Positions 1 through 64,000 of a DNA stretch of 64,000 nt are shown here, piece by piece. This stretch comes from a virus, in IMG/VR virus record IMGVR_UViG_3300044737_000031, positions 1 through 64,000 of that record, one strand, 5' to 3'. The position numbers and the translations under genes were made by a program. Below the pieces are notes generated by a model. The model searched no databases, was not told the origin of the DNA, and saw only the letters and a list, made by a program, of their open reading frames with translations. How positions within the stretch are numbered: position 1 is the stretch's first letter; each line of letters begins with the position of its first letter.

Positions 1-768
1 CTGTTGCCGGGCCACCTTGAACGCTTCAAACGGTTTCTGTGCGCCGGCGTGATCGGCCACGAGCTTTTCCAGTAACCCGCGCTCTTTCTCAATCTCTGAG
101 CCGAGCATTTTAAAATTGGTGGATGCATCCTGATTTTCCAAATGCGCCAAGCCTTGTATGGTTTGGTTCATCCGGCTGGCCGTGGCCTCATTCTCTTTGT
201 GCTTTTCTTGCACGAGCGCCACCGCACGATCAATCCAGCCTTGGAACGTATCGCCGCCGGGAATGATGATGCCGCGGATCAGTTGCGCCGGGCCGTCATA
301 CCCGGCCGTTTCCAACTCGCGTGACAGCTTGGCCACGCGTTGCACAATGGGCGTATCATCCATGCGCAACGTGGCGAAAATTAACTTGATCCGATCTTGC
401 GCCGTCATTTGAAAGTAGGCGCGCGCGTCCAAGCTCACAATGGGCGTTTCGGGCAAGTCCGCGGCCGGCCGGTGATCGGCTTTGACTGATCCCGTTTTCT
501 GATCTTTCATCCACGCGCGTTCGATCAAATGCGTGCCGCTCAAATCCAACGCCACTGACATACTATTGCCGCTGGCCAGCGCATCAAAGATGGCCTTGTT
601 GGTTTTGCCTTTGCCCGGCAAGAATCCCAACAGTGCCAGTTTAATGGCGCGCAAGATGCCGGTTTTGCCTTTCATGTTACGGCCAACGATCACCGTGATG
701 GGCACGGTAAATTTGGCATCGATATCGCGGCCCATGAAATTCCGCGCGCTGATTGAGTTGATTTTCAT
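1..768 (-). CDS. SbcC/Rad50-like ATPase, N-terminal part (cut by window edge)
   Basis: The 256 visible residues start MKINSISARNFMG, a typical SMC/Rad50 first strand, followed by a Walker A GRNMKGKT at about residues 27-34. After the ATPase half (residues ~1-165) comes a charged helical stretch that looks like the start of the coiled coil, with no Walker B yet, so the C-terminal half lies to the left of the window. Family knowledge: such phage proteins (T4 gp46, SbcC) pair with an SbcD/gp47 nuclease to process DNA ends in recombination and replication. No nuclease partner is seen here; it may lie further left. The same frame stays open upstream to a TTG near 861, but the ATG at 768 fits the family N-terminus. 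It follows the OB-fold and Cys-rich genes and is probably co-transcribed with them. Confidence 0.8.
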   Translation of the reverse strand, partial: MKINSISARNFMGRDIDAKFTVPITVIVGRNMKGKTGILRAIKLALLGFLPGKGKTNKAIFDALASGNSMSVALDLSGTHLIERAWMKDQKTGSVKADHRPAADLPETPIVSLDARAYFQMTAQDRIKLIFATLRMDDTPIVQRVAKLSRELETAGYDGPAQLIRGIIIPGGDTFQGWIDRAVALVQEKHKENEATASRMNQTIQGLAHLENQDASTNFKMLGSEIEKERGLLEKLVADHAGAQKPFEAFKVARQQ

Positions 769-879
769 TTTGGTTGATTCCCTGCTTCTGTCTCGCGTGC
801 TTCCGCCGGGCAAATCTCTTTCCATTTGCTCGCGCAAGCGTATTCGCTCTGATCGTTTCAATTGAAGTTGATGGCCCGT

Positions 880-1470
880 TTACTCGTACACTACCCGTTC
901 AATCTTCACTGGCGTTAGGCCACGCTTTTCCAGTGATTTAATTTCGCTTGAAGATTCCTTGCCCGTCACAACGTATTCAATGGCTTGCGGTTTGAAAATA
1001 CCAAAGATGGCGGCCCGGTGAATTTTCTTTGGGCCATCGCTATCGGTTTCGTATTTTCGGTGCGCGAGCAACACGTACGTTTGCCCAATCACGAAATCAG
1101 TGGGCACGGCCGGGATGCGCCGGCTAATCCCCAAATCCATGGCCTCACGATTGAAATCAGCAAACGTTTTGTAAAACGCTTCACCGATCCACAACAACCC
1201 GCACTTGCCAATTTCTCGATGCTCGGCCATCGGGCACGTATCGCACATTTTATCGCCGCCAAGGCACACACTATCCGCGGCCAGCGCGTCACCATCCACC
1301 CACGTGAAACCGCGGGTTGGTTTGATGCCGGCACCGCAACACGGGCAATTTTCCAGATAGATCGGGAAACGGCCGCACGCGCCCGGTATGCCGCCGCTCA
1401 CCATGTAGAGGCCGCCCGGTTGCCGCCAACCGCATCCGCGTTTTTGATCCTGTCGAATTTGGATCGGCAC
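880..1470 (-). CDS. Cys-rich conserved phage protein, unknown function
   Basis: 196 residues from a GTG start preceded by GAGGA; the gene begins 3 bases after the stop of the OB-fold gene, so the two are coupled. The first half holds many cysteines (NCPCCGAG, then DKMCDTCPM and GKCGLLW), consistent with one or two bound zinc ions. The second half is rich in beta-strand residues with no catalytic motif that I recognise. Its position between an OB-fold protein and an SbcC-like ATPase suggests a DNA-metabolism accessory role, but that is context only. Confidence 0.7.
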   Translation of the reverse strand: MPIQIRQDQKRGCGWRQPGGLYMVSGGIPGACGRFPIYLENCPCCGAGIKPTRGFTWVDGDALAADSVCLGGDKMCDTCPMAEHREIGKCGLLWIGEAFYKTFADFNREAMDLGISRRIPAVPTDFVIGQTYVLLAHRKYETDSDGPKKIHRAAIFGIFKPQAIEYVVTGKESSSEIKSLEKRGLTPVKIERVVYE

Positions 1471-1473
1471 GGC

Positions 1474-2529
1474 CTATTCCTCTTTTGGCTTGGCGGCCGC
1501 GCTGGCCTTCTCTTTATCTTCCGCGGCAAAATCAATCACGGTGCACGGCATCTTGAATTGCATGCCGCCTCTTTCCGCGCCGATAAACATGGATGCGATG
1601 GTGGATTGTTGCTGATCCGGTGACATGATATCGCCCGTGTTGTGCTTCCATTGCGGTTGGATCACGTTGGCCACCACGCGCACGCACATATTATACAGGT
1701 TGGCCGTGCGGATTAGAGCAAGCTTCACGTCCTTAACTGTTTCCGGTGAACCGGCCTCGTGCTGTTGATGGCCATTGCGCGCCGGTCGCTTGTTTTCATC
1801 AACCGCGCCTAACGGCAACTCGGATTTGCCGGCCGCCTTTTCGCTTTGGCCGCCACCATCCCCTTTGAGTGATTCGCCGGCCTTCACCGCTTTCACCATC
1901 TTTTTCACCGCGATGGCCAAGGCTGCATCCTCGTCACTCAATTCCTTGTTGAGCGTGCGCGGCAACCAATGCGCCGAAAGCCAATTGGCCTCGCCTTCCT
2001 CAAGATCAGAAAGCGTCCGATCTTTAAGTGGCCCGTTGATGTGAATGACATGATCCCGCCAATCGCCATCGCCCTCATCATTGGCGGCACGGCCGGGTTT
2101 CGCCGGCGTTTTCTTGGCCGCGCCTTTCTTGGCTGGCTTTTCCTCGGCCTCACCATCGCCGCCCTCGCTATCGCTTCCCTCGGTGTATAACCCAAATTCG
2201 CCGGCCTTGGTCACGTACAGGATCGTGGATGTTTTCTTTTTCCACGTGTCATGCTTGGCTTGCACGCCAACCCACCCGTGTTTTTCGCTCTTGAAACACT
2301 CAATCAATACCTCTTTGCCGGCCCAATTTTTCGGTACTTCGTCGTGATCCTTGAGTTTAACCTTAATTTCCCCGGTTCGATCTTTGATGATCAGATTTTG
2401 CAACGACCAATCGCCATGCTCGTTGGTTCCGCTGCTTTGCTGGTAAACGGTTTTGATGGTGCCGCGGCACGCGCGCACTTTTTCATCATCTTCCATTTCC
2501 AAAATTTCGCTGATTGGAATTAGTCTCAT
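1474..2529 (-). CDS. OB-fold nucleic-acid-binding protein
   Basis: 351 residues. The first ~95 read as a tRNA_anti-type OB fold (CRGTIKTVYQQ ... LIIKDRTGEIKVKL ... KEVLIECF), the fold used by RecG, RecJ-associated and single-strand-binding proteins. Residues ~125-160 form a Lys/Ala/Pro linker with KKxxAKK tracts; the C-terminal part is helical and charged. A single-stranded-DNA-binding or recombination role is likely, given the SbcC-like ATPase two genes downstream. The leader is A/C-rich with no clear Shine-Dalgarno, and a GCATAAAACTTT-type site lies 72 bases upstream. Confidence 0.7.
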   Translation of the reverse strand: MRLIPISEILEMEDDEKVRACRGTIKTVYQQSSGTNEHGDWSLQNLIIKDRTGEIKVKLKDHDEVPKNWAGKEVLIECFKSEKHGWVGVQAKHDTWKKKTSTILYVTKAGEFGLYTEGSDSEGGDGEAEEKPAKKGAAKKTPAKPGRAANDEGDGDWRDHVIHINGPLKDRTLSDLEEGEANWLSAHWLPRTLNKELSDEDAALAIAVKKMVKAVKAGESLKGDGGGQSEKAAGKSELPLGAVDENKRPARNGHQQHEAGSPETVKDVKLALIRTANLYNMCVRVVANVIQPQWKHNTGDIMSPDQQQSTIASMFIGAERGGMQFKMPCTVIDFAAEDKEKASAAAKPKEE

Positions 2530-2600
2530 TTGATTTTTGATTTTGAAGTTGAGGCCGCCGCCGGCCGGTTTTCAGTATGCCGATTGTTGATCTATAGGCA

Positions 2601-2616
2601 ACAGAAAGTTTTATGC
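2601..2616 (-). promoter_or_regulatory. Operator-like site, family B copy 1
   Basis: Plus-strand ACAGAAAGTTTTATGC, a weak match to the GCACAAAGTTTTGTGC family found at six places in the window. It overlaps the stop codon of the 71-residue gene and lies upstream of the OB-fold gene. No convincing -35 is seen here. Confidence 0.4.
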
Positions 2617-2826
2617 GGTCGCGTTGTGCGAATCCACATACTCTTGCGCCTTGGCCACGGCCTTGGCCCGGCTGTCAGAATCACCCACCGTGAATCTGAA
2701 TTGCTTTTTCAAAAGGTAGTAATCCACCCCGATGGGAAACTCGCGCACTTGGATGGTGGATGTTCGCTTATAACCCGCGCACGCTTTGCCGTGCCGTTTA
2801 CTTTCTTCAATTTGGAGTATGGCCAT
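2611..2826 (-). CDS. Hypothetical protein, 71 aa
   Basis: Small soluble protein (MAILQIEESKRHGK...). No recognised domain. The middle (TSTIQVREFPIGVDYYLLKKQFRFTV) could be a short beta hairpin pair followed by an alpha helix. It is the last gene of the small-gene run between 3.7 and 2.6 kb, and its stop overlaps a family B operator-like site. Confidence 0.55.
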   Translation of the reverse strand: MAILQIEESKRHGKACAGYKRTSTIQVREFPIGVDYYLLKKQFRFTVGDSDSRAKAVAKAQEYVDSHNATA

Positions 2827-2831
2827 ATAAC

Positions 2832-3101
2832 TTATTCCGCCGCCTCAATGGCGGCATAGAGCGCGGCCGCACGCTGGCATCGGCCGCAACGTTCCTTTGG
2901 TACCAGTCCAACATGGCACGGTGCATCATCGCTCGGCCGGGCCACGCTAAAACCGGCATGAACCTTGGCCGCTTCCAGCAACGCCGGCGCGGCCCCAATC
3001 AATTTCATATCAGACGGTTTGAAACCTCTGAGCATGCCCACGAGCCGGCCGTTGGCAGTTACCGCGCCGGATTCAACGTCAACGTTCCATTGGTTAGCCA
3101 T
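2832..3101 (-). CDS. Hypothetical protein with CxxC, 89 aa
   Basis: Starts MANQWNVDVESG two bases after the stop of the upstream gene, with GAGG in range; the frame is open further upstream, but that would overlap the neighbour. The N-terminal half (VNGRLVGMLRGF-like, then LIGAAPALLEAAK) resembles a short phage protein type that ends in a helix; the C-terminus carries CHVGL ... ERCGRCQR. Function unknown. Confidence 0.55.
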   Translation of the reverse strand: MANQWNVDVESGAVTANGRLVGMLRGFKPSDMKLIGAAPALLEAAKVHAGFSVARPSDDAPCHVGLVPKERCGRCQRAAALYAAIEAAE

Positions 3102-3103
3102 AA

Positions 3104-3256
3104 TCAAATCAATTCCTCGTGGCCGCATTCTTCGCACACAACAAGCTGACGTGATCCATCCGCAGATTCATCTTTAACCACCGGCGTGTGGCCGTACGTT
3201 TCGCAATCGGGCGCGTTGGGGTCGCGCGGATCGATGTAATGATTTTTGTTAGCCAT
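3104..3256 (-). CDS. Zinc-ribbon miniprotein, 50 aa
   Basis: A 50-residue reading frame (MANKNHYIDPRDPNAPDC...) ending VVCEECGHEELI. DC..TYGH and CEECGH give a possible four-ligand zinc site. It sits tightly between the 94-residue gene and the MANQW gene with normal small intergenic spacing. One of many such miniproteins in this window. Function unknown. Confidence 0.5.
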   Translation of the reverse strand: MANKNHYIDPRDPNAPDCETYGHTPVVKDESADGSRQLVVCEECGHEELI

Positions 3257-3258
3257 AT

Positions 3259-3543
3259 TTACCACTCGATTTCTTGCAACACGTCGCGCACGTCTTGAAG
3301 CTTCACTTCACCATCGGTGGTCAACCGCGTGGATTGATGCTGGCGCACGTCGCGGTGATCTAGCTGCCATTTCACATCGCCATCGGTCAGATGGTAACGC
3401 GGTGTATGCGCGCTGTTGCGGTAAAGCTGGATGCTCTCAACAGTTTTGACCACGCCGGGAAACCAGCCGTTGTGGCCAATGCCGGTGATCACGTCGCCCG
3501 GCTTGATAACCTTTGGGATTCGCACCCGTTTTTGCGTGGCCAT
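3259..3543 (-). CDS. Hypothetical protein, 94 aa
   Basis: Start chosen at MATQKRVRIPKVIKPGD, two bases past the stop of the upstream 48-residue gene; the frame is open further but would run through that gene. KPGDVITGIGHNGWFPGVVKTV looks like a small SH3/KOW-type beta barrel. The C-terminal half is charged. No function assigned. Confidence 0.55.
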   Translation of the reverse strand: MATQKRVRIPKVIKPGDVITGIGHNGWFPGVVKTVESIQLYRNSAHTPRYHLTDGDVKWQLDHRDVRQHQSTRLTTDGEVKLQDVRDVLQEIEW

Positions 3544-3545
3544 GA

Positions 3546-3692
3546 TTACAGAAAGTTGAGGCCAGAAACGCGATACGCGTAGTTGCCGCACAAGGATTCA
3601 ACCTCAAGCGTGCCGAGCGGAAGCACCTTGGTAATGCGGCACTTGATGCCGCGCACTGTCATGGTTTGCCCTACGGTTGGTTTTGTTGTCAT
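3546..3692 (-). CDS. Small beta-rich protein, first gene after operator-promoter A (left copy)
   Basis: 48 residues (MTTKPTVGQTMTVRGIKCRI...), probably a small beta barrel. The ATG lies only nine bases after the predicted -10 box (TATGAT), so the mRNA would have a leader of about three bases and no Shine-Dalgarno. The gene at 62.5 kb, behind the second copy of the same promoter, also starts with MTT. As the first product of a palindrome-controlled promoter it could itself be regulatory, but it has no helix-turn-helix that I can see. Confidence 0.6.
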   Translation of the reverse strand: MTTKPTVGQTMTVRGIKCRITKVLPLGTLEVESLCGNYAYRVSGLNFL

Positions 3693-3694
3693 CG

Positions 3695-3729
3695 TGTGAG
3701 CATCATAAGCCGCTTATGATACTGCGCAA
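3695..3729 (-). promoter_or_regulatory. Promoter with 19-bp palindromic operator, left copy
   Basis: On the minus strand: TTGCGC (3729-3724), 16 bases, TATGAT (3707-3702). The palindrome ATCATAAGCCGCTTATGAT (3702-3720; 9-bp arms around one base) covers the -10 and most of the spacer, ideal for a dimeric repressor blocking polymerase. The same arrangement, nearly base for base up to the start codon, occurs at 62756-62790. Confidence 0.75.
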
Positions 3730-3750
3730 GCCTTTTTTTAAGGCTTTTTG
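3730..3750. terminator. Hairpin, terminator-like on the plus strand
   Basis: Plus strand AAGCCTTTTTTTAAGGCTTTTT: short stem with a T run after it in the plus direction only. On the minus strand it lies between the HerA-like gene and the palindromic promoter. It may end antisense transcription or act as a bidirectional terminator; no plus-strand gene is seen. Confidence 0.35.
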
Positions 3751-3754
3751 AACG

Positions 3755-3770
3755 AGCCTCAATTGGGGCT
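3755..3770 (+). repeat. Dispersed 16-bp palindrome, family C copy 1
   Basis: AGCCTCAATTGGGGCT, followed on the plus strand by TTTTTCC. It starts 5 bases after the HerA-like stop codon (minus direction). One of seven near-identical copies, all at gene boundaries. Confidence 0.75.
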
Positions 3771-3775
3771 TTTTC

Positions 3776-5485
3776 CTACCCGGCCAGCGCCGGCGCGAGT
3801 TGCACCGTAGTGCCCTCAAATACCACGAGCTTGCGCCGATCCAACCGCCGCAAATACTCGTTGCGCGTGGATTTCTTGAACCCGGTGACTGTATCGATGG
3901 CCTCGCGCTCAATGCCGGATTGTTCCGAGACAGCTTTAAACACGGCCGATTCGCCGCCCGGCAATTTGCCGATCCAATATTGGATCAAGTCTTGTCCGGT
4001 GGGCAACGGCTCGTACGGGCCGAGCCACACCAATCCTTTGGGCGTCATTTGATACCAACCGGCGCGCTCTATCACCAACTCGTATCGTATCAACCTCCGC
4101 AAGTATTCGTTGCACGAGCTTTTTTTGAATCCGGCCAGCGCAATCAACTGAGCTTTGCCAGCCTCGCCAAGTTGCGCGATGGCCACGGCCAATCGCCGCT
4201 CGCCGGCACCAAGATCAATATCATCAAACGCCTCGCCAGTGGCCGCTGGCGGCCGCGGTGGTGGCGCGCTGATCGGGCGCTTGGCCGGCGGAATGTGTGC
4301 GGGCGGTTTGATCGGTGGCGGTACCGGTACTCTGGCATTGCCGGCCGAAAACAGTTTGGCCAAATCCGCGTTGGCCGCATTGAATTTATTGACGGCCTCG
4401 CACATCATCTTGCCGGCCGCTTCCATGCGCTTGGCTTGCGGCCCGCCGATTACCACGATCTTTTGTTTGACCACGGGCGCGGCTGGCTTGGCGCTTTCGC
4501 GCGCGGCCGCTCCCAACAACTTTTGATGTTCGCGCCGCAACTCGGCCAGTTCCTTGCGCAGTTCCGCGGGATCATCGGCCTTGGCCCGTTCCAATGTCTC
4601 GGCCATTTCCTTGCGCAACACATCCAGATCAACCGGGGTAAGCTCGCGCTGTTTGATTTTGCGTGCGCCATGTTTGGGCGTACTGGAAACATCCGCGGTG
4701 CGTTTCTGGCCAATTAAATACGTGTCATCGATCTTCAACCATTCGCGCGAAACAATCCGCGCGTGGCCGGTTTCCAGTGTGGGCAACGCATCCAAGATGC
4801 CGGCGGGCGCGCCCTTGTAATCCACCCAACGTTTGATGGCGGCCCGCTCGTGCGGCCCAACGATCCGAAAGGCCAACACGCACTCGGTGAGGTTGAGCGC
4901 CTTTTTACTCGTGTCTTGCGGCCGTTGCGTAATCAGGCTCATGCCAATGCCGAAATTGCGGCCGAGCTTGGCCATGCGCACGAATACATGCAGCATCAGC
5001 GTTTCATTTTTCTGCGGTTCCTCTGGCAAGATTTCTTGCGCTTCCTCAAAGAATAAATGCACGGCCGATGGCTTTTGCTGTTTGCGAAAGAAAAACCGTG
5101 CGCCGAAATCGGAAAGCCACTTGGCCCTATCGGTGTCGAATTCGATTTGGGATAAATCGATTACCGCGGATATGCGCCGATCCACGATCAGATCGGCAAT
5201 GCGCCGGCCGCTTCCCGGCTCAAGCGGCACATCCCCATGCAACCCGCCAAACACGGGAATGGAAAACCCCGGCTCGCCTTTCTTGGCCCCGGCGCGCAAT
5301 CCCCACCACACGCCAACGGGATCGATGGCCACAATTTGTGCGCCGGCGTCCAGCATGCATTCGGCCAGCTTGGTGGCCCCGTAGGTTTTGCCGCTGCCGA
5401 TCGTACCGAGGAAACCAAAGCGTTGCGTGATGGCGGCAAGCGGCAACTTGAGGCCGTCGCCTAACGATAGCTCCCGCTTGCTCAC
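3776..5485 (-). CDS. HerA-like (DUF87/VirD4-type) ATPase with two C-terminal winged-helix repeats
   Basis: 569 residues. N-terminal HerA/FtsK-superfamily ATPase: Walker A GTIGSGKT (residues 27-34), Walker B VHLFFEEAQEI, sensor-like SLITQRPQD. A Lys/Glu-rich helical stretch (~295-330) and a Pro-rich linker (~400-420) follow. The C-terminus has two copies of a ~60-residue winged-helix-like unit, each with GFKKSxxNEYLRRL (residues ~475 and ~545). Family knowledge: HerA-type motors pump DNA, often with a NurA nuclease, and related ATPases occur in conjugation and defence systems. No NurA is visible. The repeats suggest a sequence-specific DNA-binding tail. The 242-codon downstream-named neighbour at 5482 overlaps its start by ATGA, so they are coupled. 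Confidence 0.8.
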   Translation of the reverse strand: MSKRELSLGDGLKLPLAAITQRFGFLGTIGSGKTYGATKLAECMLDAGAQIVAIDPVGVWWGLRAGAKKGEPGFSIPVFGGLHGDVPLEPGSGRRIADLIVDRRISAVIDLSQIEFDTDRAKWLSDFGARFFFRKQQKPSAVHLFFEEAQEILPEEPQKNETLMLHVFVRMAKLGRNFGIGMSLITQRPQDTSKKALNLTECVLAFRIVGPHERAAIKRWVDYKGAPAGILDALPTLETGHARIVSREWLKIDDTYLIGQKRTADVSSTPKHGARKIKQRELTPVDLDVLRKEMAETLERAKADDPAELRKELAELRREHQKLLGAAARESAKPAAPVVKQKIVVIGGPQAKRMEAAGKMMCEAVNKFNAANADLAKLFSAGNARVPVPPPIKPPAHIPPAKRPISAPPPRPPAATGEAFDDIDLGAGERRLAVAIAQLGEAGKAQLIALAGFKKSSCNEYLRRLIRYELVIERAGWYQMTPKGLVWLGPYEPLPTGQDLIQYWIGKLPGGESAVFKAVSEQSGIEREAIDTVTGFKKSTRNEYLRRLDRRKLVVFEGTTVQLAPALAG

Positions 5486-6207
5486 AATGCGGATTCGATC
5501 TTTTCCCCGTGGCCGTCTTTACTGGTATCCACGTCTTGAATTTTCTTGCGCGGCACCTTGCTTATATCGGCCGCGGTGAGCGGAAAGATTGCCTTGCCAC
5601 TCGCCTGATCCCAACCGGTTGCACCCGGCGGCAACGGGCCGTAATGCGCAATCAATTCCTCGTGCGAATACTCGCGCGGTGTTTCGCCAATCGGTTTTCC
5701 ATGTTCAACGCCGGTGGTATCGGGCACCACTGGCACCAATCCCGGTTCCGGTGGTTGCGGTGGTGGCTCGGCATTGGCCGTGGCCGCTGGCGTCTGATCG
5801 GACGGCGGTATGAGTGGCGGGGTAAGATCAAGCATGCGCCGCACGAGCGGCCCGGCCGGCGGCTCGGCCGTGCCGAATGCCTCGCCTTCCACGTGCTCTA
5901 ATAGATCAACCGCATTGGCACGATCCAACACGCGCAATCCGCTTTCGATGGCCTTGGCCAAATCAGGATCGGCCACCCCACCGCGCGTGTTAAGCTCGCG
6001 CACGATATCCGCCACCCCACCTTGACCAATGGAACGCATCACCGCATCCGCATCCCAATCGGCTTTGGCCGGGCCGGCGTTACCCGCCAATGCCGCCGCA
6101 AGCTGTTTCTGCAATACTGATTTCTCGGCCGTCAACGTTTCGATGCGGCCCCGGTCGGCCGATACCCGGCCGATCAATGCGCGGATCAATTGGCTTATCG
6201 TGATCAT
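5482..6207 (-). CDS. Hypothetical protein, coiled coil plus Pro-rich middle
   Basis: 241 residues from MITISQLIRALIGR, with AAAGGA ten bases upstream. The N-terminus is helical and probably coiled coil (residues ~15-45). The middle is Pro/Ala-rich (~120-165). The C-terminal half has EYSHEELIAHYGPLPPGATGWDQASGKAIF, then a Lys/Asp-rich end. Its stop overlaps the HerA-like start (ATGA), so it may be a partner of that ATPase. The frame is open further upstream, but that stretch is read in another frame by the HExxH gene. Confidence 0.6.
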   Translation of the reverse strand: MITISQLIRALIGRVSADRGRIETLTAEKSVLQKQLAAALAGNAGPAKADWDADAVMRSIGQGGVADIVRELNTRGGVADPDLAKAIESGLRVLDRANAVDLLEHVEGEAFGTAEPPAGPLVRRMLDLTPPLIPPSDQTPAATANAEPPPQPPEPGLVPVVPDTTGVEHGKPIGETPREYSHEELIAHYGPLPPGATGWDQASGKAIFPLTAADISKVPRKKIQDVDTSKDGHGEKIESAL

Positions 6208-6673
6208 TGTGCGGTGTCCTTTGGTTTGAGTTTGAATCCAACGCATCGCATAATGTTTTATGCTCGGCAAGACAATTCCGCCGCCGCCATGCGCGCAACA
6301 TTCTGATCCCGTAGGCGCACGCGTCCCGCTCACTGTACTTGCCGCGCGCGCCCCACACCCGATACCCGCGTGGGTGCTTGGATTGCCAGCAATGGCGCGC
6401 CTCGTGCGCGGTGATGTACACAATTGATTCCTCTTGGTTGTATAACCACACCGGCAAGTAATGGCCGCACTTGCGGTGCGCGTGCCGATGCATCGGATAC
6501 TTATCCTTGTCATCCACTCGCACAAGGATGTGCCCGCTTCCGCCGCGGCCGCGTGATCCGTATTTGGCCTTGGTGAATTGCACCAACCGAATTCGTATGC
6601 CGGCCGGGCGCACGAATCGTACTATTTCCCTGAGTGTTTCGTTAGGTATTGAAGTTGAGTTTTTGAATTGCAT
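6080..6673 (-). CDS. HExxH (zincin-like) small metallopeptidase candidate
   Basis: 197 residues (MQFKNSTSIPNETLREIV...). An ITAHEARHCWQ motif at ~110 gives HExxH preceded by strand-forming residues, typical of gluzincin/SprT-type zinc peptidases; upstream is GSGHILVRVD and a CGHYLP. The catalytic region is entirely in the first ~150 codons. The last ~43 codons overlap the start of the next gene by 128 bases, and a family B operator-like site sits inside the coding region, so the true C-terminus could be debated. Substrate unknown. Confidence 0.6.
   Translation of the reverse strand: MQFKNSTSIPNETLREIVRFVRPAGIRIRLVQFTKAKYGSRGRGGSGHILVRVDDKDKYPMHRHAHRKCGHYLPVWLYNQEESIVYITAHEARHCWQSKHPRGYRVWGARGKYSERDACAYGIRMLRAWRRRNCLAEHKTLCDALDSNSNQRTPHNDHDKPIDPRIDRPGIGRPGPHRNVDGREISIAETACGGIGG
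6248..6263 (-). promoter_or_regulatory. Operator-like site, family B copy 2
   Basis: GCATAATGTTTTATGC: arms GCATAA/TTATGC. It is 41 bases upstream of the 5482-6207 start and inside the HExxH gene. A possible -35 TTGTCT with TATGCG 17 bases on fits loosely. Confidence 0.5.
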
Positions 6674-6709
6674 TCCACTAATTTACCAAATCGCGTTTTG
6701 CGGAATGCG

Positions 6710-6733
6710 CGAAAACGGCCCTTTTCGGCCGTT
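6710..6733 (-). terminator. Rho-independent terminator candidate
   Basis: Minus strand AACGGCC-GAAAAG-GGCCGTTTTC: 7-bp GC stem with short T run, 43 bases after the stop of the 6777-7394 gene and before the HExxH gene. The 100-base gap 6674-6776 holds nothing else I can support. Confidence 0.5.
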
Positions 6734-6776
6734 CGCTCTATCGTGGGAAAATATTTCTTGACGCGATTTCTCGAAA

Positions 6777-7394
6777 CTACGGGTTGCGGTTCACACTCAA
6801 GATTCCACGCGTCAAAAACCCGTGCCACGTTGGCGTTTGAATTGAGCCGGCCCCGGCCGCACACGTGTATCCATTCTTGCCCACGGTGAGGTTGGGCGGC
6901 TCGCCTTCACGCACCCAACACTTGTGCACGTGATCGTGTTTCATCGTGCAATTGTTTGCCACGCCATCAATGTGCCAGTGCGTGCCGCATGGACATATTA
7001 CCATCAACGATTTTCCGTCCGGCCCTTCCCACATGGGATGGCCATGCAACCATTCCGCATCCCACATCGCGCCCGGCGGTGCATCGCTTAACGCCAATTC
7101 CTCGCCGGTGTCCTGTCGAACATAAATCGAATCAGTGAAAATTTGCCAAGTATCCGAGGCCGAAAATTCATACCCGCATTGGCAGTGAGTTGGCCAACGA
7201 TCATCGCCGGCAAACGCGGCCTCGTTCTGCGCCCTGATGATCGGCTCGTGGTACGGGATCACATCCAACGGCGCATGCGCGTTGTGATACCCGTGATTAA
7301 ACTGGCACGTCGAACCGGATGCGTACCGGCGAAAGGTACGTTTAAGCTTGCGCGCCGGCGTTAAGAGAAAGCACCGGATATCGCCGGGGATCAC
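6777..7394 (-). CDS. Conserved phage protein, unknown function
   Basis: 205 residues from a GTG (GTGA overlap with the stop of the endolysin candidate). It has CQCGYEFSASDTW and CPCGTHWHIDG pairs and the string DAPPGAMWDAEWLHGHPMW..GPDGKSLMVICP, then NNCTMKHDHVHKCWVREGEPPNLTVGKNG and TCAAGAGSI..P.WHGFLTRG. I recall this pattern (HRCW-RHG-PP, CAAGAGSI...HGFL) from unannotated proteins of other phages, especially actinophages; this is memory, not a search. Probably zinc-binding. Confidence 0.7.
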   Translation of the reverse strand: MIPGDIRCFLLTPARKLKRTFRRYASGSTCQFNHGYHNAHAPLDVIPYHEPIIRAQNEAAFAGDDRWPTHCQCGYEFSASDTWQIFTDSIYVRQDTGEELALSDAPPGAMWDAEWLHGHPMWEGPDGKSLMVICPCGTHWHIDGVANNCTMKHDHVHKCWVREGEPPNLTVGKNGYTCAAGAGSIQTPTWHGFLTRGILSVNRNP

Positions 7395-8002
7395 GCCGGG
7401 ATAAGATGTGCGAGCGCTTCCAAGCGTTGCACACTCGGCCCAATCAGATCGGGCGCGATGGCATGGCCCGGCCCGCTCCCCGGAAAGACGACATACACGC
7501 AATCAGTCACGCTATTGCCAATCGTGGCCGCGTGCTTATCGGTGACATTCGGCCCCACAATCCCGCTGGCCCGGCCGGCGTAAATGCTGATTTCGCCAAT
7601 CTTTTTCATTGGGCCAGTGTCGTACACTTGGCACGCCACAAGCGCCCCGTGCCACACGATCAGCGAGAAATCGCCAACCTTGCATCCAAACTGATGTTGC
7701 AGCACCGGCGGTATTACAATGCCGGGGAAGTGTCGGGAATCGCACGAAGTGCCGCCGCTGTAGCGCAATGACGTATCGGGCAAGCACCAAGGATCAACCG
7801 CTTTCGAACAACCCGGCCCATCGGTGTCAATGTCCGCATCGGCCGTTAAGATCACCACTTTGGGCGTGTCGAACGAAATCACCCCACCGAAAATTAAACC
7901 CTCAAGCTTGAGCGGATTGAGCTTGGCGTTTTGCCACGGCAATTTGCCATCACCGAGAAATGCCTTGGCGTGATCGGGAAGATAGATTTTCGTTTCGCTC
8001 AT
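7391..8002 (-). CDS. GH75 chitosanase-like hydrolase, endolysin candidate
   Basis: 203 residues. The pattern ADADIDTDGPG (residues 54-64), DTSLRYSG, DSRHFPGIVIPP, GDFSLIVWHGALVACQVYDTGPMKKIGEIS matches glycoside hydrolase family 75, whose catalytic acids are the Asp of DxD and the Glu of KIGE (here D57/D59 and E137). Family members cut chitosan, but a phage copy next to holin and lipoprotein genes more likely acts on cell-wall glycan as an endolysin. No signal peptide. It lies directly downstream of the 67-residue two-TM protein. Confidence 0.65.
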   Translation of the reverse strand: MSETKIYLPDHAKAFLGDGKLPWQNAKLNPLKLEGLIFGGVISFDTPKVVILTADADIDTDGPGCSKAVDPWCLPDTSLRYSGGTSCDSRHFPGIVIPPVLQHQFGCKVGDFSLIVWHGALVACQVYDTGPMKKIGEISIYAGRASGIVGPNVTDKHAATIGNSVTDCVYVVFPGSGPGHAIAPDLIGPSVQRLEALAHLIPA

Positions 8003-8006
8003 AAAT

Positions 8007-8210
8007 TTAATTCCAACGGCCGTGTTGCGCTTCTTCCCACATCCAGATCACCACGATGGCGATAAAAGTAAATAGCAACAGGATCGGCAATAGGCAATAA
8101 AACCAATTCCAGCCGATCACATGAAAGATGCGCAAGATCGGTAAGGCGATGCACGAAACGGCCCACGCGATTTCAAACGCGATGACTAAATATTGCCAAG
8201 CGCTTTTCAT
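8007..8210 (-). CDS. Small two-TM protein, holin candidate
   Basis: 67 residues: MKSAWQYLVIAFEIAWAVSCIAL and WNWFYCLLPILLLFTFIAIVVIWMW form two membrane spans with a short loop; a charged C-terminus (EEAQHGRWN) follows. Size, topology and position four bases ahead of the endolysin candidate fit a class II holin. Start overlaps the upstream stop (ATGA). It could also be an inner-membrane spanin partner. Confidence 0.6.
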   Translation of the reverse strand: MKSAWQYLVIAFEIAWAVSCIALPILRIFHVIGWNWFYCLLPILLLFTFIAIVVIWMWEEAQHGRWN

Positions 8211-8611
8211 AGCTTCAAATGATCCAGCCGCATTTGATTCATAATGGTGAATCGCACCGCAACCTCGTACGTGACTCGCCAGTAATCGCCCTCTTTGGTT
8301 ATCCCAATACGATCACCCGGCTTGATCCCACCGGCGATTTTATCGCCATACGCGGCCAAGAGGCCATCGTATCGCGCGAGCTTGTGCGAATCCCACAACC
8401 GGCCATGGGCATTGTACGCGCCGGCCACATCGCCACTGGTTTGCGTGTTACCCGAAAAGGATGGTACGCGCGATTCGACTTGGCCCGGCACCACCGTTTG
8501 ATGGTAGGCGGCCATATCGTGCCGCTCTGGCCCGCGATGGCATGCCGGCAATGGCAACACGGCCACGAATGCCGCGGTTAAAACGAGAAAGTGTAAAGTG
8601 CGCTTGATCAT
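8207..8611 (-). CDS. Lipoprotein, possible outer spanin
   Basis: 134 residues. Signal peptide MIKRTLHFLVLTAAFVAVLPLPAC with a lipobox LPAC at Cys24, then a soluble domain with GGIKPGDRIGITKEGDYWRVTYEV. The lipobox argues for a diderm host. Placed in the lysis block, it could be an outer-membrane spanin, though it is longer than usual and lacks an obvious coiled coil. Confidence 0.55.
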   Translation of the reverse strand: MIKRTLHFLVLTAAFVAVLPLPACHRGPERHDMAAYHQTVVPGQVESRVPSFSGNTQTSGDVAGAYNAHGRLWDSHKLARYDGLLAAYGDKIAGGIKPGDRIGITKEGDYWRVTYEVAVRFTIMNQMRLDHLKL

Positions 8612-8847
8612 TCGGCGTCCATTTCTTCCAACCGCTTTTCGGCCGCATCTTTTTCGGCCTTGGTTGCCGTGGTGGATGCGAGCACACCATTGAGCCGGTT
8701 GATTTCGTTGGTGCGATTAACCGCCAATTGCGCGGTTGCGCCCTCTTTCATTTCCGGCGTGTTGGCCAAATCGCGCTTGGCATTCCAAGCTTTCAGCGCA
8801 CCCGAAATAATATCGAGTGCGGGAGTGAGCCAACCAAATCCAATCAT
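8608..8847 (-). CDS. Hypothetical helical protein in lysis block
   Basis: 79 residues: a moderately hydrophobic N-terminus (MIGFGWLTPALDIISGAL) then long charged helix with KAEKDAAEKRLEEMDAE. It could be an inner-membrane spanin or holin-associated coiled coil. ATGA overlap with the lipoprotein gene downstream. Confidence 0.5.
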   Translation of the reverse strand: MIGFGWLTPALDIISGALKAWNAKRDLANTPEMKEGATAQLAVNRTNEINRLNGVLASTTATKAEKDAAEKRLEEMDAE

Positions 8848-8867
8848 AGTGCGGGGAGATTAAAGGT

Positions 8868-9896
8868 TTACCGTCGCGCGTAGTATCGGCCGTTGCGAAT
8901 GTACCCGAGTACCGCCGGCCGGTTTAATCGAAACTCGCCAGTTTTGATCGTAGCCGCGGCCGGGCTGGTAATCCGTTTCCACGCGTTGATGGAATCGTTG
9001 ATGCCGGCCGCGATATCCACCGCCGCTTTCAATAAAAGCTTTGGATCACCGCTCAGTAAGTTGATACCTAACGAGTAAATGTGCGTCAGACTTGCGGACA
9101 TTTCCTGATATTGCGGATCGGGCGGAAGCGCCGCCAGTAAGGCCGCTTGGAATTGGTCCGGCGTCATGCCTGATGCCGCGCTAACGATACCAACAATCTT
9201 GGACGTGGCCGCAATCGTGGCATCCCGTTGCGCCGGGGTGAGCGCGAAAGCAAACACACCATCGGTGGCCAGTGCGGCGAGCGGCCGTATTTCCGGCTCA
9301 CTCAACGTCACAACCTCGCGCACCTTGGCGGCCGCGGTGCCCTTGATTTGCTGGCTGCCGGTGGTTTCGCATGCCACACCGAGAAACGAAAAGCTCAACA
9401 GAAGCGCCGCCATCAGTGCGGTGACAACTGGCGCGCTGCCACTTCCACCGGCCGGTTTGGCCGGGCCAGTCACGGGCGGTTTGTTTTGCTGCACCGGTTC
9501 CGCGTTCACCAAAGATGCGGCGATATCCTCGGCCACGGTCGGATCAAAGATTTCGCCTTTCGGAAAATCCTTCATTTCGCCGTTGCCATAACGGATGGTG
9601 GCGGTATCGCCCATCAGCTTAACGAGCCGGCCGTTTTCGCCGATGCTCGGATGCGCAATGGGTTGATCGAAAAGAAACTGGCCACTCGCCGCGGCCGCCT
9701 TGGCTTGATTGATCACATCGGACACTTGCGCCGTTGTCACGGCCGCTTGTGGTTGCCACGGTTTCGAATTCAATGGCTTAACCGCTTTGACGGCCGCCGT
9801 TTTATCCTTGGGCGCTTCCGCGCCGGCAAATTCGGGATGATCGTTGATCGGCTCGGTAACAATACCGGCCGCGTTTGGGGTTGGAGTATCAGCCAT
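8868..9896 (-). CDS. 342-aa protein with in-frame internal lipoprotein signal
   Basis: Residues 1-150 are soluble, Pro/Ala-rich, with a small beta domain (KLMGDTATIRYGNGEMKDFPKGEIF). At residues 157-176 lies a complete lipoprotein-type signal (VVTALMAALLLSFSFLGVAC, Cys176), followed by a helical ~165-residue domain. Either this is a fusion with an internal membrane anchor or a second start at Met162 makes a separate lipoprotein. Preceded by AACGAG and an A-rich spacer. Function unknown; lysis or envelope role by context. Confidence 0.6.
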   Translation of the reverse strand: MADTPTPNAAGIVTEPINDHPEFAGAEAPKDKTAAVKAVKPLNSKPWQPQAAVTTAQVSDVINQAKAAAASGQFLFDQPIAHPSIGENGRLVKLMGDTATIRYGNGEMKDFPKGEIFDPTVAEDIAASLVNAEPVQQNKPPVTGPAKPAGGSGSAPVVTALMAALLLSFSFLGVACETTGSQQIKGTAAAKVREVVTLSEPEIRPLAALATDGVFAFALTPAQRDATIAATSKIVGIVSAASGMTPDQFQAALLAALPPDPQYQEMSASLTHIYSLGINLLSGDPKLLLKAAVDIAAGINDSINAWKRITSPAAATIKTGEFRLNRPAVLGYIRNGRYYARR

Positions 9897-9908
9897 AATT
9901 TTTTCTCG

Positions 9909-10352
9909 TTAGGTTTTGCCGCCGGTGCCCGGTGGGATTGGTCGCAAAGGTAAGGCCGCGTGTGGTTCGGGCGCAACTGCAATCTGTGGCACTGCTATGT
10001 TGCCGCCGGCGTCTTGTTCGATCGTACCGCCCATCACATTCTTGGATTTGGAGTGATGCGCGAAACGTTGCCCGGCGATACCGGCGATAATTGCCGCGGA
10101 AAAGGTAAGCCAAAAGCGCCATTTTGCCGGCACCGCGTACAGAATAAATTGCACGGTCGGATCAATGTCATTGGTGCCCGTGGCCGTGGCCGCCTGATTG
10201 ATCGAAACGCAAAGGCCAACCACGCCAGTACCAACGGCCGCGATGGTGCCCCAAAAAGTTGTGCGCCAGTTGGCACCGAGAGCGCTGGCCATCATGCCGG
10301 GTTGCGGAATCTTCACCAATTCGCCCGGCGGGACTTGGATGGGATCGGCCAT
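9909..10352 (-). CDS. Membrane protein, holin-like
   Basis: 147 residues from MADPIQVPPGELVKI. Two membrane segments: FWGTIAAVGTGVVGLCVSI (~31-49) and FWLTFSAAIIAGIAGQRF (~78-95), then a Pro/Gly-rich tail. This resembles two-TM phage proteins often called holins. The frame is open to 10391, but a family C palindrome lies there, so the later ATG is preferred. Confidence 0.55.
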   Translation of the reverse strand: MADPIQVPPGELVKIPQPGMMASALGANWRTTFWGTIAAVGTGVVGLCVSINQAATATGTNDIDPTVQFILYAVPAKWRFWLTFSAAIIAGIAGQRFAHHSKSKNVMGGTIEQDAGGNIAVPQIAVAPEPHAALPLRPIPPGTGGKT

Positions 10353-10364
10353 GTGCGAGCAATT

Positions 10365-10380
10365 AGCCCCAATTGAGGCT
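10365..10380 (-). repeat. Dispersed 16-bp palindrome, family C copy 2
   Basis: AGCCCCAATTGAGGCT between the glycosyltransferase-like stop and the holin-like start; the T run seen in other copies is degraded to TAATTG on the minus strand. Confidence 0.7.
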
Positions 10381-10390
10381 CGTTGCAACA

Positions 10391-11188
10391 CTAAAAACTT
10401 GACGCCAGCCGTTGCCAGTTTTCTGGCGCGATTTCACGGGCGCGTTTTTCCATCCGTTCTTTCATGCCCGCCTCGTGTTTTGAGTAGCCGAGTAAGTGTG
10501 TGTACCCGGCGCGGATGGCCTCGTGATCGTGTAACCCGGTGAGGATCGTGGCCGGACGGATACCGTAAAAGCTCGTGAATGCCCACAAGCCGAATTGCTC
10601 AAGCATGATGGATGCGCGCGTGCCGCCCATTGATTGCCAGAGCGCAAGGTTGCGCTCGGCTATGTCCAAAGATTCTTGCGCATACTCAACGAGAAAGCGC
10701 CAATCCCAACCGCCAATAATTCCGGTGTTGTAAGCAACGGCCGCATGCCGGGCCAGTGCGGCCGCCCATTCAATGTTGGCGTAACGGATACCGGCGCGGG
10801 TTTCGTGGAATGGATAGGCCCACATATTTTCTTGTTCGCTGAAACTTTCCGGCGATTGGGCGAATACTTGCGCACGATCCACGCTTGGCCGTTCCCACAA
10901 AAACACATCACCATCCAGATGAATGAACGGGCCGCGCTGCATGGCGAATGTCGCGATTTTTCCGAGCGCCCACACGCCATTCAATCCGGCCGGGTTGAAA
11001 TCTTCCAATCCGATTCCAACGCTCGTAAACGGCAACGCCAACCGATCAATCAAGTGGTAGCGGCCGGCCTCATCCGTTTCTAAGTGTAATGAATCGTAAT
11101 GCCGGCGCGCCAGTCGCACCGAAAGAATCAGGCAAAGGGCGGTGAGATATCCGACATGGCCGCCGCTTGGCCGAGTCCAAAGCGACAT
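10391..11188 (-). CDS. Glycosyltransferase-like protein (DUF6734-type)
   Basis: 265 residues. FIHLDGDVFLWERP holds a DxD motif, and AYNTGIIGGWDWRFL is the acceptor-loop pattern of small GT-A-like proteins; an FGLWAFTSFYG segment follows. The ATG at 11188 has GAGGG seven bases upstream; a GTG 12 bases earlier is possible. Phage glycosyltransferases modify phage DNA, virion proteins or host surface glycans; the position between tail appendage and lysis genes favours virion or host-envelope modification (inference). Confidence 0.6.
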   Translation of the reverse strand: MSLWTRPSGGHVGYLTALCLILSVRLARRHYDSLHLETDEAGRYHLIDRLALPFTSVGIGLEDFNPAGLNGVWALGKIATFAMQRGPFIHLDGDVFLWERPSVDRAQVFAQSPESFSEQENMWAYPFHETRAGIRYANIEWAAALARHAAVAYNTGIIGGWDWRFLVEYAQESLDIAERNLALWQSMGGTRASIMLEQFGLWAFTSFYGIRPATILTGLHDHEAIRAGYTHLLGYSKHEAGMKERMEKRAREIAPENWQRLASSF

Positions 11189-11203
11189 TACAGCCCTCAC
11201 GGT

Positions 11204-11929
11204 CTAACTAACCGTAATTTGAAAAATGTAATGCTTAAGCAAGACAAAGGAGCTATCACGCACATCCACCGTAACTATGTAATTGCCGGCCAACGGTGTG
11301 CCGCCGATATGCATTCCACTGCCACCGCCCGGCATCGCACCGGTATTCACAACAACGCTTGGATCGGATGGTGTGAAGGTGGCTTGAAAAACTGCCGCGT
11401 TGTACGGGAAATCGAAATTCAATGCCTGTCCAACGGTACTTGTCAGATGCACCGCGCCATCAATCCCGGTTGTAGGTGGCGGGGTGAAATCAGGATTCAA
11501 CACCGGATATATAATCAGACCGGCGCTAAAGCCGGATGTTTGCCCGGCCGGGCCAAATACAGCGTTCACATTTAGCACCACGCTTGAGCCAATGGCGCTT
11601 GCCGGTGGAATGCCGCTCAAGGTGAATCCTTGGCCGTTGCCGGCAATCGTGATTGTCAGCCATGGCGCGGTGTAACCGCTGGCCAACGCCACCGTTAAAT
11701 TACTGACTGGCGCGCCAGAAAACCCAAATCCTAACGAGTTGGGATTTTCGGCACCCATCCGGCCGCTCGGCCCGTTGAATGAAACGAGTACGGGGAAGCT
11801 GGCCACCAACGAAGCGCCCACGCCTGATCCCGAATAATACGAGCCGCCGGTACCAATCGGCCGGGATAACGCGCGGCGAATGCCCTTGCCGCGACCCATC
11901 CAACCCAACCCGGCCGGCGAAAACGCCAT
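11204..11929 (-). CDS. Ig-like tail appendage protein
   Basis: 241 residues rich in Ser, Thr, Gly and Pro. Two beta-sandwich units can be read: ...LTVALASGYTAPWLTITIAGNGQGFTLSGIPP and GNYIVTVDVRDSSFVLLKHYIF, the latter a putative-Ig (He_PIG) style ending. Probably a virion decoration or fiber protein used for carbohydrate contact. Start and upstream stop share one base (TGATG). Confidence 0.55.
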   Translation of the reverse strand: MAFSPAGLGWMGRGKGIRRALSRPIGTGGSYYSGSGVGASLVASFPVLVSFNGPSGRMGAENPNSLGFGFSGAPVSNLTVALASGYTAPWLTITIAGNGQGFTLSGIPPASAIGSSVVLNVNAVFGPAGQTSGFSAGLIIYPVLNPDFTPPPTTGIDGAVHLTSTVGQALNFDFPYNAAVFQATFTPSDPSVVVNTGAMPGGGSGMHIGGTPLAGNYIVTVDVRDSSFVLLKHYIFQITVS

Positions 11930-12345
11930 CAGTTATCCTTGATCGTAAACGTTTGGCCGGTAGTCGCGCCGATGATCGAAATACTTTGCGTGGGAATAAA
12001 CGAATCCCACGTGGCCGTGTCGCCAGCCACGATTCGCACCGATGGTTGCCCAACCACCGCGCTAATTCCGAAATTCACCCATTCATCGCCCGCGGAATTA
12101 TTTTGCACCATCAGATAGTGCCGATCCACATTTGCGCTTGTTACAACCTGCGCAGTTCCGCCGGCCGTGATCGATCCCGAATGATCTACCAACGCGCCGC
12201 GGTTGTTGGCCAGCGAAAGCAATTTCTGCAACGTGTCTAATTGCGAATCGCCGTTGACCGGCTGCGTGGTGTCCCACTGCATCACGCCGGCAATGGCGGC
12301 CACCGCAATAAACAATCCAAGGAAATGTATGTGGCGTGCTTTCAT
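11929..12345 (-). CDS. Membrane-anchored or exported small virion-module protein
   Basis: 138 residues from MKARHIHFLGLFIAVAAIAGVMQW, a signal/anchor segment. The rest is beta-rich (LMVQNNSAGDEWVNFGISA, SISIIGATTGQTFTIKDN), resembling end domains of phage fiber proteins. An N-terminal signal on a tail-module protein is odd; several neighbours show the same. Confidence 0.5.
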   Translation of the reverse strand: MKARHIHFLGLFIAVAAIAGVMQWDTTQPVNGDSQLDTLQKLLSLANNRGALVDHSGSITAGGTAQVVTSANVDRHYLMVQNNSAGDEWVNFGISAVVGQPSVRIVAGDTATWDSFIPTQSISIIGATTGQTFTIKDN

Positions 12346-12391
12346 CTTGGCCGAAAGAATCCGGCCGCCGGGCCGGTGCGTCAATCCAATT

Positions 12392-12889
12392 CTAAGGGCG
12401 CTTGTCGGCCGGCCCCTTATAGCTCGGTGCCGGTAAATTGCGCTCTTTGATATCGTGATTGGTTAAACCCAAATCCTGTTGCCACTCCATTTGGCGCAAC
12501 CGGGCCAGATCACACGATGGCCCCAACGTGAATACGCCCCATTCCTTCACCATGGCGTTGTATGCCGCCTCGTTAGACGAAAGGCGCGTGTATGCGCTAA
12601 ACGCCTGATCATACCCGGCCTCTTTGGCCACGAATCGTTTGGCAACCTCGGTGTTGTTATCCACATGATTGAGTACGCCGAAAATATACCAAAGCGCCCC
12701 GATAATGAGCATCCCGCCGCCGATCACGCCGGCCACGAGCTTTTTAAAATTGTCCGCAACGTTGGATGCCCGTTGCAACTGCATCGCAATCGTATGCGTA
12801 GGGCTTGGCGGCCCGGCCAGCATGTTGAGCACTTCCGAAAGTGTTTCGGGGTTTACGTGTGCGGGCAATTGAACATTGTGATGCGCCAT
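12392..12889 (-). CDS. Single-TM protein
   Basis: 165 residues. Soluble helical N-terminus, one membrane span VAGVIGGGMLIIGALWYIFGVL (~52-73), then a helical charged domain and Pro-rich end. Unknown; may belong to the lysis genes or be a membrane-associated virion factor. It lies just downstream of the receiver-domain gene and could be its effector (inference only). Confidence 0.5.
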   Translation of the reverse strand: MAHHNVQLPAHVNPETLSEVLNMLAGPPSPTHTIAMQLQRASNVADNFKKLVAGVIGGGMLIIGALWYIFGVLNHVDNNTEVAKRFVAKEAGYDQAFSAYTRLSSNEAAYNAMVKEWGVFTLGPSCDLARLRQMEWQQDLGLTNHDIKERNLPAPSYKGPADKRP

Positions 12890-12903
12890 TTCAAAATTCC
12901 CTC

Positions 12904-13362
12904 TTATCCCTTTTTATATCCATTCGCTAGTTGTGGCGCGAGCACTCGTTGCGCATGCACGAAAATAATTTCATCCAACATGTACCGCACTGATATTTCG
13001 TCTTTGGCGTACATGTTGCGCGCGCCGCGTGCGCCGCAATTCGCCTTCAACCATGCGCCTTCGCTTGATCGATCCCCGGCCATGGCGGTGAGAATGAAAA
13101 CCACCCGGCGAGTATTAAAGAATGGGATTTGCTCTATTGTTTCTTCCCACTTGGAATCTGGAAAATCCAAATCCAGTAAAACAATGTCCGGCTCATCCTC
13201 CAACACGGCCTTTTTGCCGAGCGCCAACGTTGCTTCCCACCGCACTTCACGCGTTGAGTTTGGCAAGTTTTGTTCAATCAATCGTATGACGCTTTGCACC
13301 CACGCGGCATTGTCATCAACGATTAAGATACGGAGAAATTTCCGGTGATCAGGCACGGCCAA
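12904..13362 (-). CDS. CheY-like response-regulator receiver protein
   Basis: 152 residues, a stand-alone receiver fold. All key positions are present: acidic pair D16-D17 in LRILIVDDN, phosphoacceptor D64 in PDIVLLDLDFPD, T92 in VVFILTAM, K120 in ARNMYAKDE. No DNA-binding or enzymatic output domain, and no histidine kinase in the window, so it would depend on host kinases or small phosphodonors. It sits among tail fiber and envelope/lysis genes, an unusual place. It could intercept a host two-component pathway, e.g. motility or envelope stress. Domain call strong; role unknown. Confidence 0.8.
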   Translation of the reverse strand: MAVPDHRKFLRILIVDDNAAWVQSVIRLIEQNLPNSTREVRWEATLALGKKAVLEDEPDIVLLDLDFPDSKWEETIEQIPFFNTRRVVFILTAMAGDRSSEGAWLKANCGARGARNMYAKDEISVRYMLDEIIFVHAQRVLAPQLANGYKKG

Positions 13363-13452
13363 GGGAAGTTTGGGGTTGGCAATCTAGGCGCGTGCGGCAA
13401 CTAAGATGCTGGCGCAGTTATCGCCCGGCCGTGATCGACTGGCAAGCGCTGA

Positions 13453-14109
13453 TTAGGTCCAAGTGAATTTTACTTGGCCTTGCCCGCCGCCGCCGCTCTG
13501 GCCGCAACTGTCAGTGTTTCCACCGGCACCGCCGCCGCCCAAACTCGTACCATCACCGCAAGCCGTCCCGCCGGCACCACCGCCCGGCCCGGCACCCGCG
13601 CCACCGGAAACCGTGCTGTTGTTTGAACCATTGGTATTGGTATTATTGCCGCCGGTGGCCACGCCGCCCGTGCTCGGGCCTGATGTGGCCGCCGCCCCGC
13701 CGTTACCACCGCCCGCTGATAGATTGCTTGGCGCGGCAATCAGGCCGCTCAATGTAACCGTGGAAGTGGTGCCATTGGTGCCCGCGGCCGAGACTGTTCT
13801 AGTGGATAGGGCCGCCGCCGATACATAGGCCAAGCTTGCGCCATAATCGCCGGCCGAAATAGTCACGATGGTTTTACAGTAACCGCCGCCGGCACCACCG
13901 CGGCCAGTACTTGCGCCCGTGATCAAGCCGCCTTGCCCGCCGCCGCCCCATGCTTCAATTGTCAACGAGCTTGCGCCGGTCGGCACGGTTTCATTTCCCG
14001 ATGTGCCGTTGTAAGTGTGCGTGACTGGCGAGAAAGCGCCGCCCGTGCCCATGTTGTTGCTAACGAGCACTTGGATTACGCCAGCCGCGAGAATTGAAAA
14101 TAATTTCAC
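13453..14109 (-). CDS. Glycine-rich tail appendage protein
   Basis: 218 residues from a GTG (GTGA overlap with the fiber stop). After a hydrophobic N-terminus (KLFSILAAGVIQVLV) comes TVPTGASSLTIEAWGGGGQGG, the signature opening of glycine-rich phage appendage domains, and ~120 residues of Gly-Gly-Xaa repeats rich in Asn, Ser and Thr. Such domains form polyglycine-II bundles at adhesin tips. The signal-like start matches that of neighbouring fiber genes. The gap 13363-13452 holds nothing I can support. Confidence 0.65.
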   Translation of the reverse strand: MKLFSILAAGVIQVLVSNNMGTGGAFSPVTHTYNGTSGNETVPTGASSLTIEAWGGGGQGGLITGASTGRGGAGGGYCKTIVTISAGDYGASLAYVSAAALSTRTVSAAGTNGTTSTVTLSGLIAAPSNLSAGGGNGGAAATSGPSTGGVATGGNNTNTNGSNNSTVSGGAGAGPGGGAGGTACGDGTSLGGGGAGGNTDSCGQSGGGGQGQVKFTWT

Positions 14110-15854
14110 GAGAATTTTCCTGTAATCAGCCACTCGGTTGATTTGGTTTTGATGATTGTCACCACACTATCGGCCGTGATTGTCCGGCTACCGGTGCCGG
14201 CGGTTCCGTCGCCCCGGCGCAACGTATCGCTCGTGATTGCCAGAGTGATCACGCCGGCGCTGTTGTTGTTGATGATCGTGATCGTGGTGCCTATCGGAAA
14301 CGCCACCGATGCATTGGCCGGTATCGTGTACGTGCGGGCCGTTACTTCATCGTGAAACAGGCTCTTGCCGGCATCGGTCAACACGAATGTGTATGCCGTA
14401 TTTTGTGCGTTTTGTGGCGCGCCGCGGAAACCGATTGAGGCCACGTCTGTTGGGCCGGTGGCCGCGGAAACGATTACCTCGCCAGTGAGTGTGCCGCCGC
14501 CCAATGTCATCAATGTGCCGGACGTGGGCAATGTCACGCTCGTTGTACCGCTCAGGGTGAATGTGACGGCAAATGATCCGCTCGTGGTGAGGTTGCCGCC
14601 AAGCGTGATGGTTTTACCGCTGTTACTCACCCCGGTGCCGCCGCTCGCGCCGGCCAATGGTGTGGTGCTCAGGGTGAGGCCGTTAAAACTCGGTGAGCTT
14701 CCCGTTGTTAGGCCGGAAACATCCGCTTGCGCAATCGCAAGCAACGTTTTGACTTGTGCGCCAGTCAGATCAAGCGCATTGGCCGTGCCGCCGGTGTTGT
14801 TGCCCTTGATTGTGAGCGTGGCCATTTGCGCCAGCGCGGAATTGGATACCGAGTTGGTGGCCAGATTCGCGCCCAACAGATTTCCGGTTGAGTTGGTGAG
14901 CGCAATTACACCGCTCCCGGCCGTGATCGTGCCTAACGTGATGAAATTCCCGCCCGTATCCCATGACGCGATTTGCAGGCCGGTTGATTCGTCCGCGTTT
15001 TTGATGATGCGCACCACTCCGCTGAATGCATCAATGGCAAAATTGAGGTTGGTTCCGTAGGCGAATTTTACGCCCGGTGAATCACTACTGCCGTTGTTGA
15101 AAATAATACCCGCCTTGCCGCTGGCGGCCGTGGCGTACGCCCACCCGCCGGCACCAAACAACACTTGCCCGTTGCCTTTCGGGTTAATCGAAAAATCAAT
15201 ATCGGAACCCGAACCGTTCACCGTGAGTTGCGGAATGGTGCTTGATCCCGCCAACGTAAAATAGTTGGTTTGATCCCGGCCGATGATGGCCGATCCCAAC
15301 ACATCAAGCGGCACGGTAGGCGATGCGGTGCCAATGCCGAGCCGGTTATTGGCCTCATCGTACGCGCTCGTGCCGAAAAGTATCTTGCCCTTGGTTGCGT
15401 GCGCGGTGCTCATCAGTGTGAGATTGCCGCCCGTTAAGGTGTCACCCTTGAGTGTTTGCCCGCCGCTCGCGCCGGCCGCCACGATCCCGCCGGCCGCAAC
15501 AAGTTGTGCGCTTGTGAGTGAGCCGCTTAATTCGGAAAAGTTGACGGTACCCGATCCCACCAAACCGAGGTTGCCCAATGCCGTGATTAAACTGCCGGTT
15601 GGCTTAACGATTGGCGTGGAATTATAGAAACCGAGTTTTTCAGTTGTTGAGCCGCCAACCTTCGTGCCGTTGGTGGTGCCAAGGTGCCAGATCACCGCGG
15701 CCGAGGAATCCGCGGCCGAGGTTAAGCCGCCAAAGTTCGCAATGGCTTTGCTGTTGGCGTCAACATTGGTATCCCATCGCTCGTTTGAGCTTGGCACCGC
15801 GGCCAGCGCTAAGATGGGCGCGAGGATTAACGAGAAAATCAAAGATCGTTTCAT
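14106..15854 (-). CDS. Long tail fiber-like protein with N-terminal signal peptide
   Basis: 582 residues. MKRSLIFSLILAPILALAAVPSS is a Sec-type signal. The body is a succession of short beta repeats (LTGGNLTLMSTAHATKGKILFG, NRLGIGTASPTVPLDV), typical of fiber shafts, ending with a domain (NTAYTFVLTDAGKSLFHD ... TYTIPANASVAFPIGTTI) widespread at phage fiber tips. A cleavable signal on a virion fiber is unusual: intracellular virions should not need export. Confidence 0.65.
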   Translation of the reverse strand: MKRSLIFSLILAPILALAAVPSSNERWDTNVDANSKAIANFGGLTSAADSSAAVIWHLGTTNGTKVGGSTTEKLGFYNSTPIVKPTGSLITALGNLGLVGSGTVNFSELSGSLTSAQLVAAGGIVAAGASGGQTLKGDTLTGGNLTLMSTAHATKGKILFGTSAYDEANNRLGIGTASPTVPLDVLGSAIIGRDQTNYFTLAGSSTIPQLTVNGSGSDIDFSINPKGNGQVLFGAGGWAYATAASGKAGIIFNNGSSDSPGVKFAYGTNLNFAIDAFSGVVRIIKNADESTGLQIASWDTGGNFITLGTITAGSGVIALTNSTGNLLGANLATNSVSNSALAQMATLTIKGNNTGGTANALDLTGAQVKTLLAIAQADVSGLTTGSSPSFNGLTLSTTPLAGASGGTGVSNSGKTITLGGNLTTSGSFAVTFTLSGTTSVTLPTSGTLMTLGGGTLTGEVIVSAATGPTDVASIGFRGAPQNAQNTAYTFVLTDAGKSLFHDEVTARTYTIPANASVAFPIGTTITIINNNSAGVITLAITSDTLRRGDGTAGTGSRTITADSVVTIIKTKSTEWLITGKFS

Positions 15855-16483
15855 GTAATGTTTGGCACGTACGAGTTTTGCAACGTTTGCCCGGCCACCG
15901 CGCCGGCACTTAAATTCACATAATACCCGGCGCTCGTGACGGTATCGATTGAAATTGGATCAATATCATCCTCGCCGCTGGCCGTCTTTTTAAACACCGG
16001 CCGCCCAACGAATGTGGGCGCAACGGTCAAGCCGGTGATCGGCATGTAAATTCGAATCGCTCCGATATCCGCGCCGGCAATCACCTTGGAATGGGTTGTA
16101 CCGACAAGCCGGCCAATGTATCCATCCATCACCGCAACCGCGCGCATCAAAAGCAGGATCGTTTCCACGTCGCCATAATTGACTTTTGGCGCGCCGGTAT
16201 TGGGAAAGAAATCCTTCGAAACCGCGTAATAAACCGTGCCGCTCGGTTTGGAAAACGGGACGCTTAAAAATATTTCCCACTTGCCGCTACCGCTCACACC
16301 GGGCGCGGCCGTGTGATCTACGAAATACAACACGCCGTTGTTGTAGGCGGCAGAATTGAGCGCGGCCGGCACCGAAAAGATATCGTTAGGATTGACCGTA
16401 CTCCAATCCACGATGGCATCACTGGCGATTACGCGTTGGCTCGCGTTAGCAACAATTGCTTGGGCGGTTCGGATTTGTGCCAT
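15851..16483 (-). CDS. Tail appendage protein
   Basis: 210 residues, beta-rich with no named domain. ISVDTVTSAGYYVNLSAGAVAGQTLQNSYVPN at the C-terminus is of fiber type. It lies directly downstream of J and overlaps the fiber gene by four bases. Possibly a fiber base or connector. Confidence 0.5.
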   Translation of the reverse strand: MAQIRTAQAIVANASQRVIASDAIVDWSTVNPNDIFSVPAALNSAAYNNGVLYFVDHTAAPGVSGSGKWEIFLSVPFSKPSGTVYYAVSKDFFPNTGAPKVNYGDVETILLLMRAVAVMDGYIGRLVGTTHSKVIAGADIGAIRIYMPITGLTVAPTFVGRPVFKKTASGEDDIDPISIDTVTSAGYYVNLSAGAVAGQTLQNSYVPNIT

Positions 16484-16523
16484 GGGTGGTGGTTTCTATT
16501 TAATCGATCCGCAAAAAGTATCG

Positions 16524-16539
16524 AGCCTCAATTGAGGCT
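16524..16539 (+). repeat. Dispersed 16-bp palindrome, family C copy 3
   Basis: Perfect AGCCTCAATTGAGGCT, seven bases beyond the J stop codon; TTTTTCC follows on the plus strand. Lies between J and the next appendage gene. Confidence 0.75.
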
Positions 16540-16545
16540 TTTTCC

Positions 16546-19500
16546 TCACGGGTTGCCGCGGCCGCCCACTTCCACATCGTACGTTCCGACTGTTAGCCCC
16601 GAATCGGTCATGCCGGCCTTATAGCCAATCAGTTTGATCGTCTTATTGCCAAACACGCTGATGTTTGCGCCCGGAATGAATGTGGTGCCGGTTGGTGTCG
16701 CGCCCGTGTGGGTTGGCGTGGTGCCATCGGTTGTGGCGAAAATAGTTGAGCCGGATGTTGCGCAACTGACGGGCACATTCTTTGCGCCCGTGGTGGTGGT
16801 GTAGTAACCGGGCGCGAGGCCGAGCGCCGGGTTGGCCACCACCGTTCCGCCGGCCGTTGTAAACGCCACGCTCAACATGGTGCTCACCCAACCCAATTTC
16901 ACCGCAAAAGCCTTGAGCGTGATGTTGCCCGAAATTGCCACCACTCCGGTAATGGCGTTGATCTTGACCGTGGTACCCGTCGGATTTAATCCGGTATCCC
17001 ACGCCGGCGTTGTGCCATCCAGCGTGTAAAAAAGAATGCTGTACGGAGTGGGCGCGGTGAGATTGATGTTGCCTTGGTACGCGCCGGCTTGATCAGTCAC
17101 CGGCGCGGCAATCGTTCCGTTGATAGCGCCCACATCAACCGTGTGGCCGGTTTGCGGCCCGGCCTTGGTCTTTTGGTTTCCCTGATTATCCACGCCCCAT
17201 GGCGCGTTGGCGAATGTGGCCGCGCCAATCCAAATCGCTCCAAACGTGGTTGAGTCTAACGGATCGGACAAACCAACATAAAACGATGCGCCGGCCGTGC
17301 CGCCAATCTGCATTGAGCCATCAGGATTCAACACCATGACATTTGGCGCGGTGCCAAGCGTTACTTTTCCGGTGGCATCATCCACCACGAATTTGCCGGC
17401 CACGTTAATTGCGCCGCCGAAAATTCCCGCGTACGCCTCAAGATGGCCGAGGCCGGCCGCATCCACGTAAATGCGCCAACCCGAAACGCCGGCCACATAA
17501 TTGGCGCTCTTGATCACGCCGGGGATGCCGCCCAAATCCTGACCAATGATAATGGTTTGGCCAAGGATCGTGCCGCCCACGATCTTATCGGCCACCAACG
17601 TTTGAATCTTGGCGCTTGTCACGGCCAAGTTGGCGATGTAAGCCGAGCCGATCAGCGCGTTGGCCATCGCGTTCCACGCCAAATCGTGAATGCCGGCATC
17701 GTTGGCGTTGGTGGCGATGATAAATTGTCCATCGGTCAAGCTCGGCAACGCATCGCTCGCCGAATAAACCGCGCTCACCCCATCCCAATAAACGTATTGC
17801 AAGTTGGTGCTACCGGCCGCGATGGCGTACAGCGCGCCCTGATAAACGAGCGTGTGTGCACTCCATGAGATATACCCGGCCGCACTAACGAGGCCGTTTT
17901 GATTGTCGAACCATGCCGCGCCTTGCAAGGCCACGGTGTTGGTAAACATCTTGGTGATATCAACCGCGAAACTGGAAATATCAGTGTTGCCGATCGTACC
18001 GGTGGTGGCCGTGGCCATTGCGCTGAATGGGCTGAGATTGCCGAAACTATCCTCGGCCTTGAGCCAATAATATTTGGTGGCCGGCGGTGGATCAGTCACC
18101 ACGCGGGTAAAGGTGGTGTTATTCTGGCCGAGCACCGCCACTTCCACGGCCGTGGATGAATCGTTGGTGGCGCTTTCAAACACGTGAATGGCGGCCAGAT
18201 CAACCACGGACGGATTGCGCCATGATCCAAACACTTGCTTGAATGATGCGGATACCGCGAAAGCATCCGGTGCCGGCGGTGCCGGGTTGGACACATCCAA
18301 AAACGAATCACTGTGATTGTTGAAGATATCCCACGCGGCCACTTGAAAGCGGAAGTTGGCTTGTGCCACGCCGTTGTTTGCTTCCGCGTTTTTTTCGTAA
18401 GTGAGCGTGAAACTTGGCGTTTTGGTTTTCTCAGTCCAGACCGTTAGGCCATTGACGATCATGCGCACTTCAAAGTATGCAAAGTGCGGATCATCCACGC
18501 CGGCGGCCGCGCCCGTCAAATCGTCCTGTATCTCGGTTTGATTGGCCGGCGAATTGATGCGCCACGCAAACTTGGCATCGCGTTGCTCAAAGATCGTATC
18601 GTGCGCAAGGCCGATCAGCTCAAGGCCGTTGACGACAAAGAGCGGCAACGGGTTGGCCAGTGTCACGGTAAATTCCGCATCCACCGGCGCGGAAAATCCG
18701 CCTAACGTGTTGACGGCCAAAATCTGAAACTCGTAATGGCCCACGCCACCCACCGGAATAACAATGCTCGGCTCGCGCGTCTTGCCGGCGTCAATCCAGT
18801 TGCCATCCTCAAAGCGCAATGAAACGTGATATTCCTTCACGAATGCGTACCGCGTGCCATCCACCGGGTTGACCGGCGGCACCCACGTGATCACAAGATT
18901 ATTGACCAGCCGGCCGGTGATATCGGTGGATGCGACTTGTTGCACCGTCACATCGCCGATGGGCGGGCAGTTGCCGGGATCGGGCCGCGGATCGGTATCC
19001 GGCGGCTCAAGCGTTAAATTGGTTTCCACCGCATCGTATATCGCCGGGTTGTAAGTAATCCCCGTGATTTCGGTTTTCATCAGGTCAACCATTTTCACGT
19101 TGTTGACTCTGAATAGTTCAGGCTTTAAATCGCTCGCGCTCAAAATCCACACCGATTGATCAACCGGCGGGAAATCCAATTCAGTCACAAAGTTGATCGT
19201 GTCCGTGGTGGATGGCGTGTTGCCAACCGCAACCTCAACATTGCTTCCATCGGTGAGCGTCAAAAAGATTGTGTACGTTTTGCCGGCCTCAATCACCACC
19301 GGCGTATCCAATACCACGCCCGGCGTATCGCCCACTTTCACGCGGCCGCTGTACGGAGTGGTGCCAGTGCGAAACGGCACACTCACCGGGATCACATCGC
19401 CCGGCCGCAATGACGCGCCTTGCAAGCCGGTGCTGTATGTCAATGCCTCGGTGCGCAATTGCTCTTGCATCAGCATCATGCGGCCGCGCCGGTGCGCTTG

Positions 19501-20952
19501 CCCGCGGCTCGTTATGCCAATGCCGGTAACGTGCAACTCGTTTTCGCCATGATCCAAGAGCGCTTGTTGATCTTCCACATACTCGGTTTTTGGCCGGCCG
19601 AAATCCGCGGGATCATTCCATTCAATCAACGCCACCGTGTGCCGCTCTTTGCGGCTCGTGGTGCTAAAATTAAAATCGCCGTTTTCAACATTGGCCGGGC
19701 CGTAGGCATCCCGATACTCGGACGGATCAACAAGCCTATCTTGCACCGGGCAAATCTGGCCGCCGATAAACGCCGGTACCGCGTTCATTGAGCCAAAGAA
19801 ATCGTTTAATACCGCGATGGCATCGGCCCGGCCGGTGATCACCGTGTTGCACGTGTAGCGCGGTTCCATGCCGCCGAATCCATCCGGCACCATCGTATCG
19901 CATACTTGCGCGGCCCGGTAAAAATCCCACTTGCTCAACTTGGCGGGATCAACGTAAAGGCCGAGGCCGTTGGTTCGATCCGTCAACAAATCCCAACACA
20001 CCCACGAGTTGTTTTGCGTCCATGCCTGTTTAAACGTGCCATCCCATACGCCGGCGGTAGTGCCCGGCCCGGTGGTGGCGTACGCGCGCGTATCAGGATC
20101 ATAATTTGCGGGCACGCTGATGATGCGGCCGTAAACCTCAAAGGATCGGCTCGGCAACGATGAAAATTGCGTGGAATCAAACCGCGTTGCGCAATACGAA
20201 ACGAGCGGATGGGAAAGCTTCTTATCAATTACCTCGGTGTACGAATCAATGAAAGTATCGTTGCGCAATTTCAGCGTGGTTGAATCCTTCGTGACACGAG
20301 TAATGCGGATTTGCCACGGCCCCGGCTTGCTGCTATCGGCCAGATCGATGCGGTACGATCGTGTGAAACCACCGGTGGTTTTCCCTTTGATGGTGTCATT
20401 CATCACTTCCACCCAACCGCCACCGTTAATGTTTAACTCAAATTTTACTTGAATCTTGCTGCCAGAAATGTTGCCGCTTTTCTTATCCGTCTTGAGTAAC
20501 GCCGGCGTGCGAATATCGAAACGCAATGCATCCAGATTCGGGTTGGTGAATTCGCGCACGTAGGGATTGGAAAAAGTGAGCTTCAATCCTTCCGCGGCCG
20601 TTGCTTCCTCGGATTCGAAACCAACAACCGGCAACTGATCTTGTGTGCCGGTTAAAAAGTGCACTTCCAAATCGGAAGGAATTACCGCACTCGGATTGCC
20701 CGGATGGGCCGGGTCTTGCATCGTCGCAAAGTTATTGCTCCCATCCAGATTTTGAATGCGCGTAAATTCCAGCGCAATGGATTGCATGTTGGGATGGACA
20801 AGGCCGCGGATCGGCCCGGCGCTGATAATATCTTTGATGTACGATATCTGCGTACTTTGCAGTGAATCCGGTGCCTCTTTCGGTGAGCTTCCGCTTCCGC
20901 TCTGGCCGCCTGATCCCGCCACGGCCGGCCGTGGTGCCATTAACGTTTTCAC
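16546..20952 (-). CDS. J: Central tail fiber / host-specificity protein J
   Basis: 1468 residues, in the size range of lambda gpJ, in lambda order after K and I. The N-terminal half has the J core (SLQSTQISYIKDIISAGPIRGLV; TGGFTRSYRIDL..; WTQNNSWVCWDLLTDRTNGLG). Fibronectin-III-like domains follow (VVITWVPP..; GHYEFQILAVN). C-terminal tip: two chitobiase/hexosaminidase C-terminal (Fn3-associated) units, each with a YTLDGTTPAWD or FATTDGTTPTHTG motif (~1320 and ~1430), likely glycan-binding. Expected to be the receptor-binding hub. ATGA overlap with the I gene. Confidence 0.9.
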   Translation of the reverse strand: MKTLMAPRPAVAGSGGQSGSGSSPKEAPDSLQSTQISYIKDIISAGPIRGLVHPNMQSIALEFTRIQNLDGSNNFATMQDPAHPGNPSAVIPSDLEVHFLTGTQDQLPVVGFESEEATAAEGLKLTFSNPYVREFTNPNLDALRFDIRTPALLKTDKKSGNISGSKIQVKFELNINGGGWVEVMNDTIKGKTTGGFTRSYRIDLADSSKPGPWQIRITRVTKDSTTLKLRNDTFIDSYTEVIDKKLSHPLVSYCATRFDSTQFSSLPSRSFEVYGRIISVPANYDPDTRAYATTGPGTTAGVWDGTFKQAWTQNNSWVCWDLLTDRTNGLGLYVDPAKLSKWDFYRAAQVCDTMVPDGFGGMEPRYTCNTVITGRADAIAVLNDFFGSMNAVPAFIGGQICPVQDRLVDPSEYRDAYGPANVENGDFNFSTTSRKERHTVALIEWNDPADFGRPKTEYVEDQQALLDHGENELHVTGIGITSRGQAHRRGRMMLMQEQLRTEALTYSTGLQGASLRPGDVIPVSVPFRTGTTPYSGRVKVGDTPGVVLDTPVVIEAGKTYTIFLTLTDGSNVEVAVGNTPSTTDTINFVTELDFPPVDQSVWILSASDLKPELFRVNNVKMVDLMKTEITGITYNPAIYDAVETNLTLEPPDTDPRPDPGNCPPIGDVTVQQVASTDITGRLVNNLVITWVPPVNPVDGTRYAFVKEYHVSLRFEDGNWIDAGKTREPSIVIPVGGVGHYEFQILAVNTLGGFSAPVDAEFTVTLANPLPLFVVNGLELIGLAHDTIFEQRDAKFAWRINSPANQTEIQDDLTGAAAGVDDPHFAYFEVRMIVNGLTVWTEKTKTPSFTLTYEKNAEANNGVAQANFRFQVAAWDIFNNHSDSFLDVSNPAPPAPDAFAVSASFKQVFGSWRNPSVVDLAAIHVFESATNDSSTAVEVAVLGQNNTTFTRVVTDPPPATKYYWLKAEDSFGNLSPFSAMATATTGTIGNTDISSFAVDITKMFTNTVALQGAAWFDNQNGLVSAAGYISWSAHTLVYQGALYAIAAGSTNLQYVYWDGVSAVYSASDALPSLTDGQFIIATNANDAGIHDLAWNAMANALIGSAYIANLAVTSAKIQTLVADKIVGGTILGQTIIIGQDLGGIPGVIKSANYVAGVSGWRIYVDAAGLGHLEAYAGIFGGAINVAGKFVVDDATGKVTLGTAPNVMVLNPDGSMQIGGTAGASFYVGLSDPLDSTTFGAIWIGAATFANAPWGVDNQGNQKTKAGPQTGHTVDVGAINGTIAAPVTDQAGAYQGNINLTAPTPYSILFYTLDGTTPAWDTGLNPTGTTVKINAITGVVAISGNITLKAFAVKLGWVSTMLSVAFTTAGGTVVANPALGLAPGYYTTTTGAKNVPVSCATSGSTIFATTDGTTPTHTGATPTGTTFIPGANISVFGNKTIKLIGYKAGMTDSGLTVGTYDVEVGGRGNP

Positions 20953-21629
20953 AATTCGTCAATGTCCCGGCTCGTGTCGCCTAACGTGCCCGGCGAGCCG
21001 GCGTTGTTGCCATCGGACGGATCATCATCCGGTTCAATAAATCCGATTGGGTTGCTTCCCGATTTTCTTTCCTCGGATTTCACGCTTGATGATCCCACCA
21101 CCGAGCCACACCACGTTTTGCCGTACACGAGCGGAATGGCCGTGCCTTGCAAAGCGATGTTGACCGGCCCGCCGAATTGGTACGATGGCTTGTTTTTAAC
21201 GTTGGTTTGGTTATCCACCGAGGGCGATGGCGCAATGAGTTGAGAGATACCGCCAAGCGCCAAGCTCAACCCCAACGTGGTGAGCACACCGGTATGCAGA
21301 AAGATCACATCCGCGGCAATCAACACCACGCCAATGATCAACTCACCCCATCCCTTGCCGCTGCTTGAACCGCGCGCCACTGGCCGAAACTCAAGCGATT
21401 GGCCGTGGTGCGTCATGTCCAACTGCAATTGCCGGATGCATTCCTTGCGGCCGCCGGCACCGATGTGAAACCGGTAATTGTTCGCGTGAAGATCAAGGAT
21501 ATCTCTTTTGATCCCCGGTTTCATTCGATCAATTGCGTGGATCACTTCCCGCGGTGTGTTTACATCCAACCGCCATTTGCGGCCGTATTTCCGGCCGAGC
21601 GCACCGCGCAATGTGATATCGGTAAGCAT
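20949..21629 (-). CDS. I: Tail assembly protein I
   Basis: 226 residues from MLTDITLRGALGRKYG (TAATG overlap with K). N-terminal ubiquitin-like domain of the lambda gpI family (HAIDRMKPGIKRDIL, LEFRPVARGSSSGKG), then a hydrophobic pair (LIIGVVLIAADVIFL) and a Gly/Ser-rich end (QFGGPVNIALQGTAIPLVYG). Needed for tail-tip assembly in lambda-like phages. Confidence 0.85.
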   Translation of the reverse strand: MLTDITLRGALGRKYGRKWRLDVNTPREVIHAIDRMKPGIKRDILDLHANNYRFHIGAGGRKECIRQLQLDMTHHGQSLEFRPVARGSSSGKGWGELIIGVVLIAADVIFLHTGVLTTLGLSLALGGISQLIAPSPSVDNQTNVKNKPSYQFGGPVNIALQGTAIPLVYGKTWCGSVVGSSSVKSEERKSGSNPIGFIEPDDDPSDGNNAGSPGTLGDTSRDIDEL

Positions 21630-22375
21630 TAAAGTGAATTGTGCCGGCAAAAGTATTCGGTGGCCTTGCCGTAGAAACCCACGCCCGGTTGGTATGCGAT
21701 TATCTCACTCTTTAATCCTTCGAAGTGATGCATCAAATGGCCATCGCCTAACCATATCCCGCAATGACAGGCCGCGCCGTGGATCGGCCGCATCAACACC
21801 ACGTCATTTACTTGCAACTCGTTCACCACATGAAAGCCGGCCGCATCGATATTGCCAATCGCGATTTCCGGCGCTTTCAAAATCGTTTCGCCGCTGGCAT
21901 CGCGCTGATGATGCCACCACCCGTATTCGGTTTGGAAGTACGGCAGCTTGATGCCGAGCTTTTGGCGGTAGTGATCAACGCATAGCGTCCAGCAATCAAA
22001 GACGCCAAACACAAATGGCCGGCCTAACAATGGCGCTTCCCATCCGTTCGGTTGGTAGTAATCCCATGAATCCGCCGGCGTGGCATAGATTAGCGCCGGG
22101 ATTTCCCATGCTTCCGCCGTCGCCTTGTCATCCCATGACGCTTCCGGGCGCGCGTTGGGGTGAGTGTGCCAAATGCAAATGATAGCGCCGCGTTGCTCGG
22201 CCAAATCCCATTCAACTTCCGATATCTTGAAATGTTGCAACGGCTTTGGGTGCGTGTTTTCGCACTCAATAAAAAATTGCCCATCGGCCGTTTGGATCAC
22301 CACCCCGCACGCCTCGCGCGGGAAACGCTCGGCCGCGGCCGCCTTGATTTGTTCCTTGATCGGATCGGTGATCAT
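21629..22375 (-). CDS. K: Tail tip assembly protein K (JAMM + NlpC/P60)
   Basis: 248 residues. N-terminal JAMM/Mov34 metalloprotease: E21 and HTHPNARPEASWDD (HxHx..SxxD), fully conserved. C-terminal NlpC/P60: catalytic Cys in VFDCWTLC and His in GAACHCGIWLGDG. The arrangement is that of lambda gpK, thought to process or open peptidoglycan during tail-tip assembly or DNA entry. Both active sites look intact. Confidence 0.9.
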   Translation of the reverse strand: MITDPIKEQIKAAAAERFPREACGVVIQTADGQFFIECENTHPKPLQHFKISEVEWDLAEQRGAIICIWHTHPNARPEASWDDKATAEAWEIPALIYATPADSWDYYQPNGWEAPLLGRPFVFGVFDCWTLCVDHYRQKLGIKLPYFQTEYGWWHHQRDASGETILKAPEIAIGNIDAAGFHVVNELQVNDVVLMRPIHGAACHCGIWLGDGHLMHHFEGLKSEIIAYQPGVGFYGKATEYFCRHNSL

Positions 22376-22376
22376 A

Positions 22377-23270
22377 TCAACCGCCTACGGGCGCACGTGA
22401 AACCGCCGGCCAAGCGGCCGTGTGAAGTGGTGCCGGCGCGAATCGCAACCCGCATGCCGGCACTGTCTTTATGCATACATCCTTTGTCCATGTGGCGGGA
22501 AAGTATCGCGGATGTTGCCCGGCCGGCGCGCCGGTTTTGGCAACGTACACCTCACGCACTCCATTCACGAGCGTGTACACATAATCCTTGGCCGCATAAA
22601 CGGTGGCACCGTTCCACGCGCCACGATCCACGAGCGGCCCCACAAAGGCCACGCCGTATTGATCGGTTTTCGGCACGCCGGCATAGATGCAACCAATCGG
22701 CCCGCGGTAAATCCAACGGCACGCATTGGCCAAAACTTGTTGCCGCGGAATTTTCGCGCCTTCCACATCGAATGGCGCGGACAAATTAAAGCTCACCGTG
22801 TCGCGTGTTTCCGCCACCTTGGAATCAATGGCCCATGCTTCCACCGGCATTTCGGCGAGCGGATCGGCACCGGGCTGGCCGTCTAGAAATTCAAACAGCG
22901 TAAACTTTCGATAAATGATGGCATCGGCCAAATCATCGTATAACCGGCAAAGCTCGGATACGCGCCGGCCGGTGTAACCAACCGTGGCCAGATTGCCGAT
23001 AGTGAGTGACGGCCGCGGCAGTTTGCCGCCGCTCGTGAATTCAAATCCTTCCATCATTATCGGCACCGGCATGTAATCATCGCCTTGGAAAGTGAGCGGT
23101 GCCAAACCTTGCGCGCTGGAATTGTGAAAGTTGTAAATCGGCCCGGCCAAACCGGTGCTCGGTGAAATCATTGCGGAGATATCAACAACGAAAAGCTCAA
23201 TCAGTGTGCCCGGCACCAACTGTTTGACTTTGACGGCCAGCTTTGCCGGCACTTGTGGCCCAACGCTCAT
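22377..23270 (-). CDS. L: Minor tail protein L (Fe-S)
   Basis: 297 residues. The N-terminal part (LIELFVVDISAM, GPIYNFHNSSAQGLAPLTFQGDDYMPVPI) is the gpL fold. The C-terminus carries Cys in NACRWIYRGPIGCIYAG and DVCIKTVPACGLRF, the four-Cys pattern that binds a 4Fe-4S cluster in lambda gpL. Between the Cys pairs is an extra ~45-residue beta segment (NGATVYAAKDYVYTLVNG), a chitin-binding/carbohydrate-module-like insert. Confidence 0.85.
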   Translation of the reverse strand: MSVGPQVPAKLAVKVKQLVPGTLIELFVVDISAMISPSTGLAGPIYNFHNSSAQGLAPLTFQGDDYMPVPIMMEGFEFTSGGKLPRPSLTIGNLATVGYTGRRVSELCRLYDDLADAIIYRKFTLFEFLDGQPGADPLAEMPVEAWAIDSKVAETRDTVSFNLSAPFDVEGAKIPRQQVLANACRWIYRGPIGCIYAGVPKTDQYGVAFVGPLVDRGAWNGATVYAAKDYVYTLVNGVREVYVAKTGAPAGQHPRYFPATWTKDVCIKTVPACGLRFAPAPLHTAAWPAVSRAPVGG

Positions 23271-23317
23271 GCCGCCGACTTTAGCGCGAGCGGCCGCGGT
23301 TGCCAGCCGCTTTTACA

Positions 23318-23665
23318 CTATGACGTGTTGAAGATTTCGAATTTAGCGTTTAACCCGGCAATCAATCCGCCCTCGTACATCCAATCGTATTCCTCACACG
23401 TCCATTGCTGTTGCGTGGTGATCGGCGGTACCGGCGGTGTCCAAAGGAATGGCATCCCATCGCGCGCATCGAGAAAATTGTACGCAGCTTGCAACTCGGT
23501 AAACTCAATCCCGCGAATTTGCACACCGTAAGTGACGGGCGCTCGGTTGCGGCCTTCTGGCGCAATCTGTTTGTATCCGTACCCGAATTGCACGGTACGG
23601 TTTTGTTTCTTAACGCTTCCGGCCGTTGGCGAGCTAACCGGCCATGTCCAATCATCGGCGGGCAT
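23318..23665 (-). CDS. M: Minor tail protein M
   Basis: 115 residues, standard gpM size. VKKQNRTVQFGYGYKQIAPEGRN and RGIEFTELQAAYNFLDARDGMPFLW match the family. Lies directly after the tape measure, as in lambda, and joins the tip complex. Confidence 0.85.
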   Translation of the reverse strand: MPADDWTWPVSSPTAGSVKKQNRTVQFGYGYKQIAPEGRNRAPVTYGVQIRGIEFTELQAAYNFLDARDGMPFLWTPPVPPITTQQQWTCEEYDWMYEGGLIAGLNAKFEIFNTS

Positions 23666-23668
23666 ATT

Positions 23669-26600
23669 CTATCCCTGTGATCGCACGAAGTTGTGAATGA
23701 TGCCACCGCTTCGTGTTTCCTCGGCAATGGCCACACGCAATTTTCGGTTGAGCGCCGCGGCCGCATCGCGTGACTGTTGATCACCCGAATCCTGTTTGGT
23801 GCTGCTTGAGCTTGAGCCATCCGAGTGCACGTGCGTTTCAATCACGAAAGTGTTTTGTTGATTGAGATTGGTTTGGCCATGCCCCACGGGCGCGAGGTTG
23901 GCCATTTGCTGTGGTGTAAATACTCCCTCATCATCGGTTTTGATAATCGCTTGCTCGCCGGGCTGTATGCCGCCCTCGTGCATGCGCGGCATGGTATCCA
24001 CGTTGATCCACTGGCCATCGTCGCTTCCGATAATGCCGCCCTCATGGAATCGCCTAACCGAATGCATTTTAATCGCGGGATCAGGGCCGCCCGTGACTTG
24101 CCGCCTGTTATCGCCGGCACCATCGCCGCTGCCGCCCGTTGGCAATCCAAGGCTTGTGTGAATGTATTGATATTTGATCGGCCGATAATACGTACTCGGA
24201 TCACCGGTGGCTGACCACTGGCTTGACCAAAAGTTCTGTTGCATGCCCGGCCCAATGCCATCGCGCCCCATGCGCTTGGCCACCCAACCCGGCATCGGTG
24301 TGCCATCGTTAGGCGACCACGACATATTGCCAAGAAACGGCTGCCATTCCGAATCGCCTAAACCTTGCTCGTTGCCGTGCGAGTATTGGATACCAAAGAC
24401 GCTTGGCCCGCCCAACCCCAACGCCATGCCGAGTGAGCCGAGGCCGCCGGCGTTGCCTGAGCTTCCGCCGAAAACATCCATCACCGTGGTGGCACCGTTT
24501 GCGCCGGTGCTAAACTGCATCAGGCCATTCACGATGTTGCCCGTGAAACCCATGTTGAATCCTCGGCCGGAATTGTAGTTGGCCGGATTGTTCGACGGCG
24601 GCCGGGCGCTCAATTGGCCTACTGGCAAATTACCGAGATTGACCGGATGCGATGTGGTGCCCGTCGCACCGCCGGCCGTGTTGCCGCCCGAAATCTCGCC
24701 GCCCGGCGTCATTTGCGTGCCAATGTAATTCCAGTTGGAATCGTACACCCACGTGACACCGCCGCCGGCATCGTAGGAATTAAATCCCGCGGGCACCGTG
24801 TATCCGCCGCCGTCATACTGGCCACCGCCTTCGATCGTACCGCCGCCGGCCATCGCGCCCTTAAACGGGTTACTATAGTTTTGAACCTCGCCAAGATTGT
24901 AACCGGGATCACCGGGTTGCGCGGTGCCAATGTAATTCCAATCACCATCGTACACGTATTGGCTGCCATCGGGATTGGTGTACCAGTTATCGGGCGGGCC
25001 GTAGCCTAACGGGTTAGTGCCGCCACCTTGCCCGCCGGGCGGTTGGCCGCTGATCGTGTTTTTATACGTCCAGTTTTCATCGTAAACGTACGTGTCACCA
25101 CTGGCCGGATCGTAGTAGAAATTTTCACCGCCAATACCGAGGTTGCCGCCAAACCCCGCAATGTCACTACCGCCAACGTTGGGGTTGAAATTCGGATTGT
25201 ACGGATCGGTGTTGAATCCGGGCAACCCGGTGGTGGGGTCAACAAAGCCGGGATCAACCCGCGCCATCTCGCCTAGATTCGGATCGTACGACCACTGGCC
25301 GCCGCTCGGATCGATGTAAACCGGATTTTCCATCGGCCCCGGCGGTTCCATTGACCAGCCGTTGCCAATCGGGAATGGCACGCCGGGAATGGAATTGGGA
25401 TCAAGACTGATCGAACCGGGATCAAAACCGGTGCCGCTTGAGGTACCGCTTGGATTGACGCCGGGGAAAAATTGCCCGCTTGGACTCACCCAACCTTTCA
25501 CCTCGCCATTGACTAACGACCACATGCCGCCGCCGCCATCGGGCACGAATTCGGTTGGCGATGTTCCGTATCCACCCCCGCCCCCACCTGTGGCCGGCGG
25601 TGGTAATGATCCACTACCGTCAAACTGGCCGGATGGCGACCACTGGCCGTACCATTCGGGCGGCAACGCCGATGGATTCAAATGGCTGTTTATCGCCTCG
25701 TTATACCCGGCTTGATACTGGCGCGCCGTGATGCCGGCGGCCGCAAGATTGGCCGGGATACCGGAATGCCCGGCGGCCGATGTGCGCGTTGAGGATGCGC
25801 GATTGGCCACACCCGTTGGCCCCGTGCCGCCCAATCGGCTGGCCGCCGAGTGAAAGGTTATATCCGGCGCATTGGCACCACCACCATGCCGGCGCTGATG
25901 GCCAGCCGCGCCGCCGCCCGGTAAATCGCCACCGGCGTGAATGGGTGGGCCAAGGAAAGCCGGGCCAGTGCCGCCCGCGTGGATCGGTGGCCCCAAAAAT
26001 GCCGGGCCGCCGCCCTTGGTGCCAGTTTGATCACCTTGATTACCGGTGCCGCCACCAAACACAATCGGCACGGGCGATGGCGGCACTTTGATGGGCGGTT
26101 TCCTAACGATAGTTCCACCCGGATTGTTTCCGCCCAAATCATCCACCAAACCGGGCGGCACAAATGTGATTGGCGGCAATGGCGTGGGTGGTACTCGGGT
26201 ACCTTCACCGCCGCCGGCCATGGGCGGTGCATCATGGCCTAACTCGCCACCCGGAAAAATCGGCGGCAACGGTACCGGTGGTTGACGCACGCCAGTTGGC
26301 CCACCACCGAATAAATTGGCGTCATGCCCCAACTCGCCGCCGGGGAAAATTGGTGGCAATGGCGTGGGCGGCAATCGCACCCCGGTTGGCCCGGTGGCAG
26401 GATCGATAATACCCGGCTCGCCATAGATGATAGGTGAAGGCGTTGGCGGCTGGCGCACGGGCGCAACGCCGGCGTTGTCACTCACGGGCGGTGCATCGAA
26501 TCCGAGGCCGCCGTACGTGGGCGGAAGCGAAGTGGGCGGCACCCATGTGCGCCCGGTGCCGATAATGGTTTGATGCGGTGGCGGCACGCTAACGATTCGG

Positions 26601-29600
26601 CTGCTTCCACCAAGCGCATTCATTTGCGATGGCGTGAATACATCCGGGCGCGTAGGCGCAAGGTGCTGCATCTGATTGGCCGTAAACACGCCCTCGCCGT
26701 GTTGCAGCACCGTCAATTCCTCGTTGTGCGCAATGGGTGATCGATCCATTTGCCGTTTTGGCAATGGGTCTGAGCCGATCAGCGCGCCGGTGTGCGCCAC
26801 AACCGCCCCGGAAAAATTCGCACTACTACTCGCACCGCCAAAGAGTGCGCCAAAGCTTGAGGTTGAACCGCCGCCGCTAAACCCGCCCACCAAACTACTG
26901 ATAGCGCGAAAGATCAGCATCTTGATGATCATTTGCGAAATCTCTTGGAGAATCGAAACGGCCATGTCACGAAACGCCGTCTTTGCATCCTTCGTGCCGT
27001 TGATCACCGAGCCGATGGCGCTGGAAAAATTGTTGGCAATCGAGTTGGTGATATCGGTGCCCAATTGCTGCATTTGTTGGGCCGCGTTGCCCCATGCTTC
27101 CACCGCCTTGTGGATGCCGAAAATAAACGCATCGCTTTCGCTCGTTATGCCGGCCTTGATCTTTTCCTCTGTCTCGGTTTCCAGCCGCAAGCGTTCGGAT
27201 TCGTACACACGCCATGCGGCGAGCCGGCGTTGGGTTTCATCTTCCAACCCGGCCGTAAGCTGATCCTTGAATTGATTTGGATCGGCCAGTTGCTTCACCG
27301 TTGCCGCTTGCAAGTCCATCATCCGGCGCGTGCGCTCGGTTTCGGTTTGGGCCGTCTCTTGGATGAGGTTGTACTGTTGCCAATAATCGTTGATGATTTT
27401 TAAATCAGACTGGTACTTGGCGAAATCGCTTTCACCGCCTTTGCCGGTGGGATTCAACACGCCGGTTGGTGCCGGCGGTTTTGGCAAATTACTTTCGGCC
27501 GTAGCGCGCGCATCAACCACCGCTTTCCATGCGGCCGCAATCTTGGCGTTGATATCGGATTGATCCTTGTTAATCGCCACTTGCGTTTGATTGGTAGCGC
27601 CCATTTCTTCCAAGGTTGGGCCGAGGATCGGCGATGCCTTGACGTAGGGCGCGCCGGTTGACGGATCACCACTGGCCATCAGATCGGCCATATACGCTTT
27701 TGCCTCTGGCGAATTGCCGGCGTTTTTAAGGCCGTCAATAACCGCGCCGGAAACTTTCTTGGCCAGATCGTAAACGAGCAACGGCGGAAAGATTAGATCA
27801 AGCACCACGCGCCCCACCGCGCGAAAGCCGTCTTGTAACTGATCCTCAAAATACTTTCGCATCTTGAGCGTGGCCAAATCCCATTCCAACGAAATCACAT
27901 TGAATATTTCGCCTTGCTTGCCCAACGCCGTGATCATTCTTATCCAGTCGCCCACTTGCGCGCCGGCCTCGGCAAATTTGGGGATCAATTCCACAATCTT
28001 TTGATCCACCAAATCGATCAACGGCCCCAATGCCGAATCGATTGGCGCGCCGAATTGGCCAAGCGCCTGTTTCCAATCGGTGCTCAAGCGTTTGAAGGAT
28101 TGCGATGTACCGGTACTCATCAGTTGCATGACGGATGAGAAATACCCGCCCTCTTGCGCCGCCTGATGCATGGATGCGCGCAACTGATCGGTGGTGATCG
28201 TGCCTTTCTTGAAATCCTCCATCACCTGTTGCGCGCTGATGTGCATGGACGTTGACAGCAACGAAACAAGATCGATGCCGGCCGTTCGAAACGCGCGGAT
28301 GGATAGCGCGGTAACGTTGCCGGTTTCTTCCACTTGCTCTAAGGCGCGCGCCAATGATTCCAGATTGCCAGCCGGCCCGGCCGTCAATGTCACCATGTCT
28401 TTGAGCGTTTGGTTTACATCATCGCCGGCGCGGCGAAATAGAAAGAGTGAGTTGTACACCTTTTCCAACTCTGGAATCTCAAACTTGGTGTTGCGCGAAA
28501 GGTTGACGAAATTTTGATAAGCTGTCGTGGCCGCCTCAGTGCTGCCAGTGAGCGCCTTTAAATTCAGTTGGGCCGCTTCCACTTTCGTGCCCTCACTCAA
28601 TGCCTCGTGGAAAAGGTGAATGGCGATTGCACCGGCCGATACCACCGCAATCAACGCGGCGATTGTGGCCGCCACGGGCGCGATGCGCAGTGCCATTGCG
28701 CCCAATCCGCCCTCGGCCAGTTTGCCCGATGCGGCTAACCGCTCGGTGGCCATGGATGCCGCGCCAAGGCCGTTGGCCAAACCGATCACGCGGGTTTGCA
28801 GTGGGCCAAACAACGCGGCGAATTGATAGAGCAACGTGGAATTGCCGCGCATGCGCTCGGCAAATGTGAGCATGCCGGTTTCCGATTCCTTGGATGCCAC
28901 ACTATTTTTGATTGATGCGCCGAGTTTTTCGTACGCGGCTTGCGCTTCCCCGGCGCTTTTGACGGCCGCTTGTGCCGATGCATTGGCCGATTGTTTGTTG
29001 GCATCCTCAACTTGCTTTGAAACCAACATGGATTCGCTCGCCGCGCGCACGGCCGCTTCCAACGAGGTTGAGGCAGCTTGTTGCGCCGCTCGCGCCTCAT
29101 CCATCCGGCCTTTCTTCACCGCCTCAATCCCGGCCAGCGCGCTTTCAGTTGTGGCCGTGGATGCCGCAATTGATTCGCTCACATTCTTTGACAGCAACTC
29201 GGTTTGTTGCGCGGAAAGGCTGGCTTGTGCGTCTTGCACTTGCCGCAATTTGGCAAGCAACGCGTCTTGTTCGGAAATTTGGGCGCGGGCCACCGCGGCC
29301 GTTGCCGGGTTGCTCGCTTGCGTGGTGAATCCCCGCGGGCCGGGCATCGCAACGTTTTGCACCGATGCGGCTTTGGCCCGCAACTGATCCAAACTCAACG
29401 CGGTGCTTTGGATCGATCGGTTAAGCTGATCAACCGTACTCGTGATTCGCACCACGCCGCTTTCGGTTTGCTTTGTCCATTCGCCATCGCCCACTTTCTG
29501 CCATGCGCTTTGCACTTGGCTGGCGATTTTTTCGAGGTTGGCCATTTCCTTGCCGATGGCTTGGCTTGAGCGCTCCAACCGGCTCAAGCTCGCCGCGCCG

Positions 29601-29950
29601 GCCGTGCCAAGGTTGCCAACGGCCGTGCTCGTACGATTGGCTTGCGCATCAATCGTGGCCAGTGTGCCCGTGACTTTCCCGCCGGCATCGGCGGTACGCG
29701 TCAAATTGGTTTGCGCGGCCGCGCCTAACTTGTCCATGGCGGCCACGTCGCGATTGATTACCGGCTCAAGCTTGGCCAGTTCCCCGGCCGCGGTAGTTGC
29801 AGCCGCGCCGGTGCGTGCGCCCATTCGATCCGCGGCAAAGGCCATCTTGTCCGCGGCCTCAAGCAATTTGTTGAGCACCGCAATAAACCGATCACCGCCG
29901 GCCGCGGCCGTGGTGGGATCGATTTCTAAGCCTAGCGTTGCAACGTCCAT
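23669..29950 (-). CDS. H: Tape measure protein (gpH-type) with large low-complexity insertion
   Basis: 2093 residues. Residues 1-~1050 are helical and coiled-coil rich with a hydrophobic segment near 430 (IAALIAVVSAGAIAIHLF) and the gpH-type end FRDMAVSILQEISQMIIKML..., then HGEGVFTANQMQHLAP. Instead of stopping, the frame continues for ~900 residues of Pro/Gly/Asn/Tyr-rich sequence, then a second tape-measure end (IIGSDDGQ..; KTDDEGVFTPQQMANLAP; HVHSDGSSSSSTKQ). The length of the helical part sets tail length; the insert is unlikely to, and could be an extended tail-tip or DNA-ejection device. Confidence 0.9.
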   Translation of the reverse strand: MDVATLGLEIDPTTAAAGGDRFIAVLNKLLEAADKMAFAADRMGARTGAAATTAAGELAKLEPVINRDVAAMDKLGAAAQTNLTRTADAGGKVTGTLATIDAQANRTSTAVGNLGTAGAASLSRLERSSQAIGKEMANLEKIASQVQSAWQKVGDGEWTKQTESGVVRITSTVDQLNRSIQSTALSLDQLRAKAASVQNVAMPGPRGFTTQASNPATAAVARAQISEQDALLAKLRQVQDAQASLSAQQTELLSKNVSESIAASTATTESALAGIEAVKKGRMDEARAAQQAASTSLEAAVRAASESMLVSKQVEDANKQSANASAQAAVKSAGEAQAAYEKLGASIKNSVASKESETGMLTFAERMRGNSTLLYQFAALFGPLQTRVIGLANGLGAASMATERLAASGKLAEGGLGAMALRIAPVAATIAALIAVVSAGAIAIHLFHEALSEGTKVEAAQLNLKALTGSTEAATTAYQNFVNLSRNTKFEIPELEKVYNSLFLFRRAGDDVNQTLKDMVTLTAGPAGNLESLARALEQVEETGNVTALSIRAFRTAGIDLVSLLSTSMHISAQQVMEDFKKGTITTDQLRASMHQAAQEGGYFSSVMQLMSTGTSQSFKRLSTDWKQALGQFGAPIDSALGPLIDLVDQKIVELIPKFAEAGAQVGDWIRMITALGKQGEIFNVISLEWDLATLKMRKYFEDQLQDGFRAVGRVVLDLIFPPLLVYDLAKKVSGAVIDGLKNAGNSPEAKAYMADLMASGDPSTGAPYVKASPILGPTLEEMGATNQTQVAINKDQSDINAKIAAAWKAVVDARATAESNLPKPPAPTGVLNPTGKGGESDFAKYQSDLKIINDYWQQYNLIQETAQTETERTRRMMDLQAATVKQLADPNQFKDQLTAGLEDETQRRLAAWRVYESERLRLETETEEKIKAGITSESDAFIFGIHKAVEAWGNAAQQMQQLGTDITNSIANNFSSAIGSVINGTKDAKTAFRDMAVSILQEISQMIIKMLIFRAISSLVGGFSGGGSTSSFGALFGGASSSANFSGAVVAHTGALIGSDPLPKRQMDRSPIAHNEELTVLQHGEGVFTANQMQHLAPTRPDVFTPSQMNALGGSSRIVSVPPPHQTIIGTGRTWVPPTSLPPTYGGLGFDAPPVSDNAGVAPVRQPPTPSPIIYGEPGIIDPATGPTGVRLPPTPLPPIFPGGELGHDANLFGGGPTGVRQPPVPLPPIFPGGELGHDAPPMAGGGEGTRVPPTPLPPITFVPPGLVDDLGGNNPGGTIVRKPPIKVPPSPVPIVFGGGTGNQGDQTGTKGGGPAFLGPPIHAGGTGPAFLGPPIHAGGDLPGGGAAGHQRRHGGGANAPDITFHSAASRLGGTGPTGVANRASSTRTSAAGHSGIPANLAAAGITARQYQAGYNEAINSHLNPSALPPEWYGQWSPSGQFDGSGSLPPPATGGGGGGYGTSPTEFVPDGGGGMWSLVNGEVKGWVSPSGQFFPGVNPSGTSSGTGFDPGSISLDPNSIPGVPFPIGNGWSMEPPGPMENPVYIDPSGGQWSYDPNLGEMARVDPGFVDPTTGLPGFNTDPYNPNFNPNVGGSDIAGFGGNLGIGGENFYYDPASGDTYVYDENWTYKNTISGQPPGGQGGGTNPLGYGPPDNWYTNPDGSQYVYDGDWNYIGTAQPGDPGYNLGEVQNYSNPFKGAMAGGGTIEGGGQYDGGGYTVPAGFNSYDAGGGVTWVYDSNWNYIGTQMTPGGEISGGNTAGGATGTTSHPVNLGNLPVGQLSARPPSNNPANYNSGRGFNMGFTGNIVNGLMQFSTGANGATTVMDVFGGSSGNAGGLGSLGMALGLGGPSVFGIQYSHGNEQGLGDSEWQPFLGNMSWSPNDGTPMPGWVAKRMGRDGIGPGMQQNFWSSQWSATGDPSTYYRPIKYQYIHTSLGLPTGGSGDGAGDNRRQVTGGPDPAIKMHSVRRFHEGGIIGSDDGQWINVDTMPRMHEGGIQPGEQAIIKTDDEGVFTPQQMANLAPVGHGQTNLNQQNTFVIETHVHSDGSSSSSTKQDSGDQQSRDAAAALNRKLRVAIAEETRSGGIIHNFVRSQG
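24600..26640 (-). repeat. Low-complexity repeat tract inside tape measure gene
   Basis: Two repeat kinds. At ~26.15-26.5 kb: a Pro-rich unit with PPTPLPPIFPGGELGHD, at least four variants. At ~24.7-25.3 kb: a Tyr/Trp unit YVYDxxWxYxGT (YVYDENWTYKNT, YVYDGDWNYIGT, WVYDSNWNYIGT), interspersed with NPDGS/DPASG turns. The frame is open throughout, so the repeats are translated. Confidence 0.75.
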
Positions 29951-30415
29951 TTATCGGTAAGCCGGGATGATTTTTTTGGGTGGCGGCCGCTGTTGCTGCT
30001 TTCTCTTTTCCTCGTTCAACTCATTCCAATACTCGCGTGCGATACCGTCAAGATATTGCATCCAATCGATGAATTCCGCCAGTGTGCAAAACTCAACCAT
30101 TTCAAACACGTGAAATCCCACCACGATTTCAGAAAGCGGAATGGCCGGTACCGCCGAAAATCCACTCGGACGGCTACCGGCCAATTGATTCCAAGTCGAA
30201 AGCAGATACACCACATCCGCCCCAACTTCCGGCTTGTTTTCGATGGCTGGCGTTGATTCGCCGGAATCAAAACGCTCGCGCAACCATTCGTACTCCTTAC
30301 CCCAACGAAGGTTCCAAAGCAGGGCGGCTTTTGCTTTCCGCCTTTGCGGCGGCCGTCCCTTCCTCTTGGAAAATCGAGAGGTCGGATGCTTCCTCTTGCA
30401 CGAATTCGTACACAA
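29951..30415 (-). CDS. Tail assembly chaperone T (probably made as G-T frameshift fusion)
   Basis: Open for 154 codons, overlapping the G gene by 119 bases in another frame; the overlapping part is highly basic and has no good start. The body (MVEFCTLAEFIDWMQYLDGIAREYWNEL) resembles the T part of GT chaperones and ends one base before the tape measure. From G the frame is +1 (or -2). A candidate slip is GGG TAA G at the G stop (30297-30302), which would read Gly then Lys-Glu-Tyr. An AAGGAG and TTG just after the stop offer an independent-start alternative. Confidence 0.65.
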   Translation of the reverse strand: MCTNSCKRKHPTSRFSKRKGRPPQRRKAKAALLWNLRWGKEYEWLRERFDSGESTPAIENKPEVGADVVYLLSTWNQLAGSRPSGFSAVPAIPLSEIVVGFHVFEMVEFCTLAEFIDWMQYLDGIAREYWNELNEEKRKQQQRPPPKKIIPAYR

Positions 30416-30755
30416 GATCGTTGCTCAGTAGGCGCAACAAACTTGCTTCCAAATCCTTTAGCGTTTCACGCGGCAACGCTTTGCCGCCATCCACCGTGAA
30501 TCCTTCGAAGTCCAGCAAGAGAGTGCCCACCATGGCCCGGCGATTGACGTTGCGCACCACATCCGGTTCCAGCCGGCGGCCCTTGGTCTGTTTCATGGCC
30601 TCGTTGGTGAGCTTGGCCACTTTGCGTTGGAATTCCTTCCCGCGCGCATAGCCAATTTTAAGTTTCGCGTTTTCATCCGGGTTGCCGAATGGACGCCATA
30701 CGCCTTTTTCCACCAAGTCTTTGCTTGGTTCGATACTGCCGAGTTCTAGTGCCAT
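30297..30755 (-). CDS. Tail assembly chaperone G
   Basis: 152 residues between the tail tube and the T frame. Helical, with KLTNEAMKQTKGRRLEPDVVRNVNRRAMVGTLLLDFEGFTV and LRLLSNDLVYEFVQEEASD, the usual layout of chaperones that bind the tape measure. Together with T it should coat the tape measure during tail assembly. Confidence 0.75.
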   Translation of the reverse strand: MALELGSIEPSKDLVEKGVWRPFGNPDENAKLKIGYARGKEFQRKVAKLTNEAMKQTKGRRLEPDVVRNVNRRAMVGTLLLDFEGFTVDGGKALPRETLKDLEASLLRLLSNDLVYEFVQEEASDLSIFQEEGTAAAKAESKSRPALEPSLG

Positions 30756-30805
30756 AGGTGTGCGGTGCTTTCTCTTTGGGTTGTGCGGTTGTTAGGCAAG
30801 GCCGC

Positions 30806-31738
30806 TTACAGCGTGGCCTTGGTGACTTTCATTTGGCACGCCTCGGTGGGATCGAGCAACGCGCGAAATTGGATATTCTCCATTCGATCCGCGTTCATGC
30901 CGGAAAGGTCGGGCATGTCATCGGGCAACTTAATGCGCGGCAACAGCACCGTGTACGATTTGCCGCCGGTAACGCCATCCGTCAGAACGAAGGAAAGCGA
31001 GAGCGCGGTATTGGCCACAAAGAGTGACCAAATGGACGCATCAGCGAAGTACGCTTGAATCGTCCCGGTAATATCCAGATCACCGCGGCCGTATTTCCGG
31101 CTAACGAGTGAGGCCACGTCATCGCGTGCCCGCAAGTTATTCTTGATCGAAAGTTTGATATCCTTCACCCCGATGCCGATGGCGGCACCGTTGACCAATA
31201 CCGATGCGATGTTGATGCCGGCGGCCATCACTGGCGTGACCGTGGCGGCAACCGTCGTGGTGGCGGCCGTGGCGCTCGCGATGCGTCCAATCGTTCCCAT
31301 GAACGAAACGTCACCCGTCACAATCTGCTTGGACGAAATGTTCAAATTCAGATCGTTGACGGAACAACCGCGGAAGTACAGGAATTGCGCGATATCCAAC
31401 GCCTGATCCTCAAATTGAAACGAGCGCAACCCGGCCACGCCGGATTTCAAAACACCAACCGTGAAAGCGCCGCCCAGCGAGGATTCCAGAAACTTATCGA
31501 AAGTATCGCTTGAGAATTCGAACGAGAAACCGCCCGTAACCTCTTGCCCAACGAGTAACAAATCAGAGCGTGCACGATCCGCACGAAGCTCGTTGGAAAC
31601 GATGGTGTTGTTTTTGTGCGCAATAGAATGCTTCGTAATGCGCAGGATTTGCAGTGTTGGAGTTCCGGGGATTGCCTCGTTGAAAGCTGCTTCCTCGCGA
31701 AAAGCCAACTGACTCCTTGTTGTATCGGCATCAGCCAT
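30806..31738 (-). CDS. Major tail (tube) protein
   Basis: 310 residues. MADADTTRSQLAFREEAAFNEAIPGTPTLQILRIT with NELRADRARSDLLLVGQEVTGGFSFEF is the signature start of the phage tail-tube family used by lambda-like siphoviruses. The Shine-Dalgarno TTGAGGAG is strong, as expected of an abundant product. It has its own promoter candidate and a family C palindrome in its leader. Confidence 0.85.
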   Translation of the reverse strand: MADADTTRSQLAFREEAAFNEAIPGTPTLQILRITKHSIAHKNNTIVSNELRADRARSDLLLVGQEVTGGFSFEFSSDTFDKFLESSLGGAFTVGVLKSGVAGLRSFQFEDQALDIAQFLYFRGCSVNDLNLNISSKQIVTGDVSFMGTIGRIASATAATTTVAATVTPVMAAGINIASVLVNGAAIGIGVKDIKLSIKNNLRARDDVASLVSRKYGRGDLDITGTIQAYFADASIWSLFVANTALSLSFVLTDGVTGGKSYTVLLPRIKLPDDMPDLSGMNADRMENIQFRALLDPTEACQMKVTKATL

Positions 31739-31793
31739 ATTATTTGCTCCTCAAGTTTTGGTGTTTGTTGGTTGGCGTGCGGGAAACGGTTTG

Positions 31794-31809
31794 AGCCTCA
31801 ATTGAGGCT
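31794..31809 (+). repeat. Dispersed 16-bp palindrome, family C copy 4
   Basis: Perfect AGCCTCAATTGAGGCT, about +11 to +26 of the predicted tail-tube transcript. In RNA it would make a 6-bp stem with an AATT loop. Confidence 0.75.
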
Positions 31810-31819
31810 TTTTCCTTTG

Positions 31820-31855
31820 GTGCGGCATAGTAATCAGTTCGCCCATATTACGCAA
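31820..31855 (-). promoter_or_regulatory. Tail-tube gene promoter
   Basis: Minus strand TTGCGT (31855-31850), 17-base spacer, TACTAT (31832-31827), start near 31820. It lies between the tail-terminator stop and the tail-tube start; the start codon is ~82 bases downstream. Confidence 0.55.
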
Positions 31856-31865
31856 GCGCTCTCAT

Positions 31866-32327
31866 TTAGCCGATTTTCACGATGGTTGGCGCTGGCGTGA
31901 ATTGGTCGCGCTGAAATTCAATCAAGGCGTTGTGCTTTGACCACCCATTTTCGTCACCCACCTTGTTTAATTGGACTTGGCGAAACGTGATATCCCCATC
32001 ATCGATCAGGAATCTTTTGTTTTCGAAAATCTCCATCAGTTTATCGGCACACGCGCGCGCCGGGCGGATGCCGGCATTCTCGCGAATAAAGATTTCAAGA
32101 TAAACGATCCCATGGTTTCGCTTTTCCCGGCCGCCAATCGTCTTTGGTACTGATTGCCCGTTTTTGACGGTGAAGCGCGCCCACGTGGTGATCGGTGCAC
32201 CGCTCTTGTCAACGTCCGGCCGCGGCTTGTTGTCGTACTGCACGGGCACGAATTCCGAACCATCAACGTTTTTGAATCCGTCTTGAAACGCCCCAAAGAT
32301 CACATCGCGCTCGGTTACAAAGCTCAT
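31866..32327 (-). CDS. Tail terminator protein (DUF4128-like)
   Basis: 153 residues. VTERDVIFGAFQDGF, KNGQSVPKTIGGREKRNHGIVYLEIFI and ADKLMEIFENKRF fit the DUF4128 tail-completion family. ATGA overlap with the upstream neck gene; followed by the tail tube, the normal order. Confidence 0.7.
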   Translation of the reverse strand: MSFVTERDVIFGAFQDGFKNVDGSEFVPVQYDNKPRPDVDKSGAPITTWARFTVKNGQSVPKTIGGREKRNHGIVYLEIFIRENAGIRPARACADKLMEIFENKRFLIDDGDITFRQVQLNKVGDENGWSKHNALIEFQRDQFTPAPTIVKIG

Positions 32328-32854
32328 ACAGGAAATGCGCCGGCGCGCCGGGCCGCTTCGATTGCGGCCATCACGGTTGTTTCCATGGCCGCCACGTTGA
32401 TGGCCACCATCCCGTGCGGTGCCTGTCCGCTATGGCCATCCTCAAGCGGTTTGATGTACGGCAAATTGGATGTGATAAAAATTTTCTGCGTCCCGTCAAT
32501 TTCCTTGATCACATCCGGCTCGGACGGCGTTTGCGTGGCCGCCTGTTCAAACATCGGATGCGGCCCCGGTGTCTCGCCATTGCGCCGGGCGCGTTCGCGC
32601 GCGCGTTTATCTTCCACGGGGATATCGGGCGGTACCTCAAGGTTTGGCTCGTTAAGCGCCACATTCCAACTGGCCCGTGCCCGGCCGGTATCCACCGGCG
32701 TTTCCATCGTGATCAACTGATGCAATTTAATGGTGAGCACTTTGGCCACCGTGGCCACGGCCGCATCCTTGATCAGCGCAAATTTCATTAGATCACCGCG
32801 AAACTTGATCACGCCGGCTTTACCCGATGTGGATTGGTTAAGTGTCGCGCTCAT
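32324..32854 (-). CDS. Neck / HK97 gp10-like protein
   Basis: 176 residues. METPVDTGRARASWNVALNEP and NLPYIKPLEDGHSGQAPHGMV are the hallmark strings of HK97-gp10-like/minor tail Z proteins that complete the neck. A charged loop (~75-90, RARERARRNGE) separates them. ATGA overlaps on both sides. Confidence 0.75.
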   Translation of the reverse strand: MSATLNQSTSGKAGVIKFRGDLMKFALIKDAAVATVAKVLTIKLHQLITMETPVDTGRARASWNVALNEPNLEVPPDIPVEDKRARERARRNGETPGPHPMFEQAATQTPSEPDVIKEIDGTQKIFITSNLPYIKPLEDGHSGQAPHGMVAINVAAMETTVMAAIEAARRAGAFPV

Positions 32855-33234
32855 CTGCGTATCCGCACATCAAACACCCGCACGTTGTAGGCAACCGAAA
32901 TAATATTCCACGTTTCGCCTTCCACCACGGCCTTGTGGCTGGCCGTGATTTCCAGACTCGGCACCCCGGCTTGTTTGGCGGCCGTCTCTAAATCGCTTTC
33001 ATTCACAATCAAATGCTCATCCATCTTGGTGATATCGCTTTGCGCATCCACCGCTTTGACCACTTGGAAAGCTTTGCACGTGAAAGTTGTGCCGCCGGTA
33101 TCGGCTAGATCAGTATCCGCGCGCGCGTCATAGTTCTTTTTGTCACCAAGCGTAAACGTCACATCAACCTTGATGTTGCCGGCGATGTTAAAGGCCGTAT
33201 CAACCAACGGCCTAACAATTCCAACGATATCCAT
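32851..33234 (-). CDS. Head-tail stopper candidate
   Basis: 127 residues, beta-rich (VDVTFTLGDKKNYDARAD, GGTTFTCKAFQVVKAV, WNIISVAYNVRVFDVRI). Size and place between the adaptor and gp10-like genes fit a head-closure (stopper) protein. No family motif certain. Confidence 0.55.
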   Translation of the reverse strand: MDIVGIVRPLVDTAFNIAGNIKVDVTFTLGDKKNYDARADTDLADTGGTTFTCKAFQVVKAVDAQSDITKMDEHLIVNESDLETAAKQAGVPSLEITASHKAVVEGETWNIISVAYNVRVFDVRIRR

Positions 33235-33235
33235 T

Positions 33236-33787
33236 TTACTGGCCGCGCACCACGCGGGCGCTTGTGCGCTTGAAACGGAACCGGCCGAGCGGTTGAAGCA
33301 TGTACATCACCTGTTCCGGCATGGCCCGCTTGCGGTTGGAGTGATCGAACGTGATGGCAATGGCCCCGGTGACAGTCAATTGCGAAATGCCGCTGGCCTC
33401 ATCATCCTTGGTCCGATCAACGGTCAAGAGCGCCAGCGCTAATTCGCACGTGGCATCTTTCACCCGTTGCGGCACCGAGTTGCTGTCAAAAAACGGTGCC
33501 AACACAACCGGGCCGGCAAACGTGAAATTGTATCGCTCAATGTTGGGCACGCGGATACGCGGCCATTTGAGCGCTTGGATATCGTTCTTAACGAAACCGT
33601 GAAACTCAGTGTTGGTGTCAATCACCCGCGTGGCCATCATCAAGGCCGTTTCCTTTTTGGAATAGCTCGCGCCTACGTTCCACGCATCCCCGTACAAGTG
33701 CCGCTCAAAATAAAGCTCGGCATCCGCTCGCGTGATGTAGCTGTTGGCCGTCGCCAGCCCGGTGCCGTCCTCAACGATTAAAACCAT
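33236..33787 (-). CDS. Head-tail adaptor (DnaT-like family)
   Basis: 183 residues. MVLIVEDGTGLATANSYITRADAELYFERHLYGDAW is the standard opening of the 'DnaT-like ssDNA-binding' phage family, now regarded as a head-tail adaptor; KKETALMMATRVID and KWPRI follow. The name is historical; the genomic place fits a connector. Confidence 0.75.
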   Translation of the reverse strand: MVLIVEDGTGLATANSYITRADAELYFERHLYGDAWNVGASYSKKETALMMATRVIDTNTEFHGFVKNDIQALKWPRIRVPNIERYNFTFAGPVVLAPFFDSNSVPQRVKDATCELALALLTVDRTKDDEASGISQLTVTGAIAITFDHSNRKRAMPEQVMYMLQPLGRFRFKRTSARVVRGQ

Positions 33788-33944
33788 GGTTGATTAGTAA
33801 ACCGATCATCCCGCGGAATCCAGCATACAACCACCACCGCCCACCAACGCCCCTTGCTGGCCGGTACTACGCGGCATGGCCGCATGCTGGATACCGCGGC
33901 CGCCGGCGCTCTACACACCGGCGGCCACGTTCCTCAACCCTGAA

Positions 33945-34589
33945 TTACTGGCGTTGCTCGCGTTCGAGCTTTTCGCGTTCCGCTTTCTCGGCTTGCTCGC
34001 GCGCCTCGGCCCCTTCGTCACCACCCCGGCCAAGGCCGGTTGGGAGTGCATCAGGCTGCTTGGCGTTTTCGCCGGCGTGCGCATCCTTGCCCGCTTGCGC
34101 GTTAGGATCACCCACCACTTTCACCGATTGGCCATCCGTCGCCTCAGCCACGGCGGCAATGGTGCCGGCGGCATCGGGCGCATGGGCCGGCACTTGCGGG
34201 CCGTCCTCGTGATGCATCGGGGATGATGGCGGATAACCACCGGGCAACACGATATCGGTGGTAACACCTTTCTTGGCGGGATCGATTCCCACGCCTTGAT
34301 GTTCCTTCACCGGCACCGGCTTGCCAACTTTGATGGCCTCCATTTCGCGCGGCTTGTGCGGCTCATCCGGCCGTTTGCCCAAATGCGCATCGGTTGTGGC
34401 CTTCGAATTGAGACTGGCCGCGCGCTGGCGCTCGGCTCGCTCGTTAGCCCCGGCATCGATTGATTTCCGCAAATCATCATTGGCTTTGCGGGTTTCCTCG
34501 GCCGTGGTGGCCGGTTCGGATTGGCGAGCTACCGGCGCGCCCTTTGGGCCGCCACTCGCGGATTTTTCGTTTGGATTTTCTTCTGCCAT
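33945..34589 (-). CDS. Disordered charged protein between capsid and connectors
   Basis: 214 residues, mostly Ala, Glu, Lys, Pro, Gly with no hydrophobic core (ANERAERQRAASL, EAREQAEKAEREKLEREQRQ). GAGGTAAAGATT before the ATG is a good ribosome site. Might be a capsid-associated or assembly protein. The 157-base gap downstream (33788-33944) holds only a 23-codon ORF that I do not call. Confidence 0.55.
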   Translation of the reverse strand: MAEENPNEKSASGGPKGAPVARQSEPATTAEETRKANDDLRKSIDAGANERAERQRAASLNSKATTDAHLGKRPDEPHKPREMEAIKVGKPVPVKEHQGVGIDPAKKGVTTDIVLPGGYPPSSPMHHEDGPQVPAHAPDAAGTIAAVAEATDGQSVKVVGDPNAQAGKDAHAGENAKQPDALPTGLGRGGDEGAEAREQAEKAEREKLEREQRQ

Positions 34590-34685
34590 AATCTTTACCT
34601 CGTTACGTTAATTTTTTGGTTTGTGGTTGGTGGCGTCACACGCACCGAGCGGCTTTCACCGCCCGGCACGCTTCAGCCGTTATGG

Positions 34686-35699
34686 TTAAACGCTGACGTT
34701 GTGACGCACCCGCACGATGCGCACATTCTTGGCCTCGTACACGCGCTGCCAGTTGTTGCCATCCGTCATTTCGGTGTTGCTCGGCGAGCTTCCCGCCATG
34801 TTGGCACCAAGCCACTTGATTCCCCGCGGATGCAGGATCATGCGGCGGCGGTTGTACATCAAATCCTGACCGGCACCGGCCGCGCGCGCATACTCAAGCC
34901 GCCACGTTCCGAAACCGCCCACGATTTTCTTATCGTTGGTGCTAACGCCGAAAGCGATTGCACCTTGGCCAAACAGATAAGTGGTGAAAACGAGCAACGC
35001 GTTGATCGTTTCGACCGGCAACGAGTCATCCACCACCACATTGAGTTGCTGAAATTGCTTGAGCGTCAGCTTGCCTTCCGAGTCCGGCCGAAACGTGATC
35101 AAATCCCGTTTCAACAGATCGGTTTCCGTAAGCGAGTGCATCGCAATGCCGGTGAGCTTTCCGCTCGCATCGCCCATCACTTGCTTGGCGTCCAAAAACG
35201 TTTTGCCGTTCAGCGTGTTTTTGTCCGTAACCGTTGCGCCAGTCGCTAAGTAAATATCCTTGGTGTTGCTGGCCGCCATCAACGCACTGGCGAAAACGCC
35301 GGCGAGCATGGCAATGACGCCGTGGTTGAGCCGGCGCGCCCAATAATCGCCGACAAGATCACCGATTTTCCCCATCGGATCATCGCCGGAAATGTACTGC
35401 GCCAGATCGTTGGTGCTCCAACCTTTCCCTCGGTTGAGGATGATTGCCTTATCATCCTGAGCCACAATTTTATCGGTGCTCAGTGAACCAGTGTCACTGA
35501 TAACCTCATCCTCGCCGGACAAGTCCTGCCAGAAAGGCATGTCAATCACCGTGCCCGGCCCGTTGGCCAAGGTGGTGTACGTCGGATCGGCATCCACAAT
35601 TCCAGATTGGATAAATGCCGATGTTTCCGCGGTGCGCTCTACCACGTAGGGCAGAAACACCGAGGGAATGATGATGTCACTAATGAGCGTTTCCGCCAT
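34686..35699 (-). CDS. Major capsid protein
   Basis: 337 residues, directly after the scaffold. ISDIIIPSVFLPYVVERTAETSAFIQSGIV, WQDLSGEDEVISD, ILNRGKGWSTNDLAQYISGDDPM and RIVRVRHNVSV match the HK97-fold coat family of siphoviruses that keep a separate scaffold. ACGAGGAAT precedes the ATG, and a promoter lies 160 bases upstream after a strong terminator. Confidence 0.85.
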   Translation of the reverse strand: MAETLISDIIIPSVFLPYVVERTAETSAFIQSGIVDADPTYTTLANGPGTVIDMPFWQDLSGEDEVISDTGSLSTDKIVAQDDKAIILNRGKGWSTNDLAQYISGDDPMGKIGDLVGDYWARRLNHGVIAMLAGVFASALMAASNTKDIYLATGATVTDKNTLNGKTFLDAKQVMGDASGKLTGIAMHSLTETDLLKRDLITFRPDSEGKLTLKQFQQLNVVVDDSLPVETINALLVFTTYLFGQGAIAFGVSTNDKKIVGGFGTWRLEYARAAGAGQDLMYNRRRMILHPRGIKWLGANMAGSSPSNTEMTDGNNWQRVYEAKNVRIVRVRHNVSV

Positions 35700-35813
35700 A
35701 AATTATTCCTCGTTAATTGGTTGGTTTATGGCTGGCCATTTAATTGAAACCAGCCGGTTTTATTCGGTCTGATTTCAAAGCCGCGCCGCGGCCGCCGCGG
35801 GAAACTCCGTTCC

Positions 35814-35848
35814 CCGTTTTCGCATCAACACCGCTGATGCGAGAAATC
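35814..35848. other. Inverted repeat in capsid leader
   Basis: Plus strand GCATCAACACCGCTGATGC: 6-bp arms around seven bases, about 20-35 bases into the predicted capsid-gene transcript. A leader hairpin that could stabilise the mRNA; function unknown. Confidence 0.4.
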
Positions 35849-35853
35849 TGTCT

Positions 35854-35889
35854 AGATGCGCGAATACACCCGCGCGCAAATCACGTCAA
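35854..35889 (-). promoter_or_regulatory. Capsid-gene promoter
   Basis: Minus strand TTGACG (35889-35884), 17-base spacer, TATTCG (35866-35861), start near 35854. Its -35 begins one base after the T run of the terminator, giving a compact stop-restart unit that uncouples capsid from scaffold expression. Confidence 0.65.
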
Positions 35890-35890
35890 C

Positions 35891-35944
35891 AAAAAAAGCG
35901 GCGGCCGGGTCTGCGCCTCGCCGTGCGCGTTTAACCCGGCCGCC
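35891..35944 (-). terminator. Strong rho-independent terminator after scaffold gene
   Basis: Minus strand 11-bp stem GGCGGCCGGGT / ACCCGGCCGCC around ~24 bases, then GC and seven T (35897-35891), 23 bases after the scaffold stop. Confidence 0.8.
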
Positions 35945-35966
35945 TTACGAATACCAACAAAGAGCT

Positions 35967-36851
35967 TTAAACTAACGCGGCCGGCAACGATTTGCCAACT
36001 GCCTTGGCCATAGCCTCGGCCAACGCTTTATCCTTTGTGATCACCTTGCCCTGATCACTCAAGTTTTTGGTTTTGGGATTGAACGGGTTGTATTGATTCT
36101 CACCCGTGCCGTACGTCCGGCCATCGATCACCGCGGTTTTACCGAGCACATCGGCCGATCCACCACCGCCCCCGCCACCACCGCCCCCCGGCCCGGCACC
36201 GCCACCATTGGACGGCTTAAACAGATGCTTGGCCTCGGTTGTGGCTTGGCGCTCGGCCCATTCCTCGGCCGTCATTGGCGTAACGCCATCCTTGCCGTAC
36301 ATGCGCGTGCCATCCGCGTTTTTGAAAACGAGCTTGCCGGTTTCGTCCAGATCGGCAACGGCCCGCGCGCGATTGACCAAATCCAAATGGCCAGTGGGTT
36401 CAAGGCCGAGCTTCACCCCGGCATCAATAACCGTACGATCGATCACTTGCCGCTTGAGATTGTCCTTTAATTGGCTGGCCTCTTTCTCGGCTTTCTCGGC
36501 TCGTTGTACCAAAGCGGCATTTTGATTGGTGTGCTCGCGCCGCATTTCCTCGGTGCGCGTATTCACAAGCTCATCAATCTTGTTTTTGGAAAAAAGCTTT
36601 TCGTCCCGCAGATCGTTTTCCTTGCCGAGCAATTCCCGGTACTTATCCACGTCAACGTTTTCAAACTTGACCAGATCGGCCTTGAGCTTGGTGTTTTCGG
36701 TGGTGAGCGTCACATTGTTATCGCGAAATTCCGTCACCTTTTCGCTTGGCACCATGCCTTCAACCGTTATGTGCCACTCGCCATCTTTCTCGGTGTAGTA
36801 CGGGCGCAACGCCTCTGGAATGTCCTCTTGCTTTGGATATTTCTTTTTCAT
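35967..36851 (-). CDS. Scaffold protein
   Basis: 294 residues: starts MKKKYPKQEDIPEALRPYYTEKDGEW, then long coiled coil (residues ~40-150, LRDEKLFSKNKIDELVNTR), a poly-Gly run of ten to eleven residues near 225, and a basic/polar C-terminal helix. This is the usual Mu/GPO-independent scaffold type next to the capsid gene. A TTGACG at 36936-36931 upstream may be its promoter. Confidence 0.8.
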   Translation of the reverse strand: MKKKYPKQEDIPEALRPYYTEKDGEWHITVEGMVPSEKVTEFRDNNVTLTTENTKLKADLVKFENVDVDKYRELLGKENDLRDEKLFSKNKIDELVNTRTEEMRREHTNQNAALVQRAEKAEKEASQLKDNLKRQVIDRTVIDAGVKLGLEPTGHLDLVNRARAVADLDETGKLVFKNADGTRMYGKDGVTPMTAEEWAERQATTEAKHLFKPSNGGGAGPGGGGGGGGGGSADVLGKTAVIDGRTYGTGENQYNPFNPKTKNLSDQGKVITKDKALAEAMAKAVGKSLPAALV

Positions 36852-36942
36852 TGATCTTTGATCGTGCGGTTTTGGTTGATGCCGGCGGCGAGTCCGGCGT
36901 TGTCAGATTAGTGCATTAAGCGCCGGCGGCCGTCAAACTTTT

Positions 36943-37167
36943 TTAAAGTGATTGATCCTTGGATTTCCATTCACCACACCAATCGTTGCCGGTGGTTTGC
37001 GGCCACTGCATGCCCGCGCCCTTGTCATCCGGGCGCGGTGCATTGCGATGACACCGGCCATGCAACGGCCGATCAGCCAGCCGCGGTGCGGTCGCATCCT
37101 TGGATTTATTTGATCCGCTCGTGTTTTCCCAATACGTGCATGCATCGCAAGTTTGGTGCGAGTTCAT
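36943..37167 (-). CDS. Zinc-ribbon miniprotein, 74 aa
   Basis: HQTCDACTYWENT ... GRCHRNAPRPDD ... WPQTTGNDWCGEWK. The CxxCxxW-Cx..WCGE pattern is common in small phage and bacterial proteins of unknown role; four Cys probably bind zinc. ATGA overlap with the next gene upstream. Confidence 0.65.
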   Translation of the reverse strand: MNSHQTCDACTYWENTSGSNKSKDATAPRLADRPLHGRCHRNAPRPDDKGAGMQWPQTTGNDWCGEWKSKDQSL

Positions 37168-37376
37168 TGGTTTTGTTTCCCTTGGATCATTTGCGCTTTG
37201 TTCTGCGTGGTGCCTAACAGCTTTTTGGCGTCCTGTAGAATCGAAAGGAAATCGGCGAGGCTTTGCGCGCTATTGGCCCGGCCCACAATCTCACGATAGC
37301 GCATGGCGATTTCCGGCCCGGCCTTTTCTTCAACGCCTTTGGCCAGCCTATCGATTTCGGCTTGTTCGATCCTCAC
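37164..37376 (-). CDS. Hypothetical helical protein, 70 aa
   Basis: GTG start in a GTGA overlap with the exonuclease stop, giving MRIEQAEIDRLAKGVEEKAGPEI. Entirely helical, charged. The frame is open further upstream but inside the exonuclease gene. Function unknown. Confidence 0.55.
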   Translation of the reverse strand: MRIEQAEIDRLAKGVEEKAGPEIAMRYREIVGRANSAQSLADFLSILQDAKKLLGTTQNKAQMIQGKQNQ

Positions 37377-38050
37377 GCGAATAATTCCGGCGAGTTGGCG
37401 GTATCGGCCAGTGGCACCGGCTTTGGTGCCGCCGGGATCGGCTCGGCCGCCCACGCGAATCGTTCCATTAGTGTTTCGCGATGGTTCCGCATCATTTCAA
37501 AAAAACATGCGCTCGTGGCCAAACAATCATCAAGCGGATTGTGCGCGCCCTCAAACGGTTTTCCAAACAGGAATGTGTGAAGCTCGGTAAGCGTAGGCCA
37601 TTTGAAATCCGCGCCGGGAAAGTTAGGCCGCAACCGGCAAACGGGCACACCCATTTCCTTGGTGCAACGAATCGGCTTTTCATCCAACCGATGTTTGACG
37701 CCTTCCCGGTGGCTGGCCGTTCGGATAATCATCTCATCAAAATCGGCGTTGTGGGCAATCAGTTCATCCGCAAGCTTGCAGAAATTCGAAAACACGGCCA
37801 GCGCCACGCGCCGGCCCACTCCAAATTGCATCGCGATTTCTTGCGTGATCCCGTGCACCGCGGCCGCCGCCGGTTCGATCACCCATCCATCGGGTTTAAT
37901 GATCAACTCAAATGAGCCGCGCCGCTTTTCGGTTTCATCCATCAACAGGCCGCACAACATGACAAGATCGGGTTGGTGCTTGGCCGTATAATGCGCCTTG
38001 AAATCATTCTTGCCCGTGGTTTCCGAATCAAACACCAATCGTAATTTCAT
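37373..38050 (-). CDS. DnaQ-type 3'-5' exonuclease (DEDDh)
   Basis: 225 residues from MKLRLVFDSETTG (ATGA overlap). ExoI FDSETTG, ExoII IAHNADFDEMI, ExoIII AHNPLDDCLAT, with the His five residues before the Asp: a complete DEDDh site. Could act in proofreading, nucleotide scavenging or end processing. Its location between portal/MuF and scaffold genes is unusual for such an enzyme. Confidence 0.85.
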   Translation of the reverse strand: MKLRLVFDSETTGKNDFKAHYTAKHQPDLVMLCGLLMDETEKRRGSFELIIKPDGWVIEPAAAAVHGITQEIAMQFGVGRRVALAVFSNFCKLADELIAHNADFDEMIIRTASHREGVKHRLDEKPIRCTKEMGVPVCRLRPNFPGADFKWPTLTELHTFLFGKPFEGAHNPLDDCLATSACFFEMMRNHRETLMERFAWAAEPIPAAPKPVPLADTANSPELFA

Positions 38051-38613
38051 ACCGTTGCCTTTCCCGCGCATGATTTAGCCGGTGATGACCAGTGCTCAAA
38101 CCGGCCGCTGTATCCCGGTTTTCTCGCATCAACAAAACCGCGCACCGGTTGCGCCACGTTCATCATTAACCCATCGCCGCCATTCAACTTTGAATCAGGA
38201 TGCGTGCACGTTAGGCCATCGCGAAATTTACAATCCAAACACAAGTGCATCATTGAGCCGGGCCATGGTTTGTTTCTGTCCATGCGCGAATACAACCGCG
38301 GATGCGGTTCGATAATCCGGCGCGAACAACTTGGACAAAGCACCACGATGATTAAAGCAAGATCGGCGCGGCCGGCCACACGATTGCCCGGCCCATCGTT
38401 GTCATTGTGCTCTATCCAGCGTTCAAGCCATAACCGGGCGCTTTCCTCGTTCATGCCGAGGCCATCCGGTTTACGGCCGCAACTCTGGCACGTGTCCGGT
38501 TGGCGCGGATGTTCAAGCGTAACGCTTAATCGCGGAAACTTTTCCTTTTCGGCCGGCTCTTGGCCCGGCTTTGGCAATTTTCCGGTACGCGTAAATGTCG
38601 GATCAAGCGGCAT
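38047..38613 (-). CDS. Cys-rich hypothetical protein, 188 aa
   Basis: Cys clusters TCQSCGRKPD, VVLCPSCSRRIIEPH and LCLDCKFRDGLTCTHPD indicate two to three zinc sites; the first two flank a helix (LWLERWIEHND) in the manner of an HNH-like or RING-like treble clef, but no catalytic His pair is evident. Function unknown. Confidence 0.6.
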   Translation of the reverse strand: MPLDPTFTRTGKLPKPGQEPAEKEKFPRLSVTLEHPRQPDTCQSCGRKPDGLGMNEESARLWLERWIEHNDNDGPGNRVAGRADLALIIVVLCPSCSRRIIEPHPRLYSRMDRNKPWPGSMMHLCLDCKFRDGLTCTHPDSKLNGGDGLMMNVAQPVRGFVDARKPGYSGRFEHWSSPAKSCAGKATV

Positions 38614-38927
38614 CAGTCACAATCCACGGTGCGATGCGTGGCATACCCGCCAAGCTCCGCGCGTGCTTGCAATTCGTTCAACAGTTCCGCGGTAGTGGCC
38701 AATCCCAATTTGGCGGTTGGTTCCACCGGGCCTTTGTCCTCCACGTAACATTCAATCGTGGCGCGCTTGTCGCTCTTTGAATCGATGGGCGGGAATGTCA
38801 CGCTAATGATCCCCTCTATCGGTTCACCGTCCGGCCCAAACACTATGGTATTGAACGGCGTGCCGTCTGTGATGATGCGGATAAAGGGCCGGCGCGTGGC
38901 CATCGGTGATGCTTGATTTTGTTCCAT
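38613..38927 (-). CDS. Hypothetical protein, 104 aa
   Basis: MEQNQASPMATRRPFIRI...; beta-rich (IIDGTPFNTIVFGPDGEPIEGIISVTF), then a helical C-terminus. Reminiscent of small phage proteins with a single beta sandwich. First gene after the 39.0-kb terminator/promoter. Confidence 0.55.
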   Translation of the reverse strand: MEQNQASPMATRRPFIRIITDGTPFNTIVFGPDGEPIEGIISVTFPPIDSKSDKRATIECYVEDKGPVEPTAKLGLATTAELLNELQARAELGGYATHRTVDCD

Positions 38928-38948
38928 GATATTTAGTTTTGAGGTTAA

Positions 38949-38964
38949 AGCCCCAATTGAGGCT
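38949..38964 (-). repeat. Dispersed 16-bp palindrome, family C copy 5
   Basis: AGCCCCAATTGAGGCT, 22 bases upstream of the 38613-38927 start codon, in the leader of the promoter at 38994. Confidence 0.7.
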
Positions 38965-38970
38965 TATTGC

Positions 38971-38999
38971 ACCATGCACAAAGTTTTGTGCGGTGTCAA
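38971..38999 (-). promoter_or_regulatory. TTGACA promoter with family B operator (copy 3)
   Basis: Minus TTGACA (38999-38994) directly after a terminator T run; the best family B palindrome GCACAAAGTTTTGTGC (38976-38991, 7-bp arms) fills the spacer. The -10 at 17 bases is poor (CATGGT), so the promoter may need an activator. Confidence 0.55.
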
Positions 39000-39050
39000 A
39001 ACAGAAAACGGCCCGCGGGATAGTTTACGATGACAACACCCGCGGGCCGC
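38998..39050 (-). terminator. Strong rho-independent terminator
   Basis: Minus stem CGGCCCGCGGG / CCCGCGGGCCG (11 bp) around 19 bases, followed by TTTTCTGTTTT. Lies 49 bases after the stop of the 78-residue gene and closes the portal-MuF unit. Confidence 0.8.
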
Positions 39051-39098
39051 TTCTTTAGCGCGTCGGAAAGTGAACCTTGGCCCGGCCGGGCGCGGCCG

Positions 39099-39335
39099 TC
39101 AATGCACCAAATCAGCGCCACCCGTGGCCGCCGGCGCTTTGGTGATCACTAGGCCGCCCAATAGATCAGCCACCACCACGGCCCGGCGGTAATCGATATC
39201 AGGGATGGAAGGCGAATCATCCACGCCGGCCGAAACCTTTTTGATCATGGCCAGTAATTTGGGATCGGCGCATTCCCATTTTCCATCGTTGATCGTGGCC
39301 AGCGTATTCGGTGCAAATTCAATCGTGGTTTTCAT
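39099..39335 (-). CDS. Hypothetical protein, 78 aa
   Basis: MKTTIEFAPNTLATINDGKWECADPKLLAMIKK...; coupled to the MuF gene by ATGA. Small alpha/beta protein; may be a capsid factor by position. Confidence 0.55.
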   Translation of the reverse strand: MKTTIEFAPNTLATINDGKWECADPKLLAMIKKVSAGVDDSPSIPDIDYRRAVVVADLLGGLVITKAPAATGGADLVH

Positions 39336-42052
39336 TTTCGTATCAGTGAATAGATAAAATCGAAGTACTCAGGATCACGCGCGGCGAATTCGGCCGGGTT
39401 AAACCACATATGTTCCAAACCCATCGAAAGAATCTCGGTGGCGTACGTCTCGCCATTCTTGCGCAAATATATCTTGCCCATGTACGGATCAATGAATTTA
39501 TCCGGCTTGGCCACTTCAATGTTTTTGTAACCGAATCCCGGTTGCAGCCGGTTTAATTTCTTGGCCGCCTCGCCGGCCGTGCGTGCGCTCAAAAATTCCC
39601 GGCACTTGGCGGCCACGTTGGGTTGGGTGGCCTCAATCCAGTGGCCAAGCTCGTGCAAGGCGGTGCGCGCCGTGCTCGCCGTCGAATGCAGCCGGGTCAA
39701 TCCGTTCAACTCGCAATAAGCTCGTGTGACACGCGGCGGTGTATGCGCGAATTCGGCCACGTCACTCAACAGGCCGTTGGATGCCAGCTTGTTCAAAATT
39801 GAAACTCCCTCGCGCGCAATGCCGGCCACTCGTTCGCCGCCCTCACGGAATTGGGCGCGGATTGTCGATCGTACATCCGCCTCTAATTCCAGACGGCCGC
39901 GCATCTTGGCGATAGTCGATGCGTTTTCAAAAAGGTAATCGGCATTGATCTTGGTGAGAGTGCCGCGCAACGCCACCAACTCGGCTTGCATTTGTTTCAA
40001 CGCGGCATCCTCAACCGCGGATGGAATTTGCCCACCGAGGTACGCCATATTCCATCGCTTGTTGAATGCGTCACTAAATGCCTTCAATCCAGCTTGCGCG
40101 GTTTCGCGTTCCGTTTTGAGCGCCAACACACGTTCGCCGGCGGCCGTGAATTCGCCGCGGATCGTGGCCGATTCTTCCAAGATGGCAGTGCGCCGGGCGG
40201 CCGCGGCATCGGCTGCTTGTTGGGCGGCCACGCGCGCCGCTTCCGCCAAGCGCTCGGCCTCAAGCTGTTTGGCCTCGGCATCGATCACCGCCTTTTTGGA
40301 TGCATCAGCTTCCGCGGTTTTCTTGGCGGCCACAAAATCAGGATCAAAGAAAGCTTGCGGGTTGGCCACGTCCGGCAATTTGCTGACGTAGGCTCTGGCC
40401 GATGGCACCACCGAGTTGACGGGCGCAACATCCACTTTCAGCGAACCCGTTAGGTTGGCCGCCTCTTTCATGGCCGCCAAATCGGTTTTGCCCGCGCCGG
40501 CGTTGGCTATGGCCAGATTGATTTCGCGCGCATCGGCCGCGGTGAAGCTTTCCCGGCTGGCGCGCAAGCTCACACTCACCACCTTGCCATCCGGGGTGAC
40601 AATGCGCGCGCCATTGAAATTGGGGATATCGGCAAACAACCGAATTTCCTGTGGGGTGAATACCTCGCCGGCGGCCGTGGCGTTTCGCAGATAGGTGACG
40701 CTGGCAAACTGTTTGAGCTTTTCCAGATCGGCAACGGTTGGCGATGTGCCGCGGATCGAAAGCCGCATGCCGTTGGTGGTGTCCAGAAAGTGCGACATGA
40801 CGCCATCGGTATTCGATCCAAACACAATCGATTCCTCCAACAGCTTTCGCTCAAGCAGGCCAAGGCCGTTTTGGCCCTCTTTGTATTTCGGTTCCGGCAA
40901 CGTCTCGTTTTTGGCCACGAGCGCGCGCAACTCATCAATGGAAAGCGGCCGGTGTGTCTGATCGATCAAATCGGTGAGCGTTATTTTTCCCTCGCGCCAC
41001 AACTGCGCCTTTTGCACGCCAAGCAAATCGTTTTGGAATTGCGCGGTTTGCCGTTTCAAAAACTGATCCATCGATTGCCGCGGTGCCGGCTCGCCGTTCA
41101 ACTGAAATTTCTTTTTGGCCACAATGGCATCAATGGCAGCCGCATCGAATCCCTTGGCCTCAAGATTCTGGCGAAAGATCGTTTCAATATCCGCCGGCGG
41201 TAAGTCCGGCGGGTTTACGGCCTTTGGCCCGCTCAGTTCCTTCCACGATTTCGTGACAGCAATTTGTGTGGATCGGCAATTCCAATGCGCAATCGGGCCG
41301 GGAAACGGCACGGTGTGATCAATCGGCTCGTACTCGGGCAAACTCCATTGCTTGCCATCCAAGGCAACGCATATCTCGGTGGTGCGACTGTCTAGCGTGC
41401 TCACCCATTGCACCGCGCTGATCACGTCCAGATTGTTTTCGAACGAATCCAGCTTGGTTTGATTGGCCGTGGCCATCACCGATGTGCGTACGATCGCCTC
41501 GGCTTGCGATTTCTTTAAGTTGAGGATCGGCGATACCCGGCGCACGAGCGCGGCCACTCCCTCGCCTTGGTAGATTCCCATGCGCATGGCCGCTTCGAAT
41601 TGCTTTTTCAAATCGTACGCCTGTTGATCCCACCATTGCGATTGGAACCGGCCTTTTATGAGCGTGTCACCGGCCAGCCGTTGTAATTGCTCTTTGGTTA
41701 GGCCAACCGATATCACATCCACGCCAATGGCCGCGTTGTACGCCTTGGCGGTTTTGCTTTCCTCTATCCCGGCCAGTTGCCCCAACTGCTTTCCCTGATT
41801 GGCGGCAATCGTGGCGTACGCCTCATCAATGATTGTTTTGGTTTGCGCCAAGAGCGCGCGCAACCGGGCGACTTTCACCGCGCCGGCATCTTCCGGCAAC
41901 GCTTGAATCTCCGACACGATGCCTCTTTCCAGCGCAATCAACTGATCAAACACCGGGCCGCGCAACTCGGCCGCCACGCGCAAGAGGTTGACGTGATGCG
42001 TTACAATCGCATCCGCCACAATCTGAGAAATGTTTGGAGTGGCCGCGGCCAT
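39332..42052 (-). CDS. MuF minor head protein fused to HExxH metallopeptidase-like domain
   Basis: 906 residues. Residues ~135-290 carry the MuF (SPP1 gp7) signature: EAIVRTSVMATANQTKLDSF, VQWVSTLDSRTTEICVALDGKQW, PIAHWNCRST. A middle beta domain and a long Ala/Glu coiled coil (~585-720) follow. The last ~110 residues have ALHELGHWIEA (HExxH) and downstream TYATEILSMGLEH, where a Glu could be the third zinc ligand. Family knowledge: MuF proteins bind portal and are packaged; some carry toxin or enzyme tails injected into the host. A peptidase effector is plausible. Follows the portal directly. Confidence 0.85.
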   Translation of the reverse strand: MAAATPNISQIVADAIVTHHVNLLRVAAELRGPVFDQLIALERGIVSEIQALPEDAGAVKVARLRALLAQTKTIIDEAYATIAANQGKQLGQLAGIEESKTAKAYNAAIGVDVISVGLTKEQLQRLAGDTLIKGRFQSQWWDQQAYDLKKQFEAAMRMGIYQGEGVAALVRRVSPILNLKKSQAEAIVRTSVMATANQTKLDSFENNLDVISAVQWVSTLDSRTTEICVALDGKQWSLPEYEPIDHTVPFPGPIAHWNCRSTQIAVTKSWKELSGPKAVNPPDLPPADIETIFRQNLEAKGFDAAAIDAIVAKKKFQLNGEPAPRQSMDQFLKRQTAQFQNDLLGVQKAQLWREGKITLTDLIDQTHRPLSIDELRALVAKNETLPEPKYKEGQNGLGLLERKLLEESIVFGSNTDGVMSHFLDTTNGMRLSIRGTSPTVADLEKLKQFASVTYLRNATAAGEVFTPQEIRLFADIPNFNGARIVTPDGKVVSVSLRASRESFTAADAREINLAIANAGAGKTDLAAMKEAANLTGSLKVDVAPVNSVVPSARAYVSKLPDVANPQAFFDPDFVAAKKTAEADASKKAVIDAEAKQLEAERLAEAARVAAQQAADAAAARRTAILEESATIRGEFTAAGERVLALKTERETAQAGLKAFSDAFNKRWNMAYLGGQIPSAVEDAALKQMQAELVALRGTLTKINADYLFENASTIAKMRGRLELEADVRSTIRAQFREGGERVAGIAREGVSILNKLASNGLLSDVAEFAHTPPRVTRAYCELNGLTRLHSTASTARTALHELGHWIEATQPNVAAKCREFLSARTAGEAAKKLNRLQPGFGYKNIEVAKPDKFIDPYMGKIYLRKNGETYATEILSMGLEHMWFNPAEFAARDPEYFDFIYSLIRK

Positions 42053-42069
42053 GCCTTAGCGGCCGCGTG

Positions 42070-43695
42070 TTAAGCGCCGGCCGGTGGTTTACCCGTTGGC
42101 GCGGTGCCGCCCGGTGGCTTGCCTGTTGGCGGTTTACCCGTGGGCGGTTTGCCCGTTGGCCCCGTGCCGCCGCCGCCCGGCCCGCCCGGTGTGCCGCCCG
42201 TGATATCGGGCAACATCGTTTTGGCGATGGCGTCTTGTTCCTGTTCAAACGTCCAATCGGGCGGGTACACCTCGCCATCGCGCAAGATATTAAAATACGC
42301 CTCGGCACTGATCAGATTGGTGCCGCGCGCGGCATTGGCGGCCGCCCAAAGATCAGCCGGCAACTTAGTAGCAACAAATTCGGTGTTGAGTTCCACAAAG
42401 GCAATCTTGGCCTCGGCCACCGCGTTCACATCATCCGCGGCCGTCACCCACCATGTTGCGATTTGTAGAATGCGCGAGCCGGCTTGCGTCCCGGCAATGG
42501 AGATATTGCCAAGCGTGACAGTCTCGCCGGTTTGCCGCATGCGGGCCGTCTCGTACGCTTCGATATCTTTCTTTTGGTAATCGAGTAGGCGCGCGCCTAA
42601 CGATGCCATGTCCATTTTCTTTTCCTCTTGGCCCTTGGTCAACGCGGCGAAATCGCCTTTCACTTCCACGAATCCAATGGCCACGCCGGGTTTGGGATCA
42701 CTACAAACCACCGCGTTGGTTGAGCCTAAAATGATTTCCTCATCATCAAACCCGATGGCATAGAGCGTGGGCAACCCGGTGAAGTGCCGGCCGTTTTCCA
42801 GATCGGCGCTTGTCCGATAGAGCGCCAAGTTAAGCTTGGCGATGCCTTCCATTGGGATTTGGTCAATGTCCGGCATGAAATTATTGGGACCGTGAAACAC
42901 GAAAGTGATTTCATTAAGCGGCACACCACGCCGGGTTGGTATCACGTCGCTTCCCACTTGAAAAAATTCATCAATCGTGGCCGAGGTTGGGCCGGTGCCG
43001 CGCTTGCCCTTGGATGATGTGCCCGCACTTGTTTTGGATGCTTGCGTGGCCGTTGAATTGCGCTTTTTGCGCCACACCTTCACCACCACGTACGGCACGC
43101 CATCCAGTGAGTCAGTCATTAAACGAAGCTCACGCCACTGTTGATATTTCTTCGTTTCGTAGGCGTCGGGTTGTGCTTCCCCGCTGCCATCATCAATCCA
43201 CACATCGCTTTCCTCGGACAACATCAGGAGAGTGAGCGTTACCTTTTTGCCTACGCGCCCCACTTTCCAATTGATGATATCCTCACACTTGTACGGCTTA
43301 ACGAACGGGCGGCCGGCAATGTCATCAAATTCAACGAGCGTGCCCGCGCGCCCCATGTCGATCACTTCATGCAAGCGCTGCTTGAGGTAATCGTACCATG
43401 ACAAACCGGTAAGCGTGGCATCATCGATAAACTCTTGCAGTAAATCCGGGTAGGTTAAATCCGGGTCTTTGCGATAGATGAAACCCAAAAAGCTTTCGGA
43501 TGTGCGGCCGGTGATTTCCAGAAACACGGCGCGCGCCTTGTACGCCTCATACATTTGCCCCTCTTGCGCACTGAGCATGGGCAAGTAATCATCCGCCTTG
43601 GCCTTAACGGTGGTATCACCATCGATCACATCCCGCACGAGTTGCCAGCGCGGCAACATTCGCAAGTACTCGGGATGGCCGGAATTAACGGGCAT
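42070..43695 (-). CDS. Portal protein (DUF4055 family)
   Basis: 541 residues. MPVNSGHPEYLRMLPRWQLVRDVIDGD and YEAYKARAVFLEITGRTSESFLGFIYRKDP are the DUF4055 portal start; WKVGRVGKK, LVEFDDIAGRPF and FHGPNNFMPDIDQIP follow. The C-terminus is a Gly/Pro/Thr-Lys repeat (GKPPTGKPPTGKPPGG), an odd tail for a portal. A family C palindrome ends nine bases before the start codon. MuF follows after 17 bases. Confidence 0.85.
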   Translation of the reverse strand: MPVNSGHPEYLRMLPRWQLVRDVIDGDTTVKAKADDYLPMLSAQEGQMYEAYKARAVFLEITGRTSESFLGFIYRKDPDLTYPDLLQEFIDDATLTGLSWYDYLKQRLHEVIDMGRAGTLVEFDDIAGRPFVKPYKCEDIINWKVGRVGKKVTLTLLMLSEESDVWIDDGSGEAQPDAYETKKYQQWRELRLMTDSLDGVPYVVVKVWRKKRNSTATQASKTSAGTSSKGKRGTGPTSATIDEFFQVGSDVIPTRRGVPLNEITFVFHGPNNFMPDIDQIPMEGIAKLNLALYRTSADLENGRHFTGLPTLYAIGFDDEEIILGSTNAVVCSDPKPGVAIGFVEVKGDFAALTKGQEEKKMDMASLGARLLDYQKKDIEAYETARMRQTGETVTLGNISIAGTQAGSRILQIATWWVTAADDVNAVAEAKIAFVELNTEFVATKLPADLWAAANAARGTNLISAEAYFNILRDGEVYPPDWTFEQEQDAIAKTMLPDITGGTPGGPGGGGTGPTGKPPTGKPPTGKPPGGTAPTGKPPAGA

Positions 43696-43703
43696 AAGGA
43701 AAA

Positions 43704-43719
43704 AGCCTCAATTGAGGCT
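43704..43719 (-). repeat. Dispersed 16-bp palindrome, family C copy 6
   Basis: Perfect AGCCTCAATTGAGGCT followed on the minus strand by TTTTTCC, nine bases before the portal start codon. Here the T run reads in the direction of the genes, so it could act as a terminator or attenuator in front of portal. Confidence 0.75.
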
Positions 43720-43756
43720 CATTGATCGATTGTTGTGCCAAAGCCATTGGCGTGCG

Positions 43757-43993
43757 TCAAGCAACGGTGGGCACGTCCTCTTGGTGTCCCACGATCTTTT
43801 CGCATCCGGGCGTTGGACATTTCACGGCCGCTTCACGCTTGTGGCCCATTTGCAGGATGTTGGATTGCACGCGCGAAACATCGGCGCGCTCTAATCGGAA
43901 TTGAACGCGACACGTTGGGCATTCCAATTGTTTTCCGATCCACCACAATTTCGGATCGGCCGATGGCAGTTCACCGGGCCGGATGATTTCCAT
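43757..43993 (-). CDS. Zinc-ribbon protein, paralog of 48470-48751
   Basis: 78 residues: PSADPKLWWIGKQLECPTCRVQFRLERADVS ... VKCPTPGCEKIV. Same order of motifs as the 93-residue protein at 48.5 kb (GIPVWKGAKFICDVCRGTFQLEENDHV ... CP..), so the two are probably duplicates. Two Cys pairs should bind zinc. Confidence 0.65.
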   Translation of the reverse strand: MEIIRPGELPSADPKLWWIGKQLECPTCRVQFRLERADVSRVQSNILQMGHKREAAVKCPTPGCEKIVGHQEDVPTVA

Positions 43994-44030
43994 GTGCGGA
44001 GATTATGCGCGTTGCCTCTCGCTTGCAAAG

Positions 44031-44056
44031 AAAAAGGCCGCCGGGAATGGCGGCCC
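44031..44056 (-). terminator. Rho-independent terminator
   Basis: Minus stem GGCCGCC / GGCGGCC (7 bp, loop ~6) then TTTTTC, 31 bases after the stop of the 44087-44599 gene. Confidence 0.7.
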
Positions 44057-44086
44057 TTTCCGAGAATGAAAACAAACGAATCAGCG

Positions 44087-44599
44087 TTAGCGCAAAAATC
44101 CCGATAGATGAACGGTGAGCGCTTGGCTCGTGCCCGTCGCACCCGTGGCCACTGTGACGGTGACAACATCGCCCGATGCGAGTACCAGCGCCCCGGCTTT
44201 GGGTGAGAAGCTTTCACATCCGTTGACTACCGGCGTATTGGCCAAAGTGGTTGACGCGAGTAAAGAGTTGGCCGCGGTACCGGTACTGCCAACGGTAATC
44301 GCCGCGCCGGCCGTGATGGCCGTGGCCGCCGTGGTTTCCACTTTGATGCCGGTGCAATAAAATTTGAATGTGCCCGTTGATGGCGTCGGCACCGTGAAAA
44401 CATTGGTGGCGGCCGTCGCCTTGGCGTCAATGCTGGCCTTGCTCGCCGCCACGATGTGAATGCCATTGGCCGAAAGATACCGATCAGGCTTTTGGATCAG
44501 TGATGTGGTGGGGTGAAGCTCAAGTGAGCGTTGGGCGAATGCACACGGCGCGGCCGTGGCGACAATGGCGAGGATCAAACCGGCGATAATTCGTTTCAT
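44087..44599 (-). CDS. Exported beta-rich protein with signal peptide
   Basis: 170 residues from MKRIIAGLILAIVATAAPCAFAQ, a clean Sec signal with AFA cleavage, then a Thr/Ala/Gly-rich beta domain (VFTVPTPSTGTFKFYCTGIKV, ALTVHLSGFL). The mature part resembles phage decoration/tail-fiber end domains, yet it has an export signal. It forms its own unit with terminators on both sides. Confidence 0.6.
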   Translation of the reverse strand: MKRIIAGLILAIVATAAPCAFAQRSLELHPTTSLIQKPDRYLSANGIHIVAASKASIDAKATAATNVFTVPTPSTGTFKFYCTGIKVETTAATAITAGAAITVGSTGTAANSLLASTTLANTPVVNGCESFSPKAGALVLASGDVVTVTVATGATGTSQALTVHLSGFLR

Positions 44600-44639
44600 G
44601 GTTGCGATAAATAAGCCGCGCACGGGATTTCACAAGTAC

Positions 44640-44677
44640 AAAAAAACGGCCGGCGCGTACTTCCCACGGCCGGCCGC
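44640..44677 (-). terminator. Rho-independent terminator
   Basis: Minus stem CGGCCGGC / GCCGGCCG (8 bp) around 14 bases, then seven T; 26 bases after the stop of the 44703-45104 gene. Confidence 0.75.
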
Positions 44678-44702
44678 CTTGTTAATTGTTACGCCGGTTG
44701 GC

Positions 44703-45104
44703 TTACGTGCCCGTTCCGGTTCCACCGTCGCCAGTGATTGCGGGCGTGGTCACTTCACCATCGGTCACACCGAGTGATCCGAGATCGGCCACCAATTCGG
44801 GATGATCTTCCAACTTTTCCTCGCCTTGGAAATCGGCCAAGTGCTGTTGGGCATCCGCAAGTTTGGCGTTGGCGTCCGCAAGCTGTTGGGTTGCATCATC
44901 CGCTTTCGCGGTCGCATCCTTCAACTGGCCTTGCAGTGCCGCCTTTTCCGTCTCGTCCGCGGCCAGCGCGTCATTTGCGCTTTTCAGCGCATCGGCGTTG
45001 GCTTGGCTGGCGCTCTCGGCGGCCGCCTTGAACGCTGTGAGGGCCGCAACAACGGCCGCAAACAACGTCATTCTCAAACTGATTCTCTTGTTTTCATCTG
45101 CCAC
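44703..45104 (-). CDS. Coiled-coil protein, 133 aa
   Basis: GTG start with an exceptionally strong ribosome site (AAAGGTGGTGA). A short hydrophobic stretch (MTLFAAVVAALTAF) is followed by a regular Ala-rich coiled coil (KDATAKADDATQQLADANAKLADAQQ) and a Gly/Thr end. Strong translation and location beside the portal suggest a structural or scaffolding part. Function unknown. Confidence 0.55.
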   Translation of the reverse strand: MADENKRISLRMTLFAAVVAALTAFKAAAESASQANADALKSANDALAADETEKAALQGQLKDATAKADDATQQLADANAKLADAQQHLADFQGEEKLEDHPELVADLGSLGVTDGEVTTPAITGDGGTGTGT

Positions 45105-45177
45105 AATAAATCACCACCTTTCCATTTCGGGTTGAAAAACTTTGATCATCTTGCCGGCCAATGATCGGCCGCGCAAT

Positions 45178-45795
45178 TTAATTCCGCTGTTTCCCTACTG
45201 TTTTCTTGCCGGGCGCGGCCTCACTCAATTTCTCAAAGACTGAAAAGCACCGGATGCGGTTATTAAATCCGCACATCACGCCAACGGCCGCCACAAATTT
45301 GGCGTTGGGCGGTTCACCCGGCAAGATGTAATGGATCATCCCTACCTTGCCGCCGATGGGCAACACGGCCAGTGCGTTTTTGATCAGCACATTGGGCCGC
45401 GGATAAACGAGTGATCCCGGCGCGTAGTGCTCGGCATCATCGGTTGAGTAGGGCGGATCGATCAGGATGCCGGCCCACAACGAGTTGCCGGTTTCGGTTG
45501 ATAGATCAAGCGGGAATGGCTCGCGCGCATCTTGGCAATAATCCGGCTCGCAATTCGGATCAAGGTCAAGCGTTCGATCGTACGGGCCGAATGCACGGCC
45601 GTGCTTGTAATGCCGGGCCATTCCGCCGCACACGTGCAACACGGGATCACTCATCTTGGCACCGATCAGGATGCGGGCGCGCTCTGGAAAGCCGCCAAGG
45701 TATGCACCGTAATACTTGCGTTTGGTGCCGTTGGCGTGGGGTTTCAAGGCCGCGCGCGCCAGAAACCAAACATCAGTGATGGGCCGGTAACTCAT
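45178..45795 (-). CDS. DPPY methyltransferase candidate
   Basis: 205 residues from MSYRPITDVWFLARAALK. LHVCGGMARHYKHG could be the SAM loop, RTLDLDPNCEPDY the second acidic strand and GILIDPPYSTDDAEHY the catalytic DPPY of N6-adenine (or N4-cytosine) methyltransferases. No target-recognition domain is obvious; it could methylate DNA or a small substrate. A 20-codon ORF overlaps its start (ATGA). Confidence 0.65.
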   Translation of the reverse strand: MSYRPITDVWFLARAALKPHANGTKRKYYGAYLGGFPERARILIGAKMSDPVLHVCGGMARHYKHGRAFGPYDRTLDLDPNCEPDYCQDAREPFPLDLSTETGNSLWAGILIDPPYSTDDAEHYAPGSLVYPRPNVLIKNALAVLPIGGKVGMIHYILPGEPPNAKFVAAVGVMCGFNNRIRCFSVFEKLSEAAPGKKTVGKQRN

Positions 45796-45864
45796 AGTGT
45801 TGCCAACCAACTTCGAAAATCGTTGGTGGTTTTGAAATCGTTGATCCTCACCATCGTTGAGGTT

Positions 45865-46023
45865 TCATCCAGACCTAACAAGGCCACCCATTTTAAGACA
45901 CGCGGCAAGGCGGCCGGTTTGGCCGGGCGAAACCATTTTGCCGGTTTTGGGATCGTATGCGCCGCGGAATTCGCGCACCGAGTTGGATAGCTTTTTGATT
46001 TTCTCGTTACGCGTCAGGCTCAT
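45865..46023 (-). CDS. Small protein, 52 aa
   Basis: MSLTRNEKIKKLSNSVREFRGAYD...; basic, no domain. ATGA overlap upstream. Part of a run of five very small coupled genes (45.9-46.9 kb). Confidence 0.5.
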   Translation of the reverse strand: MSLTRNEKIKKLSNSVREFRGAYDPKTGKMVSPGQTGRLAACLKMGGLVRSG

Positions 46024-46202
46024 TCCCCATCCTCTCGCTTGTGCATTCTTTCCAGCCGATCCCAAATATCCATTTTCACCACTTCAAGTACGCCGATCAC
46101 TTGGTACACGGTGATTTCATTGTATCGATTGATCATGTTGTGGATTTCCCGGCGCAGAAATTCGGATGCATCAACGCGCGGATCATCGGGTTGATCGGCC
46201 AT
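46020..46202 (-). CDS. Small helical protein, 60 aa
   Basis: MADQPDDPRVDASEFLRREIHNMINRYN...; helical, charged. TGATG junction with the upstream gene. Function unknown. Confidence 0.5.
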   Translation of the reverse strand: MADQPDDPRVDASEFLRREIHNMINRYNEITVYQVIGVLEVVKMDIWDRLERMHKREDGE

Positions 46203-46399
46203 CACTCAATAAATTCTGCAATGTTGATCCAACCGGCGCTCACCTTTTCGCCGGTGGCGCGTTCCATGGCCTCGCGACAATCCAAGGCATTGTGCACAAA
46301 AAGACGCGGTTGGGTTTCGGTCGGATGGCACCAACAGATTTCTTGTGCCGAGTGCATTTCTTTATCACCAACCGGGATGCAGTGAATCCGGCGCGTCAT
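46202..46399 (-). CDS. Small protein, 65 aa
   Basis: MTRRIHCIPVGDKEMHSAQEICWCHPTETQP...; contains His/Cys (CWCHPTE) possibly metal-binding. ATGA overlap upstream sets the start. Function unknown. Confidence 0.5.
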   Translation of the reverse strand: MTRRIHCIPVGDKEMHSAQEICWCHPTETQPRLFVHNALDCREAMERATGEKVSAGWINIAEFIE

Positions 46400-46563
46400 T
46401 GCGCGAGCTTCCACTTTTTCACGCGCCGCAAAATCGTGATGAATTCCGCCACCGTGTATTCGGCCGATTGCTGGCCATGCGGCACGATGCACCGCACAAG
46501 GTTGAGCTTTGGCCACACGAGCACCACCAACCCGCTTGAGAATTCGAATTGAACAAATCTCAT
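46396..46563 (-). CDS. Small protein, 55 aa
   Basis: MRFVQFEFSSGLVVLVWPKLNLVRCIVPHG...; small beta protein. ATGA overlap upstream sets the start; the longer frame would run into the neighbouring gene. Function unknown. Confidence 0.5.
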   Translation of the reverse strand: MRFVQFEFSSGLVVLVWPKLNLVRCIVPHGQQSAEYTVAEFITILRRVKKWKLAQ

Positions 46564-46877
46564 CCGAGTAAGCCGCCGATGGATCGGCCCGGTTCGATTG
46601 CCTCGCCGGCGTTTTGAAACCGGGCGCATTTCATCACAAGCCGCATTTGCAGATCATCCTTGCGCATATCGATGGCGTAATTCCACGCGAGGATTTCCAT
46701 GATTGCGCCCATGATTCGGCTTTCGTTAGCCGGGCGACTCTCACCCATGAACAGCCGCGCGAAATCCACATACAACGTAAACTCGGCCGGCAACCGGTTG
46801 ACGTTGGCGGCTACGAATTCAGCCGCGGCGGCCGGCTGCAACGTTTCGGTTGGCACGATGGCCAGTTGATCAGGCAT
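46560..46877 (-). CDS. Hypothetical protein, 105 aa
   Basis: MPDQLAIVPTETLQPAAAAEF...LFMGESRPANESRIMGAIMEILAWNYAI; helical. TAATG junction with the TM protein gene upstream. Function unknown. Confidence 0.5.
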   Translation of the reverse strand: MPDQLAIVPTETLQPAAAAEFVAANVNRLPAEFTLYVDFARLFMGESRPANESRIMGAIMEILAWNYAIDMRKDDLQMRLVMKCARFQNAGEAIEPGRSIGGLLG

Positions 46878-47059
46878 TACCACGGCCCTTTCCGTTGGCG
46901 TGGTTGCGGCAATCGCCACATGCGCCGATGCACGCGCGCAACCGCTTGGCCGATCTTGTACAACCACATGAACATGACAAAGGCCGTGTACGCTCCGATG
47001 GCGAGCAATGCGCCAGTAAATACCGCGCTCAGAATGGCCAAGAGCAATTCAACGATCAT
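46877..47059 (-). CDS. Small membrane protein, 60 aa
   Basis: MIVELLLAILSAVFTGALLAIGAYTAFVMFMWLYKIGQ: one long or two short membrane spans, then a basic tail RRMWRLPQPRQRKGPW. ATGA overlap upstream. Function unknown. Confidence 0.5.
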   Translation of the reverse strand: MIVELLLAILSAVFTGALLAIGAYTAFVMFMWLYKIGQAVARVHRRMWRLPQPRQRKGPW

Positions 47060-47568
47060 TCGCCGGCCCTCACCGCTTCCAGAATCGCCACCACTAAATC
47101 GTTTTCCACCGGGCCGTGTGTACGCCATTGATCGATCAGCGCGGCATAAAACGGCTCGCGAAACGCCGGCGTTAGCTCGTACCAACATTCTTCGCACAAG
47201 GCAAAGCATCCATTGGCCGGCGTGAATTGCGTGACATGGCGCGCCTTCCAATTCCATCGATCCCCACACCGGTAACAACCGCCAAAGCGATGCCGGCCAA
47301 TCAGATTCTTAAACCACCGCGGCAACCATGGCCATTTGTTGCGGCCGAATGGATGCAACCCCGGCTGTTGCGGCTGCAACGGATGATTGAACGTCAAGAC
47401 ACTCCAAAAGATCACGCCGGTGAAAAGGATTTGCCACCGCTCTGGCCATGTAAGTGCCCAACAACTGATCACCGTACCATCCGCCTTGCGATGCGCCGGC
47501 AACTGTTGGTATTCCGGCTGGCCTTCCGCGTAGGTGCAATTTTGCTGCTTAAATTTTATCGGTTTCAT
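47056..47568 (-). CDS. Conserved phage protein with added zinc finger
   Basis: 170 residues. The first ~75 (QNCTYAEGQPEYQQLPAHR, VISCWALTWPERWQILFTGVIFWSVLTFNHPLQPQ) are a motif I recall from many unannotated phage proteins. The second half carries GGCYRCGDRW and FALCEECWYEL, a four-Cys zinc site. The fusion of these two parts may be specific to this phage. Function unknown. Confidence 0.65.
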   Translation of the reverse strand: MKPIKFKQQNCTYAEGQPEYQQLPAHRKADGTVISCWALTWPERWQILFTGVIFWSVLTFNHPLQPQQPGLHPFGRNKWPWLPRWFKNLIGRHRFGGCYRCGDRWNWKARHVTQFTPANGCFALCEECWYELTPAFREPFYAALIDQWRTHGPVENDLVVAILEAVRAGE

Positions 47569-47863
47569 CTTTTACAATTACCTTGCATGGCCGGCGCTCA
47601 ACCGTGCACACGAGAATCGTGTAGGCGCGCGCATCATCCAGTGTTGACCGATACCGGCCAATCAATTCCTCGGTTGTTAGTTTTCCCTTGTCCGCATCAA
47701 TCAAAAGCATGTTGCCGTACTCGGCCTTGCTCACCCGGATGCTTTCCACGCATCCACAAAGCGTGCGCGCCAATGGATTCATCTTGCTGCCAATCTCATG
47801 CAACGCCTTTTCCACCGGGCCGCGCTCAAGATCATGGCTGGCCGCGCCGATCTTATTTTCCAT
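47549..47863 (-). CDS. Hypothetical protein, 104 aa
   Basis: Alpha/beta protein (NMLLIDADKGKLTTEELIGRYRSTL, AYTILVCTVERRPCKVIVKDE). Overlaps the downstream gene by 20 bases and the upstream nuclease candidate by 11. Function unknown. Confidence 0.5.
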   Translation of the reverse strand: MENKIGAASHDLERGPVEKALHEIGSKMNPLARTLCGCVESIRVSKAEYGNMLLIDADKGKLTTEELIGRYRSTLDDARAYTILVCTVERRPCKVIVKDETDKI

Positions 47864-48473
47864 ACGAGACTTTCACGCAATCGAAATTGACGCCATGCAG
47901 TTTGAAAAAGCATGCCGATGAATCGCCCGTGGCCGCGGCTTTGATATCGCGGATCGGCACGTTGCGGTATCCATCTTTGTAGCCTTTGCGATTGTAGCCA
48001 GTCGCGCCCGGTGCATGCCTCGCATGCTCGGTTTTGATTTGTTGCAACGGCAATTGATCGGCCAGTGCGTGCACCACGGTGTGATCCACAACCACAATCT
48101 CAACGCCACCCTCGGCAAAGGCTTTGAACAGTTGCGCGCCATCGCGGCACCCGCGCACGTTGTGCACCAAGATGGCGTATCGAACCAACACGCCGGCGTT
48201 GGCCTCTTTCTTCCGCCGCCAATCGTACACCACCACCTTGCCGCCTTTCTTCACGCTCTTGATTTCGTAAAACTCTTTGGTGTGCCGGTTTTCTGCATCA
48301 AAGCAGATTGCGCAATTGCCGTTGATCGGGATCGGCTCAATGCAAAGCGCCTCGCACACAATTTCCTGAGCGGCCGCGCCGTAGGCGTTGCGCGCTTGCG
48401 CGTTGCAATCGATCCGATACCGCGGCGGTACGTCCAGTAACTTCCCTTGGCCGGATGCGCGGGCGATTGTCAT
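47853..48473 (-). CDS. PD-(D/E)XK nuclease candidate
   Basis: 206 residues. AICFDAENRHTKEFYEIKSVKKGGKVVVYDW gives D...ExK spacing (D in the first strand, E-I-K in the next) expected of a PD-(D/E)XK core; ILVHNVRG and IEVVVVDH-type strands follow. No family assigned with confidence; a junction-resolving or restriction-like role is possible. Confidence 0.5.
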   Translation of the reverse strand: MTIARASGQGKLLDVPPRYRIDCNAQARNAYGAAAQEIVCEALCIEPIPINGNCAICFDAENRHTKEFYEIKSVKKGGKVVVYDWRRKKEANAGVLVRYAILVHNVRGCRDGAQLFKAFAEGGVEIVVVDHTVVHALADQLPLQQIKTEHARHAPGATGYNRKGYKDGYRNVPIRDIKAAATGDSSACFFKLHGVNFDCVKVSYGK

Positions 48474-48751
48474 TGCTCCATGCTCTCGGTGCCGGGCACA
48501 CGATCATTTTTCAGCGTCAACACATTGACGTTGCCGCATCGGCTAGGGCCGTCGCCTCTTATTTCAAAGATCGTTGGGCACGGTGGCGTGGCGATTTTCA
48601 GTTGGCCGCCAACCACACGCTCGTTGCTGATTTCTTTGACGTGATCGTTTTCCTCCAACTGAAAGGTGCCGCGGCACACGTCACAAATAAACTTCGCACC
48701 TTTCCATACCGGGATGCCCGTTGGTGGTTTGCCTTCTTTTAAGGTTTTCAT
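48470..48751 (-). CDS. Zinc-ribbon protein, paralog of 43757-43993
   Basis: 93 residues with KFICDVCRGTFQLEENDHV, then CPTIFEIRGDGPSRCG. Shares the motif order of the 43.8-kb protein. First gene behind a TTGACG promoter carrying a family B operator; A/C-rich leader (CAAATTCAAAACTCAAAATG) with no Shine-Dalgarno. Confidence 0.65.
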   Translation of the reverse strand: MKTLKEGKPPTGIPVWKGAKFICDVCRGTFQLEENDHVKEISNERVVGGQLKIATPPCPTIFEIRGDGPSRCGNVNVLTLKNDRVPGTESMEQ

Positions 48752-48768
48752 TTTGAGTTTTGAATTTG

Positions 48769-48804
48769 AGATAAAACTTTATGCGTTGTCTTTGCGGCCG
48801 TCAA
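48769..48804 (-). promoter_or_regulatory. Promoter with family B operator (copy 4)
   Basis: Minus TTGACG (48804-48799), 17 bases, TAAAGT (48781-48776), the -10 lying inside the site GCATAAAGTTTTATCT. Drives the 48.7-kb-leftward gene run (zinc ribbon, nuclease candidate and following). Confidence 0.65.
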
Positions 48805-49570
48805 GCTTGGTTTGGAATTCGCGCAACCGTTCCATCAGATACGGCGGAAGCTCAACCCGGATGCCGGCCCACATCTTCGCATCCTCAATCGATTTGCCAT
48901 TGGCGATTTCCAGCAAAAACGAAACGGCCTTGTTGAGCCGCGCGATTGTCTTGCCGTCAATCTCATCCACGCGCAGTTGCCGGTTGAATTCGCGCAAGCG
49001 CTCGTGCCGCGTGTGATGATCCCGGCGCACGGCCACCGCCAATACCACGGCCAGTTGTTGCACGGCCGGCACACTATCCAATCGGCCCGGCGTGTATCTG
49101 AGCAACCGCGTACCGGTACGATCGTACACGAGCCGGCCCCAACCGCCCGGCCATTCATCATCGCGCACGATCCCATCAGGCACGGCCAGTAAACAAAGGT
49201 TGGTGCGCCATTTGCGGTGCCACTTCAAATCGCGCATGAAATCCGCGCGTGATGTTTTCACTTCAATGGCGGCCGTGATCGGCTGCGGGATCAACCGATA
49301 ATCGGCCATCCATAATTCGTGCGCGCGTTTGTATGCGCCAACGGCAACCTCATCACGACTTCCGTACGCCGGATACCGCGGTGGGCGCTTGATCAGCTTT
49401 AGGTTGATCAACTCGGTTTGGGTGGGTTGGATCACGCCGGCGATATCGGCCACCCAATTGCGCCCAATCGTTACCTCGGTTTCCACCGGCTTGAATCCAT
49501 GGCCATCCATCCACACGGCCGCCAGCCGGGTAATGTTGTGCGTCAACGCGGTTTTGTTTCGATCAATCAC
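48779..49570 (-). CDS. MmcB-like PD-(D/E)XK nuclease candidate
   Basis: 263 residues from a GTG (GTGA overlap with the glycosylase-like stop). NWVADIAGV ... AAIEVKTSRADFMRDLKWH ... CLLAVPDGIV is the D-ExK core and following strand of the MmcB-like branch of PD-(D/E)XK enzymes, implicated in DNA repair in alphaproteobacteria. The C-terminal ~100 residues are helical and unique. Next to a HhH glycosylase-like gene, suggesting a repair pair. Confidence 0.6.
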   Translation of the reverse strand: MIDRNKTALTHNITRLAAVWMDGHGFKPVETEVTIGRNWVADIAGVIQPTQTELINLKLIKRPPRYPAYGSRDEVAVGAYKRAHELWMADYRLIPQPITAAIEVKTSRADFMRDLKWHRKWRTNLCLLAVPDGIVRDDEWPGGWGRLVYDRTGTRLLRYTPGRLDSVPAVQQLAVVLAVAVRRDHHTRHERLREFNRQLRVDEIDGKTIARLNKAVSFLLEIANGKSIEDAKMWAGIRVELPPYLMERLREFQTKLDGRKDNA

Positions 49571-50109
49571 GCGAGGCCAAGATTTGCCGCGCGCCAAATG
49601 ACGGTATCAACCACGCGCACCGCATCGCCGCTCTCTTTCGATAGGCGGGCGCACAACTCGTGCGTGCGTCCAGCGCCGGCGATTCTCTCAAGATGCCGAT
49701 CAGGCTTGGCCACGTCCGCGCCGAAATTCTTGGCAAGATGCCAACACGTGATTGGGCCGATCCACGGCAACCGGCGCAAGAATTCCATTTTATCGGCTGC
49801 CAGTTTGTAATGGTAAAACAGTGTGCGCCGCGATTTCCACACACGATCAATGGCGGCCGCCTTGCCGATGTGCTTAAAGACTTCGCTCGCCGATCCGCCG
49901 CGCTCAACCACGGGCCGCACACGATCCCAAATGCCGCGGGCCACTTGGTTTTTCATTCCGCTGTTGATCACCACCCACGCGTATTCCATCCAGAATTGTT
50001 GCGCGTCCAATTGCTCAATCGGTACGATCGTTTCGGCCCATTCAATATCATGCTTGTAACCCGCGCCAATAATCGCATCGCGCAACAGCCTGTATTTTTC
50101 GAGTGTCAC
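49567..50109 (-). CDS. HhH-GPD-type DNA glycosylase-like protein
   Basis: 180 residues from a GTG (GTGA overlap). MEFLRRLPWIGPITCWHLAKNFGADVAKPDRHLERIA is a helix-hairpin-helix with the catalytic-type Asp (KPDRHL) of endonuclease III-like enzymes. No Fe-S cysteines at the end. May excise modified bases; a phage modified-DNA link is possible (methyltransferase and glycosyltransferase candidates are present). Confidence 0.65.
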   Translation of the reverse strand: MTLEKYRLLRDAIIGAGYKHDIEWAETIVPIEQLDAQQFWMEYAWVVINSGMKNQVARGIWDRVRPVVERGGSASEVFKHIGKAAAIDRVWKSRRTLFYHYKLAADKMEFLRRLPWIGPITCWHLAKNFGADVAKPDRHLERIAGAGRTHELCARLSKESGDAVRVVDTVIWRAANLGLA

Positions 50110-50273
50110 AACCAATGCCAGTAGGCCAACAGTTTCATCACCACACCGGCAATCACGCCACCGATCAGCGCGCCGCGGCCGTAGGTGCGTCGGCATACCG
50201 GGCAAAGCCGGATGCGCTTGGCGCCGTCCATCACATCATCGCAATTGATGCACGCCTTGGTGTAATTATTCAT
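50106..50273 (-). CDS. Zinc-ribbon plus TM miniprotein, 55 aa
   Basis: MNNYTKACINCDDVMDGAKR.. then LCPVCRRTYG: two CxxC pairs, followed by one membrane span (GALIGGVIAGVVMKLLAYW). Ends in a GTGA overlap with the glycosylase-like gene. A membrane-tethered zinc ribbon; function unknown. Confidence 0.6.
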   Translation of the reverse strand: MNNYTKACINCDDVMDGAKRIRLCPVCRRTYGRGALIGGVIAGVVMKLLAYWHWL

Positions 50274-50448
50274 TCAATACGATTACATCTTGCGGGTTGC
50301 TCGCGTTATCTTTCCCATCTTTTCTAAGGTGAGTGATATAGCGTTGACCCAAATGGATTTCGTCAATCACCTTGCAGCATGTGGGGGCGGTTGTGCGCAC
50401 TTGGTGCGAAACCGCATCATCAAGTGGAAAAATTATACTCGTTTTCAT
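50266..50448 (-). CDS. Small protein, 60 aa
   Basis: MKTSIIFPLDDAVSHQVRT..., beta-rich; start set by ATGA overlap with the DnaJ-finger gene. Function unknown. Confidence 0.5.
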   Translation of the reverse strand: MKTSIIFPLDDAVSHQVRTTAPTCCKVIDEIHLGQRYITHLRKDGKDNASNPQDVIVLNE

Positions 50449-50576
50449 TCCTCGCACTTTGGGTGAATGTTCTGGCCCGGATCATCCGTTGCCTCGCCGC
50501 ACACGTCGCATATCTCGCCGCTTCCATCGCAACGAAAACATTTGCCGCCATTGCCGTTGCAATCCGGGCACGTCAT
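50445..50576 (-). CDS. DnaJ-type zinc-finger microprotein, 43 aa
   Basis: MTCPDCNGNGGKCFRCDGSG then EICDVCGEATDDPG...KCEE. CxxCxGxG, CxxCxGSG and CxxCG repeats are the DnaJ/Hsp40 cysteine-rich finger in miniature, without J domain. ATGA overlaps on both sides support it as a gene. May bind zinc and act as a chaperone or assembly accessory (inference). Confidence 0.65.
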   Translation of the reverse strand: MTCPDCNGNGGKCFRCDGSGEICDVCGEATDDPGQNIHPKCEE

Positions 50577-50986
50577 TGGATCGAACGGGCCAAGCGTTTG
50601 GCGTGCACGATAAATTCGGCATCCAAATGCTTATGCGGGTACGGATCGGCATCCATTATTTCAATGCCGTACGGATCACCTAACCGCGTGATGTACGTGC
50701 GGCCCAATTCTTGAATCTCCCACGGGCCGCGGCTCGTTCCTTTTTCCGCTTCCGCCAAATCTTGCAAGACAGTCAAACAATCGTGCACCACCGATCCCGC
50801 CGGCGATTGCTCGGCCTCGCGTTGTAATCGCGCCAAAAGCCTTTCGGGTTGCTGGCCGGCATCCGATTTGTTGCCAATGCATTCATCGCACAACCGCGTG
50901 CGGTGCATGAGTTGTGGGGTTGGGGTTTTGTCCGGCCATTTCTTGCCGCATGCCGGGCACGTATTCCACGTTTCGTTTTCGTTCAT
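50573..50986 (-). CDS. Zinc-ribbon protein, 137 aa
   Basis: NTCPACGKKWPD ... RLCDECIGNK at the N-terminus gives a four-Cys ribbon; the rest is helical (PERLLARLQREAEQSP, CLTVLQDLAEAEK), ending EFIVHAKRLARSIQ. Function unknown. Confidence 0.6.
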   Translation of the reverse strand: MNENETWNTCPACGKKWPDKTPTPQLMHRTRLCDECIGNKSDAGQQPERLLARLQREAEQSPAGSVVHDCLTVLQDLAEAEKGTSRGPWEIQELGRTYITRLGDPYGIEIMDADPYPHKHLDAEFIVHAKRLARSIQ

Positions 50987-50992
50987 AGCTCG

Positions 50993-51313
50993 TTAGTCCG
51001 GCGGGTTATCGAATGCGGGCAAGACAAACAGCAATTTGCCGTGCTTGTCGCCAATCTGATAAAGCATGCCCGGCCGGCTGGCGCTCGGTTTCTTAAACAC
51101 CACCGGATCACCGCTCAAGCTCAATTCTAAATCATCGCTTGGCATTTCGGGCGGTGCCGGCAACTCGGTGGTGCCGATCACGTACAATGGTTGCCGGTTC
51201 GATTCCTCTTTGTGCAAATCGCCGTGGCCCAACACCGTGAAGATCAGCAACCCGGTGGCTATCGCGTTCCAAAATGCAAATATCGTCAACGTTTCGTTTT
51301 TGTACGCGTTCAT
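50993..51313 (-). CDS. Small membrane protein next to kinase-like gene
   Basis: 106 residues from MNAYKNETLTIFAFWNAIATGLLIFTVLGHGD (one TM span), then a Pro-rich linker and beta-rich end. ATGA overlap with the kinase-like gene. Could be its membrane partner or target (inference). Confidence 0.5.
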   Translation of the reverse strand: MNAYKNETLTIFAFWNAIATGLLIFTVLGHGDLHKEESNRQPLYVIGTTELPAPPEMPSDDLELSLSGDPVVFKKPSASRPGMLYQIGDKHGKLLFVLPAFDNPPD

Positions 51314-51837
51314 CGCCACCATTTCGCTTTCTGTAATCGGCCATTCTTGGCCAGTTGAGTAAACAATCTGTGATTGCTGTAATCGAAGCATACCGCCCGG
51401 CCCTTGTACCATCCCCAATTCTCGGTTTTCAAATCCCACAGAAAGCCGGGCACCATCTTTGGCCGATCCGCCTTGGCCAGCTTTTCGCATCGCGCTTGCA
51501 ACAGCCAAATGCCGCAAGCTGATATCGAGTGCACGGGCGCGAGGAATTTCTGAACATGCTTGGCCGCGTTTAACTCACACCAAATCTGATGCTCGGTGAC
51601 ATTGGCGAATTGTTGCGCTTGACGCTCAAACTTAATCACCATGCGCGGATCAAAGCCGCACGCGTACACATCGCGGTATTGTCCCTCGCCGATCTTGTCA
51701 CCGATCAGCCATTTGAGCGCATCGTTAATCGATAGCTCGCCGAAATCGATGCTTGGCAACGTCAATTCGCGCAACGGCCGTTGCCCGGCTGCCATCCGGC
51801 CGATCCGCGCCCAACTGTCTTGCGAAGCGCTTCTCAC
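51310..51837 (-). CDS. Miniature protein-kinase-like protein
   Basis: 175 residues from a GTG (GTGA overlap). Kinase landmarks in order: Gly loop IGEGQYRDVYA (50-59), strand-3 Lys69 in VIKFE, aC-type Glu (82 or 88), hinge-like region ~111-118, catalytic loop WDLKTENWG (Asp135, Asn140), metal-binding Asp152 in CFDYS. Asp135-LKTEN matches the classic DLKxEN, except the preceding HR is W. The protein stops ~23 residues later, so the C-lobe is almost absent. May phosphorylate a host or phage protein, or be a binding pseudo-domain; the residues favour activity. Confidence 0.75.
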   Translation of the reverse strand: MRSASQDSWARIGRMAAGQRPLRELTLPSIDFGELSINDALKWLIGDKIGEGQYRDVYACGFDPRMVIKFERQAQQFANVTEHQIWCELNAAKHVQKFLAPVHSISACGIWLLQARCEKLAKADRPKMVPGFLWDLKTENWGWYKGRAVCFDYSNHRLFTQLAKNGRLQKAKWWR

Positions 51838-52550
51838 TGGCGCACGGCCACGCTGTAAATCCACGCCTCACCGTCCCAATGGTAATCAGTCACCACGAGA
51901 ATGGGCGCGGCCGGGTTGCTCGTGATCCGCACAAGCTCGCCGCATCGGAACCGGCGCACATCGGCCGGGATCACCGGATACAGCGTGTTGCATTCCTTGC
52001 CCATGTATCCGGGTTGTTTGGGATCAAGGAAAAGGGAATTGCCGTACTCAACCTCGCTTGCCGGTACGATGATGTGACGGCCGGACGGTATATCGTTGGC
52101 AAACCCCAACTCTTTTTGCGCAATCTCAGCGCGCGGTTGTTGCGCCAGTGCCGGCAAGGCCAGCGCGGCAAACAGGATGATCAGTGCTTTGGTTTTCATA
52201 GTGGTAGTTCCGCGTTTGGATTTGAAAGTGTCTTTGAGCACACCGCCGGCAACATCGCCGGCCGTTTTAAATTCGGGCGCATCAACTTTCGTGGCCGCGG
52301 TGCCGTTGTCTTGCTGCAACGCTGTACAAAACTTCCGATGGGCCGCATCCAATTTCTCTTGCGCGGCATTGAGCGCTTTGGCCGCCTCTTTCAATTCATC
52401 GGTGGCAAACCCCCATGTGGCCATCGCCTTGCCGTGCCAGTGCCCAAACACCTTAATGCGCTTTGGCGCTATCTCGGCCGCGGTGATGGCGTATTTGCCG
52501 CTCATGTCCAAGCGGTAAACGATTTCTCGGATTGGGTTGGGTTTACTCAT
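51834..52550 (-). CDS. 238-aa protein with in-frame internal signal peptide
   Basis: Residues 1-117: helical domain (ELKEAAKALNAAQEKLDAAHRKF). At 118 begins MKTKALIILFAALALPALAQ, a complete Sec signal with ALA cleavage, followed by a beta-rich ~100-residue domain (CGELVRITSNPAAPILVVTDYHWDGEAWIYSV). No stop between. Either a fusion or a second gene read from an internal start at ~52199. GTGA coupling to the kinase-like gene makes it a candidate partner. Confidence 0.6.
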   Translation of the reverse strand: MSKPNPIREIVYRLDMSGKYAITAAEIAPKRIKVFGHWHGKAMATWGFATDELKEAAKALNAAQEKLDAAHRKFCTALQQDNGTAATKVDAPEFKTAGDVAGGVLKDTFKSKRGTTTMKTKALIILFAALALPALAQQPRAEIAQKELGFANDIPSGRHIIVPASEVEYGNSLFLDPKQPGYMGKECNTLYPVIPADVRRFRCGELVRITSNPAAPILVVTDYHWDGEAWIYSVAVRQ

Positions 52551-52821
52551 GGGCCATCAAGGATTCGGGCATAACGAGTACGCGATACCGCAACACAATG
52601 TCATCATCATAGATCGGCCCCACGCCGTGTTTAGCGCCGGCGCTTTTATTAATGTGGCCGATCAGGAATTTTCCACGGCGCTCAATCTCAACCTCAACGC
52701 CGGGCTGGCAAAGATTCTCACCGCAAAATGTTATCTCATCCCATCCGCCATTCCACTTATGGCCAAAATCGATCCATGGAATGCGCGCAATGAAATCCTC
52801 GTGATTAGTAATATCGCCCAT
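52543..52821 (-). CDS. Hypothetical protein, 92 aa
   Basis: MGDITNHEDFIARIPWIDFGHKWNGGWDE...; acidic beta-rich protein with ICGENLC-type Cys. Leader from the promoter at 52848. Function unknown. Confidence 0.5.
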   Translation of the reverse strand: MGDITNHEDFIARIPWIDFGHKWNGGWDEITFCGENLCQPGVEVEIERRGKFLIGHINKSAGAKHGVGPIYDDDIVLRYRVLVMPESLMAHE

Positions 52822-52840
52822 TTGAGTGTTGAAATTGAAC

Positions 52841-52875
52841 GCACAAAGTTTTATGCACGTTTGCCGGGCCGTCAA
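52841..52875 (-). promoter_or_regulatory. Promoter with family B operator (copy 5)
   Basis: Minus TTGACG (52875-52870), 16 bases, TAAAAC (52853-52848), inside GCACAAAGTTTTATGC (52841-52856). It restarts transcription downstream of TerL for the accessory block. Confidence 0.65.
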
Positions 52876-52879
52876 TCCT

Positions 52880-53167
52880 TTATTTTAGAAGCTCAACCAA
52901 GTATGTCATGCGCGGCATGGGCGGTGCCGTGCCCGCCTCAATCTCGGCCTTGTGCGCGTCCGCTATCTTGCACACGTATTCCGGTGCCATGTAGGCGGCC
53001 AACCGATCATCGCCCATATCCCGCGCGAGGCCGAGCGTTGGGAAGGCAAACAGTAAATCAAACACGGTGCGCTGTTTCAGTACACCCGATGGGATGATAT
53101 CAAACGGCCGCTTGTCGCCAGCCTCAACGAAAAGGCCATCGGGGTTGTACAATCGGTGCAATGTCAT
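52880..53167 (-). CDS. Hypothetical protein, 95 aa
   Basis: MTLHRLYNPDGLFVEAGDKRPFDIIPSGVLKQRTVFDLLFAFPTLGL...; helical/beta mix. ATGA overlap with TerL; the next promoter lies within five bases of its stop. Function unknown. Confidence 0.55.
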   Translation of the reverse strand: MTLHRLYNPDGLFVEAGDKRPFDIIPSGVLKQRTVFDLLFAFPTLGLARDMGDDRLAAYMAPEYVCKIADAHKAEIEAGTAPPMPRMTYLVELLK

Positions 53168-54639
53168 GTGCCCAATATTTTCATCGGGCCGCGCCGGCCG
53201 ATCTTGCGTTGCACTCCATAGGTGACGCCATCAAAGGCGTGATCTTCCGCGTTATCATCCACATCCTCTTGATTGTTTTTATCGCGCGGAAGCGATGGGA
53301 TCAACTCAATCGCGTTGATGCATGTATTGAAAAACTGTATCCCCGGCCGCCGATCAGGATCATACCGGCTTGGCTGCAACAGCCGATGCAAGTTTTGCAC
53401 ACGTTGCACGCGCGAGCCGGGCCACTTCTCAACCGGTTTCCATTTGCATCCAAGATCGTTCATTTGCTCGCCGCGGCTTTTGGTGGATGCGCCGGTTTTA
53501 CTGAATGCGGCCGAGTCCAACAACCCATCAAGCGTGTGTGTGTTGATGATCGTTTGCCCGCGCCCCAACCCGGCATCCAGTTCAATCGATAGATCACGCT
53601 TGCGCACAAGCTCGGCCACGCCTTCCGGGGTCAACATCGTTTTGTATAACTCGGCAATCACAAAAAACGTGCGCGTGTCGGGATTGCGTGTGAGCCAATA
53701 GCCGGCAAAGGGCGCGCCATAACCATCATCCGCGCCGCGCCAGATTTCCCACCCGGCCGGGATCGGAAACGGTTTAATCACATGCCAGCCTTGGCCACGA
53801 TCATCCACATCGCGCCACACATCGCCAAACATTGAGCCGGCCACAATCTTCCAATCACCGGTAAGCATCGCGCGCACCAAGAGCGGATCACCCAACCCCT
53901 GTAGGCGCTGGATGTACGCGGGATCATCTTCCATCAGGCTCGGATTGTCTTTGACTTGCGCCGGGATGTACCGGCGGATCATGCCGCCTTCAATGGCCGG
54001 CGTTTGCCACGCTTGCAACCCGTGATCCACCCAACCTTTCTTCACCCACGCGTGGCCGATGTTGCCGGGGTTGCTTCCGCAAATCACTTTGGGAAATTGC
54101 GCGGCCAAATGCGCCGGCATGCCTTCCAACCCAACCTTGCGCAACCGGCCGCGCAAAAACAAATACATGGACCGTGGCCAGTGGGTTAATTCGTCAATCA
54201 ACAGCAAGTGAATTTCCGCGCCCTGATATTTATAAATATCATTCTCGTACTGGCAGTGCGCCAACGTGATGCGCGAGCCATTCCAAAAAACGATTTTCTT
54301 GGCGCGTATCCAACACATGCCGGCCGCAATCATCGGTGCCAGCAACATGGGGAAGCTCTTTGGCCCTTCCATGTGGTTGTTGATCAATTCCGGTGATGTG
54401 CGCCGGAACAGATAGCAAGACAGGCCGGGGATTTGGCAGCAAAACAGAATGGCCGCCACCCGCATCAAATGGCTTTTGCCGCCGCCGGCCGCGCCGCCGT
54501 ACAGAATCTCGGTGGCCGCTGAAAGGAACGCTTTAAGTTGTTGGGGATGCAGGACGAATTGAGATTCCACCCGAATCGCTTTGCGATTGGCGGCCTTCTT
54601 CGCTTTGCTTCCCCTTGCCGGGTTGAGTATGTCCAACAT
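53164..54639 (-). CDS. terL: Terminase large subunit
   Basis: 491 residues. Walker A GGAAGGGKS (~48-56), Walker B LLLIDELTHW, then nuclease acids in IWRGADDGYG, a GLGRGQTI..DSAAF stretch and EDHAFDGVTYG. Terminase_6-type packaging motor and nuclease. The ATG at 54639 overlaps TerS by 107 bases; a GTG at residue 24 (~54570) is an alternative start that keeps all motifs. Confidence 0.9.
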   Translation of the reverse strand: MLDILNPARGSKAKKAANRKAIRVESQFVLHPQQLKAFLSAATEILYGGAAGGGKSHLMRVAAILFCCQIPGLSCYLFRRTSPELINNHMEGPKSFPMLLAPMIAAGMCWIRAKKIVFWNGSRITLAHCQYENDIYKYQGAEIHLLLIDELTHWPRSMYLFLRGRLRKVGLEGMPAHLAAQFPKVICGSNPGNIGHAWVKKGWVDHGLQAWQTPAIEGGMIRRYIPAQVKDNPSLMEDDPAYIQRLQGLGDPLLVRAMLTGDWKIVAGSMFGDVWRDVDDRGQGWHVIKPFPIPAGWEIWRGADDGYGAPFAGYWLTRNPDTRTFFVIAELYKTMLTPEGVAELVRKRDLSIELDAGLGRGQTIINTHTLDGLLDSAAFSKTGASTKSRGEQMNDLGCKWKPVEKWPGSRVQRVQNLHRLLQPSRYDPDRRPGIQFFNTCINAIELIPSLPRDKNNQEDVDDNAEDHAFDGVTYGVQRKIGRRGPMKILGT

Positions 54640-55261
54640 CTAGAATCCTCGGTATATCGTGCGGATCGGACGCCCGTAATTGTTTCTCGCTCTTGTCACC
54701 GCCGCTTATCATCACGCTGATAGCGAATTGATTGATTTGTGTGCCCGGCAACGGGATATCATCCTTTGAGGGCTGGCTATAGAGGCCGAGTAATCGCGCA
54801 TGCTCGGCAAGGGCGCTTGTCATTATCGCGAGGTACCGCGGATCACCCAACCGGTTGGTGGTTTCGGTGCGCGCCCGCTTTTTCTTAACCTCGCCATCAT
54901 CGGTTTTATCCTTCAATTCCTCGGTAACGCGTTTTATCTGATCAAGCCGGCATGAGCGCTCGTATTCCACGCGGGCGGTGTTGGCGATTTCCAATTGCCG
55001 TTCGGCGGCCACAATGCGCGCGTGGATCGTGTTGTGCGAGTTGCGCGCCACAAGCTCGTTGATGGCCTCGGCTATATCCAAGCTCACCATTTGCCGCGTG
55101 AGTGAATACTTCCCCTTGTTGAGCTTATTGATGGCCTCGGTGATATCCTCGTGCGACTGGCACCGCTTCAATAAAAGAATGATGTACGCAATATCCACCT
55201 TGCGTTGCGTGGCCGTACGTTTGTGGGCGGTGCTGCCGCCCTTTCCTTTTGATCTTGCCAT
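54533..55261 (-). CDS. terS: Terminase small subunit
   Basis: 242 residues. N-terminal helix-turn-helix-like segment (DITEAINKLNKGKYSLTRQMVSLDI), central coiled region (IVAAERQLEIANTARVEYERSCRLDQI), and a C-terminal Ser/Gly/Pro-rich tail. Position directly before TerL and the size support DNA recognition for packaging. Its last 35 codons overlap TerL. Confidence 0.75.
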   Translation of the reverse strand: MARSKGKGGSTAHKRTATQRKVDIAYIILLLKRCQSHEDITEAINKLNKGKYSLTRQMVSLDIAEAINELVARNSHNTIHARIVAAERQLEIANTARVEYERSCRLDQIKRVTEELKDKTDDGEVKKKRARTETTNRLGDPRYLAIMTSALAEHARLLGLYSQPSKDDIPLPGTQINQFAISVMISGGDKSEKQLRASDPHDIPRILDVGHTQPGKGKQSEEGRQSQSDSGGISIRPASPTT

Positions 55262-55312
55262 TGATGCCGCAAAGACTGACGCAAAGAGCGCCCATCGCGC
55301 GGCATTGAATGT

Positions 55313-55651
55313 TTAGCCGCCCGAAACGCCGGCGTCAACAATCCGAAATCCGGGCGGGCAAATATGCTCGGCTATCGCCTCTTGATCGGTGCCGCCGTGA
55401 TATTCCCTCAACTCACATCCGCACACCGTGCAATGTCCATCCTCATCCATCACGGCATCCTCGCGCCGCGGCAGTAACTTAATCTCAAAGCATGATCCAA
55501 GATCACGCCGGTATGTGACGTGCATGCCCGGCGTGACTCCCATCGATTTCTTTTCGCAAATCGTTCCATTGCCGGCGGGCAACGTTTTGAAGTGCTTACA
55601 TTGTTTGCACGGCCGATGTTCCACGTCCCAAATTTCAACCGCGGCATTCAT
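55313..55651 (-). CDS. Zinc-ribbon protein, 112 aa
   Basis: RPCKQCKHFKTLPAGNGTICEKK ... HCTVCGCELREYH ... EHICPPGF: two Cys sets, at least one CxxC ribbon. ATGA overlap upstream. Function unknown. Confidence 0.6.
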   Translation of the reverse strand: MNAAVEIWDVEHRPCKQCKHFKTLPAGNGTICEKKSMGVTPGMHVTYRRDLGSCFEIKLLPRREDAVMDEDGHCTVCGCELREYHGGTDQEAIAEHICPPGFRIVDAGVSGG

Positions 55652-55887
55652 CCCGTGAAATGCCAGATCGTGCGCCAGATCGTTTCCACGAGCGCCACCC
55701 AAACGATTGGCTCAATCCACCACCATAACCCGCGGCGAATGCGTGTGCGGTTGTGCTCAACACATAATCGCGCCGCGCTCTCGTGGCCTTGCACCACTGT
55801 CCATTCGCCGTTGCCGAAATCGATCAGGAACGTGTTACAGCCTTCCAAGTGCTCGTATTTCCAATCGTGTGAAGCTTTCAAACCCAC
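55648..55887 (-). CDS. Small protein with C-terminal membrane span, 79 aa
   Basis: Soluble front (KYEHLEGCNTFLIDFGNGEWTVVQGHE), then GLWWWIEPIVWVALVETIWRTIW, probably membrane-inserted. The start could also be a TTG at 55881 in a TTGA overlap with RNase H. Function unknown. Confidence 0.5.
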   Translation of the reverse strand: MGLKASHDWKYEHLEGCNTFLIDFGNGEWTVVQGHESAARLCVEHNRTRIRRGLWWWIEPIVWVALVETIWRTIWHFTG

Positions 55888-56414
55888 GTGCCTTCCAATC
55901 TTTTATCGCCGGCATCAACGGCCATTTCCCGTGTGACCTGTTGCGGCATGTGGATTTCTTTGGCTTGCTCTTTGCACGCGTTATCGCACCAAACGTTGTG
56001 CTCGCTTACCGGCAAACCTTTGCGGCCGATCCCGTTTGCCAATTCGGATTTGTTGGGATGCCCGGCTATCAATACCGGTTTCACTTTGCCCAACCGTTTT
56101 ACGGCCGCTTGCGTGCGCTCAATGATGTTGATCGGTAGATTGCGCGTTTTGCCGTTGAAAAATACTCGCACCATGGCCACGAATGAATCGGTATAAAGCT
56201 TTCCCGTCCATCCTTCCGGCATCGCTTCCAACGCTTTCACAATCGCGATTTGTTCGGTGTGATTGTTGGTGATCGGCCGGAACGCTTGCACCCGGCCACT
56301 TTCCTCAAGTACTCGGGTACCGGTTTCATCTACGCCACACCATGCCCACGTGCCGCCTATGTCTGATGGGTTGCGGCCGATCACGCCACCATCGGTGTAA
56401 AGCGAAATGATCAT
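55878..56414 (-). CDS. RNase H-like protein
   Basis: 178 residues. DEDD-type positions: YTDGG (Asp8), NHTEQIAI (Glu), LYTDSF (Asp), and VWCDNACKEQA (Asp near the end). Sizes and spacings match RNase HI. Probably removes RNA primers during replication, or repairs ribonucleotides. ATGA overlap upstream. Confidence 0.8.
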   Translation of the reverse strand: MIISLYTDGGVIGRNPSDIGGTWAWCGVDETGTRVLEESGRVQAFRPITNNHTEQIAIVKALEAMPEGWTGKLYTDSFVAMVRVFFNGKTRNLPINIIERTQAAVKRLGKVKPVLIAGHPNKSELANGIGRKGLPVSEHNVWCDNACKEQAKEIHMPQQVTREMAVDAGDKRLEGTWV

Positions 56415-56734
56415 ACCTCAACCGCTTTGGCTAACGGATCATTGTTGACCACGAAAGCCATGCACTCGCAATTGGGCACAACGCATTGGCTTTCCATTTC
56501 CTCGTGTTGCAACTGGCGATGGCCGCACGCGCATACCGGTGATCGTTCGATTAACACCGCCAACAGCGCGCTCATGTATTCGGATGCGAACAATTCAAAC
56601 CATGAATCGCAATCTTTCGGCAATTCGTTTTGCACGGCCTTGGTGAAAGCGGCCGCGGCTGTTGCTTTAATCTGCGCCCGATCCTCTGGCGTGAGTTGTG
56701 CCACCAATTCTTTGACCCATTTTGCGCCGTTCAT
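56411..56734 (-). CDS. Zinc-binding protein, 107 aa
   Basis: Helical front, then VCACGHRQLQHEEMESQCVVPNCECMAF, a Cys/His cluster (CxCGH...C...CxC). Start set at ATG 56734 by ATGA with the basic miniprotein. Function unknown. Confidence 0.6.
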   Translation of the reverse strand: MNGAKWVKELVAQLTPEDRAQIKATAAAAFTKAVQNELPKDCDSWFELFASEYMSALLAVLIERSPVCACGHRQLQHEEMESQCVVPNCECMAFVVNNDPLAKAVEV

Positions 56735-56859
56735 ATTTCCACCCCTAATATTTGGCAAAGGATATCGCGTTGGTACGGATTGAGCATGGCTCTGATCACC
56801 CGGCGCACAATCTTGCGCGTGTACTTCCGTTTTCTGATTCGTTGCCGGCGCGTGATCAT
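56731..56859 (-). CDS. Basic miniprotein, 42 aa
   Basis: MITRRQRIRKRKYTRKIVRR..., 17 Arg/Lys in the first 30 residues; probably nucleic-acid-binding. ATGA overlaps on both sides. Function unknown. Confidence 0.5.
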   Translation of the reverse strand: MITRRQRIRKRKYTRKIVRRVIRAMLNPYQRDILCQILGVEI

Positions 56860-57056
56860 ATCAGTGCGCCCATGGCATTTGATAGGCAATCAGGATTCGG
56901 ACATTTCAACGGGATGCCGGTTGCGCCGTAATAGCGGCCGGGATTCTTGCACACCGCGCAATTGCCGCCATCCACTTGTGGCGTTTCGGTGAACCATCGC
57001 TCCACGAGCTTTCGTACTTTGGTGCGGTAATCGCGGTATTCCTGTTGTTGGCTCAT
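56856..57056 (-). CDS. Zinc-ribbon miniprotein, 66 aa
   Basis: GGNCAVCKNPGRYYGATGIPLKCPNPDCLSN gives a CxxC...CxxxxC site after a helix. ATGA overlap upstream. Function unknown. Confidence 0.6.
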   Translation of the reverse strand: MSQQQEYRDYRTKVRKLVERWFTETPQVDGGNCAVCKNPGRYYGATGIPLKCPNPDCLSNAMGALI

Positions 57057-57283
57057 TTCTTCCGCTTGCCTTTCGCCCGGCTCATCCTGCCTTGCTCGCT
57101 TCGTGCGTAGAGTATCGCCCGGTAAAGATTGTTTTTAAAATGGGCCGCGCGTTCGATTTTCACCGCGCCCACGCAACTCCAATTGATATCAACCGAATTC
57201 TTGGTGGTGATCCCGTCGCCACGCTCGCGCACTTGCACCGATACCGCCGGGAAGCTGCCAAAGATTTTTATGTGACTGGCCAT
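57053..57283 (-). CDS. Hypothetical protein, 76 aa
   Basis: Beta-rich start (MASHIKIFGSFPAVSVQVRERG), then a basic tail (RMSRAKGKRKK). Function unknown. Confidence 0.5.
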   Translation of the reverse strand: MASHIKIFGSFPAVSVQVRERGDGITTKNSVDINWSCVGAVKIERAAHFKNNLYRAILYARSEQGRMSRAKGKRKK

Positions 57284-57495
57284 CAGAATATTTCCAGCGT
57301 TACCGGCGGTTTGTTATCCATCGCGCGAATCGTGTTGATGGCCGCTTGTAAGCGCAAGTGACGCACCGCGCGCGATCGTACCGTGCCGCCCCAACGGTAT
57401 GTTTGTTTCATCATGGCATACACGTTGGCCGGCGAGCTTAAAAACGAATCCACGGCCGCAAGCGCTTGATCAAATGGTGTTGGGGATTTCCACAT
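57283..57495 (-). CDS. Hypothetical helical protein, 70 aa
   Basis: MWKSPTPFDQALAAVDSFLSS...; entirely helical, basic middle (RSRAVRHLRLQAAINTIR). Function unknown. Confidence 0.5.
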   Translation of the reverse strand: MWKSPTPFDQALAAVDSFLSSPANVYAMMKQTYRWGGTVRSRAVRHLRLQAAINTIRAMDNKPPVTLEIF

Positions 57496-58031
57496 CAGAG
57501 GTTGAACGGTTCCAATAGTGCATCGGCCGGTTGGTACAACGGATGCACCGGAGTGCCATCATTGTTGCGGCCGAGGCAAAGCATTTCGCGCCCGGCCGAT
57601 TTGATCAATTCCACCAATCGCGCCTCTCGGCCATTGTGGCGGCCGTCTTTACCCCATGCGGCCACGATCTTGTGCGCGTGCGTGGCCAGCAAAAGTATTG
57701 CTTCGTCATTCTCCGGGCCAACGGGATCATCTTCCGCTTTCATGTCGCTTACCTTGGTGGCCCGATATGCAAACGCGTTGGCCGTAGCCACCCACGGGTA
57801 TTCCCATCGCCGGCCAAACTGAATGATGCGCCGCAAGGTGGGATCGTTCACCCGCTCATCCGCGGTGCTCGGATTGAGGCCGATAAATAACACGAAACGA
57901 TTTTGGATCATTTCCGGTGTGTCGCCCCGCTCGCTGATCATGGCGAGCGTACCGGTACTGCGCCAAAGAATGTACCGGTACAATCGATCCTTGGAAAACT
58001 TGTTAAACCGCAACAATTGACGCTCCCTCAT
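57495..58031 (-). CDS. DUF1643-family protein
   Basis: 178 residues from MRERQLLRFNKFSKDR (ATGA overlap with the ASCH gene). RYILWRST ... FVLFIGLNPSTADERVNDPTLRRIIQFGRRW ... VATANAFAYRATKVSDM ... IVAAWGKDG matches DUF1643, found in phages and mobile elements, whose biochemical role is not known to me. Confidence 0.75.
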   Translation of the reverse strand: MRERQLLRFNKFSKDRLYRYILWRSTGTLAMISERGDTPEMIQNRFVLFIGLNPSTADERVNDPTLRRIIQFGRRWEYPWVATANAFAYRATKVSDMKAEDDPVGPENDEAILLLATHAHKIVAAWGKDGRHNGREARLVELIKSAGREMLCLGRNNDGTPVHPLYQPADALLEPFNL

Positions 58032-58468
58032 ATCGCGGTGCCCATGAATAACCGGCAATCGGCCGGCGGTTCCCAATCCCAAAGCGATTGATACCCGCGC
58101 GTGTACACTGGCTCGCGCAATCGCCGCGGGTTTTCTGTCATCCAAATGAATCGGCCGGGCGCGTAATTGCCAAACTGATACTCGTTAGTGGCCTTGAATT
58201 CGTTTGATTGATTGCGTGGTGCCTCAACGCAATCCACGAGCGTCACAATTGCTATGACGGCACCGAATGCCAGTTGGTTCCATTCCCGGCCGGCCAAACA
58301 ATCCGCGAATTGCTTAAACCGGTAAAAGTGCGCTTCCCATTCCCGGCTTTTACTGGCATGGATGGCCAGCTTGCCGCGGTGACTCGTGTACCAAGATCGG
58401 GTTTCGTTGGCCTTGGCACCGAGCGCCATCAAGAGCGCATGCGGGTTGTGAAGTGTGATGGCTTTCAT
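58028..58468 (-). CDS. ASCH-domain protein
   Basis: 146 residues. MKAITLHNPHALLMALGAKANETRSWYTSHRGKLAIHAS is the ASCH (PUA-related) opening; FGAVIAIVTLVDCVE and GRFIWMTENPRR complete the fold. ASCH proteins bind or modify RNA or modified nucleosides. Coupled to DUF1643; such pairs are common in phages. Confidence 0.75.
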   Translation of the reverse strand: MKAITLHNPHALLMALGAKANETRSWYTSHRGKLAIHASKSREWEAHFYRFKQFADCLAGREWNQLAFGAVIAIVTLVDCVEAPRNQSNEFKATNEYQFGNYAPGRFIWMTENPRRLREPVYTRGYQSLWDWEPPADCRLFMGTAI

Positions 58469-58483
58469 CGTGCGGGATGATTG

Positions 58484-58499
58484 AGCCTAAATTGGGGCT
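58484..58499 (+). repeat. Dispersed 16-bp palindrome, family C copy 7
   Basis: AGCCTAAATTGGGGCT (one base less symmetric); it contains the stop codon of the 58487-58759 gene. TTTTTCC follows on the plus strand. Confidence 0.65.
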
Positions 58500-58759
58500 T
58501 TTTCCTCTGGCGGTGCCGCGCGCGGCACGATCCCCACTTGTAAAATATAGCCGGGCACACCATCCAGATTGTGCGGCATGGCCGTGACACCGGAAATATT
58601 CTCAAGCTCGCGCATGCTCAAAAAGATTTGATTGGCCGGGCACTTGATCAACAACAGCCGGTTGGCTAACGCGCCAATCACCTTGTGCTCTAAAAGCAGT
58701 GGTGTGGCCATCGGGTACGATGGTTGCGGCTGTTGCGGGTTGGCGGCCATGCGTTTCAT
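58487..58759 (-). CDS. Hypothetical protein, 90 aa
   Basis: MKRMAANPQQPQPSYPMATPLLLEHKV...; start chosen one base after the previous stop. Last residues (PPEEKAPI) are encoded by the palindrome itself. Function unknown. Confidence 0.5.
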   Translation of the reverse strand: MKRMAANPQQPQPSYPMATPLLLEHKVIGALANRLLLIKCPANQIFLSMRELENISGVTAMPHNLDGVPGYILQVGIVPRAAPPEEKAPI

Positions 58760-58760
58760 T

Positions 58761-59594
58761 TTAACTTGCCGCGGCCGCGGTGCCAATACTGTGCAAGGCC
58801 GCAATTTGCGGATCGGCCAAGCCTTTACTGCGCGCCGCATCCAACGCGTTGATCACGGTGGCGATGCCGTGGTGGAATTTTTCGCGCTCGCTGGCGTCTT
58901 TGTATCCGCCGCCATAATCCAAGCAACCGCGGGCAATCTTCACCGCATCATCAAACGCGCCGGCGCATTCGCGCATTTCCGGCGGCGGTTGCGCCAGTTG
59001 CCGCACGAGCGCCGTAATGCGCCCGGTCAAGTCAAGTTTCACATCCCCAATGGTGTTGGGCACAACCAATTCATCAAGCGCCCGATGCGCTTTGCTCACA
59101 TCGTTCAAATGATAGCAATCAGGGTGCGCAAACTTATTCCCGCTGCCGTCACCCATGCCGATCATCGATCCGAAAATTTCCAACTCGCAAAACTCGCAAA
59201 TGTAATGCGTGCTCCTTGTCGCGGCCGCCGGCGGTTTACCATATCGATCACTCACGAGGCTACGCACCGCGCCCACAATATCGTGATCCCACGGCAAGCC
59301 TAACAGCCGGTGGATTTCGTCAAGCTGGCCCACCACTTCTAATCCTTGGCCGTTTTTAAGCGCTTCAATGTGCGCGTTGGCCGCGGCCAAGTGATCCCGC
59401 AACTCGTTCACTTTCTCATCCAGTGATGTTTTATCGGCCTCTTTGATCCACGTGGCCCGGCCTTGTGACATGGGTTGCAGTATCCAGACCGTGCCGCACG
59501 TCTTGCACTCTACCCGGTCAAGGTTGCCGGCCTCGCTTCTGAAATTGAATCTTGCGCCGGCGAAATCCCGCCAACAATCGTGTGTTTCTTTCAT
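58761..59594 (-). CDS. Zinc-ribbon and coiled-coil protein, 277 aa
   Basis: ECKTCGTVW near the N-terminus, then a helical coiled stretch (LDEKVNELRDHLAAANAHIEAL), then ICEFCELEIF ... HPDCYHL as a second metal site, and a helical C-terminus. The CxxC...CxxC pairs recall phage proteins of unknown role. ATGA upstream. Confidence 0.6.
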   Translation of the reverse strand: MKETHDCWRDFAGARFNFRSEAGNLDRVECKTCGTVWILQPMSQGRATWIKEADKTSLDEKVNELRDHLAAANAHIEALKNGQGLEVVGQLDEIHRLLGLPWDHDIVGAVRSLVSDRYGKPPAAATRSTHYICEFCELEIFGSMIGMGDGSGNKFAHPDCYHLNDVSKAHRALDELVVPNTIGDVKLDLTGRITALVRQLAQPPPEMRECAGAFDDAVKIARGCLDYGGGYKDASEREKFHHGIATVINALDAARSKGLADPQIAALHSIGTAAAAS

Positions 59595-59863
59595 AATGTT
59601 TTCTCTGTCAGTTTAGCTAATTCTAAAATTGTTTTCTCGTGCGCATCGCATTGTTGCCGCAACCGGTAAATTTCATCGAACAACACGAGGTATGGATTGA
59701 TCTTGTTTTGGATGCGCGGATAACACTTGAGCAAATCGCGTATGTCATAGCGTGTGGCATTGTCGCGCGCGGCAATCACCACCGCATGCAGTAGCGTTTC
59801 AGCGTCCGCGCTCTTGCCGCGTTTTCTTGGTACGAATTTCTCAAATTGGAATTGTTTAACCAT
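59591..59863 (-). CDS. Hypothetical helical protein, 90 aa
   Basis: MVKQFQFEKFVPRKRGKSADAETLLHAVVIAARDNATRYDIRDLL...; basic N-terminus, helical body with a coiled C-terminus. Function unknown. Confidence 0.5.
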   Translation of the reverse strand: MVKQFQFEKFVPRKRGKSADAETLLHAVVIAARDNATRYDIRDLLKCYPRIQNKINPYLVLFDEIYRLRQQCDAHEKTILELAKLTEKTL

Positions 59864-60179
59864 GCCGCGCCTTGGCCGTAAATTGGATCAGCACCGCGCC
59901 GGCATGCACGCGCTGGAAAGTGGTTTGCATCACGCAACCGTTAAACCGCGGGATCGATTGTAATTCCTCAATCACCGCGCAATGCACGCAATCCTTGGCG
60001 ATAACGGCCATTTGTTCAACGATTGGGCCGGCACCCGGTTCCTTGGCAAACGTAAGCTCTCCGCTTACTTGTGTGGCCTCGGTATCGTGACTGATGATGC
60101 GCCTAACGATCACCCGCGCCGATTCGCGCAAGAATTGATCCTGCTTTGTCGTCAACTTCAAATGCCTACGGCCCGCCAT
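59856..60179 (-). CDS. Hypothetical protein, 107 aa
   Basis: MAGRRHLKLTTKQDQFLRESARVIVRRI...; N-terminal helix, beta-rich remainder with DCVHCAVIEE. Translation signal GGCGG. Overlaps the 49-residue membrane gene by 14 bases. Confidence 0.5.
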   Translation of the reverse strand: MAGRRHLKLTTKQDQFLRESARVIVRRIISHDTEATQVSGELTFAKEPGAGPIVEQMAVIAKDCVHCAVIEELQSIPRFNGCVMQTTFQRVHAGAVLIQFTAKARHG

Positions 60180-60315
60180 GTTTCCGCCTTTCCATTTCGC
60201 TTTTAAACCATTCGAACATCACCACTTGGTTGTGTGTGATCGTGTGCAATAGCCGCGCGCATTGGATCAGTAACCCAACGATTAACCCGGCCGTGATGTA
60301 TGCGCCCCAACTCAC
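60166..60315 (-). CDS. Small membrane protein, 49 aa
   Basis: GTG start in a GTGA overlap: MSWGAYITAGLIVGLLIQCA gives one TM span, then a basic C-terminus (WFKSEMERRKHGGP). Good ribosome site GGGGAGG. Function unknown. Confidence 0.55.
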   Translation of the reverse strand: MSWGAYITAGLIVGLLIQCARLLHTITHNQVVMFEWFKSEMERRKHGGP

Positions 60316-60515
60316 CGCTTGTACCTCCCCACGGCTTTGATAATGAACAAATCCGAAAGCGTGTATTGGCTGGCCAGCGTATCAACAAGCTCGCCAATCG
60401 TGGTGGATCGATCCACCGCCAAGCAATCCGTTACCTTGATCAATCCCTTATCGCCTTGGACGTGTCGCACCAACTGCAATGCCGGGATCACCGCGCCTTT
60501 TTCTTTCTCGGCCAT
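60312..60515 (-). CDS. Hypothetical protein, 67 aa
   Basis: MAEKEKGAVIPALQLVRHVQGDKGLIKVTDCLAVDRSTT...; alpha/beta. TGATG junction upstream, GTGA downstream. Function unknown. Confidence 0.5.
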   Translation of the reverse strand: MAEKEKGAVIPALQLVRHVQGDKGLIKVTDCLAVDRSTTIGELVDTLASQYTLSDLFIIKAVGRYKR

Positions 60516-60955
60516 CAATAAACCCTCTGTAATTCCTCGGCCGGCTCTTTGCCCTTGGCAGTGCGCCGGGCGTTTTCCTCGCGCTTGGCGGCCTTGCGCT
60601 CGCGCCGGGCGGCCGCTTCCCTGATCCGCTCTTGATCGGCCGGCGTGCTACCGAATGCCACGCGCACTTGTTCCAACGTCATTTTGCCGTGCGGATACAT
60701 CGAAATGATGCGCCAGTAACCGCCCATTGGGCCGCCGGCCGTAAACTCAATCACCGCGCCCATGCCGAGGATCGGTTTAACTTTGTGATCCGCGCCGATC
60801 ATAATGTACCCGCCGCCATCGATCCCCAATAACACCACCGTGGTTGATTTTGTTTCAACCCGGCCGTGTGCGTGGCCGATCCGATCAATCAGGCCGGCGC
60901 GTTGCTCGCCAAATGCGTGAGTTACTTTTTTGATTGTGCCGGTTCCTGTTTCCAT
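60515..60955 (-). CDS. Hypothetical protein, 146 aa
   Basis: Beta-rich N-terminal part (METGTGTIKKVTHAFGEQRAG ... VVLLGIDGGGYIMIG), then a basic helix (RIREAAARRERKAAKREENARR). Could be a small nucleic-acid-binding protein. Overlaps the upstream gene by 34 bases. Confidence 0.5.
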   Translation of the reverse strand: METGTGTIKKVTHAFGEQRAGLIDRIGHAHGRVETKSTTVVLLGIDGGGYIMIGADHKVKPILGMGAVIEFTAGGPMGGYWRIISMYPHGKMTLEQVRVAFGSTPADQERIREAAARRERKAAKREENARRTAKGKEPAEELQRVY

Positions 60956-61596
60956 AATTCAAGCGGTGTTGCGAACGGGCAAGCCTCTGGCGATGGCCAA
61001 GGCTGGCCGTAGTATTCCCCGTACGGTGGTGCGATTTCGAACCATCCAAAGTTTTGGCCGCTCATTTGATCAAGCAGCATCATGCATGCATCCGGCCGGC
61101 GGATGCCGCGGCTTTGCAGATAAAACAATTGCTCGGCCGGAAAAATAGCCTCGCCATCAAGCTTGCGGAAAATCACGCCATCCTTTTCCCGGCCCACGTA
61201 CGACTTGATATCTTGCGCCAACGCGTACTCGTACGGAAAAATTCCAAGCGTGCCCTTTGGCGTGAGAATCTGTACACGCTTCACCTTAACGCCGGCAACC
61301 TCGCCAACATCCATTTGCCATGGCAATGCGTACCAAATGCTAAACGGCGGCACCGTGTATTCAGTTTGGGGCGACTTGTGCACGATGATCCACGCGCCTT
61401 CCTCTGGCACGAGCTTGCCGAAATCTTGCGGAAAGTAGTTTTGAAATTCATCGTGTGCACCGCCCATCCTTACCGATGCGGCAACGCAAAAATTCATCAC
61501 GGCATCGCGGGTTTCCTCGCTTTCGTCGTAATCGGGGTTGAGGATGTATTTACCCTTTTGGATATCCTCTTTTAAACTTCGCCGGCGGCTGTGCAT
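60922..61596 (-). CDS. Hypothetical protein, 224 aa
   Basis: MHSRRRSLKEDIQKGKYILNPDYDE...; mixed alpha/beta with PFSIWYALPWQMDVGEV and GIRRPDACMMLLDQM. First gene behind the family B promoter at 61.6 kb; A-rich leader (CTCAAAAGAAAAAATCAAG) without Shine-Dalgarno. Function unknown. Confidence 0.55.
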   Translation of the reverse strand: MHSRRRSLKEDIQKGKYILNPDYDESEETRDAVMNFCVAASVRMGGAHDEFQNYFPQDFGKLVPEEGAWIIVHKSPQTEYTVPPFSIWYALPWQMDVGEVAGVKVKRVQILTPKGTLGIFPYEYALAQDIKSYVGREKDGVIFRKLDGEAIFPAEQLFYLQSRGIRRPDACMMLLDQMSGQNFGWFEIAPPYGEYYGQPWPSPEACPFATPLELWKQEPAQSKK

Positions 61597-61621
61597 CTTG
61601 ATTTTTTCTTTTGAGATTGAT

Positions 61622-61656
61622 GTTTAAAGTTTTATGCGTTGTTTGGATCGGCGCAA
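61622..61656 (-). promoter_or_regulatory. Promoter with family B operator (copy 6)
   Basis: Minus TTGCGC (61656-61651), 16 bases, TAAAAC (61634-61629), within the half-symmetric site GTTTAAAGTTTTATGC. Overlaps the end of the 87-residue gene. Confidence 0.6.
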
Positions 61657-61887
61657 GCTTTTTCTGTTACCTCGGCAACCATCCATGTCCAGCCATCCAA
61701 GCAACGGTACATATTGACGCCACAAAATCGGCCCGGCCAACCGCGGGTTGCGCGCACCGGTTGATTGCAATGCGGCTTTGATCGATTGGCATTTAAGCCG
61801 GATATCAGTTGTCACGCATACGTGGCCCTCCACGATAGCTTGTTGCAACACGCGAAATTCCTTGCGGCGACGGGTTGCGGTGATCAC
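61624..61887 (-). CDS. Hypothetical protein, 87 aa
   Basis: MITATRRRKEFRVLQQAIVEGHVCVTTDIRLKCQSI...; helical, basic C-terminus. Its last codons contain the operator site. ATGA upstream. Function unknown. Confidence 0.5.
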   Translation of the reverse strand: MITATRRRKEFRVLQQAIVEGHVCVTTDIRLKCQSIKAALQSTGARNPRLAGPILWRQYVPLLGWLDMDGCRGNRKSLRRSKQRIKL

Positions 61888-62438
61888 TCGGCCACCAACC
61901 TTTCCACGGTTGCATCAAACTCGGCCGCGTTGCGTTTCACGCGCCGGCCAAATATCGCCTTGGCCGCACACTCGGCTTGCCGTTCCGAAAGTGCACTCAA
62001 TACCAATTGCTCGGCCAATGAACGGTGAAATGATGTGCCCTGAGTATTCAGCGCTGCCAACACATCGGCAAAATCCTCGCCACGCTTGGATTTACGCGCG
62101 TCAATTTCGGCTTGCTCGGCTTGCCACTTTGCGTGGCGGGCATCGCGTGCCGCATCGGCCAATGATTTTTGCTCGGCCGTTTGGCGGTTGCGCACACACG
62201 TTGCGATTTCGCCGCCGATCTTTTCCGCGCACGTGGTACCGATAAACGCACTTCCGCCGGCGTAATTGATTACCACGTGGTGAATTATTCCGGTGCCGCA
62301 ATGCGCGCATGTGCCAGCGCCAGCCGGCGCGGCCGCCATCGCGTTGTTGTATGCGGCCGGGTTGTGCTCGGCTAGTGAGGCCGAGGGCAAAGAAAAGAAA
62401 CCAACCACGCGGGCGGTTTTCCAATCGTTCGAATTCAT
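61884..62438 (-). CDS. Zinc-ribbon and coiled-coil protein, 184 aa
   Basis: GTCAHCGTGIIHHVVI ... AFIGTTCAEKIG near residue 45-80, a known zinc-ribbon pattern in proteins of plasmids and phages, followed by helical coiled segments (ARDARHAKWQAEQAEIDARKS). Leader CAATTTCAAAACTCAAATG lacks Shine-Dalgarno. Function unknown. Confidence 0.6.
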   Translation of the reverse strand: MNSNDWKTARVVGFFSLPSASLAEHNPAAYNNAMAAAPAGAGTCAHCGTGIIHHVVINYAGGSAFIGTTCAEKIGGEIATCVRNRQTAEQKSLADAARDARHAKWQAEQAEIDARKSKRGEDFADVLAALNTQGTSFHRSLAEQLVLSALSERQAECAAKAIFGRRVKRNAAEFDATVERLVAE

Positions 62439-62468
62439 TTGAGTTTTGAAATTGAAACCGGCACCGAG

Positions 62469-62753
62469 TTAGGCGGCCAGCAACGCGGCCGCTTTGGCGC
62501 GAGTGGCAAGCTCGCGCGCCTCGCGAGCAATGATGCAATCCATCCCACTGCTTGCCAGCGTGGCCGATCCGTCCAACCAAATGTAAGCTTGCACGTGCGA
62601 TTTCTTGGCGCGCGGTGGCAAGACGTTCACCCGATCTTTAATCCCGCGGCTGGCGTACGCCTTGCGGATAGAATCGAATTTTTCCCCGGCGGGAATGGTG
62701 GAATCAGTTACCCGGTAAAGCCGGCCGTCAATCTTGATCGTTTGCGTTGTCAT
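62469..62753 (-). CDS. Hypothetical protein, first gene after operator-promoter A (right copy)
   Basis: 94 residues: MTTQTIKIDGRLYRVTDSTIPAG...; beta start then helical (REARELATRAKAAALL). Start codon nine bases after the predicted -10; no Shine-Dalgarno. Shares MTT start with the left copy's gene but no clear further similarity. Confidence 0.55.
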   Translation of the reverse strand: MTTQTIKIDGRLYRVTDSTIPAGEKFDSIRKAYASRGIKDRVNVLPPRAKKSHVQAYIWLDGSATLASSGMDCIIAREARELATRAKAAALLAA

Positions 62754-62755
62754 CG

Positions 62756-62790
62756 TGCCAGCATCATAAGCCGCTTATGATACCGCGCAA
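62756..62790 (-). promoter_or_regulatory. Promoter with 19-bp palindromic operator, right copy
   Basis: Minus TTGCGC (62790-62785), 16 bases, TATGAT (62768-62763); palindrome ATCATAAGCCGCTTATGAT at 62763-62781 covers the -10, as at 3695-3729. Confidence 0.75.
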
Positions 62791-62935
62791 CGCTTTTTTT
62801 CAACTATTTTTAGGGCGCTCAGGATGCCTCTAGCCGGCACCGGGCACGCCGGCGGCCGCCCAACCCTGATTACTCGCACCACTGTCAATTTGCCGATCAT
62901 ACCGGGTTATCTAGCAGCCGGGATGCCATCCGCCC

Positions 62936-62974
62936 GGCGTAAGTAGTTACGCGTTTTACTTACGCGCCGCGTAA
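62936..62974. repeat. Nested inverted repeats of GCGTAA words
   Basis: Four copies of a GTTACGC/GCGTAA-type word in ~40 bases form two overlapping inverted repeats (GCGTAAGTA / TACTTACGC and AGTTACGCG / CGCGTAACT) directly after the HNH-gene stop. They could pair alternately. The rest of the 220-base gap 62754-62974 holds the operator-promoter and a GC-rich stretch in which I see nothing else. Confidence 0.6.
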
Positions 62975-63595
62975 CTATCTGACTTGATCAAATGGCGTGA
63001 TGATTGGCGGCAATTTGAGGCCGGTATTGGTTTTGCGCTCGCGCACGAGGTAGCCAATCGCCTCGGCCTCTTTCTCGTTGTCATGTATCCACGCGTGGTG
63101 GCTGCCAGCGCCCTCACAAATGCCCATCCACGTGGTTGTGTCACAAAGGTAGCGGCCGCGCCGTTTGATGTGGTGTGGCCGCGGTGAGGATTTGCGCCGG
63201 CATTGTTTGCCCGTTTTCGGATCAACGAATTCACACCGCGGATGCAATGGCCACCAAATCTTTTTGAGCTTTTCGTATATCGCGTTGATGCCGGCGCGCG
63301 CTTTGGATATCGGCGCAAGCCTCTTTGGCCGGCAATGCAATGTGGAAGCTGCCTTGAACAGCGTGCGCCGGTTTCTCAACAGTCGCACAACATTTCCCAT
63401 CTTGGCTTTTGGCGGTTTGGCCGTCTTGATTACTTCCCCGGTTCGATCACTGATGTGCACCAATCGATCCGCGTACTTACGCACGAATCTTTCCGCATAC
63501 GGAAACCCGGCGCGATGCGCGATTTCATCCGCGGCCGGCGCGCTGATCGGCCCGCCTGTATTCCACATCAATCCTTTGCGTACTGTGATTATCAT
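62975..63595 (-). CDS. HNH endonuclease-like protein
   Basis: 206 residues from MIITVRKGLMWN (A/C-rich leader). C-terminal CEFVDPKTGKQCRRK then PRPHHIKRRGRY and ...GSHHAWIHDN: His-His...His within a Cys-supported treble clef. N-terminal part is basic (VVRLLRNRRTLFK). Might be a homing-type or packaging nuclease. Confidence 0.65.
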   Translation of the reverse strand: MIITVRKGLMWNTGGPISAPAADEIAHRAGFPYAERFVRKYADRLVHISDRTGEVIKTAKPPKAKMGNVVRLLRNRRTLFKAASTLHCRPKRLAPISKARAGINAIYEKLKKIWWPLHPRCEFVDPKTGKQCRRKSSPRPHHIKRRGRYLCDTTTWMGICEGAGSHHAWIHDNEKEAEAIGYLVRERKTNTGLKLPPIITPFDQVR

Positions 63596-63617
63596 TTTGA
63601 GTTTTGAATTTGAGATA

Positions 63618-63644
63618 CCGCCGCGGGTTTTATTTCCGCGGCGG
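63618..63644. other. Inverted repeat in leader of HNH gene
   Basis: CCGCCGCGG and CCGCGGCGG, 9-bp arms around nine A/T-rich bases, 23 bases upstream of the HNH-gene start codon; no T run on the minus strand. Leader hairpin or attenuator. Confidence 0.45.
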
Positions 63645-63662
63645 CACTTTGGTTTGAAGTTG

Positions 63663-63824
63663 TTACTTGCCCGGCCCGGAACCGCCGGCGGGCACCGGCC
63701 CAACCTTGCCGCCCCGTTTTGCCGAGGCCGGCCCGATGTGCGGATGTTTCGGTGCGCGCTGGCTTTTCGGCCGCGGCGTAAAATTTCCATCGCCGCCCTT
63801 GATTCTTAATCCTTTTCCTTTCAT
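63663..63824 (-). CDS. Basic Gly-rich miniprotein, 53 aa
   Basis: MKGKGLRIKGGDGNFTPRPKSQRAPKHPH...; basic and disordered. Preceded by AAAGGTGGTGA, one of the strongest ribosome sites in the window, matching that of the 44703-45104 gene. Function unknown. Confidence 0.55.
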   Translation of the reverse strand: MKGKGLRIKGGDGNFTPRPKSQRAPKHPHIGPASAKRGGKVGPVPAGGSGPGK

Positions 63825-63863
63825 GCAATCACCACCTTTCTGTTGCCGGGAAGCTATCGGCAA

Positions 63864-64000
63864 TTATTGATCGTGGCAATTCTGCCGTTGCAGCCACATG
63901 GCCATCCACTTTTGTATGCACCCAATGGAATTGAGCGTGGCAATGGCCGTTTCGATATTGGGCGGCTCGGAATGTTCGCATCCTTTTTCCAAGCGCAAGC
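63864..64000 (-). CDS. C-terminal end of a gene entering from the right
   Basis: 44 residues to a TAA: ...EKGCEHSEPPNIETAIATLN.., ending WLQRQNCHDQ. Clean open frame; the start lies outside. No function can be given. Confidence 0.5.
   Translation of the reverse strand, partial: LRLEKGCEHSEPPNIETAIATLNSIGCIQKWMAMWLQRQNCHDQ

What the first reader, a model, noticed from the sequence alone, without database searches (positions are those of the whole stretch)
51310..51837. Phage miniature protein kinase with catalytic residues but almost no C-lobe
The 175-residue protein has the kinase landmarks in order: glycine loop, Lys69, a DLKTEN catalytic loop and a metal-binding Asp152, but ends ~23 residues after the last. 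Classic phage kinases are longer. It is coupled to a TM protein and to a protein with a signal peptide, suggesting a small membrane-linked signalling unit.
Basis: partly seen in the sequence, partly recalled or inferred. Interest (0 to 1): 0.8.

Follow-up and report, generated by a model that had tools for sequence, protein, structure and literature searches.

The report
Tiny phage kinase lacking most C-lobe
A small phage protein carries every key active-site residue of a protein kinase but lacks the helices that normally build the lower half of that enzyme, and so do dozens of related phage proteins whose function nobody knows.

Summary
The gene is real, on the minus strand (51310-51837 or -51864). 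It belongs to an uncharacterised phage family, PHROG 4301 (E 3e-25), with matches in 90 phage records (Yuavirus gp39, Abidjanvirus, Nipunavirus, Nanhaivirus, Lacusarxvirus, Vibrio jumbo phages) and in bacterial contigs including a prophage. In 35 members, 23-41% identical to the window protein, the kinase residues K69, E82, D135, N140 and D152 never vary, nor do glycine-loop Gly52 and an unusual Arg55. dN/dS is 0.05-0.18. AlphaFold models of the window protein (pLDDT 86) and of a complete 142-aa relative (pLDDT 93) both match kinase-fold proteins: OspG, NleH, RIO, Bud32/PRPK, HopBF1, APH. Neither model has the alphaD-alphaI helices. The 'membrane-linked unit' does not: both coupled neighbours lack detectable phage homologues, and the gene's context changes between phages. 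Several records already say 'kinase'. Best reading: an active minimal kinase-fold phosphotransferase completed by its target or a partner; activity and substrate are untested. It resembles OspG and HopBF1 in economy but is smaller.

The parts
51310..51837 (-). Minimal kinase-fold protein, PHROG 4301 family, 175 aa from GTG 51837; an alternative GTG start at 51864 gives 184 aa. Conserved core is about residues 33-175.
51664..51690 (-). Glycine loop, beta1-beta2 (GEGQYRDVY, residues 50-58); Gly52 and Arg55 invariant in 35 members
51592..51633 (-). From beta3 Lys69 (MVIKFE) to helix alphaC Glu82 (NVTEHQIW); both invariant
51376..51435 (-). Catalytic loop D135-L-K-T-E-N140, beta7-beta8 hairpin and metal-binding D152-Y-S; D135, N140 and D152 invariant
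51834..52199 (-). Upstream neighbour: 121-aa ORF with a clear signal peptide (MKTKALIILFAALALPALAQQ), overlapping the kinase start by GTGA; no phage homologues found
50993..51313 (-). Downstream neighbour: 106-aa ORF with one predicted TM segment near the N-terminus, overlapping the kinase stop by ATGA; no phage homologues found
53164..54639 (-). Terminase large subunit, 1.3 kb upstream on the same strand (context)

Best explanation
The gene encodes a stripped-down but catalytically equipped kinase-fold phosphotransferase. ATP-Mg would sit between a normal N-lobe (glycine loop, K69-E82 salt bridge) and a reduced lower platform made only of the catalytic loop (D135 base, N140) and the beta7-beta8 hairpin leading to D152. 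There is no activation loop, no alphaE/alphaF scaffold and no alphaG substrate shelf, so I infer that its protein target, a partner or a second copy supplies the missing surface, as an E2-ubiquitin conjugate does for OspG. It most likely phosphorylates a host or phage protein during infection as an accessory, non-core function. Shown: residues, invariance, purifying selection, predicted fold, absence of C-lobe helices in the models. Inferred: ATP binding and phosphotransfer, a protein substrate, need for a partner.
For: K, E, D, N, D and the glycine-loop Gly and Arg are invariant in 35 members 23-41% identical to the window protein. dN/dS is 0.05-0.18 in six close pairs. AlphaFold: window protein pLDDT 85.6, pTM 0.75; complete 142-aa relative pLDDT 92.9, pTM 0.86. 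The listed PDB matches are kinase-fold proteins, led by OspG, RIO and PRPK/Bud32 (best E 7e-5). VIA-align best Z 9.5 (HIPK2), PRPK 9.2 over 139 residues, HopBF1 8.7 over 127. Weak profile hits point the same way: YrbL 0.0015, APH 0.07, HopBF1 0.009, AceK 0.5. The OspG precedent for activation by a partner is from PMC9950578.
Against: No biochemical data. No sequence-profile match to a named kinase family reaches its curated cut-off. TM-scores to solved kinases are moderate (0.39-0.64 on the 142-aa query). Z values are only modestly above the tool's stated background of 7 to 8. OspG, NleH, HopBF1 and SteC all keep more C-lobe, and SteC pieces cut short in the C-lobe are inactive (PMC13395416).
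Confidence: 0.68

Rival explanations
1. A pseudokinase-like nucleotide binder: it holds ATP-Mg and acts as a switch or inhibitor by binding a partner, without phosphotransfer.
For: The C-lobe that normally binds substrate and anchors the active site is missing from the models; SteC pieces cut short in the C-lobe are inactive.
Against: The catalytic Asp135 is invariant in all 35 members; pseudokinases usually lose it, and E. coli YrbL lacks it (sequence TMSLKPQN).
Confidence: 0.15
2. A kinase for a small molecule or nucleic acid rather than a protein, in the manner of aminoglycoside phosphotransferases; in several phages it sits among DNA metabolism genes.
For: APH structures are among the matches, one member hits Pfam APH at 0.07, and it neighbours exonuclease, DNA polymerase or thymidylate synthase genes in YuA, Lacusarx, XM05, L036 and L030.
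Against: APH-type enzymes bind the small substrate with C-lobe helices that are absent here; elsewhere the gene lies by terminase, tail-fibre or DNA-ejection genes, so no single pathway is implied.
Confidence: 0.12
3. One part of a membrane-linked phage signalling unit together with the signal-peptide protein and the TM protein.
For: Translational-coupling overlaps on both sides; small TM proteins also follow the gene in Lacusarx and XM05, and a signal-peptide protein in GR7B.
Against: No homologue of either neighbour in phages or in 31 other family loci; in Yuavirus, Abidjanvirus and Nanhaivirus the neighbours examined show no membrane segment.
Confidence: 0.04

Closest known systems
PHROG 4301 (Pseudomonas phage YuA gp39 and relatives), unknown function
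   Same: Same family: E 3e-25 for the window protein, up to 3.5e-57 for other members; same catalytic residues and same small size (142-205 aa)
   Different: The window protein is divergent (about 41% identity at most to other members) and has its own unconserved N-terminal extension and neighbours
OspG / NleH1-NleH2 minimal effector kinases
   Same: Top Foldseek match; minimal kinase with reduced C-lobe; OspG is activated by a bound partner
   Different: OspG and NleH kinase chains in the matches are 159-171 residues; the phage core is about 142 residues with no alphaE/alphaF in the model; no sequence-level membership shown
HopBF1 minimal atypical kinase
   Same: Weak profile hit to the window protein (E 0.009, residues 45-103) and VIA Z 8.7 over 127 residues for the 142-aa relative
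   Different: Far below the family cut-off (15 against 200 bits); aligned HopBF1 span is 162 residues against 134 here
YrbL (PF10707), kinase-like protein of the PhoP network
   Same: Similar glycine loop with Arg and beta3 Lys (G..R.CY....IK); best Pfam hit 0.0015; hhalign probability 43% over 27 columns
   Different: The E. coli protein lacks the catalytic Asp and has 105 residues from Lys to catalytic Asn, against 71 here
RIO kinases and Bud32/PRPK
   Same: Compact kinases; among the best fold matches (PRPK Z 9.2, RIO1 8.7)
   Different: Span 180-238 residues over the aligned range, against about 140 here

Membership tests
PHROG 4301 (YuA gp39 family) | Profile match over the conserved core | tested here: met
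   E 3.1e-25, residues 47-167 of the 184-aa form; 12 of 12 members match
Protein kinase-like fold superfamily | N-lobe beta sheet with glycine loop, beta3 Lys and alphaC Glu | tested here: met
   DSSP of models; G52, K69, E82 invariant
Protein kinase-like fold superfamily | Catalytic D....N and metal-binding Asp in a beta7-beta8 arrangement | tested here: met
   D135, N140, D152 invariant; fold matches
Protein kinase-like fold superfamily | ATP binding and phosphotransfer | not testable with these tools
   needs purified protein
Canonical (eukaryotic-type) protein kinases | Activation segment ending in APE, then alphaF to alphaI | tested here: not met
   Only 17-43 residues after the metal Asp in 35 members; at most one short helix after DYG in the models
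Canonical (eukaryotic-type) protein kinases | alphaD and alphaE between hinge and catalytic loop | tested here: not met
   Lys to catalytic Asp 64-81 residues, median 65; no helix of 4 or more residues there in either predicted model
HopBF1 (NF035942) | Profile score above the curated cut-off of 200 bits | tested here: not met
   15.4 bits
YrbL (PF10707) | Profile score above the curated cut-off of 31.5 bits | tested here: not met
   The window protein has no hit; 4 of 35 members hit weakly, best E 0.0015
OspG/NleH effector kinases | Sequence homology over the kinase domain | tested here: inconclusive
   No OspG or NleH chain at E <= 10 with the family profile, but clear fold similarity

The most novel reading that the evidence does not exclude
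A widespread phage family of active protein kinases of about 142 residues that works without alphaE, alphaF or any substrate-binding C-lobe: smaller than the minimal kinase structures it was compared with here, with the target or a partner completing the enzyme.
Probability: 0.35. Interest if true: 0.75.

Novelty: new variant of a known kind. Interest (0 to 1): 0.52.

Why it matters
If active, it would lower the known bound on how much of the kinase fold is needed for phosphotransfer and would test what the alphaE/alphaF scaffold is really for. It also gives a candidate function to a PHROG of unknown function found in well-studied Pseudomonas aeruginosa phages (YuA, M6, PaMx11), where gene removal is practical in laboratory strains.

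Tried and rejected
Single-sequence searches of Pfam and the PDB found nothing (the PDB hits ERV1 and a G-beta subunit look like chance). A single-protein pattern scan of IMG/VR found nothing; the alignment scan worked. The literature searches found no paper on PHROG 4301 or on YuA gp39 as a kinase; the YuA genome paper did not appear among the results. PADLOC gave one weak hit (mad6, 0.047) that I do not rely on. Considered and dropped: a link to hypermodified-thymidine synthesis in M6, because the DNA kinase of that pathway is, to my knowledge, a P-loop enzyme and family members also occur in unrelated phages. SAICAR synthetase appeared once in the fold list (Z 7.7), but the D....N plus DYG motif pattern is kinase-type. 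Fold families missing from the VIA lists were not tested.

Full report
What is there. The reading frame at 51310-51837 is on the minus strand and gives 175 aa from GTG 51837; an upstream in-frame GTG at 51864 would give 184 aa. The first 32 residues are weakly predicted (pLDDT 54-65 in the first three blocks) and are not shared with relatives, so the true start is open. The window is part of a 69,059-base IMG/VR virus record.

It is a family. Pfam has no match, but PHROG 4301, 'unknown function', matches at 3e-25. tblastn finds relatives in 90 phage records, all below 60% identity: Yuavirus (YuA gp39), Abidjanvirus, Nipunavirus, Nanhaivirus, Lacusarxvirus, Erythrobacter phages and Vibrio jumbo phages. 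There are 25 IMG/VR loci, 7 bacterial contigs, and 6 of 195 genomes from the bacterial family of the Janthinobacterium host carry it. In L045 it lies in a prophage, near a DNA-ejection gene. Some records already call it 'serine/threonine-protein kinase', 'kinase', 'protein kinase' or 'cyclin-dependent kinase-like 5', and one 'structural protein'.

It looks catalytically competent. In 35 aligned members, 23-41% identical to the window protein, G52, R55, K69, E82, D135, N140, D152 and Y153 never vary; position 137 is Lys or His. dN/dS in six close pairs is 0.05-0.18. This argues for a working active site rather than a pseudokinase.

The fold. The AlphaFold model of the window protein (20 sequences, pLDDT 85.6, pTM 0.75) and that of the complete 142-aa PaMx11 protein (26 sequences, pLDDT 92.9, pTM 0.86) agree: N-lobe strands, alphaC, hinge strand, catalytic loop, beta7-beta8. 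Foldseek against the PDB gives OspG, RIO, PRPK/Bud32, NleH and canonical kinases. VIA-align gives Z up to 9.1 and 9.5 with kinase-fold chains, with HopBF1 at 8.7. These Z values are only modestly above the tool's stated background of 7 to 8, but nearly every listed row is a kinase-fold protein (SAICAR synthetase, usually regarded as a structural cousin, is the exception) and the invariant residues fall in the right places. Viral models (BFVD) return the family itself first (PaMx11 TM 0.91 on target) and then other small phage proteins and viral kinases.

What is missing. No helix of four or more residues lies between the hinge strand and the catalytic loop, and at most one short helix follows DYG. 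Lys to catalytic Asp is 64-81 residues (median 65), Asp to Asp 17-27, tail 17-43. In E. coli YrbL, Lys to catalytic Asn is 105 residues against 71 here. Aligned spans in solved kinases are longer: NleH1 157 against 134, HopBF1 162 against 134, PRPK 180 against 140, RIO1 238 against 147. So 'almost no C-lobe' is right for the whole family, as far as prediction can say.

Sequence links to known kinases are weak: YrbL best 0.0015 and hhalign probability 43% over the glycine loop and beta3, HopBF1 0.009, APH 0.07, AceK 0.5 over the D...NFG...DYA stretch. None reaches a cut-off. I therefore place the protein in the kinase-like fold superfamily, but in no named kinase family other than PHROG 4301.

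Context. The GTGA and ATGA overlaps with the signal-peptide and TM ORFs are real. Neither neighbour has a phage homologue or a counterpart in 31 other family loci. Elsewhere the gene lies directly after the terminase large subunit (R26L, Pan1), within a few kilobases of it (L019, L041, L043), before an exonuclease (YuA), by DNA polymerase (Lacusarx, XM05, L036), near a tail-fibre gene (L042) or DNA-ejection gene (L045). It behaves like an accessory gene that moves. The membrane-linked unit is not supported, although small TM proteins do follow the gene in Lacusarx and XM05.

Mechanism. Best supported: an ATP-dependent phosphotransferase whose substrate surface is completed by its target, a partner or a second copy, by analogy with OspG, which is activated by bound E2-ubiquitin (PMC9950578). 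Against this stands SteC, whose C-lobe-truncated pieces are inactive (PMC13395416); that result is the main reason for caution. Substrate, partner and activity are inferred, not shown.

Noticed in passing
window 39332-42052 (-): 906-aa head-morphogenesis protein: an N-terminal Mu F-like domain (PF04233) and a long C-terminal part whose last 160 residues match PHROG 33618 and minor head proteins. The C-terminal domain was not identified.
   Followed up: partly
window 3776-5485 (-): 569-aa ATPase with a HerA/FtsK-like P-loop (GSGKTYGA) and weak HerA and terminase matches, far from the terminase at 53164.
   Followed up: partly
window 37373-38071 (-): DNA polymerase exonuclease-subunit homologue placed within the head gene cluster, between the MuF-like gene and the major capsid gene.
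   Followed up: no
L045, L058, L042, L043, L044: A branch of the family in bacterial contigs has DFK(R/K)xNYG in place of DLKxEN(F/W)G, still keeping Asp, Lys and Asn.
   Followed up: no
L010 4477-4611, L011 4506-4628: In Lacusarx and XM05 a 40-44 aa TM protein directly follows the kinase gene, the only hint of a recurring membrane neighbour.
   Followed up: partly
BFVD hits (no window coordinates): Other very small phage proteins (117-170 aa; for example from Aeromonas phage D6 and Serratia phage Yaphecito) also match the kinase fold and may be further minimal kinase-like families.
   Followed up: no
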